64,000 bases of DNA, from assembly GCA_913061005.1 (NCBI GenBank), contig CAJXSH010000001.1, positions 1-64,000 on the forward strand. The letters are read 5' to 3'. Both the position numbers and the translations under genes were made by a program. A model generated the notes under the pieces. That model worked only from the letters and a program-made list of their open reading frames with translations, was not told where the DNA came from and did no database searches. Below are positions 1-64,000 of this stretch, piece after piece. Within the stretch, counting starts at the first letter, position 1; each line of letters begins with the position of its first letter. Source of the stretch: an uncultured Ectothiorhodospiraceae bacterium. Lineage in GTDB: Bacteria; Pseudomonadota; Gammaproteobacteria; Nitrococcales; Nitrococcaceae.

Positions 1-1006
1 AGTGCCGGCGAAAAGCCCTCGCTGCGGGCGATGGCATCGGCCATCGAGCGCCCGGCCCGGAGCTCGTGAACCATGCCCGTGACCAGCCGCTGGTAGTGGT
101 GGTTATCCAGCGCCCGTGCCACCGCCGACAACGCCTCGGTGGCCGGCACATCGGCGCGCAGGAGCAATGCCAGGGTCCGGGCAAAACGACACAGCAACGC
201 CCGTCGATGAACGCTGCCGTAGATCGGCAGCCGCACCCGCAGTCGATCGCGCAGCTGGTGCAGGCGGGGCAGGTACCGGGCGAATCCCCAGAGCAAGGGC
301 AGCAACCCGGTCAGCATCGGGACAAGCGTTCCCCCGCCGGTGCGAAACCACCGTGACAGGTCAATCACCGATTGGGTGAATGCCGGTAAGGGTGCATCGA
401 GATCGCTGAACATCGCCTCGAAACGGGGGATGACGAAAACCAGTAATGCCCCGGTGACCAGCAGGGCGACCGCCAGGACCAGACCAGGATAGAAAAGCGC
501 CCGCCGCAGGCGCTGCCGGGTCTGCGCCAGGCGTTGTCGATGATCGACGATGCGACGCAGCAGGGCGGGCAGTTCGCCGGACTGCTCACCGGCGGCAATC
601 AACCCGCGTGCCAGCTCATCGAAGCAGCCGGGCCACTCGGCGAGTACCGCTGACAGGTCGCTGCCACTGGCGATTCCCTCGGCGAGGCCCTCGAGCAGAC
701 GGCGGCCGGCACCGTGCCGTTCCTCGGCGGCGAGCATCTCCAGCGCCTGGGCCAGGGGGATGCCGGCATCGATGAGCGCGGCCATGCGCTGGAGGATGCG
801 GGTGATGTCCTGCTCGCGCAGTCGGGGACGCGCGGGGTTGATCAGCCGGTCAAGCCAATCGGGCAGCGAGAGGGCCCGGGTGGTGATCACCCCCTGGTGG
901 CGGAGCCGTTGCTGGAGCTGCCGTTGACTGCGTGCCGGCGCCAGTCCCATCCGGTTTCGTCCGTGCCGGTCCGTGCCCTGCCAGATGAAGCTGCGCATGG
1001 CTCTCA

Positions 1007-1007
<1 letters not shown>
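1..1007 (-). CDS. pilC: Type IV pilus inner-membrane platform protein PilC (3' end cut by window edge)
   Basis: GspF/PilC-family polytopic protein that forms the inner-membrane platform on which the pilus ATPases act. I translated it by hand from the minus strand. About 335 codons are present and the frame runs off the left edge, so the C-terminal part (family about 400 aa) is missing. The first T2SF domain spans about residues 65-165. A membrane segment follows at about 170-193, and a second T2SF repeat begins near 270. The ATG at 1007 overlaps the pilB stop as ATGA, which implies translational coupling; an in-frame ATG nine bases further in (998) is the alternative. Family assignment is firm. 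PilC rather than GspF is inferred from the adjoining pilB and the pilin-like genes elsewhere in the window. Confidence 0.9.
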
Positions 1008-2674
<1,667 letters not shown>

Positions 2675-2754
2675 TCGCCGTCAAGGACGTCGATCACAGC
2701 ACGGGTTTCACCGTTGTTCCGGGCAGTGGTTCACAACCTGAGGGATTCGATAAG

Positions 2755-2831
2755 TGGTCGGGGTGACTGGATTCGAACCAGCGACTCCTGCCTCCCGAAG
2801 ACAGTGCTCTACCAAGCTGAGCTACACCCCG
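2755..2831 (-). tRNA. tRNA-Pro (anticodon CGG)
   Basis: Full 77 nt cloverleaf on the minus strand with an encoded CCA end (2755-2757). The acceptor stem is CGGGGTG with CACCCCG. The D arm carries AGCTTGGTAGAGC, and the T arm contains GGTTCGAATCC. The anticodon stem CTGTC/GGCAG encloses the loop TTCGGGA, giving anticodon CGG (reads CCG). The 5' end lies 8 nt after the ispB stop codon on the same strand and I see no convincing separate promoter. It is therefore probably processed from the ispB transcript. Confidence 0.95.
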
Positions 2832-2839
2832 TTCTGGGA

Positions 2840-3817
2840 CTAGTGGTCCCGCCCGACCGAAAACCGGGCGAGGTCACTGAGCGCCGATCGGAAGTCGTTT
2901 TCCGGGAAGGCCTCCAGCGCCTCCAGCGCCCGGTCGGCTTCGGCCTCGGCGAGCGCGCGAGTATAGGCAATCGACCCGGTCTGCGCAATTGTCTCGGCCA
3001 CTCGGGTCATGTCTTCACGGCCGCCCTGTTCGATGGCCCGCTGCAGGACGGCCCGGGCCTCGCCGTGGCTTTGCGCCAGGCTGTGGATGATCGGCAGGGT
3101 GGGCTTACCCTCCGCCAGATCATCGCCAATGTTTTTGCCGGTGGCGGCACTGTCGCCGTCGTAGTCGAGTGCGTCGTCGGCAAGCTGGAAGGCAATCCCC
3201 AGGTGCCGTCCGTAGGCCGCCGCCGCGTCGGTCAGCCGGGTGTCGCCGGGGTGAGAGAGCCGGGCGGCGAGCCGGCAGCCGGCCTCGAACAGCACAGCGG
3301 TCTTGCGGTGGATGATCTCCATGTAGCGGGCCTCGGTGACATCGGCGTCATGGATGTTCATCAGCTGCATGACCTCACCCTCGGCGATCTGATTGGTGGT
3401 CCGCGAGAAAACCGACATCACGGTCATGTCCTCGAGCTCGACCATCATCTGGAAAGCCCGTGTATACAGAAAGTCGCCCACCAGGACGCTGGCCTCGTTG
3501 CCCCAGATCTGGTTGGCCGTATCGCGTCCGCGACGGACGGCCGAGTCATCCACCACATCATCATGCAGCAGGGTGGCGGTGTGGATGAGCTCGACGGTGG
3601 CGGCGAGCAGCGCATGGCGGGTGTCGTCCGGCGGGTGGCCAGCAAGCCGTGCCATCAAAACGGTCACCATGGGCCGCAGGCGCTTGCCACCGCCGCCGAC
3701 GATGTACTGTCCGAGCTGGTTGATCAGCGCCACATCCGAGCGCAGCCGCTCGGTAATCATCCTGTCCACCGCCTTCATGTCCGTGGCGACGCGTTCGCGA
3801 ATACGGGTTATGTCCAT
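2840..3817 (-). CDS. ispB: Octaprenyl diphosphate synthase (trans-polyprenyl synthase)
   Basis: Elongates farnesyl diphosphate with isopentenyl diphosphate to make the side chain of ubiquinone. The two Asp-rich motifs of trans-prenyltransferases are present: HDDVVDD in the first half and ADDALDYDGD in the second. I chose the ATG at 3817, which gives 325 aa beginning MDITRIRERV and aligns with the known N-terminus of E. coli IspB (MNLEKINELT). The upstream in-frame Met at 3850 would lie inside the promoter found at 3854-3882 and its predicted transcript start. It is divergent from rplU, as in E. coli. A second, shorter prenyl synthase (ispA) is at 45636-46529. Confidence 0.93.
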   Translation of the reverse strand: MDITRIRERVATDMKAVDRMITERLRSDVALINQLGQYIVGGGGKRLRPMVTVLMARLAGHPPDDTRHALLAATVELIHTATLLHDDVVDDSAVRRGRDTANQIWGNEASVLVGDFLYTRAFQMMVELEDMTVMSVFSRTTNQIAEGEVMQLMNIHDADVTEARYMEIIHRKTAVLFEAGCRLAARLSHPGDTRLTDAAAAYGRHLGIAFQLADDALDYDGDSAATGKNIGDDLAEGKPTLPIIHSLAQSHGEARAVLQRAIEQGGREDMTRVAETIAQTGSIAYTRALAEAEADRALEALEAFPENDFRSALSDLARFSVGRDH

Positions 3818-3853
3818 GGCGGGCGGGGTACTATGTCGAGGAAAGAACACCGG

Positions 3854-3882
3854 ATGCTAGGAAGGGGGCGTGGGGGTGTCAA
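3854..3882 (-). promoter_or_regulatory. Sigma-70 promoter for ispB
   Basis: On the minus strand a perfect -35 TTGACA (3877-3882) and a -10 TAGCAT (3854-3859) are separated by 17 bp. Transcription would start near 3847, about 30 nt upstream of the ispB ATG. Confidence 0.75.
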
Positions 3883-3897
3883 GCGAGGCGACGAGCG

Positions 3898-3926
3898 TTG
3901 ACGCTCGCCCCCGATGCGGCTATCCT
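3898..3926 (+). promoter_or_regulatory. Sigma-70 promoter for rplU-rpmA
   Basis: A -35 TTGACG (3898-3903), a 17 bp spacer and a -10 TATCCT (3921-3926) lie 37 bp upstream of the rplU ATG. The -35 element lies only 15 bp from that of the divergent ispB promoter, so the two are back to back. Confidence 0.75.
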
Positions 3927-3962
3927 CTCGCGGTTTTGAATCATTCCTCGGGAGAAATCCAG

Positions 3963-4277
3963 ATGTACGCGGTTATCAAGTCGGGCGGCAAACAGTATCG
4001 GGTTGCTGAAGGCGATGTGCTGCGGGTTGAAAAGCTCGATGCCGAGGCCGGCGAGACGGTGACCTTTGATGATGTGCTTCTGGTGGCCGACGGCGACAAA
4101 GTGACCGTGGGGACGCCGCGGGTGGACGGTGGCAGCGTTTCGGCCGAAGTCGTTGCCGAAGCCCGCGCGCGCAAGATCGAGATCGTCAAGTTCAAGCGCC
4201 GGCAGGACTATCAGCGCCACTACGGCCATCGTCAGCCCTACACCGAGGTCCGTATTACCGGGATCAAGGCCGGTTGA
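3963..4277 (+). CDS. rplU: 50S ribosomal protein L21
   Basis: A 104 aa protein starting [14 protein letters not shown], the conserved L21 N-terminus, and ending in the basic [19 protein letters not shown] stretch that contacts 23S rRNA. The longer open frame upstream to 3870 is not used. The ATG at 3963 is preceded by GGGAGAAATCC, gives the family length of about 103 aa, and lies downstream of the promoter at 3898-3926. It is followed 32 nt later by rpmA, the usual L21-L27 pair. Confidence 0.97.
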
Positions 4278-4309
4278 ACGTTTGGGATTTACGCGGAGAC
4301 TAGACAGGC

Positions 4310-4570
4310 ATGGCACATAAAAAGGCAGGCGGCAGCACACGAAACGGCCGCGATTCGCAATCCAAACGGCTGGGCGTGAAGCGCTTCGGCGGCCAGGCAG
4401 TGGTGGCCGGGAACATCCTGGTGCGCCAGCGGGGTACCCACTTCCATGCCGGCGAAAATGTCGGGATCGGAAACGACCACACCCTGTTCGCGAAAACCGA
4501 CGGACACGTGGTGTTCGCCCGCAAGGGCCCACTCAAACGGCGGGTGGTCAGCGTTCAGCCGGCGGGCTGA
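4310..4570 (+). CDS. rpmA: 50S ribosomal protein L27
   Basis: An 86 aa protein starting [16 protein letters not shown], the characteristic L27 N-terminus that reaches the peptidyl-transferase centre. It has the usual gammaproteobacterial form with no cleavable N-terminal extension. The motif [10 protein letters not shown] is intact. It is the second gene of the rplU-rpmA unit and is followed by a strong hairpin terminator (4598-4622) before obgE. Confidence 0.97.
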
Positions 4571-4597
4571 TCCCGAGCTGGCCGAAGCCGCCCCACC

Positions 4598-4622
4598 AGC
4601 CCCGCCCCGAGCGGGGCTTTTT
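4598..4622 (+). terminator. Rho-independent terminator after rpmA
   Basis: A perfect 8 bp GC-rich stem (AGCCCCGC with GCGGGGCT) encloses a 5 nt loop and is followed by a run of T to 4622. It ends only 18 nt before the obgE ATG. It may therefore set the ribosomal-protein to obgE ratio by partial read-through. Confidence 0.85.
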
Positions 4623-4634
4623 GTTAGCGGGTAA

Positions 4635-6822
<2,188 letters not shown>

Positions 6823-6852
6823 TGCCGGGTCGCCCCCGGCGGGCGCAAAGCG

Positions 6853-7116
6853 CTAGCCGAGCGCCTTGATCTGCTGGGACAAGCGGCTTTTGTGCCGGGC
6901 GGCCTTGTTTTTGTGGATCACCCCGCGGGTGGCCATCCGGTCGAGCACCGGGACTGCCTCATTGAACGCGGCCTCGGCGGCGGCCTTGTCGCCCTTGGCG
7001 ATGGCGGCGGTCACCTGCTTGAGCTTGCCGCGCATCATCGAGCGACGCGCCTGGTTGTGGCGACGCCGATGCTCAGCCTGGCGGGCGCGTTTCTTGGCGG
7101 AGGCAATGTTGGCCAA
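6853..7116 (-). CDS. rpsT: 30S ribosomal protein S20
   Basis: An 87 aa basic protein reading (M)[20 protein letters not shown], the conserved S20 start, and ending [19 protein letters not shown]. The start codon is TTG at 7116. It is preceded by AGGAG with a 7 nt gap (7124-7128), and there is no ATG or GTG at the family start position. E. coli rpsT also starts with UUG, where the weak start is linked to autoregulation. It is divergent from murJ, the usual gammaproteobacterial arrangement. Confidence 0.96.
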
Positions 7117-7123
7117 CGTGATG

Positions 7124-7128
7124 CTCCT
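7124..7128 (-). promoter_or_regulatory. Ribosome binding site that sets the TTG start of rpsT
   Basis: AGGAG on the minus strand lies 7 nt before the TTG at 7116. This supports the non-ATG start over the longer open frame beginning at 7254. Confidence 0.75.
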
Positions 7129-7159
7129 GTCAGAGGTTCGTCTCGAAGAAAAGAGCGGT

Positions 7160-7188
7160 AATATGCGAATCTTGGCGGGGAATGTCAA
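7160..7188 (-). promoter_or_regulatory. Sigma-70 promoter for rpsT
   Basis: A perfect -35 TTGACA (7183-7188 on the minus strand), a 17 bp spacer and a -10 CATATT (7160-7165) lie about 45 bp upstream of the rpsT start. Confidence 0.7.
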
Positions 7189-7233
7189 CCACGGCCGGCC
7201 ACCGCGCCGGTCCTCGGGACAAGGGAGGCGGGG

Positions 7234-8799
7234 TTGCGCGCCGGGCTGTGGCAATCGGTAATGACCTTTGGCAGTTGGACGCTGCTCTCCCGGGTCTTCG
7301 GGCTGGTGCGCGACATCGTGCTGGGCGTGGTTTTTGGCCCCTCCGCGGCCACGGACGCGTTTTTTGTCGCCTTCAAGATCCCCAATTTCCTGCGCCGACT
7401 GTTTGCCGAGGGGGCCTTTCAGCAGGCCTTCGTGCCCGTGCTTGCCGACGCCCGTCGCGCCGGCGGCGATGCCGAGGTCCGCGCGCTTCTGGCACGGGTG
7501 AATGGCTGCCTCGGGGCTGTCCTGCTGGTGCTGACCGGCCTGGCGATGGCCGCCTCGCCGGGGCTGATCACCCTCTTTGCCCCCGGGTTCGCCGATGCCC
7601 CCGCCCAGCTTGCCCTGGCGGCGGAGATGCTTCGCCTGACCTTCCCGTATCTGCTGCTCATCGCCTTGACCGCCGCGGCGGCGGCGGTGCTGAACACCTA
7701 TGAGAGTTTCGGCCCACCCGCCTTTGCGCCGGTTTTGCTCAACCTGGCTTTGATCGGCGCCGCCTGGCTGCTCGCGCCCCGGCTCGAGACCGGGGTCATG
7801 GCACTGGCCCTGGCAGTGCCGGTGGCCGGCGCGCTGCAGCTGGCGCTGCAGCTGCCATTCCTCTGGCGCCGCGGTCTGCTGCGCTGGCCGACCCTGCAGT
7901 GGCGGGACGCGCGGGTGCGTCGCATCCTGCGGTTGATGGGGCCGACGCTTTTCAGCACATCGGTCCAGCAGCTCAACCTGTTGCTCGACACGGTGCTGGC
8001 CTCCTTTCTGGTGGCCGGTTCCATCAGCTGGCTGTACTGGTCGGATCGGCTCATGGAGTTTCCGCTGGGGATTTTCGGGGTGGCGCTCGGCACGGTCATC
8101 CTGCCGCGGCTATCCAGCGACCATGCACGGGTCGATCCGGCGGGGTTCAACGCCACGCTGGACTGGGCCCTGCGGCTGACCGCGGTATTGATGGTCCCCG
8201 CGACACTGGGGCTGGTGGTATTGGCCCAGCCATTGTTGACCACGCTTTTTCAGTACGGGGCGTTTGCCCCGGCTGACGTGGCAGCGGCGAGCTACTCGTT
8301 GATGGCCTATGGCGCCAGTCTGATGGCGTTTGTGCTGGTCCGGGTTCTGGTGCCGGGGTATTTTTCTCGGCAGGACACCCGCGGACCGGTTCGCTGCGCC
8401 ATCGCGGCGATGCTCGTCAACATGGCTGCCAGCATCACCCTGGTGCTGATGCTGATCGGAACCGGTCTCGCCCATGCGGGCCTGGCACTGGCGACAGGCC
8501 TGGGCGCCTGGACCAATGCCCTTTTGCTCTATCGGGGCCTGCGCGCCCAGGGCATCTATCGCCCCGGCGCCGGCTGGGCCTGGCTATGGCCACGGATCGG
8601 GCTGGCGGCGCTGGTCATGGTGGCGGTGCTGGCCTGGCCCGCCGCCCAGCAGACGTTCTGGCTGGCCCAGGGGGCGGTGGTCCGGGTGGTGGCCATGATC
8701 GGGCTGATCGCGCTGGGGGGGGTGGTCTACTTTGCCGTGCTCTGGGCCGCCGGGCTGCGGCCGGCAGCGCTGGCGGAGCCGCGACCCGAGCATGGCTGA
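7234..8799 (+). CDS. murJ: Lipid II flippase MurJ (MviN)
   Basis: Translocates the peptidoglycan precursor lipid II across the inner membrane. The 521 aa protein is almost entirely hydrophobic helices, fitting the 14-helix MOP-superfamily fold. The N-terminal signature is [20 protein letters not shown], followed by FRIPNFLRR-like [16 protein letters not shown]. The start is TTG at 7234, which has GGGAGG just upstream; the ATG at 7261 is a weaker alternative. It lies between rpsT and ribF, a conserved gammaproteobacterial order. Confidence 0.94.
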
Positions 8800-8822
8800 T
8801 CAATGGCCGGCTGGCGTATACT
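8794..8822 (+). promoter_or_regulatory. Possible promoter for ribF-ileS
   Basis: A good -10 TATACT (8817-8822) lies in the murJ-ribF gap, 34 bp before the ribF ATG. The -35 position 17 bp upstream (GGCTGA) is poor. The same GGCGTATACTC context occurs before leuC. Confidence 0.4.
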
Positions 8823-8856
8823 CTAGGCCTTTTGCACCGGTATCCGGGAAGACCGT

Positions 8857-9807
8857 ATGGAGCTCATAAGAGGCGCCCACAACCTGAGCGAAAGGCACCG
8901 GGGGTGTGTTGCGACCATCGGCAACTTCGACGGTATCCACCGGGGCCATCAGGCGGTGATCGAAGCGCTGCATCAGGCAGCCGCCCGACTGGGCCTGCCC
9001 GATATGGTGATTCTGTTCGAACCCCAGCCGCGTGAGTTCTTTGCCCCGCAGACCGCGCCCGGGCGGATCACCCGGCTGCGCGACAAGCTGCGCATCCTCC
9101 GGGGGCTGGGGGTACAGCGGGTATTGTGTCTGCGCTTCGACGCCCGACTGGCGGCCCAGCCGGCAGAAGCGTTCATCCAGACGCTGCTTCACCAGGCCCT
9201 GGACGTACGCTTTTTGATGGTGGGCGACGACTTTCGCTTTGGGCACAAGCGCCGGGGCGATTTCGCCATGCTCGCCGAGGCCGCCGACCAGTATGGGTTC
9301 GAGTTGTCGCGGATGCCGACGGTGCAGGAGGGGGATGGTCGGGTGAGCAGCACCCGGGTGCGAGAAACCCTGGCCGCCGGCGATCTGGCCACCGCCGAGC
9401 GCCTGCTTGGCCGCCGGCTTCGGATCTCAGGGCGCATCGTCCGGGGTCAGGCCCTTGGCCGCGAGCTTGGATGGCCAACCGCCAATATGGCCTTTGGCAA
9501 ACATCCCCCGCCCATGCGCGGTATCTTTAACGTCCTGGTCCACGGACTGGGTGATCCGTTGCCCGGCGTGGCCAGTCTGGGCACACGGCCAACGGTCAAC
9601 GGGGTGGAGACACTGCTCGAGACCTATCTGATCGACTTTGCGGGTGATCTCTACGGCCGTCATGTCGAGGTGGAGTTCATCCACCGCCAGCGCGATGAGT
9701 GGGATTTCGAGGGGCTGGATGCGCTCAAGCGTCAGATCGCCATCGATGTCGCGCAGGCGCGTGACTGGTTTGACGGCTTCGATGCAACGAACACGACGGC
9801 AGGATGA
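8857..9807 (+). CDS. ribF: Bifunctional riboflavin kinase / FAD synthetase
   Basis: Converts riboflavin to FMN and then to FAD. The 316 aa protein has the N-terminal nucleotidyltransferase domain, with GNFDGIHRGH at residues 21-30 and the SSTRVRE motif near 165. A C-terminal flavokinase domain carries GWPTAN and the metal-binding NVLVHGLGD region. It precedes ileS with a 4 bp gap, the standard ribF-ileS-lspA-ispH order. No FMN riboswitch-like leader is visible upstream. Confidence 0.95.
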   Translation: MELIRGAHNLSERHRGCVATIGNFDGIHRGHQAVIEALHQAAARLGLPDMVILFEPQPREFFAPQTAPGRITRLRDKLRILRGLGVQRVLCLRFDARLAAQPAEAFIQTLLHQALDVRFLMVGDDFRFGHKRRGDFAMLAEAADQYGFELSRMPTVQEGDGRVSSTRVRETLAAGDLATAERLLGRRLRISGRIVRGQALGRELGWPTANMAFGKHPPPMRGIFNVLVHGLGDPLPGVASLGTRPTVNGVETLLETYLIDFAGDLYGRHVEVEFIHRQRDEWDFEGLDALKRQIAIDVAQARDWFDGFDATNTTAG

Positions 9808-9811
9808 ATAA

Positions 9812-12631
9812 GTGAGCGATTACAAGGATACGCTGAATCTTCCCCGCACGGACTTTCCCATGCGGGCCGGTCTGGCCAAGCGCGAACCCGAACGACTGCA
9901 ACGCTGGCGGGAGGCGGGCGTTTATCAGCGCCTGCGTGACGCCCGCCAGGGGCGTGAGCGCTATATCCTCCACGATGGCCCACCCTACGCCAACGGCGAT
10001 ATCCACATCGGCCATGCGGTCAACAAGATCCTCAAGGACATTATCGTCAAAACCCGCAGCCTCGACGGGCTGGATGCGGTTTATGTGCCCGGATGGGATT
10101 GTCACGGACTGCCGATCGAGCACAAGGTCGAGCAGACCGTGGGCAAGGCCGGTGAGGCGGTCAGCCCCCGGGCGTTCCGGGATGCCTGCCGCGAATTCGC
10201 CGCGACCCAGGTGGCCGGGCAGAGCGAGGACTTCCAGCGGCTCGGGGTGCTGGGGGACTGGGATCAGCCGTATCTGACCATGGCCCCGGCGACCGAGGCC
10301 AACATCCTGCGCGCCCTTGGCGATATCGTCCGTAAGGGGCACCTGCGGCGAGGCTACAAGCCCGTTCACTGGTGCACCGACTGCGGCTCGGCGCTGGCCG
10401 AAGCCGAAGTGGAGTATCACGAGCACACCTCGCCGGCGATCGATGTGCGCTTTGCCGCGCTGGATCCCGAGGCCATGATGCGCCGCTGCGGCGCGGCCTC
10501 GCCGGGGGCGGATGCCCCGGTCTCGGTGGTGATCTGGACCACGACCCCGTGGACCCTGCCGGCCAACCAGGCGGTGGCGCTTCATCCGGAACTCGATTAT
10601 GTGCTCGTGTCAGTGGATCACGAGCGCGAGTTCCTGCTGCTGGCCGAGGATCTGCACGAAGCGGCCCTGGCGCGCTACGGCATCGAGCATTTCGGGATCG
10701 TTGGCCGGTGTCGTGGCCGCGATCTCGAAGGGTTGAGCCTGGTGCATCCGTTCATCGAACGCCATGTGCCGGTCATTCTGGGCGAACATGTCACCACCGA
10801 AGCCGGCACGGGGGCTGTTCATACTGCGCCCGGACACGGCGCGGACGACTTCGCCGTGGGGCAGCGGTACAACCTGCCGGTGGACAACCCGGTGGGCGAC
10901 GACGGGCGGTTTCTGCGCGGCGATTTTGCCGGCGCCTTCGTCTTTGACGCCAACCAGGACATCGTCCAGCGGCTCGAGGCCGAGGACGCCCTGCTCGAGC
11001 ATGCCCCCTACCACCACAGCTACCCCCACTGCTGGCGGCACAAAACCCCCATCCTGTTTCGGGCCACGCCGCAGTGGTTTCTCAATCTCGAGGCCGGCGG
11101 TGTCCGCGAGAAGACCCTCGAGGCATTGCCCGGCGTGGCGTGGTTTCCGCACTGGGGCGAAGAGCGCATGGCGGCGATGATCCGCAATCGGCCGGAGTGG
11201 TGCATCTCGCGTCAGCGCAACTGGGGCGTGCCCATTGCGCTTTTCGTTGACCGCGAGACTGGCGAACCCCACCCGGATACCGATCGGTTGATCGAGGCGG
11301 TGGCCAAACGCATGGAAACCGACGGCATTGATGCCTGGTTCGAGCTGGATGCCTCGGAGCTGCTCGGTGACGAGGCGGGTGCGTACGAGAAGGTGACCGA
11401 TATCCTCGATGTCTGGTTCGATTCGGGCACCACCCACGCGACGGTACTGCGCGGGCGGAATGATCTGTCCTGGCCGGCGGATCTCTATCTCGAAGGCAGC
11501 GATCAATACCGGGGGTGGTTTCAGTCATCGCTGCTGACCTCGATGATGATCAACGGCGAGCCGCCCTACCGGGGTGTGCTCACCCACGGATTCACCGTGG
11601 ATGAGCAGGGGCACAAGATGTCCAAATCGCGTGGCAACGTGATTGCGCCCCAGACGGTCATGGATCAGCTGGGTGCCGACATCCTGCGGCTGTGGGTGGC
11701 CTCGTCGGATTACACCGGCGAGATCGCCGTCTCGGATGACATCCTCAAGCGCACGGCCGATGCCTACCGTCGGCTGCGCAACACCGCCCGGTTCCTGCTC
11801 GCGAACCTGGCCGGCTTTGATCCGGCACGGAATGCGGTGGCCCCTGACGAGATGCTCGCCCTCGATCGCTGGGCGGTGGATCGGGCCCGGCGGTTGCAGG
11901 AGCAGGTCATTGAAAGTGCCCATCGCTACGACTTCCACCAGCTCTATCAGCGGGTGCATCACTTCTGCGTGCTGGATATGGGCGGTTTCTATCTCGACGT
12001 CATCAAGGATCGTCAATACACCACCCCACCGGATAGCCTGGCCCGTCGCTCGGCGCAGACGGCGCTGTGGCACATCGCCGAGGCGCTGGTGCGTTGGCTG
12101 ATGCCGGTGCTTTCCTTCACCGCCGATGAAATCTGGGACCACCTCCCGGGGGCGCGTTCGGGCACCGCGCTGGAGACCGAGTGGTACGACGGCCTCTTTG
12201 CACTCGACGACAACACCATGGATGCCGCTTTCTGGGACGATATCCTCGCGCTGCGCGAGGTGGTGGCCAAACGCATCGAGGCCCTGCGCAGTGAGCAGGT
12301 CATCGGGGCCACGCTGGAAGCCGAGGTCGATCTCTATTGCCCCGAACCACTCGCCGCCCGCTGGGGCCAGCTGGGTGAAGAACTGCGGTTTGTGCTGATC
12401 ACCTCGGACGCCCGGGTCCACCCGTTGACCGCCGCGGGTGATGCCGCCGAGGCGGGGCATCTGGGCGATGGAACCCGTTTTCTGTTCGAGGTCCGACCCA
12501 GCGAGCATGCCAAATGCGAACGCTGCTGGCACCGGCGTGCGGATGTGGGCCACCACGCCGAGCATCCGGATCTCTGCGGGCGCTGTATCAGCAATATCGC
12601 CGGTGACGGCGAAATCCGCCGTTTTGCCTGA
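9812..12631 (+). CDS. ileS: Isoleucyl-tRNA synthetase
   Basis: Charges tRNA-Ile. At 939 aa it is a full-length class I synthetase of bacterial type. HIGH is at residues 65-68, KMSKS at residues 602-606, and an editing CP1 domain lies between them. The C-terminal zinc finger is CERCWHRR ... CGRC, typical of the mupirocin-sensitive bacterial form. The start codon is GTG at 9812, giving [18 protein letters not shown], the family N-terminus. It is tightly spaced after ribF. Confidence 0.97.
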
Positions 12632-12640
12632 GCCGTCGGA

Positions 12641-13147
12641 GTGGGTTTGAGACAGGCTTCGACCGGGCTGCCCCTGGGGCTGGGGGTGGCCGTGGCCGTG
12701 CTGATCGCCGATCAGCTGGCCAAGCGGCTCGCCGTCGAGATGCTTGATCCCTACCAGCCGGTGTCGCTGCTGCCGGTGCTCAATCTCACCCTCGCTTTCA
12801 ATCCGGGGGCGGCCTTCAGCCTGCTGGCCGACGAAGGCGGGTGGCAGCGCTGGGCACTGGCGGCAGTGGCCCTGGCGGTCAGCGCCTATCTTGTCCACTG
12901 GCTGAAAACGCTGCCCGCCGTGGATCGGCTGCAGGCGATCGGGCTGGGCGGCATCCTGGGCGGTGCGCTTGGCAACATGGTCGACCGGCTCTGGCTGGGC
13001 GCGGTGGTCGATTTCATCGATCTGCATGTGGCCGGCTGGCACTGGCCGGCTTTCAATGTGGCCGACAGCGCCATTACCGTCGGCGTTGGCGCCGTCATTG
13101 TCTGTGTGCTGCGCGATCATCGACGCGAGCGACGGGCCAAGCGCTGA
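12641..13147 (+). CDS. lspA: Prolipoprotein signal peptidase (signal peptidase II)
   Basis: Inner-membrane aspartyl protease that removes signal peptides from diacylated prolipoproteins. The 168 aa protein has four hydrophobic helices. The catalytic aspartates sit in VVDFIDLH (about residue 124) and FNVADSAI (about residue 142). Two starts are possible. GTG at 12641 is the longer; TTG at 12647 is two codons further in and has GGAG (12638-12641) at a good distance, so it is at least as likely. It would process the lipoproteins encoded at 15613 and 16384. Confidence 0.94.
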
Positions 13148-13187
13148 GGTTTGGTCGACGGCCAACGGTCATGGGAGACTAATAGCC

Positions 13188-14171
13188 ATGCAAGAGATAC
13201 GACTCGCCAACCCCCGAGGTTTCTGCGCCGGTGTGGACCGGGCCATCAGCATTGTCGAACAGGCCCTCGAGGCCTTCGGCCGGCCCATCTATGTCCGCCA
13301 CGAGGTCGTCCACAATCAGACCGTCGTCGACGAACTCCGGGACAAGGGGGCGATATTCGTCGAAGCACTCGAAGGCGTGCCGGCGGGCTCGACATTGATC
13401 TTCTCGGCCCACGGCGTGTCTCAGCAGGTGCGTGACGAGGCCGTCGACCGCGGGCTGCATGTATTCGATGCCACCTGTCCGTTGGTCACCAAGGTCCATA
13501 TGGAGGTGCGCAAGCACGCCCGTCAGGGTCGTGAGGTCATCCTGATCGGTCACGACGGCCACCCCGAGGTCGAAGGCACCCTGGGGCAGTATGTCGGCGA
13601 GCAGGCCGACCAGGGCGGGGTCTATCTGGTTGAGTCACCGCAGGACGCCGAGCGCCTTTCGGTGAAAGACCCGGGCAACCTGGCCTTCGTGACTCAGACC
13701 ACGCTTTCCATGGACGACACCGCCGAGGTCATCGAAGCCCTGCAGCGGCGATTCCCGAGCATTGAAGGGCCACGCAAGGACGATATCTGCTACGCCACCC
13801 AGAACCGGCAGGACGCGGTGCGTGATCTCGCCGGCGAGGTGGATGTCATGCTGGTGGTCGGTTCGGCGAACAGCTCCAATACCCGTCGGCTGACGGAGCT
13901 GGCCGAGCGGATGGGTGTGGCGGCCCACCAGATTGACCGGGCCGCCGAACTGGACCGTCAGTGGTTTGCTGATGCTTCGGTCATCGGGATCACCGCGGGT
14001 GCTTCGGCGCCGGAGTCGCTGGTCCGCGAGGTCATCGATCAGCTGGTCCAGTGGGGGGCTCGACGGCCGGATACCAGTGGTCAGTACACCGAGGACGTGG
14101 TTTTCTCGATGCCCCGGGATCTGTTGCGGGCGATCCCGCGGCGGGGAGAAATCCGATCGGTGGTCGACTGA
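13188..14171 (+). CDS. ispH: 4-hydroxy-3-methylbut-2-enyl diphosphate reductase
   Basis: Last step of the MEP isoprenoid pathway, an oxygen-sensitive [4Fe-4S] enzyme making IPP and DMAPP. The 327 aa protein starts [20 protein letters not shown]. The three cluster-ligand cysteines are in RGFCAGV (C13), DATCPLVTK (about 97) and [10 protein letters not shown] (about 200). The longer frame back to 12963 overlaps lspA and is not used; the ATG at 13188 gives the family N-terminus, with GGGAGA upstream. It is the end of the ileS-lspA-ispH block. Confidence 0.95.
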
Positions 14172-14178
14172 AGCGCGC

Positions 14179-14700
14179 CTAGTCCCGTCCGGGTGTGGCC
14201 AGTCGGGTCCGCCCGGCCGCGTTGAGGACAAGCTCGAAAGCCGGCTCGCCGTCGGCGGCCGACAGGCTGAAGCGCCCCATCTGCAGCCCCCCGCCAGGCC
14301 GGCGTGCACTGCCATCGGGCCGATAGTAAACCCGTTCGCCGATGCCGGCGTTGTGCTTGATGCGCACTCCTCGGCCGCCCAGCCTGACGGTTTCGACCAT
14401 CATCTCGTCGGGCTCGCTCAGGCCGTCGTTGTCCTCGTCGATGCGCACCTGCCAGCCATTTTGCCAATCCCCGCCGACGCTCGAGACCAGCACCGGCCGG
14501 CCCTGGCTGATCGCCATCATGCGGGCCTGGTCAAGGGACTGGTGAAGGGTTGTGGCGGCATGCCGGACGCGGACACCGTCCATGCTTGTTCGGAGCGCCG
14601 GCAGAGCGACGCTCACCAGGGCGCCGACGATACCCACGGTAACCAGAAGCCCGACGAGTGTGACGCCGTGTTGCCGCGAAACTGTCTGTAATCGCCGCAT
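14179..14700 (-). CDS. FimT/GspH-like minor pilin
   Basis: A 173 aa type IV pilin-like protein, probably a minor (pseudo)pilin that helps prime pilus assembly. The leader MRRLQTVSRQHG is followed by VTLVGLLVTVGIVGAL, so PilD would cut after Gly12. A hydrophobic helix follows, then a GspH/FimT-type globular domain (about residues 45-170). The usual glutamate at mature position 5 is glycine here (see findings). I chose the ATG at 14700 because it starts the leader; the frame extends further to 14931, across the divergent pilin gene. It is convergent with ispH, with a 7 bp gap. Confidence 0.8.
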   Translation of the reverse strand: MRRLQTVSRQHGVTLVGLLVTVGIVGALVSVALPALRTSMDGVRVRHAATTLHQSLDQARMMAISQGRPVLVSSVGGDWQNGWQVRIDEDNDGLSEPDEMMVETVRLGGRGVRIKHNAGIGERVYYRPDGSARRPGGGLQMGRFSLSAADGEPAFELVLNAAGRTRLATPGRD

Positions 14701-14769
14701 ATCCTGCAATTTAACGCGACCATCGGCCGGTTGTGGCGACCATCCATCGAATGCCCCAGCCTCTGGCCC

Positions 14770-15249
14770 ATGGCGAGAGAAAAAGGCTTTACCCTCATCG
14801 AGATGATGGTGGTGCTCAGTATCGTCGGCATCCTTGCCATGCTGGCCATACCCGGCTATCGCAGCCATATCGCGCAGGCGCAGCAGACCCGGGCGGCGGC
14901 CTGCCTGGTTGAAACCGCCGCCGCTATCCACCGTCAGGCGCTGGCTGGTGAGTCGCGCAGCGATTGGACGCTGCCGCGACCGGCGGGTGGCTGCATCGAG
15001 GGGCTGAGCGAGGTCTATGCCTTTGCCATCGCCGCCACGGCCGAATCAAGCAGTGAGTCGACCTGGGGCGACCGTCTCCCCATGTCCGAGCCCTGGCAGA
15101 TTCGTGCCTGGCGGCGGGATGGCATGGCAGCATCCAGCAACCGACTCTGCCGGGGGTTGATCTACCGCCACGACGGGTTGCGGCGGGTTGTACCCGCCCA
15201 TGGCGAGGCGCCAGCGCCGATCGGAGAAGCCCGCCGGTGCTGGCAATAG
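14770..15249 (+). CDS. PilE-like type IV minor pilin
   Basis: A 159 aa pilin. The short leader MAREKG is followed by FTLIEMMVVLSIVGILAMLAIPGY, an orthodox N-methylation and helix motif with Glu5. The C-terminal domain contains Cys residues that could form the pilin disulphide loop (Cys near residues 42, 77, 130 and 157). I chose the ATG at 14770 because it directly starts the prepilin leader; the longer frame to 14731 adds an unlikely extension. It resembles the PilE minor pilins that end the fimT-pilVWXY1-E cluster of pseudomonads. It could instead be a major pilin. Confidence 0.8.
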   Translation: MAREKGFTLIEMMVVLSIVGILAMLAIPGYRSHIAQAQQTRAAACLVETAAAIHRQALAGESRSDWTLPRPAGGCIEGLSEVYAFAIAATAESSSESTWGDRLPMSEPWQIRAWRRDGMAASSNRLCRGLIYRHDGLRRVVPAHGEAPAPIGEARRCWQ

Positions 15250-15252
15250 CGC

Positions 15253-15281
15253 TTGTCTGACCCCCGCCCCTCGTCTAGTAT
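15253..15281 (+). promoter_or_regulatory. Promoter for tRNA-Thr
   Basis: A -35 TTGTCT (15253-15258), a 17 bp spacer and a -10 TAGTAT (15276-15281) lie 14 bp upstream of the tRNA 5' end, the right distance for a short 5' leader. Confidence 0.65.
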
Positions 15282-15295
15282 TGCCGATCCGGATG

Positions 15296-15371
<76 letters not shown>

Positions 15372-15612
15372 TCTCCCCGTTCTGCTTTTTCGATTTCATG
15401 ACCTCGCTCAAGTGAAGGTGCGGGGTTCCACAAGCATGCCAGCCGTGTATTTTTTTTACGATTTCCTTTCCGATCAGGCGGTTGCAACGTCCCTCGTGAT
15501 GCGGTGCCTGGCGATGGACTTGTGATCCAATGGCTATCCCCCCTTTGTGAGGGGGTTGTTAGTCGATCAGGGTAGGGGTATTTTCGACTGCGATTTTTAT
15601 TTGGAGATAACA
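15372..15612. other. AT-richer intergenic stretch between tRNA-Thr and the exported-protein operon
   Basis: About 240 bases without a credible gene and with several T runs (for example near 15450). It contains a 5 bp C/G hairpin (15539-15555, CCCCC with GGGGG) followed by TTGTT, which could end the tRNA transcript. The promoter listed at 15556-15584 follows directly. Confidence 0.6.
15556..15584 (+). promoter_or_regulatory. Probable promoter of the exported-protein operon
   Basis: A -35 TTGTTA (15556-15561), a 17 bp spacer and a -10 TATTTT (15579-15584). The predicted start near 15591 gives a leader of about 22 nt containing GGAG before the ATG at 15613. Confidence 0.55.
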
Positions 15613-16302
15613 ATGAAATTGAAATTAGTATTGGGGTTGATCGCAGCTGGAATGCTGGCGGGGTGTGCGTCCGGTCCGATGGAGGGTGGCGGAGAAGTCG
15701 ATCGCGCTGCTGTGGCATCGGAGATACTTGCCGATTTTGAAAAGACGGGCGTGAACGAGGTCGGTGAAAGGGTTTCGATCGGGCCGGGATTTGATCAGGC
15801 GCTGAACGTTACCAACAGCATTGCCCGTCGGCAGCGGGACACGATTGAGGATTACCGGGCCCAGGCAGAAAACTTTGTCGATATCAAACGCTTTGAAGAG
15901 ATTTACGGGCCTCTGGGAAGTGATTCTTTCATGGCAGGTATCGAGGAATTCGACGCCGATAATCCGGATTCACCGATGATGCCCAAGGTCCGGGAGTACG
16001 CCGATGCTCAATCGCAGGTGTATGCCGCGAACACGACTCTGGCAGCGGAGCTGGTTTCAGCGGCTGCTGAGGTCGCAACACTGGTTTCTCAGAATTCGGA
16101 CGTCGTTGCTGAGGCTGCGGCAGCCGGTGCTTTGGGGGGTATGATGGCCGATGATAGCGATCCCAATGCGAACCTCGGGGCAGCACTGGTCAGAGCCCGC
16201 GAACAGGTGGCGATTTCTCAACGAGCCAGCGAGTTGATCGCGACGGAAAAAGAAACCATGGAAGAGATTCTTAGTTTGCAGGCGGATCTGGAAAAACAGT
16301 AA
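15613..16302 (+). CDS. Putative outer-membrane lipoprotein, helical, unknown function
   Basis: A 229 aa protein with a lipoprotein signal peptide. The lipobox is LAGC with Cys18; the next residue is Ala rather than Asp, so sorting to the outer membrane is expected. The mature part is acidic and mostly predicted helix. A Ser/Ala/Glu-rich helical half (about residues 125-229) could form a coiled coil. GGAG lies 7 nt upstream of the chosen ATG; the longer frame from 15547 overlaps the promoter. It is the first gene of a same-strand run of exported proteins. I do not recognise the family. Its place beside FlgT/CsgG-like genes suggests a structural or anchoring role, which is inference. Confidence 0.75.
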   Translation: MKLKLVLGLIAAGMLAGCASGPMEGGGEVDRAAVASEILADFEKTGVNEVGERVSIGPGFDQALNVTNSIARRQRDTIEDYRAQAENFVDIKRFEEIYGPLGSDSFMAGIEEFDADNPDSPMMPKVREYADAQSQVYAANTTLAAELVSAAAEVATLVSQNSDVVAEAAAAGALGGMMADDSDPNANLGAALVRAREQVAISQRASELIATEKETMEEILSLQADLEKQ

Positions 16303-16383
16303 CGCCCGATCGCGAATGCGGACTGAAGGTAACGTTCTGGTCAGGTCGCATGGCGACCGGTACTTGTTACGAGGAATGTAGTT

Positions 16384-17523
16384 ATGCGGCTTTTCCCCCT
16401 CAAGACGCTCTTAGCGGTGGTTTCGACCCTAGTTGTTGTCGGTTGTGTCAATAACGTGCCGAAAGCGCCGGATCAAACCGCGACAACCGAGGCGGTGAAT
16501 GAACCGTCACAGGCAGTCTTGGCTCGCAGTGCGTACGATTTCGAGGATGAGGACATCGTGTTGCCGGCTTTTTACGACACGCAGGGCCTGGAGCGCTGTA
16601 CCTTCGATCCAGACAACGAAAATGACGCATGTCCGCTGAAAAAGCCGATTATCCGTGTGCGTTTCGATGAAAACGCGGCTGATGGCGAGGGCGTGGGCAT
16701 GGCAGCACTGGAGAGATTCGACACCCAAGGTCTGATTGATCTGTTCGAAGGCCAGTTTGCCGGCGTTAATCGATATCGTATTGTCACGCGGGACGACGCT
16801 GTGATCGCAGCGGAAGCCGCCACGTTGATGGAACAGCAGGGTGCCGAGCGGGTCGCTGAACGTTCAGCTGAGAACCAGACCCTCGAGCCTGATTATGTTC
16901 TCGCGATCGATACCCTGCGCACGGCACGAACAGAGAGCTCGGTGCGGTCGTGGATGAATTATACAATCCAGATGACTGTGCGGGTCCTTGATCCAATGAC
17001 CCGAGAGGTCATGTCCCATCCGAACATCGGCAAAATCACTGTGACCTCCGGAGACGTACGCGAGCGTGACGAGATGAGCTTTATTCGGGCGAACGGGGAG
17101 TACGTCACCGGCTTCGAATATCACCGGGACGGTCCGGTGACCGCCGTGCTGAGTGACATGGCATCGAGGGGCTTCGATATCATGCTGACCCGGCTTTTGA
17201 GTGAAATGCCAGCGACGGCGCAGGTTGTGGGTGTGCGGGACGATCAGCTGAGCCTTGATCGCGGTCAGAATGCTGGTCTACTGCCCAACGAAACAATGAT
17301 CATCTTTGAATCGGAAGCAGGTTTTGTGACGCCGATCGGGGTGGCTAACGCCAACCCATCCATGAATAGTGGGCAGGCACGGATGATTCGTTGGAAGGAC
17401 AACGATCAGGCCGATACGGTCAAGGCGGCGGCTAAAGGGCAGATTTATCGACCCTCTGGACAGAAGAAAATTTTCGCCGTGTCTGTCGGCACGCCACCCA
17501 ATTTTCTGGATGAACGCACGTGA
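16384..17523 (+). CDS. CsgG/FlgO-like lipoprotein with a FlgT C-terminal-like domain
   Basis: A 379 aa protein with lipobox VVGC (Cys21, then Val). After a linker with a cysteine pair (about residues 77 and 88), residues about 95-250 read like the nucleotide-binding-type fold of CsgG/FlgO/LpoB proteins: a RYRIVTRDD strand, then YVLAIDTLRTART, then a long strand ending in a Met/Thr-rich sheet. Residues about 280-365 (VVGVRDDQLSLDRGQNAGLL) resemble the small C-terminal domain of the flagellar protein FlgT. These assignments come from pattern reading only. The stop overlaps the next gene as GTGA, so the two are likely translated together. Confidence 0.7.
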   Translation: MRLFPLKTLLAVVSTLVVVGCVNNVPKAPDQTATTEAVNEPSQAVLARSAYDFEDEDIVLPAFYDTQGLERCTFDPDNENDACPLKKPIIRVRFDENAADGEGVGMAALERFDTQGLIDLFEGQFAGVNRYRIVTRDDAVIAAEAATLMEQQGAERVAERSAENQTLEPDYVLAIDTLRTARTESSVRSWMNYTIQMTVRVLDPMTREVMSHPNIGKITVTSGDVRERDEMSFIRANGEYVTGFEYHRDGPVTAVLSDMASRGFDIMLTRLLSEMPATAQVVGVRDDQLSLDRGQNAGLLPNETMIIFESEAGFVTPIGVANANPSMNSGQARMIRWKDNDQADTVKAAAKGQIYRPSGQKKIFAVSVGTPPNFLDERT

Positions 17524-18917
17524 ACAGATCGCTAGCGTTGGTGCTGGGGCTGAGTCTGGGCACTGCTCATGCTCAGCTACCCATTGATATAGGTATTAAC
17601 GGCGCGCTGTCCGTGGAGAACTGCGTTTATGGTCGTGGTCAGAGCGCGATCACGATGGCTCGTAATCAGGGCCTCTCAGAAATCGCTCAGTTTCTCAAAG
17701 GGCCGGTGATCCAGCAACTGCGGTCCAGTAGGCAGACGATCTCCACCACGGACGGCGGTGAGCTTTCGGACAGTGCCGCTGGAGTCCTGCAGCAACAATC
17801 GGAATATGTAGCGTCTGGGCAGGATATTCGGCAGTTACGTTTCGAGACCAGTCAACCGCGCTTAATGGGCAGTGAGACTTGCATTACCGTCACACTGGTC
17901 CCGGAGCCGCCACCAACAGGGGGCGGAGCCGGGTCCGAAGGGGAATCTGGCAGCGTCACGGTTGTGGTTTCCGGCAGGGGCGAGGCTACCCCCGAACAGT
18001 CGGCACGCGCCCGCGCCGAGCTTGATGCGCAGCGTCGGGCAATATCTCAGGTGGTGGGCGTTTGGTTGACTGAACAGTCGGCGCAGTCCTCCACCATGAG
18101 CATGGACATCAACAACGAATCCGAGCGTACCGAGATGTCCGATCTGATGACCCATCAGCTGACGGCCCGGTCGGATGGTTATATTTCTTCATGGTCAACG
18201 CTCGAAGTTACGGATGTTGGCGACGGGATTGTAGAGGTCGAGATCGAGGCGAAGGTCGAGCAGAATCAGATCGTGGAGCAATCAGAGTCGTTGTTGGCCG
18301 ATCTGGGTTCCCCCCGCGTCGCTATTGAAGCGCCCGATGCCGTTGCCCCCTATTTGCGGGACTGGCTCAATGACAACGGAATCAGTGTCGACAACCGTTC
18401 GGCGTTGCGGCTCATAGCCGATGCAGATCTTCGTGAAAGCGGCACTTCAGGGAACAACCGGCGTCTGCATCTGGAAGTTCGCGTGACGGACAGTTTCGGC
18501 AATGTATACGGTCGCTGGGGCAACGACCCGACTTTGATCGCATTGCCCAACGACGAACGGATACTTTCAGATCTCGTCCGGGTGCATCTGGCTACTGATT
18601 CGCAAATGGCGGACTTTTCGGAATCGCTGCAGTCGGCCTTTCTGGACATTTTCCGGCGCGGCGGAATGATCCGCGTTCTGCGAATCCCGACGTCGAGTGT
18701 CAGCAGCTCTGCTGATGTGCGTCGCGTTCTTTCGATGACCGCTGGCATCAGTGATGTGGGCGTGAGGCAGCAAGGCGAGGACCTGGTGGTGGAAATGCGT
18801 TACCCGGGGCCGACCGAGGACCTTGCCGGGGCACTTACTCAACAGCTTGTCCACATCGCGCAGGGCGGTGCTGGCGATGTCGCCATCCTCGACGATACCA
18901 ATCTGACTTTTCGATAA
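17520..18917 (+). CDS. Periplasmic protein with tandem LPP20/FlgT-N-like domains
   Basis: A 465 aa protein with a Sec signal peptide (MNRSLALVLGLSLGTAHA, cleaved before QLPID). The start is GTG at 17520, overlapping the upstream stop by 4 nt. Two copies of an alpha/beta module are visible. The first is at about residues 28-125, with cysteines near 38 and 121. The second is at about 140-250, with SGRGEATPEQSARARAELDA then GVWLTEQS. A Gly/Glu linker separates them. The second copy has the pattern 'beta strand, long helix rich in Ala/Arg, strand with VEVEIEAKV' seen in FlgT N-domains and LPP20 proteins. The remainder (about 260-465) resembles a TolB-N/FlgT-middle type region. Role unknown. Confidence 0.7.
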   Translation: MNRSLALVLGLSLGTAHAQLPIDIGINGALSVENCVYGRGQSAITMARNQGLSEIAQFLKGPVIQQLRSSRQTISTTDGGELSDSAAGVLQQQSEYVASGQDIRQLRFETSQPRLMGSETCITVTLVPEPPPTGGGAGSEGESGSVTVVVSGRGEATPEQSARARAELDAQRRAISQVVGVWLTEQSAQSSTMSMDINNESERTEMSDLMTHQLTARSDGYISSWSTLEVTDVGDGIVEVEIEAKVEQNQIVEQSESLLADLGSPRVAIEAPDAVAPYLRDWLNDNGISVDNRSALRLIADADLRESGTSGNNRRLHLEVRVTDSFGNVYGRWGNDPTLIALPNDERILSDLVRVHLATDSQMADFSESLQSAFLDIFRRGGMIRVLRIPTSSVSSSADVRRVLSMTAGISDVGVRQQGEDLVVEMRYPGPTEDLAGALTQQLVHIAQGGAGDVAILDDTNLTFR

Positions 18918-18931
18918 ATGGGGTAGACCGA

Positions 18932-20245
18932 ATGAGTACAAGGAAGGGCCTGAAACTTCGTGGCGCTCTAGGCTATGGGTTGTTGATGGCAATCAGCGGC
19001 AACTCACATGCCGTTGACGTTAATGCGCTCGTCGCCGCGGAGCCGGGCGGTCAAGTTGAGTCGGAAACTGCTCAGACCAACGGCGACACCGTAGTTGCCG
19101 AGACCATGGAAGAAGGGTTTCAGGTCGCTCATCAGGATCTGATGAACCAAAACACCGACGGCGTGCGCACCATCGTGGTCGGCTCTGGCATGGGCTTTTT
19201 ATCCACAGGCACCGCAGACTACAGCACTTACGACAACCTCAATGCCACGTTGCTGTCGAAAAAAGCGGCGTTCAACAGGGCGGCTATGACAGCCAAAAGT
19301 GGCCTGCTCGGCGCATTCAGCAAACCCGAAATTGCCTGCGAGCAGATTTCGGAAAGCTATGTTGAAACCGTTGATACGGGGTCGGAAAGCGTCGGTAACG
19401 TCGGTCAGTTCAGCGCCGAAGAATGTGCCCAGGAAGTTCAAGGCTCACTCAGTGGGTATGTGACATTTGATGTCCATGACGATTCGGAGGCGAAGGTTGT
19501 CCGGGTAACTCTGATTTCCACCGAAAAAACGCGCAATGCGGCGGATACAAGTCTCGGCGGACATATGGCCGGGTCGGACCTCCAGGGCATGTTCAATGCG
19601 GTGATGACGGATCTGCGGAAGGGAGTCCTCCCGCCACTCGGCGGCAAGGTTATCTCCGTTCCGGATTCCAATGAAATGGTGGTTATTGGCTTTGGCAGTG
19701 CCATCAACCGGCAAAATAGTAATGCGACCATTCAGCGACGTCTTGAAGGGGTTGCCCAGAATCAAGCGCGTATGCGAGCCAACGCTGCGCTTCTCGGAAT
19801 CCTCCAGGGCGAGGAAGTTTATCATCGTGGAGAGTTTGAAGAGTCCCAGATGGAGACCACCGAGCAGTTTACCAACGATCCAGCCATCGACGGACCGGAA
19901 GGCGTTAAGAAAATGGATGAGGAGCGCAGTGAATTCCTCAATATCATGCGAGATACCCAGAGTTTCCGGAACGCTGCCGCGGGGAACCTCCCCCAAGGTG
20001 TGGTGAACCGGAGCTTCAAGAGTGATGACGGGTACTGGACCTATGCATTGGCGATTTTCTCGCCTTCGCTCAGCGAAGCGGCCGGTGCGGCAGCCGCAGC
20101 GCCCGAAAGTGGGTCGGCTGGCGAGTCAGGTGGGGAGTCAGGCGCGGAAAAAGAACCTACCGGACTGGCTGGCGGTGGCATGAACGATAGTGCCGCTAAT
20201 CCTCAAGGGCCGTCTGGCTCGGTATCGGATGCTGATTCACTGTAA
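18932..20245 (+). CDS. Exported protein with two LPP20/FlgT-N-like repeats
   Basis: A 437 aa protein with an N-terminal hydrophobic segment ending in SHA, consistent with Sec export. Two alpha/beta repeats are apparent. One is at about residues 76-205 (VVGSGMG ... KKAAFNRAAMTAKSGLLGAF, with a cysteine pair). The other is at about 245-385 (VVIGFGSAI ... NQARMRANAALLGILQGE). Each has the 'strand, Ala/Arg-rich helix, G-x-L' pattern of the LPP20/FlgT-N group. The C-terminus (about 390-437) is a low-complexity Ala/Gly/Ser/Glu tail. It follows the previous gene by 14 nt in the same operon. I could not name the family. Confidence 0.68.
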   Translation: MSTRKGLKLRGALGYGLLMAISGNSHAVDVNALVAAEPGGQVESETAQTNGDTVVAETMEEGFQVAHQDLMNQNTDGVRTIVVGSGMGFLSTGTADYSTYDNLNATLLSKKAAFNRAAMTAKSGLLGAFSKPEIACEQISESYVETVDTGSESVGNVGQFSAEECAQEVQGSLSGYVTFDVHDDSEAKVVRVTLISTEKTRNAADTSLGGHMAGSDLQGMFNAVMTDLRKGVLPPLGGKVISVPDSNEMVVIGFGSAINRQNSNATIQRRLEGVAQNQARMRANAALLGILQGEEVYHRGEFEESQMETTEQFTNDPAIDGPEGVKKMDEERSEFLNIMRDTQSFRNAAAGNLPQGVVNRSFKSDDGYWTYALAIFSPSLSEAAGAAAAAPESGSAGESGGESGAEKEPTGLAGGGMNDSAANPQGPSGSVSDADSL

Positions 20246-20273
20246 TCCCTTTTTAGCCGGCGGGAGACGGTCC

Positions 20274-20969
20274 ATGCTGGCTGTCTTTCTCTCGCTCGGC
20301 ATGGCAGGTGCGTCAGCTACAGCCGAGCCATGGGCCGTCAAGCTTGAGTATCCCAATTACACGGCCTATGCCGGGGAGACACAGGCGCGAGTCGTGCTCA
20401 AGGATGACAATCGACCCAATGCTAACGCCTACCTTCGGCTTATGTGTCAGCGGGCCTTATCTCTTCCCTATGCGGAGAAACTCAAGGCGAAGCTTGGCGC
20501 GGCGCTTGGTCTGACGATTGGTCCTGAAATCCACTATGCTGAAGGCGCGGTCGAGGGCTATCAGTATCGAGTTGAGGGAAACAGCGCGGACTGCAGTGGT
20601 CAATTCGTTGAGACTGATGCCCGCTCCGATATGTTGCAGCTGACAATGCGGGTTTTATGGACGCGCAGTGAAACCATCGACGAGGCTACTATTGACTCGC
20701 TTGTCGAGCAGCTTGTCGGTGCAGATTTGACACGGGAAGATGCCATCGCGTTTGTGGCATCCAGAGCCCCGGAGTTTGAACTGCTCACCCTGGTGGATGA
20801 GGCTGTGGATTGGGAGGCGGTTACTCTGGATCTCTCCCGCGTTCGAGTGGCCGAGCGCCTGTGGGAGTCGGGTTACTTTGGTCGCGCCCGCATGGTGCTG
20901 GATACCTGTAAGGGGGGAGCCCTTTGTGCCAGGGCCTCGTCGGTGCTTTCTTCCTTGCCTGGTAGTTAA
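20274..20969 (+). CDS. Putative periplasmic protein, unknown function
   Basis: A 231 aa protein with a short signal peptide (MLAVFLSLGMAGASATA, cleaved before EPWAV). I preferred the ATG at 20274, which has GGGAG with a 7 nt gap. The ATG at 20229 would overlap the previous gene by 17 nt and lengthen the signal peptide. The mature protein has four cysteines (LMCQR, SADCS, DTCKGG and LCARA) and a middle part that looks like beta strands followed by a helical C-terminal half. No family recognised. Same operon as the three genes before it. Confidence 0.65.
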   Translation: MLAVFLSLGMAGASATAEPWAVKLEYPNYTAYAGETQARVVLKDDNRPNANAYLRLMCQRALSLPYAEKLKAKLGAALGLTIGPEIHYAEGAVEGYQYRVEGNSADCSGQFVETDARSDMLQLTMRVLWTRSETIDEATIDSLVEQLVGADLTREDAIAFVASRAPEFELLTLVDEAVDWEAVTLDLSRVRVAERLWESGYFGRARMVLDTCKGGALCARASSVLSSLPGS

Positions 20970-21011
20970 GGGCATTTTGACAAAGAACTGTAAACCAAGG
21001 AGAGCAGTGTT

Positions 21012-21311
21012 ATGAAGAAGGTCGCGCTAGCCATTTCCGTGTGTCTGTTCGTGCTTCTCTCAACTCAGACATCATTGGCGATGGATGAAGAGGCGGAAAC
21101 CATACTGAAGTTTCTGGGTGGGGTTTACATTGTTAATAAGGCTGCCGAGCAGATCGATTCGAATCGGACGTATCGCCAGCCAAACTATGGCAGTCGGGAG
21201 CAGCGTATTTTGCGCGATGCTTACGAAGCCGGTGTTCGGGCCCGGGAGCGTGAACAACTCGAAAAGGCCCGTCGCCGCGCCTACGAGTGCGGTTACACTG
21301 GCCGTTGCTAA
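21012..21311 (+). CDS. Small exported protein, unknown function
   Basis: A 99 aa protein with a clear Sec signal peptide (MKKVALAISVCLFVLLSTQTSLA, cleaved before MDEEAE) and a good ribosome site (AAGGAG) upstream. The mature part is a short helix followed by an Arg/Glu-rich amphipathic C-terminus (KARRRAYECGYTGRC) with two cysteines. It is the last gene of the exported-protein run. It ends 1 bp from the stop of the convergent membrane protein gene. Confidence 0.65.
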   Translation: MKKVALAISVCLFVLLSTQTSLAMDEEAETILKFLGGVYIVNKAAEQIDSNRTYRQPNYGSREQRILRDAYEAGVRAREREQLEKARRRAYECGYTGRC

Positions 21312-21312
21312 C

Positions 21313-21618
21313 CTATAGGATTACGGCGACCGCGATCGTGAAAAATACCACCATCAAAAAATAGGCGCCAATCATCAAACCGAATTCGCCGATGACGCCG
21401 TCACCGGCGATCAACGCGAAAGTGGCGACTAGCAAAAAGGAGATCACCGTCGCGCTCCAAAAGGCTGCGCGCCATCCCACGCCGCCCGTGTCAAGGTTGA
21501 TGATGCCGAGGACACCTGCGAATAGCCACCGGGCAATAAATAAAATGCCCACAATCAGGATGGTCGCAATGGTGGCCATAAGCCCAAGCGCGATCTTGTC
21601 GTCCCGGTCGATAGCCAT
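21313..21618 (-). CDS. Small three-helix membrane protein, unknown function
   Basis: A 101 aa protein with three hydrophobic segments (about residues 9-38, 52-72 and 76-101) and a charged N-terminus (MAIDRDDK). It lies 9 bp downstream of the AIM24-like gene on the same strand and is probably cotranscribed with it. No family recognised. It may be a membrane partner of the AIM24-like protein. Confidence 0.6.
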   Translation of the reverse strand: MAIDRDDKIALGLMATIATILIVGILFIARWLFAGVLGIINLDTGGVGWRAAFWSATVISFLLVATFALIAGDGVIGEFGLMIGAYFLMVVFFTIAVAVIL

Positions 21619-21627
21619 GGCATTTTC

Positions 21628-22464
21628 CTAATTTTTCTTGGGTTTTTCTTCGTCAACTATCGTTGAAATAGAACCAGGGGGGCCGGCAAGCTCCATCAAT
21701 CCGCGATCGGTCGAAAGTTTTTCATAAACCCCCTGGGTGGGTGCAATCCATACCTTGCCTGTTCCAGAGAATGTCTGTAGCAAGCCTTCGCCGGAAACCG
21801 AGGTGGCTACCCAGGATTTTGACGATTTTTCGGCTCTGAAGGTTACATTTCCGCTTCGCATGAGTGCGAAATTACCATCAACGGCCAGACGGGACTCTTT
21901 GAGGGTGAATTCCTGAATTTCCGACCGCGGTACCGGCGAGTAGATAATTGCGGTCCCGGTGCCCTTTATTTTCGTCTGAAATAAACCTTCGCCACCAAAA
22001 GCAGCGGAGGAAACATTCTTCTGTGCACTGGCGGAGATATCTAGTCCGGCCGTGCCTGCGTAGAATAGGGACCTGTCGACAATGTATTCCTCGTTATCCA
22101 CTGGAACAAGCATGAAATGGCCGAATGTTGGCTCAAGATAAACCACACCAGTGCCATGGATTTCGCTGACGAAAAAACTTTCGCCCGATAGCGCCTTTCG
22201 GGTGAGGCCCTTCAGAATCCCGCCCCCGGTTGACGCTTTCATCTCAAGGTCTCCCTCCATATAGTAAAGCGCGCCTGGCTCAATGCGGACCTTCGAGCCC
22301 TTCAGCGTGATACGTACGGTCTTCAGTGTCATGCCAGCTTGTTGTATAAAAAACAGCCGTTCGGCGGCCCGGGCGTCCGAGGAGCCGATTAGGCGGTTGT
22401 ATTCAACGATCTCGACAACCGCATCGTCCGTATCATGCTGTTCAATAATGGAGATATCTTCCAT
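21628..22464 (-). CDS. AIM24-like (DUF124 family) beta-rich protein
   Basis: A 278 aa protein without signal peptide. Its repeating short beta segments, with phrases such as LYYMEGDLEMKAS, GESFFVSEIHGTGVVYLEP, FGGEGLFQTKIKGTG and VSGEGLLQTFSGTGKVWIAP, match the tandem beta-barrel organisation of the AIM24/TraF-associated DUF124 family. In yeast the family member is a mitochondrial inner-membrane organising protein; the bacterial function is unclear. The ATG at 22464 is preceded by AAGGAG. It is unlike its Mrp neighbours in base composition and belongs with the lower-GC segment. Confidence 0.72.
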   Translation of the reverse strand: MEDISIIEQHDTDDAVVEIVEYNRLIGSSDARAAERLFFIQQAGMTLKTVRITLKGSKVRIEPGALYYMEGDLEMKASTGGGILKGLTRKALSGESFFVSEIHGTGVVYLEPTFGHFMLVPVDNEEYIVDRSLFYAGTAGLDISASAQKNVSSAAFGGEGLFQTKIKGTGTAIIYSPVPRSEIQEFTLKESRLAVDGNFALMRSGNVTFRAEKSSKSWVATSVSGEGLLQTFSGTGKVWIAPTQGVYEKLSTDRGLMELAGPPGSISTIVDEEKPKKN

Positions 22465-22553
22465 GACTATTTGCTCCTTAGCCTTGTTACAAGTTTAAGT
22501 ATGGCTGGTCCTGGGTCGATAGAACAGGTCGAAACCGGTCGCGGTTGAACTCC

Positions 22554-24236
22554 TTAGCGACTTAAACCGAATGTCAGCAGCAAGGCCAGCACCAGGGCGG
22601 TCCACAGCGCCATGGACCCAGTGGGCCAGCTGCGCATGGGCCAGCCACTGACACGCAACCGGCAGGCGGCGGCCTCGAGGCGTCGGAAGCCGGTCATGAA
22701 CTCACGGCGAATATCCGCGTTGGCGGTGCTGACGAGGTCTCGGGCGCTGCCAACCCAACGCCGACCCAGGTCGCGATAGAACCAGTCAAAATCCAGGCTG
22801 ATCTTGTCCTTGCCACCCAGGTGCTTGAGTAGAAGGAAAAAGGCAATGCCGGTGAAAAGCAGCAGCTGACCTTCCTTGATCAGATGCGAGGCGGTGTAGG
22901 CGTTGTAGTCCACGGCATACGGCAGAATCGTGTAGAGCAGCTGCGGCATCACCCCGATGACAAAGCACATAAGCGCCGCCAGTCCCATCGCCACGCGCAT
23001 GTTCATTGGCGCCTCGGCGGGCTTCAGGCCGGCATCCCTGCCAAAGAAGGTAAACCAGGGGAGTTTGAGTGTGGTGCTGAGGAAGGTGCCCACACCGGCG
23101 AGCATCATGAGCAAGAAAATCACGCCCCGACCGTCTTCGGCCGCCGCCTCGATGATGATGGTCTTGCTGACGAAACCGCTGAAAAGCGGGAAGGCCGAGA
23201 TGGACAGTCCACCGACCATGTAGAGCAAAAAGGTGACGGGCATGTAGCGATACAGCCCACCCAGTTCGGTGAGCTTGCTGCGGCCTGTCATGTGCAACAC
23301 CGCCCCCGCGCCCATTAGAAGAAGCGCCTTGTAGAGGATATGGGTAAAGGCATGGGCGGCGGTTCCGCTGATCGCCAGGGTTGTCCCGATGCCCACGCCC
23401 GCCACCATGTAACCCACCTGCGAGATGATGTGGTAGGCGAGCAGGCGGCGGATGTCATTGACCAGAAACGCGTAGGTTACCCCGTAGAGGGTCATGCCGA
23501 CGCCCAGCCAGACCAGAAACTCCGTACCCGGAAAGCCTCGCGCGAGCACATAAACCGCCGTTTTGGTGGTAAAGGCGCTTAAAAATACCGTACCCGTCAC
23601 CGTGGCCTCGGGATAGGCATCCGGTAGCCAGGCATGGAGCGGCGGGGCCGCCGCGTTGATCAGAAAAGCCGCAAGGATCAGATAGAAAGCCGGGCCGCCG
23701 CCGGCAAGGGGTTCAAAGGCAAGGCTGCCGGTGTGCAGGTAATAGGCGATGACACCGGCGAAAAGCAGCATGCCGCCCAAGGCGTGGACAATGAGGTAGC
23801 GATACCCGGCCTGGTAGGCGCTGCGCTGCTGCCGGCGCCAGATCAGCCATACCGAGGCCACCACCATGATCTCCCAGAACACGTACAGGGTGACCAGGTC
23901 GCCGGCCAGGGTGGCCCCCAGCGCGGCCGCCGCATACAGCGCGGCTGCCACATGCTGGGCGTTGTCCTCGACCTGCAGGGCAAAGATGTTGCCGATGAAA
24001 AGGATGAGGGCAAAGATGTAGGCGAATACCAGACTCAGCCCGTCCGCGCGCAGGGGCGTGAGCTCGAGGCCGGCCAGCTGCATGGTCACCCGGGTGCCGG
24101 ATTCCAGCGAGGCCACGCTGGCGAGCACCAGCAACGGCAGCACAAGCTGCCATGCCTGACGCCCACGGCCTTGCAGCACGCCGAGCGGCAAGGCCCCGAG
24201 GGCAAGCAGCAAAGCCGGATGGAGCCACTCAGTCAT
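22554..24236 (-). CDS. Third MrpD-like antiporter subunit (D'')
   Basis: A 560 aa polytopic protein of the NuoL/M/N-MrpA/D group (proton-conducting membrane subunit), last gene of the Mrp cluster. The helix-5 glutamate is present (VFWEIMVVAS, Glu122) and so is the helix-8 lysine (FTTKTAVYV, Lys225). The helix-7 lysine of the other two D subunits is replaced by asparagine (FLINAAAPPLHAWLP, Asn194). The C-terminus has an extra soluble segment (about residues 455-530) before a final hydrophobic helix. It overlaps the 98 aa gene upstream by 8 nt. It probably substitutes for part of the missing MrpA N-terminal region, but this is inference. Confidence 0.82.
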   Translation of the reverse strand: MTEWLHPALLLALGALPLGVLQGRGRQAWQLVLPLLVLASVASLESGTRVTMQLAGLELTPLRADGLSLVFAYIFALILFIGNIFALQVEDNAQHVAAALYAAAALGATLAGDLVTLYVFWEIMVVASVWLIWRRQQRSAYQAGYRYLIVHALGGMLLFAGVIAYYLHTGSLAFEPLAGGGPAFYLILAAFLINAAAPPLHAWLPDAYPEATVTGTVFLSAFTTKTAVYVLARGFPGTEFLVWLGVGMTLYGVTYAFLVNDIRRLLAYHIISQVGYMVAGVGIGTTLAISGTAAHAFTHILYKALLLMGAGAVLHMTGRSKLTELGGLYRYMPVTFLLYMVGGLSISAFPLFSGFVSKTIIIEAAAEDGRGVIFLLMMLAGVGTFLSTTLKLPWFTFFGRDAGLKPAEAPMNMRVAMGLAALMCFVIGVMPQLLYTILPYAVDYNAYTASHLIKEGQLLLFTGIAFFLLLKHLGGKDKISLDFDWFYRDLGRRWVGSARDLVSTANADIRREFMTGFRRLEAAACRLRVSGWPMRSWPTGSMALWTALVLALLLTFGLSR

Positions 24237-24525
24237 GACCGTCCGCCCCTTGCTCGTCCTGCCCGCGGTCGTAGTAATCGGGGCGGCGATAGACCAGTCC
24301 GTAACCGATCAGCTTGTACAGGCCGATCAGCGCCAGTGCCCCCAGAAAGGCGTAAATCGCGGTAAAGGCCGGTATCCCATCCCATGCAAACCGGCTGTAG
24401 CCCTTGTCCTTGAGGATGTCCGCCAGGACCACGGCGCCGGCAAGCAGAATAGCGCCGCGGCGTAGCCAGCGGACTTCGCGGACCAGTGTATCGAGGACGC
24501 GGGCGGTGAAATCGACTAAAGCCAT
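24229..24525 (-). CDS. Small membrane protein inside the Mrp cluster
   Basis: A 98 aa protein with two hydrophobic segments (about residues 22-38 and 52-75) and an acidic hydrophilic C-terminus (YYDRGQDEQGADGHD). It sits between two MrpD-like genes and overlaps the downstream one by 8 nt, so it is very probably expressed with the antiporter. I do not recognise it as any of the standard MrpA-G subunits. It could be an accessory subunit that holds the extra D-like proteins. Confidence 0.7.
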   Translation of the reverse strand: MALVDFTARVLDTLVREVRWLRRGAILLAGAVVLADILKDKGYSRFAWDGIPAFTAIYAFLGALALIGLYKLIGYGLVYRRPDYYDRGQDEQGADGHD

Positions 24526-24545
24526 CGCTGTATCGCCTCCGGGTC

Positions 24546-25994
24546 TCAGGACAACGCGCCGGTCAAAAGGTGGTAGGCCGGGTCGGCCAGGACAAACAGC
24601 ACCAGCGTGCCGGCGGCCGTGAGCAGCAGGGGGATCAGGCAGAGCGCCGGTGCCTCGTTGACCCCGCTCGCGCGATCATCCGGCGGCGGTTTGAGAAAGG
24701 CCCGGGTGACCGGCGGCAGGAGGTAGGCGATATTCAGCAGGGTGCTGAGGACGAACGCGCCGACAACCAGATAGTGGCCCGCGCTGTAGGCGCCGCTGAC
24801 CAGATACCATTTGCTCCAGAACCCGCCGCTGGGCGGCAGTCCGATCACGCACAGCGCCCCCACAAAGAACGCCAGCATGGTCAACGGCATGCGTCGGGCC
24901 AGTCCGTCCATGCCGCTGACGGTGTTGATCCCGCTGGCGATGTAGATGGCGCCGGCGCAGAAAAATAACGTGATCTTGCCAAACCCGTGCATGAGCATGT
25001 GCAGCCCGCCGCCGAGGGCCGAGAGCTCGGTGGCCAGCAGGGCACCGGTGACAATGTAGGCAAGCTGGCTGACCGTCGAGTAGGCGAGTCGCGCCTTGAG
25101 ATTGTCCTGGTGCAGCGCCACCAGTGAGGCAGCAATCATGGTGAACACCGCGATGTAGAGCATCAGCGGTTGGGTGGCCAGCCCGCGCAGGTAGTCCAGT
25201 CCAAAGATGAAAAGCGCCACGGTGAGCATGCTGAAAACGCCGGCCTTGACCACCGCCACCGCATGCAGGAGTGCCGAGACCGGTGTGGGCGCGACCATGG
25301 CGGCCGGCAGCCAGCGGTGGAAGGGCATCAACGCCGCCTTGCCGATGCCATAGGCGAGCACCACGAGCAGCAGTGCCCCGAGTGCCGGATCGACGCGGCC
25401 GGCCATGATCCCCTCGGGTCTAAAGGCCAGGGTGCCGGTGAGCATCCAGATCGCGACCATCGCCGGCAGCATCAGCCCGACACTGGTGACAAGCAGCAGC
25501 GCCAGATAGGTGCGCGCACCACTGCGGGCCTTGTCGGTGCCGGTGTGCGCCACCAGCGGATAGGTCGAGATCGACAGTATTTCGTAGAACAGATACAGGG
25601 TGAGCAGGTTTTCGGCAAAGGCGATGCCCATGGCGGCGCCCAGGGCAATGGCGTAGCAGGCCATGAAGCGGGCCAGATTGCCGTAGCCGCCATGTTTCAT
25701 GTACCCCAGGGCATAGGGTGTGGCGACGATATAGAGCGTCGCAGCGAGCAGGGCAAAGGTCAGCCCCAGGGGTTGGACGGCCAGCGCAATCTCAAGGCCC
25801 GGCATGATCTCGAGCAGCGTCACCGCCCGGGTGTCACCGGCCACGACATAGGCCGAGGTCAGCATGACCACCGCGGCGAACAGTGGCAGCGGTGTGGCAA
25901 AGCAAAGGCCATCCCGCAGCCGCGGTCGATGGGCGGCGAGCGCGATGGCCACCGCACCGATCATCGGAATGGCAACCGCGGTGAGAGGCGTCAT
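24546..25994 (-). CDS. Second MrpD-like antiporter subunit (D')
   Basis: A 482 aa protein-translocating membrane subunit related to MrpD/NuoN. It carries the conserved charged residues of a working half-channel: Glu138 (FYEILSISTY), Lys219 (GIGKAALMPFHRWLP) and a helix-8 lysine (AVVKAGVFS). The ATG at 25994 overlaps the stop of the upstream mrpD gene by 4 nt (ATGA). The longer open frame starting at 26285 runs antiparallel to no promoter and is a high-GC artefact. It resembles the paralogous D subunits found in expanded Mrp clusters of haloalkaliphiles. Confidence 0.85.
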   Translation of the reverse strand: MTPLTAVAIPMIGAVAIALAAHRPRLRDGLCFATPLPLFAAVVMLTSAYVVAGDTRAVTLLEIMPGLEIALAVQPLGLTFALLAATLYIVATPYALGYMKHGGYGNLARFMACYAIALGAAMGIAFAENLLTLYLFYEILSISTYPLVAHTGTDKARSGARTYLALLLVTSVGLMLPAMVAIWMLTGTLAFRPEGIMAGRVDPALGALLLVVLAYGIGKAALMPFHRWLPAAMVAPTPVSALLHAVAVVKAGVFSMLTVALFIFGLDYLRGLATQPLMLYIAVFTMIAASLVALHQDNLKARLAYSTVSQLAYIVTGALLATELSALGGGLHMLMHGFGKITLFFCAGAIYIASGINTVSGMDGLARRMPLTMLAFFVGALCVIGLPPSGGFWSKWYLVSGAYSAGHYLVVGAFVLSTLLNIAYLLPPVTRAFLKPPPDDRASGVNEAPALCLIPLLLTAAGTLVLFVLADPAYHLLTGALS

Positions 25995-27484
25995 CGGCCA
26001 ACCCCCAGGGCACCGCCGGCCAGGGCCTCCGCTGCCGCGGTGGCGCCGCCCAGGGTCAACCGGGTATCGAGACCAAAGTAGAAATTGGCCGCTACCAGCA
26101 GCCAGACCGGGCCGAGCAGCCACCAGGCCGCCTCGTTCACGGCCGGGGCATCCGCCGGTCGCGGGCGCAGCCAGGCGGTCTCCACCACCCGGGCGATGTA
26201 GACGAGCGCCATGAGCGAGGTGATGAGGATGAGCACCACCAGCCAGGCCTGGCCGGCGTCCAGCGCCGCCGAGATCAGCACCCACTTACTGATGAACCCG
26301 GCCGTTGGCGGCACGCCGATCAGGCTGAGTCCTGCCAGTGCGAACGCCGTCAGGGTCCACGGCATCTGCCGGCCAATGCCCTGCAGGTCCTGGATCCGCA
26401 CGCTGCCGGCCTGGTAGGCGACGATGCCAACGCTGGCAAAGAGTGCCGCTTTCATCAGACCGTGGTTGAACAAATGCAAAAAGGCCGCGCCCAGGCCGGC
26501 GACACTCACCAGGCTCACCCCCAGGACCATGTAGCCGACCTGGGCCACCGACGAGTAGGCGAGCATGCGTTTGAGGTTTTCCTGCAGGATGGCAAGCCAG
26601 GACCCGGCGAACATGCCGGCGATGGCGAGGACCATCAAGGCGCTGGCAAGCGGCAGGGCGGCAAAGCTGTAAGCCGGCCCGAACACATCGAACACCACCC
26701 GCAGCATCACATAGAGCGCCACCTTGGTGGCCGTGGCCGCCAGAAACGCGGTAATCAGTGTCGGCGCGTAGGTATAGGCATTGGGCAGCCAGTGGTGCAG
26801 CGGAAAGAGCGCCAGTTTGATGGCCAGGCCCACCACGATAAAGCCGAGCGCCACCTGAAGGGCGCGCGAATCACTGACCCCCGGCAGTCGCTCGGCCAGA
26901 TCGACCATGTTGAGGCTGCCGGTGAGGATGTACAAAAACGCGATCCCGATGAGCAGAAAGGTGGCGCCCACGGTGCCCATGATCAGATAGCGGAATGCTG
27001 CCAGCAGCGCTCGACGGTCCCGGCCATGGGCGATCAGCCCATAGGTGGCCAGCGACGAGATCTCGAGAAAGACAAAGACGTTGAACACATCGCCGGTCAG
27101 GGTGATGCCCAGTAGTCCGGCCATGGCGATGAGAAAAAGCGCATAGAACACCCCCTGGCGTTCGGGCACTTCGGCGTCCACCGTCGGTGCCGCCCAGGGC
27201 AGAAGGATCGTCGCCACCCCGGTGATGAGCAACGCGACGAGGGCGTTGGCCGCATCGACCCGGTATTCGATGCCGATGGGCGGTGGCCAGTTACCAAAGG
27301 CGTAGCGCAGGGTGGTGCCGTCCATCACCCCGGCCAGGGTGGTCGCGGCAATGATGAAAGCCCCCGCCGTGGCCGCCACGGCAAGCAACCAGGGCAGCCG
27401 TCGGCCGGGTAGCAGGGCACAGACCGGGCCAGCCAGCAGGGGCAGCAGGACGATGAACGGCATCAGCTCGACGAGACGGGTCAT
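25991..27484 (-). CDS. mrpD: Na+/H+ antiporter subunit MrpD
   Basis: A 497 aa inner-membrane subunit of the Mrp (Mnh/Pha) cation/proton antiporter, homologous to the NuoL/M/N proton pumps. The charged residues are intact: Glu141 in FLEISSLATYG, Lys223 with His230/His231 in AIKLALFPLHHWLP, and a lysine in TATKVALYV. It overlaps mrpC upstream by 4 nt and the D' gene downstream by 4 nt. It is the canonical D subunit of the three found here. Confidence 0.92.
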   Translation of the reverse strand: MTRLVELMPFIVLLPLLAGPVCALLPGRRLPWLLAVAATAGAFIIAATTLAGVMDGTTLRYAFGNWPPPIGIEYRVDAANALVALLITGVATILLPWAAPTVDAEVPERQGVFYALFLIAMAGLLGITLTGDVFNVFVFLEISSLATYGLIAHGRDRRALLAAFRYLIMGTVGATFLLIGIAFLYILTGSLNMVDLAERLPGVSDSRALQVALGFIVVGLAIKLALFPLHHWLPNAYTYAPTLITAFLAATATKVALYVMLRVVFDVFGPAYSFAALPLASALMVLAIAGMFAGSWLAILQENLKRMLAYSSVAQVGYMVLGVSLVSVAGLGAAFLHLFNHGLMKAALFASVGIVAYQAGSVRIQDLQGIGRQMPWTLTAFALAGLSLIGVPPTAGFISKWVLISAALDAGQAWLVVLILITSLMALVYIARVVETAWLRPRPADAPAVNEAAWWLLGPVWLLVAANFYFGLDTRLTLGGATAAAEALAGGALGVGR

Positions 27485-27840
27485 TGCGGCTCCTGCGCCT
27501 CGGCGGCGTCAATCGCGTCATCGTCGATGCTGCCGTAGGCCTCGTGGATACGCACTGTCAGTGCCAGTCCCAACGCGGTGGTGGCGATACCCACGACAAT
27601 GGCGGTGAGGATGAGCACATGGGGCAGGGGATTGGAGTAGACCTCGACGCCGTCACGCAATACCGGTGTCGAGCCGCCGATGACCTTGCCGGCCGAGATG
27701 AACAGGATGAACACCGAGGTCTGGAAGATGCCCAGTCCGATGATTTTCTTGATCATGTTGCCGCGGACGATGACGCAGTAGTAGCCGATCATCATCAAAA
27801 CGATCACTGCCCAGTAGTTGAAAAAGCTCAAAAACGTCAT
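27481..27840 (-). CDS. mrpC: Na+/H+ antiporter subunit MrpC
   Basis: A 119 aa NuoK-like subunit with three helices. The signature NMIKKIIGLGIFQTSVFILFIS and the LPHVLILTAIVVGIATTALGLAL segment are characteristic of MrpC. The C-terminus is acidic. Its ATG overlaps the mrpB stop (ATGA) and its end overlaps mrpD by 4 nt. Confidence 0.92.
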   Translation of the reverse strand: MTFLSFFNYWAVIVLMMIGYYCVIVRGNMIKKIIGLGIFQTSVFILFISAGKVIGGSTPVLRDGVEVYSNPLPHVLILTAIVVGIATTALGLALTVRIHEAYGSIDDDAIDAAEAQEPQ

Positions 27841-28328
27841 GGGCGCGGCTCCCTGCGCGATTCGTCTTCATCCAGCGGGTCCACCAGCGGCAGCCCCTCG
27901 GCCTCGGCCTCGGCGCGGCGACGGGCAAAGAGCAGGAAAAACAGCATCACCACGCTGGCCACGGTGATGCCCACCCCCAGTTCGACCAGGATGATGCCCG
28001 CCTGCTGGGCGGCCCTGGGCGCGGGGAGGAGGACCGAGAAATCCAGATAGTGCCCCCCCAGCAACGAGCCGAGCAGGCCGATCAACCCGTAGAGCAACAC
28101 ACCCAGACAGGCCAGTGCATAGATGACGCGCTCGGGGATGATGCGAAGGCCTGTCTCGAGGCCGTAGATGAACACGAACAGAATCCAGCCAGCGGCGAAC
28201 AGCACCCCGGCCTGGAATCCGCCGCCGGGTGAATACTCGCCATGAAACTGGACATACAGCCCGAAGAGCATCATCAAGGGGATCAGAAACCGGGCGACGA
28301 CCACCAGGATGGCATTGTCTTTCATCAC
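27837..28328 (-). CDS. mrpB: Na+/H+ antiporter subunit MrpB
   Basis: A 163 aa MnhB-domain protein with four hydrophobic helices. The diagnostic stretch is FGLYVQFHGEYSPGGGFQAG. The acidic C-terminal tail (about residues 140-163) is hydrophilic. It overlaps both neighbours by 4 nt, which points to tight stoichiometric coupling. Confidence 0.92.
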   Translation of the reverse strand: MMKDNAILVVVARFLIPLMMLFGLYVQFHGEYSPGGGFQAGVLFAAGWILFVFIYGLETGLRIIPERVIYALACLGVLLYGLIGLLGSLLGGHYLDFSVLLPAPRAAQQAGIILVELGVGITVASVVMLFFLLFARRRAEAEAEGLPLVDPLDEDESRREPRP

Positions 28329-28849
28329 CGGTCTCCTTTGTCGCGCCGACGCGGACGGGTCGCCAGCAATGCATAGACCCCCAGGCCGGCGGTCAGGATG
28401 ACCACCGCCTCACCCATGGTGTCGATGGATCGATAGCTTGCCAGTACCGCCGCCACCATGTTGGGGATGCCCATATCGGCGTAGGTCTGCTCGATGTAGT
28501 ACGGGCCAACGTGCTGATGGACCGGATTGGCGGGATCGCCGAACTGCGGCAGATCAAGCGATGCGTAGACCAGTGCCGCGCCGGTGATGGTGACAATGAC
28601 AAGCGCCGGCAGGCTGTGCCCGGCCTTGGTTGTCTCGAAACGCGGCGTCAATGCCAGCACGGCGAGAATCAGCACGGTGCTGATGCCGGCGCCGACCGCC
28701 GCCTCGGTGAGGGCGACATCGCCGGCGTCAAGCAGGGCGAAAAGCCCGGCGATGGTCAGCGAATAGATCGCAAACAGCATGGTGGCCTTGAGCAGATCGC
28801 GGGTCAGCACCACGGCCAGACCGACAACCACCAGAAAAAGCAGCAGCAC
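28325..28849 (-). CDS. MrpA C-terminal-type subunit (DUF4040 + MbhE-like), stand-alone
   Basis: A 174 aa membrane protein corresponding only to the C-terminal end of a normal MrpA. A DUF4040/MbhD-like part covers about residues 1-75 (ALTEAAVGAGISTVLILAVLAL) and an MbhE-like part about 80-170 (ASYRSIDTMGEAVVILTAGLGVYALL). The start is GTG at 28849, 8 nt after the mrpG stop. The large NuoL-like N-terminal part of MrpA is not encoded next to it. This split form is also seen in archaeal Mbh/Mrp clusters. Confidence 0.85.
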   Translation of the reverse strand: MLLLFLVVVGLAVVLTRDLLKATMLFAIYSLTIAGLFALLDAGDVALTEAAVGAGISTVLILAVLALTPRFETTKAGHSLPALVIVTITGAALVYASLDLPQFGDPANPVHQHVGPYYIEQTYADMGIPNMVAAVLASYRSIDTMGEAVVILTAGLGVYALLATRPRRRDKGDR

Positions 28850-28857
28850 GATGTCGA

Positions 28858-29217
28858 TCAGGTGTTCGATGACGAAGGCTCCTCTTGGTTGGGGTCGCGG
28901 GCGTCGTGACCGGAAGCCGTCACCGGCCTGATCCCCGCAAGCATGGCCGCCCGGGCGGTGGCATGGGAGGCGGTGGGCGTGGTGAAGAGCAGGAACAGCA
29001 GGATCAACAATAGCTTGAGCGTCAGCAGGCTCCAGCCCGATTGCAGCGCCAGGCCGCCAACGATCAGAAGCGGCGCCAGGGTGTCGGTGATGCTGCCGGC
29101 ATGCAGCCGGGTGTAGACGTCCGGAAAGCGGAGCAGTCCGATGCCGCCGATCATCGCAAAGCCCCCGCCGGCCAGCAGCATCAGCATCGAGGCGATGTTG
29201 AGCACCGATTCAGTCAT
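28858..29217 (-). CDS. mrpG: Na+/H+ antiporter subunit MrpG
   Basis: A 119 aa protein with three hydrophobic helices. It carries the MnhG signature GGIGLLRFPDVYTRLHAGSITDT. The C-terminal tail is charged (DARDPNQEEPSSSNT). It overlaps mrpF by 8 nt and is in the order E-F-G. Confidence 0.92.
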   Translation of the reverse strand: MTESVLNIASMLMLLAGGGFAMIGGIGLLRFPDVYTRLHAGSITDTLAPLLIVGGLALQSGWSLLTLKLLLILLFLLFTTPTASHATARAAMLAGIRPVTASGHDARDPNQEEPSSSNT

Positions 29218-29500
29218 GGCCGCGCTCGCCGCTGGCCGCCAGGTCCCGTCGCCGCACCAGCTTGAGTACCGCGATCACGGCAAGGAAGTTGATCAGCGCA
29301 TACACAAGCGCCACATCGATCAGATCATCGTGGCCGGTAAAGTAGGTGATCAGGGCAATCAGCAGGACCGTTTTGGTACCGAAGACGTTCACCCCGACGA
29401 TGGTGTCGTAGATGGACTGCCCGCGGACCGCCCGCCAGAGGGCCATGGCCATGGTGGCAAAGATCGCCAGGATGCAGACGAGCAGCCCCATCTCCATCAT
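29210..29500 (-). CDS. mrpF: Na+/H+ antiporter subunit MrpF
   Basis: A 96 aa three-helix protein. The MnhF pattern is visible in RAVRGQSIYDTIVGVNVFGTK and in the DVALVYALINFLAVIAVLK helix. It overlaps mrpE by 4 nt and mrpG by 8 nt. Confidence 0.9.
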   Translation of the reverse strand: MMEMGLLVCILAIFATMAMALWRAVRGQSIYDTIVGVNVFGTKTVLLIALITYFTGHDDLIDVALVYALINFLAVIAVLKLVRRRDLAASGERGHD

Positions 29501-29976
29501 CGGCCGCTCTCCAGCCAGTCGACCCGTCTCGCCATCTCGCCGCTGCGCAGATCCTCCGCGGCGGCCGGCAACAGCGCGTGGACCTGCAGGTCTTCATCGT
29601 CACTGGGCAACTCGGTGGTGATGGTGCCCGGCGTGAGGGTGATCGAGTTGCCATAGGTCACCCGCCCGACCAGCGTCTGCTGCGAGGCCCGCACCTGGAG
29701 CAGTCGAGGCCGGATCGGCCGGCGCGAGAGCACCGCCCGGCTGACCATCAGGTTGGCCAGCACGACCTGCCAGAGCAGCCATCCCCAGTAGACCGGCAGC
29801 CGCCACGACCAAAGCCCCGCGTCATGTTCGGCGCCGAGGACTTCCATGCGCTCGGTCAGCCAGACCACCAGCGCGATGGATGCACCGCCGAGGCCAAAGA
29901 TCAGGGGCTTGTAGACCCCCGAGAGACTCAGCCAGAGTGCCGCCAGCATCAATGACAGTGAGATGAAATACCGCAT
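29497..29976 (-). CDS. mrpE: Na+/H+ antiporter subunit MrpE
   Basis: A 159 aa MnhE-domain protein, first gene of the Mrp cluster. Two N-terminal hydrophobic helices are followed by a cytoplasmic domain with the typical motif TYGNSITLTPGTITTEL. I chose the ATG at 29976 (MRYFISLSL), since the longer frame to 30063 adds an improbable hydrophilic leader over the phoB regulatory region. No strong ribosome site is visible before this ATG. The cluster is divergent from phoB. Confidence 0.88.
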   Translation of the reverse strand: MRYFISLSLMLAALWLSLSGVYKPLIFGLGGASIALVVWLTERMEVLGAEHDAGLWSWRLPVYWGWLLWQVVLANLMVSRAVLSRRPIRPRLLQVRASQQTLVGRVTYGNSITLTPGTITTELPSDDEDLQVHALLPAAAEDLRSGEMARRVDWLESGR

Positions 29977-30046
29977 CCAGCGGAATGTACCAAGCCCACC
30001 GGCACCCCGCCAGTGATGCAATGACCCTGGGGATCGGGTCGCCGGG

Positions 30047-30081
30047 GTGTCACAGTCCCGCAATCTGACTGTCTTTATACT
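30047..30081 (+). promoter_or_regulatory. Probable PhoB-dependent promoter of phoB-phoR
   Basis: A half-site GTGTCAC (30047-30053) is followed by AGTC and a degenerate second half. A -10 TATACT lies at 30076-30081. The 10-mer GTCACAGTCC (30049-30058) is repeated exactly before pstS at almost the same distance from its -10, suggesting autoregulation. Confidence 0.5.
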
Positions 30082-30113
30082 GAAGCCTTGTATCGGGGAA
30101 CCCGGGGGATAAC

Positions 30114-30797
30114 GTGGCGACGATTCTGCTGGTCGAAGACGAAGAAGCCATCCGCGAGATGGTGGCCATGGCGCTGGAGCGTGCCGGCTACCGGGTGCGG
30201 CACGCCGAGTCGGCCGAGGATGCCGATGCGGCCATGCGATTGAGCCAGCCGGATCTGGTGTTGCTCGACTGGATGCTCCCCGGTGAATCCGGCATCGATT
30301 TTGCGCGTCGGCTCAAACGCGACCGCGCGACCCGCGAAATCCCCATTATTCTTTTGACCGCCCGCGGCGAGGAGGGGGACCGTATCCGTGGACTGGATGC
30401 CGGCGCCGATGACTACGTCCCCAAGCCGTTTTCGCCACGCGAGCTGGTCGCGCGCATCAAGGCGGTGTTGCGGCGGGTCCAGCCCACGGCCGCGGACCAG
30501 CCGGTCGAGGTTCGCGGCCTGCGCCTGGACCCGGTCAGTCACCGGATCACCGGGCACGGGCAGGCCCTTGCCATGGGCCCGACGGAGTTTCGTCTGCTGC
30601 ATTTTCTCATGACCCACCCGGATCGCGTATTCAATCGTGCCCAGCTTCTCGATAATGTCTGGGGAGCGAATGTTTATGTCGAGGAGCGAACGGTCGATGT
30701 CCACGTCCGTCGATTGCGCAAGGCGCTGGCGATCAGCGGCCACGAAGATCTGGTGCAGACGGTTCGGGGCGCGGGCTACCGTTTCTCGGCCGAGTAG
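30114..30797 (+). CDS. phoB: Phosphate regulon response regulator PhoB
   Basis: A 227 aa OmpR-family regulator. The receiver domain (1-120) has acidic residues at 8-9, phospho-acceptor Asp52 in [11 protein letters not shown] and Lys104 in PKPFSPREL. The winged-helix DNA-binding domain (about 130-226) contains [19 protein letters not shown] and the overall sequence are distinctive for PhoB. The start is GTG at 30114. It is followed 12 nt later by phoR. Confidence 0.95.
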
Positions 30798-30809
30798 GCA
30801 ACGGCACTG

Positions 30810-32126
30810 ATGGGTAACCCCTGGCCGGCGGCCCTGACCCGGACAGGCCTGAGCCTGGTGGCGGCGCTTCTGCTGGGGCTGGCGGTGGGCCGGCCCTGGC
30901 TGGTGCTGGCAGTGGCCGCACTGGCGCTGCTTGCCTTCAACCTGGTGCAGACCCACCGGCTCGAGCAGTGGCTGCGCCGTTCGAATCGGCAGCGGCCGCC
31001 AGCAGCCGAGGGCCTGTGGGGCGGCATTTTCTCGGCCATCGACCGGCGACAGTACCGGCGCCGTGGCCGGCTGCTGCGATTGCTTGACCTGCTGCAGCGG
31101 TTTCGCGAGAGCGTCAGCGCCATGCCCGACGGGGTGATCATGCTCGCCGGCGAGGGCGAGATGCAGTGGTGGAACCGCCTGGCCAGCCGCTACATGGGGC
31201 TTCGCTGGCCCCAGGACCGCGGCCAGCGCATCGCCAATCTACTCAGACATCCCGATTTTGCGGCTTTCCTTGGCCGGGGCGACTGGAATGCCGCGGTCAA
31301 GATTCCCTCGCCCCAGGACGCCGACCGAACCCTCGAGATCCGGATTGTCCCCTACGGCTCGGATCGTCAGCTGCTGCTTGCCCGGGATGTCTCGGAGCTG
31401 GACCGGCTCGAGACCATGCGGCGGGATTTTGTCGGCAACATCTCCCATGAGCTGAGAACGCCACTGACCGTGCTGCGCGGGATGTCCGAGCAGCTCAATG
31501 ACTCTGACGCGGCCGCGAGCGGCGAGCTGCAGCGGCCGCTGGCGCTGATGGAGCAGCAGGTGGGCCGCATGAGCCGGCTGGTGGACGATTTGCTGTTGCT
31601 CTCGCGGCTCGAGACCGAGAGCCCGCCGGTTGAGCCCGGGCCGGTGGTGGTGGCCGAGCTGCTGCGCGATGTCCAGGACGAGGCCAAGGCGCTCAGCGGC
31701 GGCGAACATACCATCACCCTGACCGCCGATGAGGCATTGCAGGTCGAGGGCGACCGGGACGAGCTGCGCAGCGCGTTTTCCAATCTGGTCAGCAACGCCG
31801 TGAAATACACCGAAGCCGGCGGGCGGATCGATATCCGCTGGTTCGAAGCGGCCGGCGCGGCGTGTGCGGCGGTGGCGGACACCGGCAAGGGCATTCCGGC
31901 CCATCATCTGCCCCGCCTGACCGAGCGGTTCTATCGTGTCGATGCCGGCCGGGCCAGTCGTGAGGGCGGGACAGGGCTGGGACTTGCCATCGTCAAGCAT
32001 GTCCTCTCCCGTCACGGGGCACGGCTTTCGGTGACCAGCGAGCAGGGTGTGGGCAGCACCTTCACGGCGGTGTTCCCGCACTACCAGCGGGTCAAGACGA
32101 CGACACCGGCGTCACAACCAGATTGA
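30810..32126 (+). CDS. phoR: Phosphate regulon sensor histidine kinase PhoR
   Basis: A 438 aa inner-membrane kinase. Two hydrophobic helices lie at the N-terminus (about residues 8-45). A basic linker and a PAS-type domain (about 95-195) follow. The HisKA motif NISHELRTPLTVLRGM has phosphorylated His213. The HATPase domain has N-box SNAVKYTEAGG, G1 DTGKGI and G2 GGTGLGLAIVKH. It senses PstSCAB/PhoU state rather than phosphate directly. It pairs with phoB and lies just before pstS. Confidence 0.95.
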   Translation: MGNPWPAALTRTGLSLVAALLLGLAVGRPWLVLAVAALALLAFNLVQTHRLEQWLRRSNRQRPPAAEGLWGGIFSAIDRRQYRRRGRLLRLLDLLQRFRESVSAMPDGVIMLAGEGEMQWWNRLASRYMGLRWPQDRGQRIANLLRHPDFAAFLGRGDWNAAVKIPSPQDADRTLEIRIVPYGSDRQLLLARDVSELDRLETMRRDFVGNISHELRTPLTVLRGMSEQLNDSDAAASGELQRPLALMEQQVGRMSRLVDDLLLLSRLETESPPVEPGPVVVAELLRDVQDEAKALSGGEHTITLTADEALQVEGDRDELRSAFSNLVSNAVKYTEAGGRIDIRWFEAAGAACAAVADTGKGIPAHHLPRLTERFYRVDAGRASREGGTGLGLAIVKHVLSRHGARLSVTSEQGVGSTFTAVFPHYQRVKTTTPASQPD

Positions 32127-32132
32127 TGAGAC

Positions 32133-32166
32133 GGGTCACAGTCCTGTCACATTTGTTCACTAATCT
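32133..32166 (+). promoter_or_regulatory. Pho box and -10 element of pstS
   Basis: Two 7 nt direct repeats in the 7-4-7 arrangement, GGGTCAC (32133-32139) and CTGTCAC (32144-32150), sit 10 bp upstream of a -10 TAATCT (32161-32166). This is the classical layout of a PhoB-activated promoter, where the Pho box replaces the -35. A third partial repeat (TTCAC, 32156-32160) follows. Confidence 0.72.
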
Positions 32167-32207
32167 CCTCTCCGCACTTACCTGAAGCACTAACGAGGAG
32201 ATTCCTC

Positions 32208-33224
32208 ATGACGACTTGGAAGACGACTGCCCTTGCCGTTGCTGCGGCCGTTGGCATGACCTCTGTTGCCGTAGCCCAGGAGCGCGAGCAGATTCGCATC
32301 GTGGGTTCCAGCACCGTTTACCCGTTTGCCAGCTATGTGGTCGAAGAGTTTGGTGCGACCACCAACTATCCCACCCCGGTCATCGAGTCCACCGGCTCGG
32401 GTGGCGGCATGCGCCTTTTCTGCGAGGGTGTCGGCGTCAGCACGCCGGACATCACCAACGCTTCGCGCCGCATGAAGCCGAGCGAGTTTGATCGCTGCAT
32501 GGAAAACGGGGTGACCGACATCACCGAGGCGACCATCGGCTACGACGGCATCGTCCTTGCCCAGAGCAACGACAACGACCCGCTTGAGCTGACTCGCGAG
32601 CAGATCATGCTGGCGGTTGCCGCACAGGTGCCGCAGAACGGCGAGATGGTGGACAACCCCTACACCAACTGGAGCGAGATCGATTCGAGCCTGCCCGATC
32701 GCGAGATCGAGGTCCTCGGACCGCCGACCACCTCGGGTACTCGGGATGCCTTCGAAGAGATGGTCATGGAAGAGTCCGCCGAGGGACTGGGTTTCCCTGA
32801 GGAATACACTGAAATCCGCGCCGACGGTGTCTACGTGGACTCGGGCGAGAACGATAACCTGATCGTCCAGCGGATTAACGAAAACGAGGACGCCATCGGT
32901 GTGTTCGGCTACGGGTTCCTGGTGGAGAACACCGACATCATCCAGGCGGCCACGATCGACGGCGTCGAGCCCACCCCGGAGACCATCGGCAGCGGTGAGT
33001 ATCCGGTCGCCCGGAGCCTGTGGTTCTACATCAAAGAGGCCCACGAGGGTGTGATCCCGGGCATTGACGAGTACGTCAGCCTGTTCATGGATCCCATCAT
33101 GATCGGCCAGGATGGTCTGCTCAAGGACGAGGGGCTCATCCCGCTGCCTTCCGATGCACTCGCCGAGTGGAGCGATCGCGTCGAGAACCGGGTCAACCTG
33201 CAGCGCAGCGACCTGGAAGGCTAA
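32208..33224 (+). CDS. pstS: Phosphate ABC transporter substrate-binding protein
   Basis: A 338 aa periplasmic phosphate-binding protein. The signal peptide MTTWKTTALAVAAAVGMTSVAVA is cleaved before QEREQ. The phosphate-binding motifs VGSSTVYPFA, ESTGSGGGMRLFCEG and PPTTSGTRDAF are clear. The mature protein is strongly acidic and has very few lysines (four in the whole sequence), a typical salt adaptation for a protein exposed to the medium. It is preceded by a Pho box, and two large inverted repeats lie after the stop. Confidence 0.93.
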   Translation: MTTWKTTALAVAAAVGMTSVAVAQEREQIRIVGSSTVYPFASYVVEEFGATTNYPTPVIESTGSGGGMRLFCEGVGVSTPDITNASRRMKPSEFDRCMENGVTDITEATIGYDGIVLAQSNDNDPLELTREQIMLAVAAQVPQNGEMVDNPYTNWSEIDSSLPDREIEVLGPPTTSGTRDAFEEMVMEESAEGLGFPEEYTEIRADGVYVDSGENDNLIVQRINENEDAIGVFGYGFLVENTDIIQAATIDGVEPTPETIGSGEYPVARSLWFYIKEAHEGVIPGIDEYVSLFMDPIMIGQDGLLKDEGLIPLPSDALAEWSDRVENRVNLQRSDLEG

Positions 33225-33232
33225 GGCTTGCG

Positions 33233-33256
33233 ATGCTCGTCGGGACCGGCGAGCAT
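33233..33256 (+). repeat. Inverted repeat after pstS
   Basis: ATGCTCG (33233-33239) pairs with CGAGCAT (33250-33256) around a 10 nt loop. It lies just downstream of the pstS stop and is the first of two hairpins in this gap. Confidence 0.6.
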
Positions 33257-33269
33257 TTGTAGCCTGAAA

Positions 33270-33301
33270 GTTGCCGTCCCCGGAATTCCGGGGGCGGCAA
33301 C
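33270..33301 (+). terminator. Large hairpin between pstS and pstC
   Basis: A 16 bp inverted repeat centred on GGAATTCC (one G-T pair, otherwise perfect) spans 33270-33301. Only a T/C-rich stretch follows, not a clean T run. It probably acts as a partial terminator or a 3' stabiliser, letting pstS be expressed far above pstCAB. Confidence 0.65.
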
Positions 33302-33335
33302 GTCTTCTTCACGAGCCGGGGATTGAGGTAGCAAC

Positions 33336-34583
33336 TTGGGCATTGGACTGACAACACTGTTGCTTTTGGCGGCGCTGGCGCCGCTGGGATTTCTGGCCTA
33401 TCGGCTGGGTCGGGGCAAGGCGCTGAGCGCCATGGCCGCCGGCATCAGCATGCATTCACGGCCCCAGCAGTATGGCTGGTATTCGGTGGTCTGGATGGGG
33501 CTGCCGGCCCTGGGTGTGGCCATCGCCGCCGGGCTGCTGAGCCTATTTGGTGTCATCTCGCCGGCGCGCGAGCTGGTGCTTATCGTCTCGCTGGCCATCG
33601 CCTTGCTGGGGTTGGCCCAGGGGCTTCGGGCGATCCGCCCGGAGGTGCGGGCGCGCAACGCCCTGGATGGTGTGATTCGCTGGCTGCTTTTAAGCGCCGC
33701 GTTGATTTCGATTGTCACTACCGTGGCGATCGTCCTGTCGATTCTGTTCGAGGCCATGCGGTTTTTCCGCGAGGTCAGTGTCTGGGAGTTTGTCACCGGC
33801 ACGGTCTGGTCGCCGGGGGATACCTTCCTCGAGGCCGCGGGCCGGGGTGACGAGGTTGGCGAGAACACCTCGTTTTTCGGTTCGGTGCCGTTGTTCGCCG
33901 GCACGTTCATGGTCACGGCCATTGCCATGGCCACCGCCCTGCCCATCGGGCTCTTGTCGGCGATTTTCATGAGCGAATACGCCTCGCACCGGCAGCGTGG
34001 TTTCGCCAAGCCCATCCTCGAGATCCTCGCGGGGATCCCGACGGTGGTCTATGGCTTTTTCGCCGCTATTACCGTTACCCCCATTATTGTCGATATCGCC
34101 GCGTTTTTCGGCCTGGATGCCTCGTACAGCAATATCCTCTCGCCGGGGATTGTCATGGGGATCATGATCATCCCCTTTATCTCGTCGTTGTCCGACGATG
34201 TGATCAACAGCATCCCTCAAAGCCTCCGGCAGGGCGCCTATGCGCTGGGGACCACCAAATCGGAAACCATCCAGAAGGTGATTCTCCCGGCGGCCCTGCC
34301 CGGGGTGATTTCGGCGTTCCTGCTCGGGGTCTCGCGGGCACTGGGTGAGACGATGATCGTGGTCATGGCCGCCGGGGTGCGACCCAACCTGACATGGAAC
34401 CCGCTGGAAGACATGACCACGGTGACGGTCAGCATCGTTTACTCGTTGACCGGCGATCTGGCCTTTGACAGCCCCCAGACGCTCTCGGCCTTTGCCCTTG
34501 GCCTGGTGCTTTTCATCGTCACCCTGTCGCTGAATCTGGTCTCGACCTATCTGGTCCGCCGGTTCAAACAAAAATACGACTGA
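33336..34583 (+). CDS. pstC: Phosphate ABC transporter permease PstC
   Basis: A 415 aa inner-membrane permease. An N-terminal pair of helices and an additional membrane region (about residues 1-130) precede the MetI-type domain (about 190-410). The EAA-like loop SLRQGAYALGTTKSETIQKVILPAALPG is conserved. The start is TTG at 33336 with TGAGG upstream. The protein is longer than E. coli PstC (319 aa), matching the long-form PstC of many halophilic and marine Gammaproteobacteria. Confidence 0.92.
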   Translation: MGIGLTTLLLLAALAPLGFLAYRLGRGKALSAMAAGISMHSRPQQYGWYSVVWMGLPALGVAIAAGLLSLFGVISPARELVLIVSLAIALLGLAQGLRAIRPEVRARNALDGVIRWLLLSAALISIVTTVAIVLSILFEAMRFFREVSVWEFVTGTVWSPGDTFLEAAGRGDEVGENTSFFGSVPLFAGTFMVTAIAMATALPIGLLSAIFMSEYASHRQRGFAKPILEILAGIPTVVYGFFAAITVTPIIVDIAAFFGLDASYSNILSPGIVMGIMIIPFISSLSDDVINSIPQSLRQGAYALGTTKSETIQKVILPAALPGVISAFLLGVSRALGETMIVVMAAGVRPNLTWNPLEDMTTVTVSIVYSLTGDLAFDSPQTLSAFALGLVLFIVTLSLNLVSTYLVRRFKQKYD

Positions 34584-34597
34584 ACGGATCACCCCGC

Positions 34598-35776
34598 ATG
34601 TCCACGACGCAAAGCAGACTGACCGGCTCGGCGAATGATCCGCGGATCAAGGCGCGGTACCGCAAAGAGAAACGCTTCAAGGCCTATACCATCGCGGCGC
34701 TTTTCACCGCGTTCGCCATCATCGTGGCGTTTTTCACCGATATCATCAGCCAGGGGTATACGGCCTTCTGGCGCGCCGAGGTCAACGTCACCCTCGACTA
34801 CAACGAGCGCGCCGAGCGCATCGGCCGTTTCGCCCTGGCGGAGGACATGCGCGATATCGCTTCGCGCGGCGCGGTCCGGTCCATTCCGCTCGAGATCAAG
34901 AACAACCCCGAGCTGGCCGGGACCACGCGCCAGACCTGGGTGCCGGCCTACAGCCGGATCGACCAGTACCTCAAAGGCCGTGAGGAGCTTCCGCCGGAGT
35001 TGGCCCGCCAGGTCGACGCGATGGTCGAGGCCGGGACGATCCGCTCGTCGTTCAACTGGGCGTTCTTTACTTCGGGTGATTCCAAGCTGCCGGAGCTGGC
35101 GGGCATCTTCTCGGCCGCGGTTGGCTCGGTTCTGGTGTTGTTCGTCACCCTGGTCTTTGCCTTTCCCATCGGCGTCATGTCGGCGATCTACCTCGAGGAA
35201 TTCGCCCCGGACAACAAGCTCACCCAGGCCATCGAGGTCAATATCAACAACCTGGCCGCGGTGCCTTCGATCATTTTCGGCCTGCTGGGGCTGGCGGTAT
35301 TCATCGGGACCTTCGGGGTGCCGCGGTCATCGGCGCTGGTCGGTGGCCTGACCCTGGGGTTGATGACCCTGCCGATCATCATCATCAGCACCCGGGCGGC
35401 GTTGCGGGCGGTGCCTGACCCAATCCGGCTGGGCGCCTTTGCCATGGGCTGCTCGCGCTGGCAGGTGGTGCGTGACCACGTCCTGCCGCTGTCACTGCCG
35501 GGGATTCTCACCGGCACCATCATCGGTCTGGCTCAGGCCATGGGCGAGACCGCGCCGCTGATCATCGTCGGCATGATCGCCTATATCCCGGATGCCCCCA
35601 GCAGCATCTTCGAGTCGGCCACGGTATTGCCGGCGCAGGTCTTTACCTGGGCCAGCGAACCCCGCAAGGCGTTTGTCGAGAAAACCGCCGCCGGGATCAT
35701 CGTTTTGCTGGCGATCCTTCTGACATTGAATGCGACCGCCGTTTTCCTGCGGCGCAAGTTTGAACGTCGCTGGTAG
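34598..35776 (+). CDS. pstA: Phosphate ABC transporter permease PstA
   Basis: A 392 aa permease. After an N-terminal cytoplasmic stretch and one helix (about residues 28-52), a soluble periplasmic insert (about 55-145) separates the first helix from the MetI domain. The permease loop [26 protein letters not shown] lies near residue 275. It follows pstC by 14 nt. Like PstC it is longer than the E. coli form, mainly through the periplasmic insert. Confidence 0.92.
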
Positions 35777-35793
35777 CGATTGGCGAGGAAACC

Positions 35794-36648
35794 ATGGAAA
35801 CTGAACTGACGAACGATACGGCGACAGAGGCGCGGCAGACCATGACGCAGGGCGTCGACAACGACAACGGACCGTCGCAGAAAGAGCGACCGGAGGTGCG
35901 CATGCGCGCCCGGGACCTCAACCTGTGGTACGGCAGCACCCAGGCACTGCACGACATCAATCTGGATATGTACAGCCGCGAGGTCACCGCACTGATCGGC
36001 CCCTCGGGGTGTGGCAAGTCGACTTTTCTGCGGTGTCTCAATCGCATGAACGACCTGATCCCCGAGGTGCGCCTCGAGGGCCGGGTCGAGCTCGACGACG
36101 AGGACATTTACGATCATAGCGTCGATGTGGTGCAGCTGCGTACCCACGTGGGGATGGTGTTCCAGAAGCCCAATCCCTTTCCCAAGAGCATTTACGAGAA
36201 CATCGCCTACGCGCCGCGGCTGCATGGCACCGGGACATCACGCGCCGAGCTGGATGCCCTGGTGGAATCGTCGCTCAAGCGGGCCGGGCTGTGGAACGAG
36301 GTGGCCGACCGGTTGGACACCCCGGGGACCGAGCTCTCGGGTGGCCAGCAGCAGCGGCTTTGCATTGCCCGGGCCATCGCCGTGAACCCCGAGGTCATCC
36401 TCATGGACGAGCCGGCTTCGGCGCTCGATCCCCTGGCCACGGCGACGGTGGAGGAGCTGATCCACGAGCTCAAGGACAACTACACCATTGTCATCGTCAC
36501 CCATAATCTGCAGCAGGCGGCGCGGGTTGCGGGGTATACGGCGTTCTTCCACATGGGCAAGATCGTCGAGTTCAGCGATACGGATACGCTGTTTACCAAT
36601 CCGACGGAACAGCGCACCGAAGATTACATCACCGGCCGGTTTGGCTGA
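35794..36648 (+). CDS. pstB: Phosphate ABC transporter ATPase PstB
   Basis: A 284 aa cytoplasmic ATPase. An N-terminal acidic extension of about 35 residues precedes the ABC domain. Walker A is GPSGCGKST (residues 69-77), the signature is LSGGQQQRL, and Walker B is [13 protein letters not shown]. The PstB-specific phrase [14 protein letters not shown] follows Walker A. It lies 17 nt after pstA. Confidence 0.95.
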
Positions 36649-36670
36649 GGCGACAGGAGCGCCACGCACC

Positions 36671-37393
36671 ATGGACACCAAGGGTTTCTCGCAGCATATC
36701 TCGCGGCAGTACAACGAGGATCTCGAGCAGATCATTACCCGGGTCATGACCATGGGTGGGCTTGTCGAGCAGCAGCTCGAAGCGGCGCTCGAAGCGCTGG
36801 TGGATGGGGATCAGGCCAAGGGCGAGCAGGTGGTCACCAGCGACTATCGGATCAATGCCATGGAGGTGGAGCTGGATGAGACCTGCACCACTGTGCTGGC
36901 CCGGCGCCAGCCGGCGGCCAGCGATCTGCGTTTGATCCTGGCGGTGATCAAGACCATCACCGATCTGGAGCGCATCGGCGATGAGGCCGAGCGGGTGGGG
37001 CGCATGGCGTTGCATCTGCTCGACGAGGACCGCCAACGAAGCCCCATGGCCGAGATCGCCGCGCTTGGCGAAAACGTCAAGGGCATGGTCCGGGGCGCGC
37101 TGGATGCCTTCACCCGCATGGATGCGGAACAGGCGGTGCGGGTGGCTCAAGAGGACATCAAGGCCGATGCCCAGTACGACTCGATCATCCGGCACCTGGT
37201 GAAATACCTCGAGGAAAACCCCAAGTCAGTCCCCCCGGTGCTGGACATCGTCTGGGCCACCCGATCGCTCGAGCGCATCGGGGACCGGTCACGCAATATC
37301 TGCGAGTACGTCATCTACTTTGTCCGCGGCAAGGATGTCCGGCACACGAGCTTTGAGCAGATGGCCGAGGAGGCCACCGGCGACCGACATTAA
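36671..37393 (+). CDS. phoU: Phosphate signalling regulator PhoU
   Basis: A 240 aa all-helical protein with two PhoU repeats (about residues 15-105 and 120-215), each with a metal-binding D/E-rich pattern ([15 protein letters not shown] and [17 protein letters not shown]). It links PstSCAB activity to PhoR and keeps the regulon off when phosphate is plentiful. The ATG at 36671 gives [15 protein letters not shown], the family N-terminus; the open frame further upstream overlaps pstB. It shares the palindromic TTAA with the convergent argF, where both stops are TAA. Confidence 0.95.
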
Positions 37394-38319
37394 TCGCCCC
37401 GCGGGGGCTCATCCGGCGCCAGCGATTCGGTGATCAGCCATTCGAGCAGCGCCTTTTGGGCGTGGAGGCGGTTTTCCGCCTCCTCCCAGACCACACTCTG
37501 GGGCCCGTCGATCACCTCTGCGGCCACTTCCTCGCCCCGATGGGCCGGGAGGCAGTGCATGAAAAGGGCGTCGGGTCCTGCCGCCGCCATGATGGTGCCG
37601 GTCACCTGATAGGGGGCGAACGCCGCGCGTCGGGCGGTTTCCTCATCCTCCATACCCATGCTCGCCCAGACGTCGGTGACGATCAGATCGGCACCGGCGG
37701 CGGCGCGGCCGGGATCGGTCTCGTGGCGGCTGCGCGGATAGGCATCCAGATCATCCGGGGCATAGCCGTGCGGGCAGCCGATGCGCAGATCGAACCCCAT
37801 GAGTTCGGCGGCCTGCATCCACGACCGGCACATGTTGTTGCCATCGCCCATCCAGGCCACGGTCCGGCCAGTGATCTCGCGGCGGTGGCTCTGCCAGGTC
37901 ATCAGATCGGCCAGCAGCTGACAGGGATGGTGGGCATCGGTCAGCCCGTTGATGACCGGCACCGAGGCGACGTCGGCAAATCGCTGCACGTTCTCATGGC
38001 CAAAGGTACGGATCATCACCGCGTCCACCATGCCCGAGAGCACACGGGCGGTATCCTCGATGGGCTCGCCCCGGCCCAACTGGCTGTCCGCCGGCGAGAG
38101 GAAGATCGCACTCCCGCCGAGCTGCGCCATACCGGCTTCGAACGACACCCGGGTGCGCGTCGAGGATTTCTCGAAGATCATCCCCAGCACCCGGCCCCGC
38201 AGGGGCTCATGGAGCGCGCCGTTGTAGTGGGCGGCTTTTAGCTCGGCGGCGCGCCGCAGGAGCCGTTCGAGCTCATCAGCGGTCAAGTCGGCCAGGGTAA
38301 GAAAATGACGCAGCGACAT
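37390..38319 (-). CDS. argF: Ornithine carbamoyltransferase
   Basis: Converts ornithine and carbamoyl phosphate to citrulline in arginine synthesis. The 309 aa enzyme has the carbamoyl phosphate motif [10 protein letters not shown] (STRTR at residues 53-57), the FGHEN and HPCQ motifs, and the ornithine loop HCLPAHRG. It lies 18 bp downstream of argD on the same strand, so argD-argF form one unit. It is convergent with phoU, with a 4 nt overlap. Confidence 0.95.
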
Positions 38320-38337
38320 GGGTGGTTCCTGTAGCGT

Positions 38338-39540
38338 TCAGGCCGTGGCAGCCGGGCTGACCTGCGCGGTGGCGGTGGCAGCGATCAGGGGCGCTAGCCG
38401 GTCGACGATCCGGTCGGCCTCGGCGTCGCTGAGGATCATCGGTGGCAGTAAACGCACTACCGAGCCGGCGGTGACATTGATCAGCACGCCTTCATCCAGG
38501 GCCTGTCGCACCAGGGCGGGGCAGGGCTCGGCCAGTTCGATGCCGATCATCAATCCGCGGCCGCGGATGTCCACGATATGGGGGAGCCCATCGAGGGCCT
38601 GGGCAAATCCCCCGCGGATGCGGCTGCCCAGGGTCTCGGCCCGGGCCATCAGCCCTTCCTCGTTGATGGTATCGAGCACGGCCATGGCCGCCCGGGTGGC
38701 CAGGGGGTTGCCCCCAAAGGTGGTCCCGTGACTGCCCGGCCCCAGCACCCCGGCGGCGGCGCCGCCGGCCAGACAGGCGCCGATGGGGACACCGTTGGCA
38801 AGCGCCTTGGCCAGGGTGATGACATCCGGGCGCACATCATCGTGGTTGTGCCCGAACCAGTGCCCTGTACGGCCGACGCCGGCCTGCACCTCATCGAGCA
38901 TCAAAAGCCAGCCATGACGGTCGCAAAGCGCCCGCAGCCTGCTCAGGTAGCCATCATGGGGCACCACGATGCCGCCCTCGCCCTGGATGGGTTCGACGAA
39001 GACCGCCACGGTGTTGGTTGATGCCGCCTGTTCGATGGCGGGGATGTCGTCATAGGGCACGCGCACAAACCCACTCGGCAGTGGGCCGAAGCCCGTCTGG
39101 GCGCGGGTGTTGCCGGTGGCGGCGAGGGCCCCGAGGGTACGGCCGTGAAAGGCGTTTTCCGCCACCAGGATTTCGGGTTGGTCGACCCCCCGGTGGTGGC
39201 CATAGAGGCGGGCCAGCTTGATGGCCGCTTCGTTGGCTTCGGCGCCGCTATTGGCAAAGAACACCTGCTCGAGCCCTGACAACTGGGCCAATCGGTCACC
39301 CAGCGCCTGCTGATGGGGAATCTCGTAGAGGTTGGAGGTATGGACCAGGGTGTGGGCCTGTCCGGCCACGGCCTCGGCCACCGCGGGGTGAGCATGGCCA
39401 AGGTTGCAAACGGCAATGCCCGAGAGGGCGTCCAGATACTGTCGGCCGTCGGTGTCTTCGAGCCACGCACCCCGACCCCGCCGGAACGCCACCGGCAAAC
39501 GGGTATAGGTCGGCATCAGTGTCTGGGCGGTTGAAGACAT
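38338..39540 (-). CDS. argD: Acetylornithine aminotransferase
   Basis: PLP-dependent class III aminotransferase of arginine synthesis, possibly also acting in lysine synthesis. The 400 aa protein has NSGAEANEAAIKLAR near residue 98 and the PLP lysine at about residue 245 (ITLAKALANG). I chose the ATG at 39540 (MSSTAQTLMP); the frame extends to 39639 but that would cross the promoter at 39592-39620. argF follows. It is divergent from the PHP phosphatase gene. Confidence 0.93.
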   Translation of the reverse strand: MSSTAQTLMPTYTRLPVAFRRGRGAWLEDTDGRQYLDALSGIAVCNLGHAHPAVAEAVAGQAHTLVHTSNLYEIPHQQALGDRLAQLSGLEQVFFANSGAEANEAAIKLARLYGHHRGVDQPEILVAENAFHGRTLGALAATGNTRAQTGFGPLPSGFVRVPYDDIPAIEQAASTNTVAVFVEPIQGEGGIVVPHDGYLSRLRALCDRHGWLLMLDEVQAGVGRTGHWFGHNHDDVRPDVITLAKALANGVPIGACLAGGAAAGVLGPGSHGTTFGGNPLATRAAMAVLDTINEEGLMARAETLGSRIRGGFAQALDGLPHIVDIRGRGLMIGIELAEPCPALVRQALDEGVLINVTAGSVVRLLPPMILSDAEADRIVDRLAPLIAATATAQVSPAATA

Positions 39541-39565
39541 GCGGACAGCCTCTGAAAACACAAAC

Positions 39566-39582
39566 GGCAGCCTGCGGCTGCC
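39566..39582 (-). repeat. Perfect hairpin at the 5' end of the argD leader
   Basis: GGCAGCC and GGCTGCC form a 7 bp stem with a 3 nt loop. On the minus strand it begins about 3 nt after the predicted transcript start and is followed by a T-rich stretch (GTTTGTGTTTT). It may protect the 5' end or act as an attenuator. Confidence 0.5.
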
Positions 39583-39591
39583 GAGCATTCC

Positions 39592-39620
39592 ATTATAGGA
39601 TGGGGGCATTGCCGCCACAA
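39592..39620 (-). promoter_or_regulatory. Sigma-70 promoter for argD-argF
   Basis: On the minus strand a perfect -10 TATAAT (39592-39597) is preceded 17 bp upstream by TTGTGG (39615-39620). The predicted start near 39585 is about 45 nt before the argD ATG. Confidence 0.65.
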
Positions 39621-39629
39621 GCAACACCC

Positions 39630-40475
39630 ATGCTCGCAAGCACTGTTGACCTGCACATGCACAGTACCGCCTCGGACGGCCGTTTGTCGCCTGCCACGGT
39701 GGTTGAGCGCGCCGCCGAGGCGGGTGTCGAGCTGATGAGCCTGACCGATCATGACACCCTCGATGGCGTGGTCGAGGCCCGCCAGGCGGCGGCCGATGCC
39801 GGTATCCGATGCCTGCCGGGCATTGAACTCTCCGCCCGTTGGGCCCGAGGGGTTGTCCATATTGTCGGCCTGGGGGTGGATGTCGATAACCGTTGTCTGC
39901 GGGACGGCGTCGCTGCCCAGCAGCAGGCCCGGCTGGCCCGCGCCCGGCAAATCGTCACCCGGCTCGAGCGTGCCGGGATCGAGGATCTGGCAGGGCGCCT
40001 CGCCGCGATGGTGGGCGGGGGCGTCCCTGGTCGGGCCCATGTGGCGCGTTGCCTGGTCGAGGCCGGTCATGCCCGGGATATCCAGCAAGCCTTCGATCGA
40101 TTCCTGCAACGGGGGCGTCCCGGCTATGCGCCGGTGACCTGGGCCGGCATCGATGCGGTGGTTGACTGGATCGGCCAGGCGGGCGGGGTCGCCGTCTTCG
40201 CCCATCCGCTGCGCTACCGCATCTCCCGCGGTGCATTGCGGGCGGCGATCGGCGCCTTTGTCGAGGCCGGCGGTACCGCCATCGAGGTCTCCAATGCCGG
40301 TGGCGGGCGGGACGATCAGGCCGCGGCGGCGGCGCTGGCCCGGCGTTTTGCACTGAAAGCCTCGATGGGCTCGGATTTCCACGACCCGGATTTCCCCTGG
40401 ATCCAGATCGGGCGACTGGCCCCGCTGCCGCGCGATCTCACCCCGGTCTGGGAGGATCTCGGGGGGGTGCAATGA
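39630..40475 (+). CDS. PHP-domain nucleoside bisphosphate phosphatase (RnmV/YciV-like)
   Basis: A 281 aa protein of the PHP family related to E. coli YciV/RNase AM, which removes the 3' phosphate of 3',5'-bisphosphonucleotides and trims RNA 5' ends. The metal ligands are visible: DLHMHSTASDG, DHDTLDG, GIELSA, FAHPLRY and GSDFHDPD. The start is uncertain: ATG at 39630 starts the PHP motif directly; ATG at 39600 adds ten residues. It overlaps the next gene by 4 nt. Confidence 0.85.
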   Translation: MLASTVDLHMHSTASDGRLSPATVVERAAEAGVELMSLTDHDTLDGVVEARQAAADAGIRCLPGIELSARWARGVVHIVGLGVDVDNRCLRDGVAAQQQARLARARQIVTRLERAGIEDLAGRLAAMVGGGVPGRAHVARCLVEAGHARDIQQAFDRFLQRGRPGYAPVTWAGIDAVVDWIGQAGGVAVFAHPLRYRISRGALRAAIGAFVEAGGTAIEVSNAGGGRDDQAAAAALARRFALKASMGSDFHDPDFPWIQIGRLAPLPRDLTPVWEDLGGVQ

Positions 40476-41482
40476 GCGTGGACGGACCGCTCGACGATAC
40501 CAACAGCCCGAGTCGGCCTTTCGCCGATCTGGGGCCGGTAACCCTGCTGGCCATGCTCGAATCCATCGGCTTTGAGCCGGACGGGCGGTTGCTCGAGCTC
40601 AACAGCTTTGAAAACCGGGTCTATCAGCTGGGCCTCGAAGACCAGCCGCCGGTCATCGTCAAGGTCTATCGTCCCGGGCGCTGGCCCGACGCCGCCATTG
40701 CCGAAGAGCACGACTTTGCCCGGGCGCTGGCCGCACAGGAGGTGCCGGTGGTCGCCCCGTTGGATTGTCAGGGGGCAAGCCTTCATCACCACGCCGGTTA
40801 TCGCTTTGCGGTCTACCCACGGCGCGGGGGGCATGCACCGGCGTTGGATCATCCCGAGACGCTGCAGTGGCTGGGCCGCCTGCTGGGCCAGCTGCACAAC
40901 GTGGGTGCGGCGGACGCCTTCGCCCACCGGCCCGTCCTCGACTGGCAGTGGATGGCCCGGCAAAGCCGGGATGATCTGCTGGCCGAGGGCTGGATACCCC
41001 ATCATCTCGAGCCGGCCTATCGATCGGTGACCGAGGATCTGCTCACCGACATTGATGCGGCATTCCGGCGGGCGGCGTCCTGGCAGGCGATTCGCCTGCA
41101 TGGGGATTTCCACCCGGGCAATATCCTCTGGACCGATGCCGGCCCGCATCTGGTGGATCTGGATGATTGTCTGACCGGTCCGGCGATCCAGGATCTGTGG
41201 ATGATGCTCTCTGGCGAGCGCGCCGAGCGGACCGGACAGCTCAACGAGCTGCTTGGTGGCTACGAGCAGTTCCGCGACTTCGACCCCCGCGAGCTGCACC
41301 TGCTCGAGGCACTGCGGACGATGCGCATGATGCGCTATGCGGCATGGCTTGCCCGGCGGTGGCAGGACCCGGCCTTTCCGGCAGCCTTTGTCTGGTTCGA
41401 TACACCGCGCTACTGGGAGGAGCATATCCTGGCGCTGCGGGAACAGGCCGCCGCCATGCAGGAGCCGCCGCTGTGCGTATGA
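40472..41482 (+). CDS. srkA: SrkA-like stress-response kinase (YihE family)
   Basis: A 336 aa APH-type protein kinase related to E. coli YihE/SrkA. The Rio/APH catalytic loop RLHGDFHPGNILW and the metal site LVDLDDCLTG are intact, and the N-terminal sequence GRLLELNSFENRVYQLG is typical of the family. In E. coli it counters stress-induced cell death. It overlaps the PHP gene by 4 nt (ATGA). Confidence 0.9.
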   Translation: MSVDGPLDDTNSPSRPFADLGPVTLLAMLESIGFEPDGRLLELNSFENRVYQLGLEDQPPVIVKVYRPGRWPDAAIAEEHDFARALAAQEVPVVAPLDCQGASLHHHAGYRFAVYPRRGGHAPALDHPETLQWLGRLLGQLHNVGAADAFAHRPVLDWQWMARQSRDDLLAEGWIPHHLEPAYRSVTEDLLTDIDAAFRRAASWQAIRLHGDFHPGNILWTDAGPHLVDLDDCLTGPAIQDLWMMLSGERAERTGQLNELLGGYEQFRDFDPRELHLLEALRTMRMMRYAAWLARRWQDPAFPAAFVWFDTPRYWEEHILALREQAAAMQEPPLCV

Positions 41483-41522
41483 TGCGGGCATTGGCGGGTT
41501 TTGACAGGGAGCGATACAGCCA

Positions 41523-42203
41523 ATGATGATCGTTGTCATCGGTGCCGGAACCGTCGGGGTCAGCCTCGTTCAGCGCGCCCTCGCCGCCGGCCATAATGAT
41601 CTAGTGGTGGTGGAGCCGGACCAGGCACTGGCCGACGCCTGTGCCGAGCAGTTCGATGCCCGGGTGCTGGCCATGGACGTGGGCGATGAGGCTTTTGTTC
41701 GAGAGACCCGGCTGGAGCGGGCGGAGGCATTGATCGCCACCACCGATGACGACGCCACCAACCTCATGGCGATGATGCTCGGCCAGGAGGCCGGCGTCGA
41801 GACACTGACCAGTACCGTGAATGGCACCACCCACCTGGGGCTTTTCAAACGCCTGGGTGTGCGCATCCTGGCCGATCCCGAACGGCTGGTGGCGCAGCAT
41901 CTGTTGGACATCACGCTGCTGCCGGAGACCAGCGATGTGACCACATTGCGGGGCGGACAGCAGATCCTCGAGCTCCAGCTCGGCGAGGACTCGCCGTTGA
42001 TCGGGCTGACCGACGCGCAGCTGCAGCAGGGCGACTGGCTGGATGGTGATCTGCAGCTGGTCGCCCGGATCCGCAACGGCAAGACCCGCGCACTGACCGA
42101 TGACGAGACCCTGGCGGCCGGCGACGGGTTGATCCTGTTTGCGCCCGAGCGCCTTCGCGGGCGTCGTCGCCGGGTTTTCCGCGAAAAGCACCTGGAAGGC
42201 TGA
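41523..42203 (+). CDS. TrkA-type NAD-binding regulator of K+ uptake (single-RCK form)
   Basis: A 226 aa protein with a TrkA-N Rossmann domain (GAGTVGVSL near residue 7, acidic residue at the end of strand 2) and a TrkA-C domain (about residues 135-215). It is half the size of classical TrkA, which has two tandem copies, so it should assemble like KtrA. The next gene, 3 bp downstream, is a TrkH-like channel, its expected partner. Gating by NADH or ATP is known for the family and not shown here. Confidence 0.88.
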   Translation: MMIVVIGAGTVGVSLVQRALAAGHNDLVVVEPDQALADACAEQFDARVLAMDVGDEAFVRETRLERAEALIATTDDDATNLMAMMLGQEAGVETLTSTVNGTTHLGLFKRLGVRILADPERLVAQHLLDITLLPETSDVTTLRGGQQILELQLGEDSPLIGLTDAQLQQGDWLDGDLQLVARIRNGKTRALTDDETLAAGDGLILFAPERLRGRRRRVFREKHLEG

Positions 42204-42206
42204 AGC

Positions 42207-43670
42207 TTGCGCGAGATTCTGCGTGGCACCGGGTTTTTGCTGCATATCCCCGGGATCATGGCGCTGGTCTCGTTGCCGGTTGCGGCATGGGCGGACGAGG
42301 GCTGGGCGTTTGCCAACCTGCTTTTCACCGCCGCGCTGGCGCTGGTAGCCGGACAGGGACTGGTCTGGTCGAGCCGCGGGGCCGGAGGGTTTCAGCGTTA
42401 TCAATCGATGCTGATCGCCGCACTCAGCTGGGTGTTGATTGCCGCGATCGGGGCGTTGCCTCTGTGGCTGGCCGCCCAGGCACCGGCGGCGATGGCCGGG
42501 GCGGCGACCAGCTTTCATACACCGGCCCACGCCCTTTTCGAATCGGTCTCCGGTTTTACCTCCACCGGGCTGAGCGTTGTCGAGCGGGCCTCTCGTCTGC
42601 CGGCCCACATCCAGTGGTGGCGAAGCCTGAGCCAATGGGTGGGCGGCATCGGGGTGATCCTGCTGCTGCTGGCGATCCTTCCGGCCGAGCGCGGCGCGAT
42701 CAATCTTTACTTCTCTGAAGCCCGCGAGGAGAAGATCCTGCCCACGGTCAAATCCACCGTCCGGGCCATCTGGGGGATCTATCTCGCCTATACACTGATC
42801 GCCGTCGGGCTGCTGTGGCTGGCCGGCGAGCCCGGGTGGCGGGCTCTTAACCATGGCATGACCGCCATCGCCACCGGCGGGTTTACCATCACCGACCAGA
42901 GCCTTGTGAATACACCACCACGGGTGCAGTTGGCCTATCTGCCCATCATGCTGGCCGGGGCGGTGAGTTTTGTTATCCACTACCGGCTGATCGTCGAGCG
43001 GGTGGCGCCGGCGGAGCTCTGGCGCATGGCCGAGCTGCGGCTGTTGCTCTGGGTCACGGTGGGCGGCGCGGCACTGCTGCTGGTCGAACGCTGGCTCACC
43101 GTGGGTGACGGGGGCGGGCTGACCACGGTTTTCGTCTGGGTCTCTGCGGTCACCACCGCCGGCTTTACCGCCTCGGATCTCTCCGGCTGGGGGGACGGCC
43201 CGTTGCTGATGGTGTTGCTGGCCCTGATCATGGGCGGCATGGCCGGCTCGACCAGTGGCGGGGTCAAGCTGCTGCGGGTGAGCCTGTTGCTCAAGGACCT
43301 GCTCGCCCAGCTCCGCCAGCTCCGCGCCACGCCGCATCAGGTGGTGGTGCTTCGTCACGACAGCGAGCGGGTCAGCCCCGAGCGCATGGCCGAACTGGGC
43401 CGCATCGCCTCGCGGCTGGTGGGCATGTTCATGCTGCTCTGGCTGTTGGGCGTTCTAATCATGCTGCACGGGGTGCCGGCGGACACGCGGCTCGGGCATG
43501 TCTTTTTTGATACCGCCTCGGCGCTTTTCAACTCCGGGCTCGCCACCGGCGTGGCCGGTCCCGGGCTGGGTACCGGGCCGAGCCTGGTATTGAGCGCGCT
43601 GATGCTGCTGGGGCGGTTGGAGATCTTCCCGCTGCTGGTGCTTGCGGCATGGGCCGCGGGCAGACGCTGA
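42207..43670 (+). CDS. TrkH-family K+ uptake channel
   Basis: A 487 aa inner-membrane protein of the TrkH/KtrB superfamily. Four membrane-pore-membrane repeats are recognisable from the selectivity-filter segments SVSGFTSTGLSV, AIATGGFTI, AVTTAGFTA and SALFNSGLATGV. The start is TTG at 42207, 3 bp after the TrkA-like gene, so the pair is coupled. A Trk system is expected in a salt-in or salt-tolerant organism. It is followed by a 126 bp gap before typA. Confidence 0.9.
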   Translation: MREILRGTGFLLHIPGIMALVSLPVAAWADEGWAFANLLFTAALALVAGQGLVWSSRGAGGFQRYQSMLIAALSWVLIAAIGALPLWLAAQAPAAMAGAATSFHTPAHALFESVSGFTSTGLSVVERASRLPAHIQWWRSLSQWVGGIGVILLLLAILPAERGAINLYFSEAREEKILPTVKSTVRAIWGIYLAYTLIAVGLLWLAGEPGWRALNHGMTAIATGGFTITDQSLVNTPPRVQLAYLPIMLAGAVSFVIHYRLIVERVAPAELWRMAELRLLLWVTVGGAALLLVERWLTVGDGGGLTTVFVWVSAVTTAGFTASDLSGWGDGPLLMVLLALIMGGMAGSTSGGVKLLRVSLLLKDLLAQLRQLRATPHQVVVLRHDSERVSPERMAELGRIASRLVGMFMLLWLLGVLIMLHGVPADTRLGHVFFDTASALFNSGLATGVAGPGLGTGPSLVLSALMLLGRLEIFPLLVLAAWAAGRR

Positions 43671-43710
43671 ACGACCGGTCGATTGCTCGGCACGGACGTC
43701 GGCCAGTCTG

Positions 43711-43716
43711 TACAAT
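43711..43716 (+). promoter_or_regulatory. Possible -10 element upstream of typA
   Basis: TACAAT at 43711-43716 lies 81 bp before the typA ATG. No good -35 lies at 16-18 bp, so the promoter is only tentative. Confidence 0.3.
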
Positions 43717-43796
43717 GGACGGTTTAACCCATCGGCTCCGGCGCAGCATCCCAAGCGGGCAGCGCCGGACATCCAGCCTTTCCGCGAGCAGAATCA

Positions 43797-45635
<1,839 letters not shown>

Positions 45636-46529
45636 TCAGCGATCGCGCTCGATCACATACTCGGCAAGTCGCCGCAGCGGGTCTGCGGCGCTGCCGAATG
45701 GCTCGAGTGCCGCAATGGCCTGGTCCTTGAGTTCGACGGCAAAGGCACGGGCGTTTTCCATACCCAGCAAGCCGGGATAGGTGGTTTTGTCATGCCGGGC
45801 GTCCGCGCCGCTGGCCTTGCCCAGCTGTTGCGGGTCGCCGGCGACGTCGAGAATATCGTCCTGGACCTGAAAGGCCAGGCCGATGCAGCGGCCGTAGGCA
45901 TCCAGCGCCGTGCGCTGCCCGGCATCCGCATCGGCTGCACCGGCGGCCAGGACGCCCAGCCGCAGACTGGCCAGGATCAACGCGCCGGTCTTGTGCGAAT
46001 GCATGTCCTCGAGATCCGCCGCGTCCGGGGCGCCGCCCACCGCCGCCAGATCCAGGGCCTGGCCGCCGGCCATGCCGCGCGAGCCGATCGCCGCGGCCAG
46101 GGTCTCGATCATGGCAAGCCGATGGGCCGGCGCCGGCGTCTCGGCGGCGGCCAGCAGTCGGAAGGCCAGCGACTGCAGCGCATCACCGGCGAGGATGGCG
46201 GTGGCCTCGTCAAAGGCGCGATGACAGGTCGCCCGACCCCGTCGCAGGTCATCGTCGTCCATGGCGGGCAGGTCGTCGTGGATCAGTGAATAGGCGTGGA
46301 TCATCTCCACCGCGCAGGCTGGCGGATCCAGCGCCGGGCCGGTTTCCCCGAAAAGCCCGCCGGCCTGGTAGACAAGAAAGGGGCGCAGCCGCTTGCCGGG
46401 GGCCAGGGTGGCGTAGCGCATCGCCTCGTGGAGCCGCTCGGGTGGCAGGGCCGCATCGGGCAGCACCGCATTCAGGGCGGTCTCGATGCGGTGGCGGGTA
46501 TCCGTCAGCGCCGCGTCAAGGGTTGTCAT
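45636..46529 (-). CDS. ispA: Farnesyl diphosphate synthase
   Basis: Makes farnesyl diphosphate from IPP and DMAPP. The 297 aa protein has the first Asp motif HDDLPAMDDDDLRRG, with the two-residue insertion typical of bacterial short-chain synthases, and the second motif QVQDDILDVAGD. It lies downstream of xseB with a 14 nt overlap, the usual xseB-ispA pair; dxs, often next, is not present here. Confidence 0.94.
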   Translation of the reverse strand: MTTLDAALTDTRHRIETALNAVLPDAALPPERLHEAMRYATLAPGKRLRPFLVYQAGGLFGETGPALDPPACAVEMIHAYSLIHDDLPAMDDDDLRRGRATCHRAFDEATAILAGDALQSLAFRLLAAAETPAPAHRLAMIETLAAAIGSRGMAGGQALDLAAVGGAPDAADLEDMHSHKTGALILASLRLGVLAAGAADADAGQRTALDAYGRCIGLAFQVQDDILDVAGDPQQLGKASGADARHDKTTYPGLLGMENARAFAVELKDQAIAALEPFGSAADPLRRLAEYVIERDR

Positions 46530-46764
46530 CGTCCGCCTCGCCGAAGGGTTCCGGTTCGGCGTCGGCGTCCTTGCCCATGAGGATTTCCACCCGCTGCTCG
46601 GCCTCGGTCAGGGCTTTCTGGCATTCGCGGGTCAGGCGGATCCCTTTCTCGAAGCACTGCAATGACTGCTCCAGGCTCAGGTCACCGCGTTCCATCTGCT
46701 CGACCAGCCCTTCCAGGGTTTTGATCGCCGCTTCGAAGTCCGGCGCTTTTTCTTCGTCACTCAT
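46516..46764 (-). CDS. xseB: Exodeoxyribonuclease VII small subunit
   Basis: An 82 aa helical protein with the XseB pattern FEAAIKTLEGLVEQMERGDLSLEQSL ... FEKGIRLTRECQ. It binds the large nuclease subunit XseA, which is not in the window. It starts the xseB-ispA unit. A weak -10 candidate (TAGACT, 46771-46776 on the minus strand) lies very close to the ATG. Confidence 0.93.
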   Translation of the reverse strand: MSDEEKAPDFEAAIKTLEGLVEQMERGDLSLEQSLQCFEKGIRLTRECQKALTEAEQRVEILMGKDADAEPEPFGEADDDNP

Positions 46765-46869
46765 CCTTTCAGTCTATCGCGACAGGCCGATCGCCGCACT
46801 CGCCGGTCGCCGGGGTAGGCGTTACACTTCGGCGCGTCACGGGCTTGCCCGCAATTGTTCAGCCACTGA

Positions 46870-48783
<1,914 letters not shown>

Positions 48784-48826
48784 TCAGCCATCACCGCCGA
48801 GCAACAGGGAATGACAGGATAAGCGC

Positions 48827-51073
48827 ATGAGCGAACAGACCCAGGGCCCGGACTACGAGCGCCGGCCGTTACATGAGTTCACCGAAAAGGCGTACCTGGA
48901 CTATTCCATGTACGTCATCCTCGACCGGGCACTGCCCCATGTCGGGGACGGGCTCAAGCCCGTGCAGCGGCGGATTGTCTACGCCATGTCCGAGCTCGGC
49001 CTGTCGGCGGCGGCCAAGCACAAGAAATCGGCCCGGACCGTCGGCGATGTGCTGGGCAAGTACCATCCCCACGGCGACTCCGCCTGCTACGAGGCCATGG
49101 TGCTCATGGCCCAGCCCTTCAGCTACCGCTATCCGTTGGTGGATGGGCAGGGCAACTGGGGCTCGGCGGACGATCCCAAGTCCTTCGCCGCCATGCGCTA
49201 TACCGAAGCGCGCCTGGCGCCCTACAGCCGGCTCTTGCTCGAGGAGCTGGGGCAGGGGACTGTCGAGTGGCAGCCCAATTTTGACGGCAGCCTGGATGAG
49301 CCGGTGACTCTGCCGGCCCGGGTGCCCAATGTGTTGCTCAATGGCGGGACAGGCATCGCGGTTGGCATGGCCACGGACATCCCGCCCCATAACCTGCGCG
49401 AGGTGGCCGCTGCCTGCATTCGCCTGCTTGACGAGCCGGATGCGGATGTTGCCGCCCTTTGCGAGCACATCAAGGGACCGGATTTTCCCACCGAAGCCGA
49501 GATCATTACCCCGGCGGCGGAAGTCCACCGGCTCTATGAAACCGGTCAGGGTGGGCTGCGCCTGCGCGCGCGCTGGGAGCAGGACAGCCGGGATGTGATC
49601 GTCACCGCGCTGCCATTCCAGGTATCGGGCTCGCGGGTGCTCGAGCAGATCGCCGCACAGATGCAGGCGAAAAAGCTTCCCATGGTCGATGACCTGCGGG
49701 ATGAGTCCGATCATGAAAACCCCACTCGGCTGGTGATTACCCTGCGCTCCAACCGGGTCGATGCCGACGAGGTGATGCAGCACCTGTTCGCGACCACCGA
49801 TCTGGAGAAAACCTACCGGGTCAATCTCAACGTGATCGGTCTGGATGGCCGGCCCCGCGTGCGCAATCTGCGCGAGCTGCTGGCCGAATGGCTGGAGTAC
49901 CGCCGCGAGACGGTCCGACGACGGCTGGCGTGGCGCCTTGACAAGGTCGAGGCCCGTTTGCATGTCCTCGAGGGGCTGTTGGTGGCCTACCTCAATATCG
50001 ATGAGGTCATTGCCATCATCCGTGAAGCCGATGAGCCCAAGCCGGCACTGATGGAGCGCTTCGGCCTCTCCCAGACCCAGGCCGAGGCCATCCTCGAGCT
50101 GCGGTTGCGGCATCTGGCCCGGCTCGAGGAGATGAAAATCCGGGGCGAACAGGATGAGCTGGCCGCCGAGCGGGAGCAGCTGCAAAAAACCCTGGGCTCG
50201 CGGGCGCGTATGACCCGGCTTATTCAATCCGAGCTGCAGGCGGATGCCGAGCAGTACGGCGACGACCGGCGTTCGCCGTTGGTCGAACGCGACAGCGCCC
50301 GGGCGCTCAGCGAGCAGGATCTGCTGCCCAGCGAACCGGTCACGGTGGTGTTATCCCAGAAAGGCTGGGCACGGGCGGCGAAGGGTCATGACATCGACCC
50401 GCAAAAGCTCTCCTACCGCGCCGGCGATGGCTTTGCCGATGCGGCCCCCGGGCGCAGCAACCAGTGGGCGGTGTTTCTGGACACCCTGGGGCGGAGTTAC
50501 AGCCTGCCGGCCCATACCCTGCCTTCGGCCCGCGGCCAGGGCGAACCGCTCACCGGCCGGTTGCAGCCCCCCCAGGGCGGCTATTTTGTTCATGTGCTCT
50601 GTGGCGAGCCTGACGAAGGGGTGCTGCTGGCAGCGGATACCGGCTATGGGTTTGTCACCCGCCTCAAGCACCTGCAGGGCCGGCAGAAGGCGGGCAAAGC
50701 CGTGCTCAACCTGGGCGGCGGTTCGATCATCGCGCCGGTCAGCATCCCGCCCCAGGCCGCGCAGGTGGCGGTGGCGACCACGGCCGGCCGGTTGCTGGTC
50801 TTTGCGCTGGATCAGCTGCCCGAGCTGCCAAGGGGCAAGGGCAACAAACTGATTGATATTCCCGCCGCCCGGCGTAAGGATGGAAGCGAGAAGGTCGCCG
50901 GCCTGTGCGTGCTCAGCGAGGGGCAGCCGCTGGTGGTGGCGGCCGGAAAACGCCACCTCACCCTCAAAGCCGGTGACCTGGCCGGCTATGAGGGCGACCG
51001 GGGACGCCGGGGCAAGGCGTTGCCCCGGGGGTTCCAGCGGGTGGACGGGTTGTCGGGACAACAGGAGGGCTAG
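48827..51073 (+). CDS. parC: DNA topoisomerase IV subunit A
   Basis: A 748 aa DNA-cleaving subunit. The quinolone-determining region [12 protein letters not shown] carries Ser85 and Glu89, equivalent to the wild-type Ser80/Glu84 of E. coli. The catalytic tyrosine is in [14 protein letters not shown]. The C-terminal half (about residues 500-740) forms the beta-pinwheel and lacks the GyrA box, supporting ParC over GyrA. It follows parE by 43 bp. Confidence 0.95.
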
Positions 51074-51077
51074 ATCC

Positions 51078-51962
51078 GTGAGGCGGATACTGCTTTTTCT
51101 GGGGACCAACATCGCCATTATCGTCGTCCTGGGCATTGTCCTGCGGCTGCTTGGCGTGGATCGCCTGCTCGAAGCCGACGGCGGTGCCCTGGATTACCGT
51201 GCCCTTTTGATTTTTGCCGCGGTGTTCGGCATGGGCGGCAGCTTTCTGTCGCTGGCCATCTCGAAATGGATGGCCAAACGGGCCATGGGGGTGCGTGTCA
51301 TTGATCGGCCACAGGGCGAGGAGGAGCAATGGCTGATTGAGACTGTCCGGCGCCAGGCCGCCGCGGCCGGGGTCGGCATGCCCGAGGTCGGGGTCTACGA
51401 ATCCCCCCAGGTGAATGCCTTTGCCACCGGCATGAGCCGCAACAACGCCCTTGTGGCGGTCAGCAGCGGGCTGCTCGACGCCATGACCCGGGACGAGGCC
51501 GAGGCGGTGCTGGCCCACGAGGTCAGTCACATCCAGAACGGCGATATGATTACCCTTGCCCTGATCCAGGGGGTCATCAACACCTTTGTGATCTTCCTCG
51601 CCCGGCTGATCGGGCATTTTGTCGACCGCGTGGTCTTTAAGAACGAGCGCGGTCACGGGCCGGGGTTCTGGATTACGACGATCGTAGCGGAGATCCTCCT
51701 GGCGGTGGCCGCCTCGGTGATCGTGATGTGGTTTTCGCGGCAACGGGAATTCCGCGCGGACGCCGGCGCGGCGCGACTATCGGATCGCGACAAGATGATT
51801 GCCGCGCTGCAGCGACTGGCCGGGACGCCCCCGGCCGAGGATCTGCCGGATCAGATGGAGGCGTTCGGGATATCCGGCCGGATTGCCCGGGGTGGGTTCA
51901 AGCGCTGGTTTATGTCGCATCCGCCCATCGAGGCCCGCATCGAGGCGCTGCGGCGGGGGTAG
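51078..51962 (+). CDS. htpX: Membrane zinc metalloprotease HtpX
   Basis: A 294 aa inner-membrane protease that degrades misfolded membrane proteins. Two N-terminal helices (about residues 3-22 and 38-58) are followed by the zinc motif [10 protein letters not shown] (about 151-160) and two further helices. The start is GTG at 51078, preceded by AGGAGG (51063-51068) inside the end of parC; the longer frame to 50853 overlaps parC. The N-terminus [18 protein letters not shown] matches the family. Confidence 0.93.
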
Positions 51963-51991
51963 CCGCATCGATCCACTGGCGGGGGCGCTTT

Positions 51992-52990
51992 TCAACAGCC
52001 GCCGCTCCAGTCAATCGGCACCTTCCACGGCTCGCCGGCCACCTCGCGTACCAGCCGGGGCAGCAGATAGCCGGGTAGCTGTGATGCCAGCGCCTGCATC
52101 ACCTGACAGGCCCGGCGCTCATCGACCTCGAAATGGCCCGCGCCCTCGACCCGATCCAGCAGATGCAGGTAATAGGGCTGGACGCCGATCGAGAACAGCC
52201 GCTCGCTGAGTTCGGCCAGCACGCCGGCATCGTCGTTGATATCGCGCAGCAGAACGGTCTGGTTGAACAACCGCACCCCCGCGGCCTGCAGCCGGCGCAT
52301 GGCAGCGCCAACCCGGTCATCCAGTTCGTTGGGGTGATTGGCATGGATGACCATGACCGGGGTCAGCCGCCCACCGGCCAGCCAGGCCAGCAAGTCATCG
52401 TCGACACGGCTTGGCAAGACCACCGGCAGGCGGCTGTGGATGCGCAGCCGGCGCAGGTGGGGGATGGCCTGCAGCGCCTCGGCCAGGGCGCTGAGTCGTC
52501 GATCAGCAAGGCTGAGCGGATCGCCGCCGCTGAGGATGACCTCGTGGATGCTGGTGTCGCCTTGCAGGTAGGCCAGGGCGTTTCGCCATTGTCCGGTGCT
52601 GGCATTGGCCTCGGCGTAGGGAAAATGCCGCCGGAAGCAGTACCGGCAGTTGATGGCGCAGGCGCCGGTGGCGATCAGCAGGGCACGGCCGTGGTATTTG
52701 TGGATGACGCCGCCGTTTTGCAGGCTGGCGCCGTCGCCCACCGGATCCTTGACAAAATCGGGGGTGGTGCCGGTTTCCAGATCCACTGGCAGGACCTGCT
52801 GGAGCAGTGGGTCACGCGGGTTGCCCGGCTCGATGCGCTCGAGAAAGGCTCTGGGCACGCGCAGCTCGAAGCCCTCGGCCGCCCGTCGGGCCGGCGTCAC
52901 TAACGCCGGGTCCAGTTTCAGTGCATCGATCAGCTCGGCCGGTTCGCGGATGGCGGTCTGCCACTCGCGTTGCCACGGCGCTGCGCTCAT
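51992..52990 (-). CDS. epmB: EF-P (R)-beta-lysine 2,3-aminomutase EpmB
   Basis: A 332 aa radical-SAM enzyme that makes (R)-beta-lysine for elongation factor P. The iron-sulphur motif is [13 protein letters not shown], and the PLP-binding and SAM-binding segments ([19 protein letters not shown]) match YjeK/EpmB. It lacks the long N-terminal part of clostridial lysine 2,3-aminomutase. It is divergent from efp, and epmA is on the far side, so all three EF-P genes are together. Confidence 0.94.
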
Positions 52991-53073
52991 ATGTCATCCC
53001 CCGGGGTTTTCCGTTAGCATGCATCGCCATTGCTGGCCGCCGCCGGCGGCCGCGCCTGAATGATGGAGATGCC

Positions 53074-53643
53074 ATGGCCACTTACACCACCAATCAGTTC
53101 AAATCCGGTCTCAAGCTCATGCTCGATGGCGAACCCTACACCATTGTCGAGAACGAGTTCGTCAAGCCGGGCAAGGGTCAGGCCTTCAATCGGGTCAAGG
53201 TGCGCAATCTCAAGACCGGCAAGGTGATCGACCGCACCTTCAAATCCGGTGAAAGCGTCGAGGCCGCCGACGTCATGGAAACCGAGATGCAGTATCTCTA
53301 CAGCGATGGCGAGTTCTTCTACTTCATGGACCCGGCGAGCTTTGAGCAGCATCCCGCTCCCCCGGCGGCGGTGGGTGATGCCCACAAGTGGCTGAAAGAG
53401 CAGGACGTATGCAATGTCACGCTCTACAACGGCGAGCCCCTGTCGGTGGAACCACCGCCCCATGTGACCCTGCAGGTGACCCAGACCGACCCCGGGTTAA
53501 AGGGTGATACCAGCAGCGGTGGCAGCAAACCGGCCACCCTCGAGACCGGCGCAGTGATCCAGGTGCCGCTTTTCATCCAGGAAGGCGAGGTGCTCAAGGT
53601 CGATACCCGCAGCGGCGAATACGTCTCCCGGGCCAAGGACTGA
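53074..53643 (+). CDS. efp: Translation elongation factor P
   Basis: A 189 aa factor that relieves ribosome stalling at polyproline stretches. The modified lysine is Lys34 in VKPGKGQAF, and the OB domains follow in standard order. The ATG at 53074 gives [12 protein letters not shown], the family start; the open frame upstream covers the epmB regulatory region. It lies between epmB and epmA, which supply the lysyl modification. Confidence 0.96.
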
Positions 53644-53661
53644 GCACAACGGGGCGGGCCG

Positions 53662-54600
53662 GTGAATGGAGGCGATTGGCGACCCACCGCCCGGGCCGAT
53701 GTGCTGGCTCGACGCGCCCGGTGGCTGGCCGAGATCCGGGCGTTTTTTGCCGATCGGCATGTCCTGGAGGTCCAGACCCCGGTGCTCGCCGCGGCCGGGG
53801 TGACCGATGTGCATATCGACGGGATGCGTGAGGCCGGCTCCGGCCGTTGGCTGCAGACATCGCCGGAATACGCCATGAAGCGGCTGCTGGCCGCCGGGGT
53901 GGGCGATTGCTATCAGATCGCCCCGGCGTTTCGCGCCGGCGAGCAGGGCCGTTGGCATAATCCCGAATTCACCCTCCTCGAGTGGTATCGCCTCGGCTTC
54001 GATGCGCCCGCCCTGATGGACGAGGTCTCGATGCTGGTCGACCGGATCCTCGGGCCCGGTCATTATCACCGCGACAGCTATCAGGGGTTTTTCCTGGCTG
54101 CCGGATTGCCTGACCCGCTGACGGCCACCGCCGATGCGCTGCAAAAGGCGGCGGCCGAAGCGACCACTTCGCCCCCCGGTGGGCTCGATCGCAGCGGTCT
54201 GCTGGATTGGCTTTTCAGCGAGACGGTGGTGCCGGCGCTGCCCCCGAGGGCCTTTGTCACGGGGTTCCCCGCCGAACAGGCCGTCCTCGCCCGTCGCGAG
54301 GCGGCCGATCCACGGGTGGCAGCGCGGTTCGAGCTCTTCTGCAATGGCGTGGAGCTGGCCAACGGATTTGACGAGCTCACCGATCCGGGGGAGCTGCGCG
54401 GACGTCTCGAGCGCGATCAGCAGCAGCGACGAACAACGGAGCGGGCCGTGCCGGGGATCGATGAAAGGCTGATGGCGGCCATGGCGCACGGACTGCCGGC
54501 ATGCGCCGGCGTGGCGCTGGGGCTCGACCGGCTATTCGCCCTGGCTGCCGGGGTTGACTCCATCGCCGAGGTGATGGCTTTCGACTGGCCACACGCCTGA
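53662..54600 (+). CDS. epmA: EF-P--(R)-beta-lysine ligase EpmA (GenX/PoxA)
   Basis: A 312 aa class II aminoacyl-tRNA-synthetase-like enzyme that attaches beta-lysine to EF-P Lys34. It has the lysyl-tRNA synthetase catalytic core (motif 2 FRAGEQGRWHNPEFTLLEWY and motif 3 GVALGLDRLFAL) without the anticodon-binding domain. The start is GTG at 53662, 18 bp after efp. Its last 69 bases overlap the end of psd on the other strand. Confidence 0.94.
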   Translation: MNGGDWRPTARADVLARRARWLAEIRAFFADRHVLEVQTPVLAAAGVTDVHIDGMREAGSGRWLQTSPEYAMKRLLAAGVGDCYQIAPAFRAGEQGRWHNPEFTLLEWYRLGFDAPALMDEVSMLVDRILGPGHYHRDSYQGFFLAAGLPDPLTATADALQKAAAEATTSPPGGLDRSGLLDWLFSETVVPALPPRAFVTGFPAEQAVLARREAADPRVAARFELFCNGVELANGFDELTDPGELRGRLERDQQQRRTTERAVPGIDERLMAAMAHGLPACAGVALGLDRLFALAAGVDSIAEVMAFDWPHA

Positions 54601-55473
54601 GTCATCCAGGGCATCGGCGCGGGGGTGGCACTGGCCGAGTCGCTGACCCATGCGCAATGGCATGGTGGGGGTCAGCGACGGGGCCCAGTCCACGGCATCG
54701 GGTGGCAACAGCAGGATCACCGTCGAGCCCAGGTTGAACCGCCCCATCTCCGCACCCATCGGCAGGACCGGCGGCTCGCTGCGGAAATCCCAGCTGCGCA
54801 CGCGCTGGCCCCGGGGTGGGGTGATTTCGCCGGTCCAGATGGTCTCGATGCTGCCAACCCCGATGGCACCGACGAGCACCATGGCCATGGGGCCGAAGGC
54901 TGTTTCGAATACCGTGATCACCCGCTCGTTGCGAGCGAATACCCGGGGTACATGCCGGACCACCGGTGCCGAGACGCCGAAAAGCCGGCCGGGGACGTGG
55001 ATGATCTGCTCGAGCTCGCCGGTCACCGGCATGTGGACGCGGTGATAATCCCTGGGCGAGAGGTAGAGCGTGGCGTAGCGGCCGGCTTCGAACGGTGCGG
55101 CCAGCTGCGGGTCGCCGGCCAGCAGGCTCGAGAGGTCGTAGCGCTGGCCCTTGGCCTGGATCAGCTCGCCCTGATGGATGTCGCCGAATTCGCTGAGCGC
55201 CCCGTCAATGGGACTCACGAACGCATCCGCCGTCGCCTCGATGGGCCGCTTGCCGGTGGCCAGTGCGCGGGTGAAAAGCGCATTGAGGCTTGGGTAGTCG
55301 GCCGGGTCCTGGATGGCGGCTTCGGTGAGGTCAATGCCGGCGTATCGACAGAACGCGCGGATCAGCAGCTGTTTCGCCGGCCGCCAGTGCCAGCGGGCCA
55401 CCCCGTGCATGCAGCGGGATAAGCCATGCTGAGGCAGCATCGCCATCAACCAGGCCCCCAGCCTTGCCAGCAT
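54532..55473 (-). CDS. psd: Phosphatidylserine decarboxylase proenzyme
   Basis: Makes phosphatidylethanolamine; a membrane-associated enzyme that self-cleaves to form a pyruvoyl group. The 313 aa protein has the cleavage motif LGST at residues 248-251 (Ser250). The core ends near residue 280, and a hydrophilic tail of about 33 residues follows, part of which is encoded antisense to epmA. The start ATG at 55473 shares one base with the stop of the SCO1-like gene (TAATG), so the pair is coupled. Confidence 0.93.
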   Translation of the reverse strand: MLARLGAWLMAMLPQHGLSRCMHGVARWHWRPAKQLLIRAFCRYAGIDLTEAAIQDPADYPSLNALFTRALATGKRPIEATADAFVSPIDGALSEFGDIHQGELIQAKGQRYDLSSLLAGDPQLAAPFEAGRYATLYLSPRDYHRVHMPVTGELEQIIHVPGRLFGVSAPVVRHVPRVFARNERVITVFETAFGPMAMVLVGAIGVGSIETIWTGEITPPRGQRVRSWDFRSEPPVLPMGAEMGRFNLGSTVILLLPPDAVDWAPSLTPTMPLRMGQRLGQCHPRADALDDSGVWPVESHHLGDGVNPGSQGE

Positions 55474-56111
55474 TATTGGTTTGCCTCGTTGTAGCGGCGG
55501 ACGATCCGGCGGAACTCCTCGGCCAGAATCTCGCGGCCGTGGGGCGGCTGCCACAGGGCCTGCCAGTCACCCTCGGGGTTGATCAAAAGGATGGCGGCGC
55601 TGTGATCCACCGGGTAGTCACCGTTTTCATCGGGTTGGCCCAGCGAGTAGCTGATGCCCAACGCCCCGGTGAGCCGGTCGATCGCTTCGCGCTCGCCGGT
55701 CACCCCCATGAACGCGTCATTGAAATGCTCGACGTAGCGCTGCAGGGTCTCGGGGTCATCCCGGCCCGGATCCACCGAGACAAAAACCACTTCCGGGACC
55801 GGTCCGCCATCGGCATCCAGCCGTTCCACGGCACCGGCCAGGGTGGCCAGCGTCATGGGGCAGACGTCCGGGCAGTTGGTAAAGCCAAAGAAAAGCAACT
55901 GCCAGTCCCCCTGCAGGGATGCCCGGGTCCAGGGCTCGCCGTGGTGGTTTTCAAGCTCAAAGGCGGGCAGCGCCCTTGCCGTTGGAAAAACCGTTCCGAC
56001 CGGCTCGCTGGGTGCCGGGCCTTGATCGCGCCACATCCAGGCGCCTGCGGCAGCCACCAGGGCGGCCAGCAACGCGACCGCCGCCGCGGTTGTGATCAGC
56101 CTTAATCTCAT
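55473..56111 (-). CDS. SCO1/SenC-like copper/thioredoxin-fold protein
   Basis: A 212 aa membrane-anchored periplasmic protein. One N-terminal helix (about residues 4-27) precedes a thioredoxin fold with the copper-binding CPDVCP motif and a later histidine (VDHSAAILLINPEG). SCO proteins help load the CuA site of cytochrome c oxidase or keep thiols reduced; no oxidase genes are in this window to decide. The ATG at 56111 was chosen because it starts the membrane anchor. Confidence 0.9.
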   Translation of the reverse strand: MRLRLITTAAAVALLAALVAAAGAWMWRDQGPAPSEPVGTVFPTARALPAFELENHHGEPWTRASLQGDWQLLFFGFTNCPDVCPMTLATLAGAVERLDADGGPVPEVVFVSVDPGRDDPETLQRYVEHFNDAFMGVTGEREAIDRLTGALGISYSLGQPDENGDYPVDHSAAILLINPEGDWQALWQPPHGREILAEEFRRIVRRYNEANQ

Positions 56112-56172
56112 GCCCGCCATTATGCCATCGCTGGAGGCCGCCATGCGGTGGCAGCGATGTTAAACTCCACGG

Positions 56173-57102
56173 ATGAGTCACCACACGCTACAGACCATCG
56201 GCGATCATATCCGCTATGCCGCCAGTCGCTTCGAGGCGGCCGGCCTGCATTATGGCCATGGCACCGACAACGCCATCGATGAAGCGGCGGCGCTGGTGCT
56301 CGGCATACTGCATATGCCGCCGGATCTCGCCGCCGGGTGGTTCACCTGCCGCGTCACCGATGACGAGCGCGAGGCGCTGCTTGCCGCCATCGCCGAGCGC
56401 ATCGACAAGCGCCGCCCGGTGCCCTATATCCTCGGCGAGGGGTGGTTCTGCGGCCTGTCCTTTGAGGTGGATGAGAGCGTACTGATTCCGCGCTCGCCCA
56501 TCGCCGAGCTCATCGAACAGGGGTTTTCGCCCTGGATCGATCCGGCCCGGGTCGAGCGGATCGCCGATGTCGGCACCGGCTGCGGCTGCATTGCGGTGGC
56601 CTGCGCGCTGGCGTTCCCGCAGGCCGAGGTCTTTGCCCTGGACAACGCCGCCGGCGCCCTCGCCCATGCCCCCCACAACGCCAGACGCCACGGCGTCTCG
56701 GGCCGGGTGCGTGTACAGCGCTCGGATCTGCTCGAAGGCGTCGGTCAGGCCGGGGCGATGGATCTCATCGTCGCCAATCCGCCCTATGTGGACACCCGGG
56801 CGATGACCACCCTGCCGCCGGAATACCGGCACGAGCCCCGGGAGGCGCTGGCGGCCGGCCCCGATGGCATGGATGTGGTCCGCCGTCTGCTGCCGCAGGC
56901 AGCGCGATGTCTGGCGCCGGCGGGGTTGCTGGTCTGCGAGGTCGGGCATGGCATGGCGGCTTTCGAGGCGGCCTTCCCCGAGGTGCCGGTCACCTGGGTG
57001 GACCTCGAGCGCGGTGGCGAAGGGGTGTTTGTCATCCAGGGTGAGGCGCTGCAATCGGCCCTGGGTGCCGATGCGGTGATGGTTGGTGACGGGGTAGCAT
57101 AA
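56173..57102 (+). CDS. prmB: Ribosomal protein L3 N5-glutamine methyltransferase PrmB
   Basis: A 309 aa SAM-dependent methyltransferase. Motif I is [14 protein letters not shown] and the catalytic motif is NPPY ([12 protein letters not shown]). Its length, the N-terminal helical domain and the position directly before aroC point to PrmB rather than PrmC, which normally follows prfA. aroC begins 5 bp after its stop. Confidence 0.93.
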
Positions 57103-57106
57103 GCGC

Positions 57107-58210
57107 ATGTCCGGAAACAGCATTGGCCGACTCTTTACCGTAACGACCTTTGGCGAGAGCCACGGGCCGGCGCTCGGTGCCGTGGTGGACGGCTGTCCGC
57201 CGGGGCTGGCGTTGACCGAGGCCGACCTCCAGGGCGATCTGGACCGGCGTAAGCCCGGCACGTCGCGGCATACCTCGCAACGCCGCGAAGGCGACGAGGT
57301 GCGGATCCTCTCTGGCGTATTCGAAGGCCGGACCACCGGGGCCCCCATCGGGCTTTTGATCGAAAACATCGATCAGCGGTCCAAGGACTACAGCGACATC
57401 AGCGAGTTGTTCCGCCCGGGGCATGCCGACTACACCTACTGGCAGAAGTACGGCATCCGTGATTACCGCGGCGGGGGGCGCTCCTCGGCCCGCGAGACGG
57501 CCCTGCGGGTCGCTGCCGGGGGCATCGCGCGCAAGTATCTCCACGAGCAGTTGGGGGTGCGCATTCGCGGGTGGCTGGCGGCGCTCGGGCCCATCGAGCT
57601 GGCCTTGCAGGACTGGGATGCGGTGGACGACAACCCGTTTTTCTGTGCCCAGCCAGAGCGGCTGGGCGATCTCGAGTCCTACATGGACGAGTTGCGCCGC
57701 TCGGGGGACTCGGTCGGTGCGGTGGTCGGGGTGCTGGCCCGCGGGTTGCCGCCGGGCCTGGGCGAGCCGGTCTTCGATCGACTGGATGCGGATATCGCCC
57801 ATGCGCTGATGAGCATCAATGCGGTCCGCGGCGTGGAAATCGGTGACGGGTTTGCCAGTGCCGCGCAGAAAGGCACCGAACACCGCGACGAGATCACCCC
57901 CGCCGGATTTGTGACCAATCATGCCGGTGGCACGCTCGGCGGGCTGTCCACCGGGCAGGATGTGGTGGCGCGCATGGCGCTCAAGCCCACCTCGAGCATC
58001 CGTATCCCGGGCCGCTCGGTCGACATCCATGGCGAGCCGGCCGAGGTGGTGACCACCGGTCGCCACGACCCCTGTGTGGGCATTCGCGCCACGCCCATCG
58101 CCGAGGCCATGCTGGCGATCGTTCTCATGGATCACTGGTTGCGGCATCGCGGTCAGAATGCCGATGTCGACTCGGGTACACCGATTATTCCCCGACAAGC
58201 CGGCGACTGA
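57107..58210 (+). CDS. aroC: Chorismate synthase
   Basis: Last step of the shikimate pathway, converting EPSP to chorismate with reduced FMN as cofactor. The 367 aa protein starts [20 protein letters not shown] and carries the conserved [19 protein letters not shown] and [14 protein letters not shown]-like motifs. It is the standard prmB-aroC pair, and an MFS transporter gene follows 9 bp later. Confidence 0.95.
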
Positions 58211-58219
58211 CGCCCCGCC

Positions 58220-59386
58220 ATGGCTGCGGCGCTGCCCTACGGCCGACTGTCGGCCTTCTATCTGGTGTTCTTTGCCGTCCTTGGCGTGCTGGGGCCCTAT
58301 TGGGGGCCCTATCTCAAAAGCCTGGGCTACGAGGCTGCCCAGATTGGCACCCTGATCGGGCTTCTGCATGCCACCAAGCTCATCGCGCCCAATCTCTGGG
58401 GTTGGGTGGCCGATCGGCTGGGGCGGCGAATGGGGGTGATCCGCTTTGCCTGCGTGGCAGCGGCACTGGGCTTTGCCGGTGTCTTCGTGGCCGAGGGTTT
58501 CCTGGCAATGGCCGGGGTGATCCTGGCGTTCAGTTTCTTCTGGAACGCCACCCTGTCGCAGTTCGAGGCCAACACGCTCAGCCACCTGGGCGCGCAGTCC
58601 CACCGCTATCCGCGGATCCGGCTCTGGGGGACGGTGGGGTTCATGGTGGCGGTCCTGGCCGTTGGCGAGGGCATCGATGTGCTGGGCGCCGGTATTGTCC
58701 CGGCGGTGCTGCTGGGGCTTTTCATCACCCTCTCGGGGATCAGTCTGAGCGTGCCCGAGGCACCGGCCAATGGCGGCGATCGGGCAGGGCCCGGCCTTTG
58801 GGCGGTCTTGCGCCAGCCCAAGGTGCTGGGGCTTTTTGGTGCCTGCTTTCTGCTGCAGGCAAGCCACGGCCCGTTCTATGCTTTCTACAGCATCTATCTG
58901 CAAGATGCCGGCTACAGTGGCACTGCCATCGGCCTGCTCTGGGCCGTGGCGCTGCTGGCCGAAATCGCAGTGTTTCTGCTCATGCCCCGCTGGCTGCCCC
59001 GGTTCGGCCACCGTCGGCTTTTGATCATCGCCATGCTGCTGGCGGTGGTGCGCTGGGTGATGGTGGGCCTGTTCCCCGAGCAGGTGCCGCTTCAGGCCTT
59101 TGCCCAGCTCTTTCACGCCGCGACCTATGGCGTCTACCACGCCGCGGCCATTTCCATGGTGGATCGCTACTTCACCGGTGCGCTGCAGGGGCGCGGCCAG
59201 GCGCTCTACAGCAGTCTGACCTTCGGCGCCGGTGTGGCCGTCGGCAGCTTTCTGGCCGGGGCGCTTTGGGATGTCATCGGCGGGGCATCGACCTTCGTGC
59301 TGGCGGCAGGTCTGGGTCTGGCGGCGGCATTGCTGGCGCACCATACCCTGCCGCGGCCCGGGGCCAGGGCGCTGTCCGGCGCTTAA
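58220..59386 (+). CDS. MFS transporter (MFS_1-like, HcaT/LacY-type)
   Basis: A 388 aa major-facilitator protein with twelve predicted helices. The N-terminal part ([19 protein letters not shown]) and the loop [11 protein letters not shown] resemble the 3-phenylpropionate/nucleoside transporter branch (HcaT-type). The substrate cannot be read from sequence. It lies between aroC and the leu genes, an order seen in related Gammaproteobacteria; its stop codon lies inside the leuC -35 element. Confidence 0.8.
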
Positions 59387-59411
59387 CGCCATTACCCGCT
59401 CGGCGTATACT
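59383..59411 (+). promoter_or_regulatory. Promoter of leuCDB-asd
   Basis: A -35 TTAACG (59383-59388), a 17 bp spacer and a -10 TATACT (59406-59411) lie 45 bp before the leuC ATG. No leader peptide or T-box structure was found in the gap. Confidence 0.6.
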
Positions 59412-59456
59412 CGGTCTGCTAGGCAGATCAGGTCATCACCGCACGAGGAAAGGCAG

Positions 59457-60866
59457 ATGGGCGGCAAAACGCTCTACGACAAACTCTGGGACGCCCATGT
59501 CGTTCGCGACAACGGCGACGGGACGGCCCTTTTGTACATCGACCGGCAGTTGGTCCACGAGGTTACCTCACCCCAGGCCTTCGAGGGCTTGCGACTGGCC
59601 GATCGGCCGCTGTGGCGAACACCGGCCAATCTGGCGGTGGTGGATCACAACGTGCCGACCACCGATCGTGACAAGGGCATTGCCGATCCGGTCTCGGCGT
59701 TGCAGGTCGAGACGCTCAACCGCAACTGCCGCGAATATGGCATCACCCAGTTCGGCCTTCTGGACCGCCGCCAGGGCATTGTCCACATCATCGGTCCGGA
59801 GCAGGGGGCGACCCAGCCCGGGATGACGGTGGTCTGTGGCGACTCGCATACCTCCACCCATGGGGCACTGGGGGCACTGGCCTTCGGCATCGGGACCTCC
59901 GAGGTCGAGCACGCGCTGGCGACCCAGACCGTGGTTCAGGCGCGCTCCCGGCGTATGCTCATTCGCGTCGATGGCCAGGTCGGCCCGGGTGTGACCGCCA
60001 AGGACATCATGCTGGCGATCATCGGCAAGATCGGTACCGCCGGCGGCACCGGCTATGCCATCGAGTACGGCGGTGAGGCCATCCGGTCGCTGCCCATGTC
60101 CGGGCGGATGACCATCTGCAACATGTCCATCGAGGCGGGGGCGCGCTGCGGCATGGTGGCGGTGGATGACACCACCATCGAATATCTGCGCGACCGCCCC
60201 TATTCGCCCAAGGGCGAGCTGTGGGATCAGGCGGTGGCTTACTGGCGCACCCTGGTCAGTGATGATGATGCCGAATTCGACCGGGTGGTCACCCTGGAGG
60301 CGGCCGAGATCAAACCGCAGGTATCCTGGGGCACTTCGCCCGAGATGGTGGTGCCTGTCGACGGCCGGGTGCCGAACCCGGCCGATGAGCCCGATGAGAC
60401 CAAACGCACGGGGATGCAGCGCGCCCTCGAATACATGGGGCTTAAGCCCGGCACGCCGATTCGCGAGATCCGGCCGGAGAAAGTCTTTATCGGCTCGTGC
60501 ACCAATGCACGTATCGAGGATCTGCGCGCGGCCGCCCGGGTGCTCCGCGGCAAGCGGATCGCGCAGGGCATCCGCGAGGCGATGGTGGTGCCCGGCTCGG
60601 GGCTGGTGAAGTGGCAGGCCGAGCAGGAAGGACTGGATCAGGTGTTCAAGGCGGCAGGCTTCGAGTGGCGCGACGCGGGCTGCTCGATGTGTCTGGGCAT
60701 GAATCCCGACCGGTTGAGCCCCGGCGAGCGCTGCGCCTCGACCTCGAACCGTAACTTTGAAGGCCGGCAGGGCGCCGGAGGCCGGACCCACCTGGTCAGC
60801 CCCGCCATGGCGGCGGCTGCTGCGGTGGCCGGCCATTTCGTCGATGTCCGCGAACTGGAGCAATAG
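59457..60866 (+). CDS. leuC: 3-isopropylmalate dehydratase large subunit
   Basis: A 469 aa aconitase-family [4Fe-4S] protein of leucine synthesis. The cluster cysteines are in [11 protein letters not shown] and [13 protein letters not shown], and [26 protein letters not shown] is the conserved active-site region. The ATG at 59457 ([16 protein letters not shown]) has GAGGAAAG upstream; the longer frame overlaps the transporter gene. leuD follows 3 bp later. Confidence 0.96.
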
Positions 60867-60869
60867 GCG

Positions 60870-61523
60870 ATGGAACCACTCACCCGTGTCGAGGGCCTGG
60901 TCGCCCCGCTGGATCGATCGAACGTCGATACCGATGCGATCATCCCCAAGCAGTTCCTCAAGTCCATTCACCGCACCGGTTTTGGGCCCAACCTTTTTGA
61001 CGAGTGGCGCTACCTGGATGCCGGCGAACCCGGTCAGGATTGCAGCAACCGCCCGCTCAACCCGGATTTTGTCCTCAACCAGCCGCGCTATGCCGGCGCC
61101 AGTATCCTGCTCGCGCGGGAGAACTTTGGCTGCGGCTCATCCCGTGAGCATGCCCCCTGGGCACTGGCGGATTTCGGCTTTCGGGTGCTGATTGCCCCGA
61201 GCTTTGCCGATATTTTCTACAACAACTGCTCGAAAAACGGTCTGTTGGCGCTCACGCTGCCGGCAGAAACCGTCCAGGCGCTGTTCGAAGCCACCTGGGC
61301 CGAGTCAGGTTACCGGTTGACGGTGGATCTGCCGGCGCAACAGGTAATCACCCCCGAGGGCGATGTGCATGGTTTCGACATCGACCCCCACCGCAAACAT
61401 ATGCTCGTGGAGGGCCTGGATGAGATTGGCCTGACACTGGAACATGCCGATGCGATTCGCGCCTATGAACAGCAGCGGCGTCGGGTGACACCCTGGCTGT
61501 TCCAGGATCTGGATCCGGCATGA
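60870..61523 (+). CDS. leuD: 3-isopropylmalate dehydratase small subunit
   Basis: A 217 aa partner of LeuC. The substrate-recognition domain shows [14 protein letters not shown] and the conserved [11 protein letters not shown]. It overlaps leuB by 4 nt (ATGA), as expected for a coupled leuCDB operon. leuA is not in the window. Confidence 0.96.
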
Positions 61524-62608
61524 GCCACAAGGTATTGATGCTGCCCGGCGATCATGTCGGGCCAGAGATCGTGGCCGAAGCGGATAAGCTGCTGCGTTGT
61601 CTCGCCAGCGAGTTTGGCCTGGCGGTCGAGCTCGAGTACGCCAACCTCGGCGGCTGTGGTGTGGATGCCGAGGGCGCCCCCCTGCCGGACTCGACACTGG
61701 CACTCGCCCGTGACAGCGATGCGGCCCTGTTGGGCGCGGTGGGCGGACCCGAGTGGGATCACATCGAACGTGACAAGCGCCCCGAGCGGGGGCTGCTGGC
61801 CATCCGGGCAGCGTTGGGGCTGTTCGCCAACCTGCGCCCGGCGCTGCTTGACCCCGAGCTGGTCAACGCCTCGTCGCTGCGGCCCGAGGTGGTCTCGGGG
61901 CTGGATATACTGATTGTTCGCGAGCTGACCGGCGGCATCTATTTTGGCCAGCCGCGGGGCATTCGCACCCGGGCCGACGGCGTCCGGGAGGGATTCAACA
62001 CCCTGGTCTACGGCGTTGACGAGATCGAGCGCATCGGCCGGGCGGGGTTTGAAGCGGCCCGCCGCCGGGATGGCCGGCTCTGCTCGGTGGACAAGGCCAA
62101 TGTGCTGGAGTCGAGCGAGCTCTGGCGTGAGGTGATGGAGGGGCTGGCCGGCGAGTATCCGGATGTCTCGCTGTCGCATATGTACGTCGACAACGCGGCC
62201 ATGCAACTGGTCCGTGACCCACGGCAGTTCGATGTCATGGTCACCGGCAATCTGTTCGGCGATGTCCTCTCCGACTGCGCGGCGATGCTGACCGGCTCGA
62301 TCGGGATGCTGCCCTCGGCATCGCTGGATGAGACCGGCCGTGGGCTCTACGAGCCGGTTCATGGATCGGCGCCGGATATCTCGGGGCAGGGCATTGCCAA
62401 TCCGCTGGCGACGCTCCTGTCAGTGGCGATGCTGCTGCGATTCAGCCTCGATGAGGGTGAACTGGCGCAACGGGTGGAGCGGGCCGTCGCCCGGGTGCTG
62501 GCGGATGGGCTGCGGACCGCCGATCTTGGCGGCGGTCAGGGGCAACCGGTCGGCACGGCCGCCATGGGTGATGCGGTGGTTGCCGCATTGCGGGCACAAG
62601 CAAACTAG
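61520..62608 (+). CDS. leuB: 3-isopropylmalate dehydrogenase
   Basis: A 362 aa NAD-dependent decarboxylating dehydrogenase. The substrate-binding region [16 protein letters not shown], the catalytic Tyr/Lys ([24 protein letters not shown]) and the metal-binding aspartates (NLFGDVLSD) are present. It is followed 9 bp later by asd. Confidence 0.96.
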
Positions 62609-62617
62609 GGGTTGATG

Positions 62618-63730
62618 ATGAAAAAGGTCGGATTCGTCGGTTGGCGCGGCATGGTGGGCTCGGTGCTCATGGAGCGCATGCGCAGCGAGGGAGATTTCGG
62701 CGACATCGAGCCGGTGTTCTTCTCCACCTCGCAGACCGGCCAGCCGGGCCCGGACGTCGGCCGGGCCGTGCCGGCCCTGCAGGATGCCCATGACATGGCG
62801 GCGTTGTCCGAGATGGACGCCATCGTCACCTGTCAGGGGGGCGACTACACCAGTGCGGTGTATGACCCGTTGCGCAGTGCCGGCTGGCAGGGTTACTGGA
62901 TCGACGCCGCCTCGACGCTGCGCATGAAAGACCACAGCGTCATCGTACTGGACCCGGTCAACGCCGGTGTCATCCGCCAGGCACTCGCCGACGGGACCCG
63001 GACCTTCGTCGGTGGCAACTGCACCGTCAGCCTGATGCTCATGGCCATCGGCGGGCTTGTCGAGCACGACCTGGTGGAGTGGATCGCGCCGATGACCTAT
63101 CAGGCGGCCTCCGGATCGGGCGCGCAGCACATGCGCGAGCTGCTTCGCCAGATGGGTTATCTGCGTGACGCGGTGGGTGAGCGTCTGGATGACCCGGCGG
63201 CCGCCATACTGGAGATTGATCGGGACGTGACCGCGGCGCTGACCGGCAGTGATTACCCGGCCGAGCATTTCGGTGTGCCGCTGGCCGGGAGTCTGATTCC
63301 CTGGATCGACAAGCCCGTGGCGGGCGGCCAGAGTCGCGAGGAGTGGAAGGCCGGGGTCGAGACCAACAAGATCCTCGGCCGGCAGTTCGACCCGATTGCC
63401 ATCGATGGGTTGTGTGTGCGCATTGGCGCCATGCGCTCCCATGCCCAGGCCCTGACGCTGAAGCTCAAACGGGATGTCCCGCTGGATGAGATCGAGGCCA
63501 TGCTGGCAGCGGCCAACGACTGGGTGCGGGTCGTGCCCAACGAGCCGCAGCCGAGTCAGCAGCAGCTCACGCCCGCGGCGGTCAGCGGCCACATGCACGT
63601 GCCGGTGGGCCGGCTACGCAAGCTCGCCATGGGCGATGAATACCTCTCGGCGTTCACCGTCGGTGACCAGTTGCTCTGGGGCGCCGCCGAGCCATTGCGG
63701 CGCATGCTGCGATTGGTGATCGGCGACTGA
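62618..63730 (+). CDS. asd: Aspartate-semialdehyde dehydrogenase
   Basis: A 370 aa enzyme reducing aspartyl phosphate on the route to lysine, threonine, methionine and diaminopimelate. The catalytic cysteine is Cys135 in [10 protein letters not shown]. The N-terminus [21 protein letters not shown] matches gammaproteobacterial Asd, so I chose the ATG at 62618. ATG at 62615 and TTG at 62612 are in the same frame directly upstream; AGGGG at 62607-62611 fits the 62618 start best. Its stop overlaps the next ATG by one base. Confidence 0.95.
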
Positions 63731-64000
63731 TGCGCGGTGCCGGCGCGCTGTTGGCGCTCGCCTTTGCCCCGGCGGTGATGGCCGGTGCGGCGGGACTGGG
63801 CGAGCTCCAGTCCGTGGCCGTTGACAGCGATGGCCTCGAGGCATGGGTGGCCGTTGATCCCGGGGCCGAGCCGCCGAGCCGCCCGGCCCGCAGCCGGGTC
63901 GCCACCCGACCGGTCCAGGCGGCGGCCGGGCTCGAGACCGAACATCGGCCGCGGGATCTGACCGCCGAGCTGGTTGGTCAAGGCCGGGAAGCGCGGGTAC
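63730..64000 (+). CDS. FimV/TspA-like protein (5' part only, cut by window edge)
   Basis: The first 90 codons of an exported protein. The signal peptide [18 protein letters not shown] is followed by GAAGLGELQSVAVDSDGLEAWV, which resembles the start of FimV-type proteins (mature N-terminus with LG-x-L then a beta segment). The following part is Pro/Ala/Arg-rich. FimV genes commonly follow asd, and FimV helps type IV pilus assembly and polar organisation, which fits the pil genes here. The LysM and TPR-like C-terminal parts would lie beyond the edge. Confidence 0.6.
   Translation, partial: MRGAGALLALAFAPAVMAGAAGLGELQSVAVDSDGLEAWVAVDPGAEPPSRPARSRVATRPVQAAAGLETEHRPRDLTAELVGQGREARV

Follow-up and report, generated by a model that had tools for sequence, protein, structure and literature searches.

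The ten genes at positions 29976 to 22554 of the window, the 64,000-nucleotide stretch of DNA analyzed here, probably encode a cation/proton antiporter of the Mrp type that has exchanged the NuoL-like N-terminal part of MrpA (MrpA-N) for a module of two antiporter-like subunits, D' and D'', and a 98-aa membrane protein encoded between them. What can be read directly from the sequences is a full Mrp subunit set minus MrpA-N, the conservation of the module, and the use of that module instead of NuoL in complex I.

Gene content and order of the cluster

The genes run head-to-tail on the minus strand in the order E-F-G-A'-B-C-D-D'-98aa-D'' (Table 1). Eight of the nine junctions overlap or leave a gap of at most 8 bp, and the gap between D' and the 98-aa gene is 20 bp. 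The earlier note had proposed this order and these positions from the open reading frames, and both are borne out by Pfam: MrpB, C, E, F and G and the DUF4040 end of MrpA match above cut-off within one operon. It had also claimed that only the DUF4040/MbhE-like end of MrpA is encoded, which holds, as A' consists of the MbhD and MbhE domains alone. A' matches NF009159 above cut-off and could alternatively start at a GTG located upstream, near 28873. The top NCBIfam match of D', NF006236, reaches 501 bits against a cut-off of 663, and D'' scores 696 bits against NF009310 (cut-off 564). Judged by its predicted subunit set, the cluster would fit an Mrp antiporter in the broad, group 3-like sense. 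Because the full ten-gene order is intact in 13 of 15 relatives' regions, the other two being interrupted by contig ends, the layout is no assembly artefact.

Table 1. Genes of the Mrp-type cluster, in order of transcription
Gene	Positions	Strand	Length and start	Family matches and remarks
MrpE	29497..29976	-	159 aa, ATG	PF01899 MNHE, E 3e-24
MrpF	29210..29500	-	96 aa	PF04066; Asn at MrpF Asp35 position
MrpG	28858..29217	-	119 aa	PF03334
A' (C-terminal MrpA end only, DUF4040)	28325..28849	-	174 aa	PF13244 MbhD + PF20501 MbhE
MrpB	27837..28328	-	162-163 aa	PF04039; NF009162 above cut-off
MrpC	27481..27840	-	119 aa	PF00420; top PDB match MbsG 6u8y_G
D (MrpD-position antiporter subunit)	25991..27484	-	497 aa	PF00361; own clade outside canonical MrpD
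D' (first antiporter subunit of the module)	24546..25994	-	482 aa	PF00361; in a clade with green complex I D'
98-aa two-helix membrane protein	24229..24525	-	98 aa	unnamed family adjoining D''
D'' (terminal antiporter subunit with predicted lateral helix)	22554..24236	-	560 aa	PF00361; MrpA-N/NuoL position

Could these genes be the membrane arm of another enzyme, of the MBH or MBS type, with its redox part encoded elsewhere? Among solved structures D and D'' are nearest by sequence to MbsH and MbsH' (for D, MbsH and then MbhH), which speaks for such an arrangement. Nevertheless, we consider it very unlikely. The operon holds no hydrogenase-like gene, its neighbors encode AIM24, PhoB/PhoR-type regulators and a PstS-type binding protein, and the ten genes are kept together in 13 relatives. 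Neither the ten genes nor the eight flanking proteins scanned include NuoB-D, NuoH or other redox or quinone subunits, or the hydrogenase-like J, K, L, M and N of MBH/MBS. MBH is a poor analogue since hydrogenase genes were not seen in the neighborhood.

Search for a full-length mrpA

Group 1 and 2 Mrp systems are recognized by a full-length MrpA with a NuoL-like N-terminal part, and none was found in the window's genome (37 contigs totalling 1.65 Mb, with a completeness of 84.7%). That genome contains six PF00361 matches, namely D, D', D'' and three genes on another contig that, from their sizes and order, are probably nuoL, nuoM and nuoN; MbhD occurs once. The top score of the MrpA model (TIGR00940) is only 229 bits, on a nuoL-sized frame.

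We compared 40 relatives, the window's own genome counted among them, taking mrpA as present where TIGR00940 scored 636 bits or more (21 relatives, at 637-959 bits, and one further relative with two fragments) and D'' as present at 754 bits or more. D'' was found in 16 and mrpA in 22, with both in none and neither in two (Fisher p 2.4e-9). D'' is carried by all 14 genomes of the genus and, within the same family, by one species from each of two further genera. The 13 congeners, among them six near-complete assemblies of 1-3 contigs, gave no full-length mrpA, and neither did the two D''-bearing relatives of other genera.

These counts bear on the possibility that the window's organism has an ordinary Mrp with mrpA elsewhere in the genome and with D' and D'' as accessory proteins. 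The incompleteness of the window's own assembly leaves some room for a missed gene, but the congeners and the two more distant carriers lack it as well, and we regard this reading as nearly refuted and extremely improbable. The genome-wide search for a separate mrpA that the earlier note had proposed thus came back empty, in the window's genome and in its congeners. The note's statement that the NuoL-like part of MrpA is absent stands as regards the gene; the role of that part is not simply lost, since D'' occupies its position (see below).

Ancestry of D, D' and D''

The phylogeny of the D-type subunits that had been suggested alongside was run on 89 of 159 assembled rows, as a quick search with SH-aLRT support, and places D' and D'' in separate clades outside canonical MrpD. 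D' of both machines, Mrp and complex I, forms one clade (SH-aLRT 99), whose sister is a single divergent Mrp copy. D'' of the Mrp type and of the complex I type likewise forms one clade (100), sister to MbsH' (96), and D'' of S. meliloti nests within it. MrpA and NuoL make up one clade (99), canonical MrpD and D of the Nitrospirota locus L036 another (100), and D of the window's cluster type a separate one (99). To call all three genes D-type subunits, as the earlier note did, is therefore correct for the fold but not for the ancestry of D' and D'', which are not MrpD.

A single clade of Mrp-type D' is rejected at a borderline level (AU p 0.049). Repeated swapping of the module between Mrp and complex I is suggested. 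Three Mrp-type loci (L033, L062 and L068), which belong to the ten with deviating helix spans described below, have D'' proteins nested among complex-I-type D''.

The module in complex I

When D'' was used to scan for relatives, the best 80 loci of at least 584 confirmed ones comprised 13 of the Mrp type (one interrupted by a contig end), L036, 54 of the complex I type and 12 unclassed. The complex-I-type loci were classed by a gene-order script, with Pfam confirmation for two of them (L032 and L022). In these two, Pfam and NCBIfam matches give nuoH, nuoJ, nuoK, D', D'', nuoM and nuoN, with nuoL absent, and the order with the 98-aa gene included is nuoJ-nuoK-D'-98aa-D''-nuoM-nuoN. The annotation of S. 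meliloti pSymA reads nuoJ-nuoK-D'-hypothetical-D''-nuoM-nuoN. Green complex I is described as having NuoL replaced by two MrpD-like subunits in the accessible part of PMC9040806, and it is in this enzyme, on Sinorhizobium pSymA and in many Desulfobacterota, that the module stands in place of NuoL. The shared clades make D' and D'' orthologs of the two proteins found in green complex I.

The window's gene order is also found in archaea, in Haloarcula marina (where the 98-aa gene is lacking) and in ANME-2 (where it is present). The earlier note's comparison with archaeal Mbh/Mrp layouts is right to that extent; the module itself, however, is one held in common with green complex I and is not a trait of Mbh.

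D'' as the end subunit and its predicted lateral helix

D'' is the subunit of the MrpA-N/NuoL position, on the basis of its predicted lateral helix and of a fusion in L036, where D'' and the DUF4040 end form one 771-aa protein that aligns with MrpA models along most of their length. The model of the window's D'' (pLDDT 83.5) has a helix at residues 484-526 (43 residues) and a terminal helix at 542-559, with lower confidence in this region, and its fold matches include MrpA, NuoL and MbsH'.

Published work relates the length of the lateral helix to the number of pumps (PMC7684303, in the part available), and in the available part of PMC9040806 a 26-aa insertion in the helix accompanies one further pump. 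We measured the helix span as the residues from a conserved motif to the last membrane helix. It is 54 in the window's D'' and 47-58 in 32 Pseudomonadota Mrp-type rows (the window included), 60 in Haloarcula, and 77-83 in 53 of 56 complex-I-type rows, the remaining three giving 27, 27 and 47. NuoL has a span of 54 in 3 of 3 (59 from another anchor, less 5), and MrpA one of 18-23 in the 9 of 15 that were measurable, one of them doubtful (23-28 from another anchor, less 5). The window's D'' span therefore matches the NuoL value (three pumps); it exceeds the MrpA value (two) and falls short of the green complex I value (four). As a general law the helix ruler breaks down: at ten Mrp-type loci from other phyla (Desulfobulbaceae, Desulfotignum, ANME and Chloroflexi) the D'' span is 42-93 (median 81), and only three antiporter subunits were seen there. 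Two close ANME relatives give 42 and 93, and some of the off-range spans may be mismeasured.

The 98-aa protein

The 98-aa protein is paired near-obligately with D''. Its HMM finds it at 93 of 95 module loci, and at both of the others D'' lies at the very start of a contig; it was missing from all 20 control loci, which carry canonical mrp or nuo genes or those of other antiporters. Across 299 Pseudomonadota genomes the 98-aa protein was matched in 16 and D'' in 15, with both in 14 (Fisher p 4.7e-21). Where the 98-aa protein was matched but D'' was not, both matches are marginal (E 2e-4 and 6e-4), and for the lone D'' without a match the 98-aa protein was found at E 7e-7 when the locus was searched alone. 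The protein is not universally needed, since Haloarcula has the same gene order without it.

No Pfam or NCBIfam family matched the 98-aa protein at E 0.001, and its PDB matches were weak and of the repeat type only. The predicted model (pLDDT 83) has helices at 2-16, 18-38 and 54-78, one amphipathic and two membrane helices; a fold search with it gave a best E of 6, a two-helix model being uninformative for this purpose. The dN/dS values of 0.24-0.34 (from the five of six window-congener pairs that gave a value) indicate purifying selection.

Two ideas about this protein were rejected. One, which found no support, was that a lysine of the 98-aa protein compensates for the loss of the TM7 lysine in D'' (described below); the protein accompanies the Asn form of D'' as well as the Lys form, and Haloarcula D'' has Asn and yet no 98-aa gene. 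The other was that the 98-aa protein is fused to D' in Haloarcula, where the longer D' proved to contain a polar insertion and not the two-helix sequence.

Working residues

The TM7 lysine is among the key antiporter residues termed absolutely conserved and essential in the portion of PMC7419157 consulted. At this site D'' has Asn in 102 of 112 rows, a set that includes two duplicate pairs (L139 = L008 and L147 = L009), and in the window the residue is Asn194. The other ten rows have Lys and form one clade, consistent with a single change (support 99). All other antiporter-like rows tested have Lys, save MbsH, which has Glu. It follows from the Asn at this site that D'' may not pump.

This observation speaks for a structural role of D'', as an end-cap that contributes its lateral helix but moves no protons, so that the working channels would be D and D' and the stoichiometry that of an ordinary Mrp. 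We consider this unlikely, for two reasons: (i) D'' retains TM5 Glu, TM8 Lys, TM11 His and TM12 Lys in every row of one comparison and in the 22 rows listed from another; and (ii) the regained Lys of the ten-row clade suggests that the TM7 site still matters.

In A' the MbhD Glu and the Asp and Glu of the DTxGE motif are retained. Along the cation path the counterparts of MrpA E706, D792 and E796 and of MrpF D29 are present, and MrpF D35 is Asn. An alignment of MrpF with 6z16_F and 38 other MrpF rows has Asn at the Asp35 site in 22 of 24 Mrp-type rows (the window included) and Gly in the other two; canonical rows have Asp (7 of 15) or Glu (8 of 15). Asp35 is given as essential in the same portion of PMC7419157, and with its loss in the window's type the cation path may be altered. 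MrpC His37/His40 proved useless as a test for sodium binding, as canonical MrpC of the window's order also lacks both.

Proposed mechanism

We favor an Mrp-type antiporter in which E, F, G, A' and B would make up the cation-export part and the membrane would hold D, D' and D'' in this sequence, bound together by the lateral helix of D''. The 98-aa protein may act as a small clamp at the D'/D'' boundary. Proton influx through D, D' and perhaps D'' would drive the export of Na+ (or K+). With one proton channel beyond those of an ordinary Mrp, sodium could be expelled against a steeper gradient, as would suit a salt-excluding halophile. That one complex contains three antiporter-like subunits is an inference with good support. 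That all three work as channels, which would alter the stoichiometry, is possible; the TM7 Lys-to-Asn change speaks against taking D'' for a working pump.

More tentatively, D'-98aa-D'' can be read as a portable cartridge that would replace MrpA-N in antiporters and NuoL in complex I. The lateral helix would then be a ruler matched to how many antiporter subunits there are, either machine would gain one proton channel, the 98-aa protein would be a so far unnamed subunit of both, and D'' would work with Asn where the TM7 lysine is held to be essential.

The number of ions moved per cycle by Mrp and complex I, and the way in which the antiporter units are coupled, are open questions, and the module swap may change the number of protons traded per sodium ion. 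Both machines occur with a single end subunit or with two in its place, which provides matched sets of two, three and four units. Together with natural D'' proteins that have or lack the TM7 lysine, and with a small, deletable partner, these sets make stoichiometry and coupling testable by comparison.

Comparison with known systems

The likeness to green complex I lies in D'-98aa-D'' in identical order and in the common clades of D' and D''. Green complex I differs in being a redox enzyme with NuoM and NuoN in addition (four pumps) and in its longer lateral helix, whereas the window's cluster has the Mrp set, one D and no redox genes in the operon. Pyrococcus MBS (6u8y) supplies in MbsH and MbsH' the best PDB matches of D and D'' and likewise has an end subunit with a lateral helix, but it has two antiporter subunits and a ferredoxin-linked peripheral arm, and no counterpart of the 98-aa protein was found in it. 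Our literature search, which covered few subscription papers, turned up no naming of the 98-aa gene or of an exchange between Mrp and green complex I.

There is precedent for Mrp clusters with added antiporter genes. Group 3 Mrp, known from the cyanobacterial mrpCD1D2EFGAB (PMC5703873), shares the irregular order and the additional D-type genes; its order is a different one, and the accessible text, by whose description we set it apart, mentions neither the identity of the module nor the 98-aa gene. In Ca. Nitrospira alkalitolerans two NuoM/NuoL-like genes lie directly downstream of mrpD, as in the window, and are read as additional mrpA/mrpD-like genes; again going by the accessible description, the difference is that neither the 98-aa gene nor a connection with green complex I is mentioned (PMC7784846). 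A Spiribacter genome is described, in the available part of PMC3832224, as having a six-gene Mrp cluster. Related Mrp clusters with additional subunits are already in print, and the window's cluster is a variant of these.

Results and discussion

One D'' clade (L194, L195, L197-L200 and L203-L206) carries lysine at the TM7 site and nearly all other D'' proteins carry asparagine; on the tree, the lysine of this clade maps to a single change.

Some congeners have a second Mrp-like cluster, seen in G005 at L172:1-7001, and frames matching those of this cluster were also found in G002. In our tree the D' clade has the D'-like protein of this second cluster as its sister; the cluster's remaining two large subunits are very divergent. 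Our profile search of the relatives' genomes found neither mrpA nor D'' in two family members, G021 and G022. Other large antiporter-like frames, of unassigned kind, lie in G021 (L168:1-9000).

Genes flanking the Mrp-type cluster in the window
Feature	Position	Orientation	Location
AIM24-family protein	21628-22464	minus, as cluster	directly downstream of cluster
PhoB-like regulator, PhoR-like kinase, PstS-like binding protein	30114-33224	divergent from cluster	upstream

The 98-aa protein encoded between D' and D'' has a homologue in the green complex I of S. meliloti, a hypothetical protein (L173:8679-8933), and it is therefore a subunit without a name in green complex I as well.
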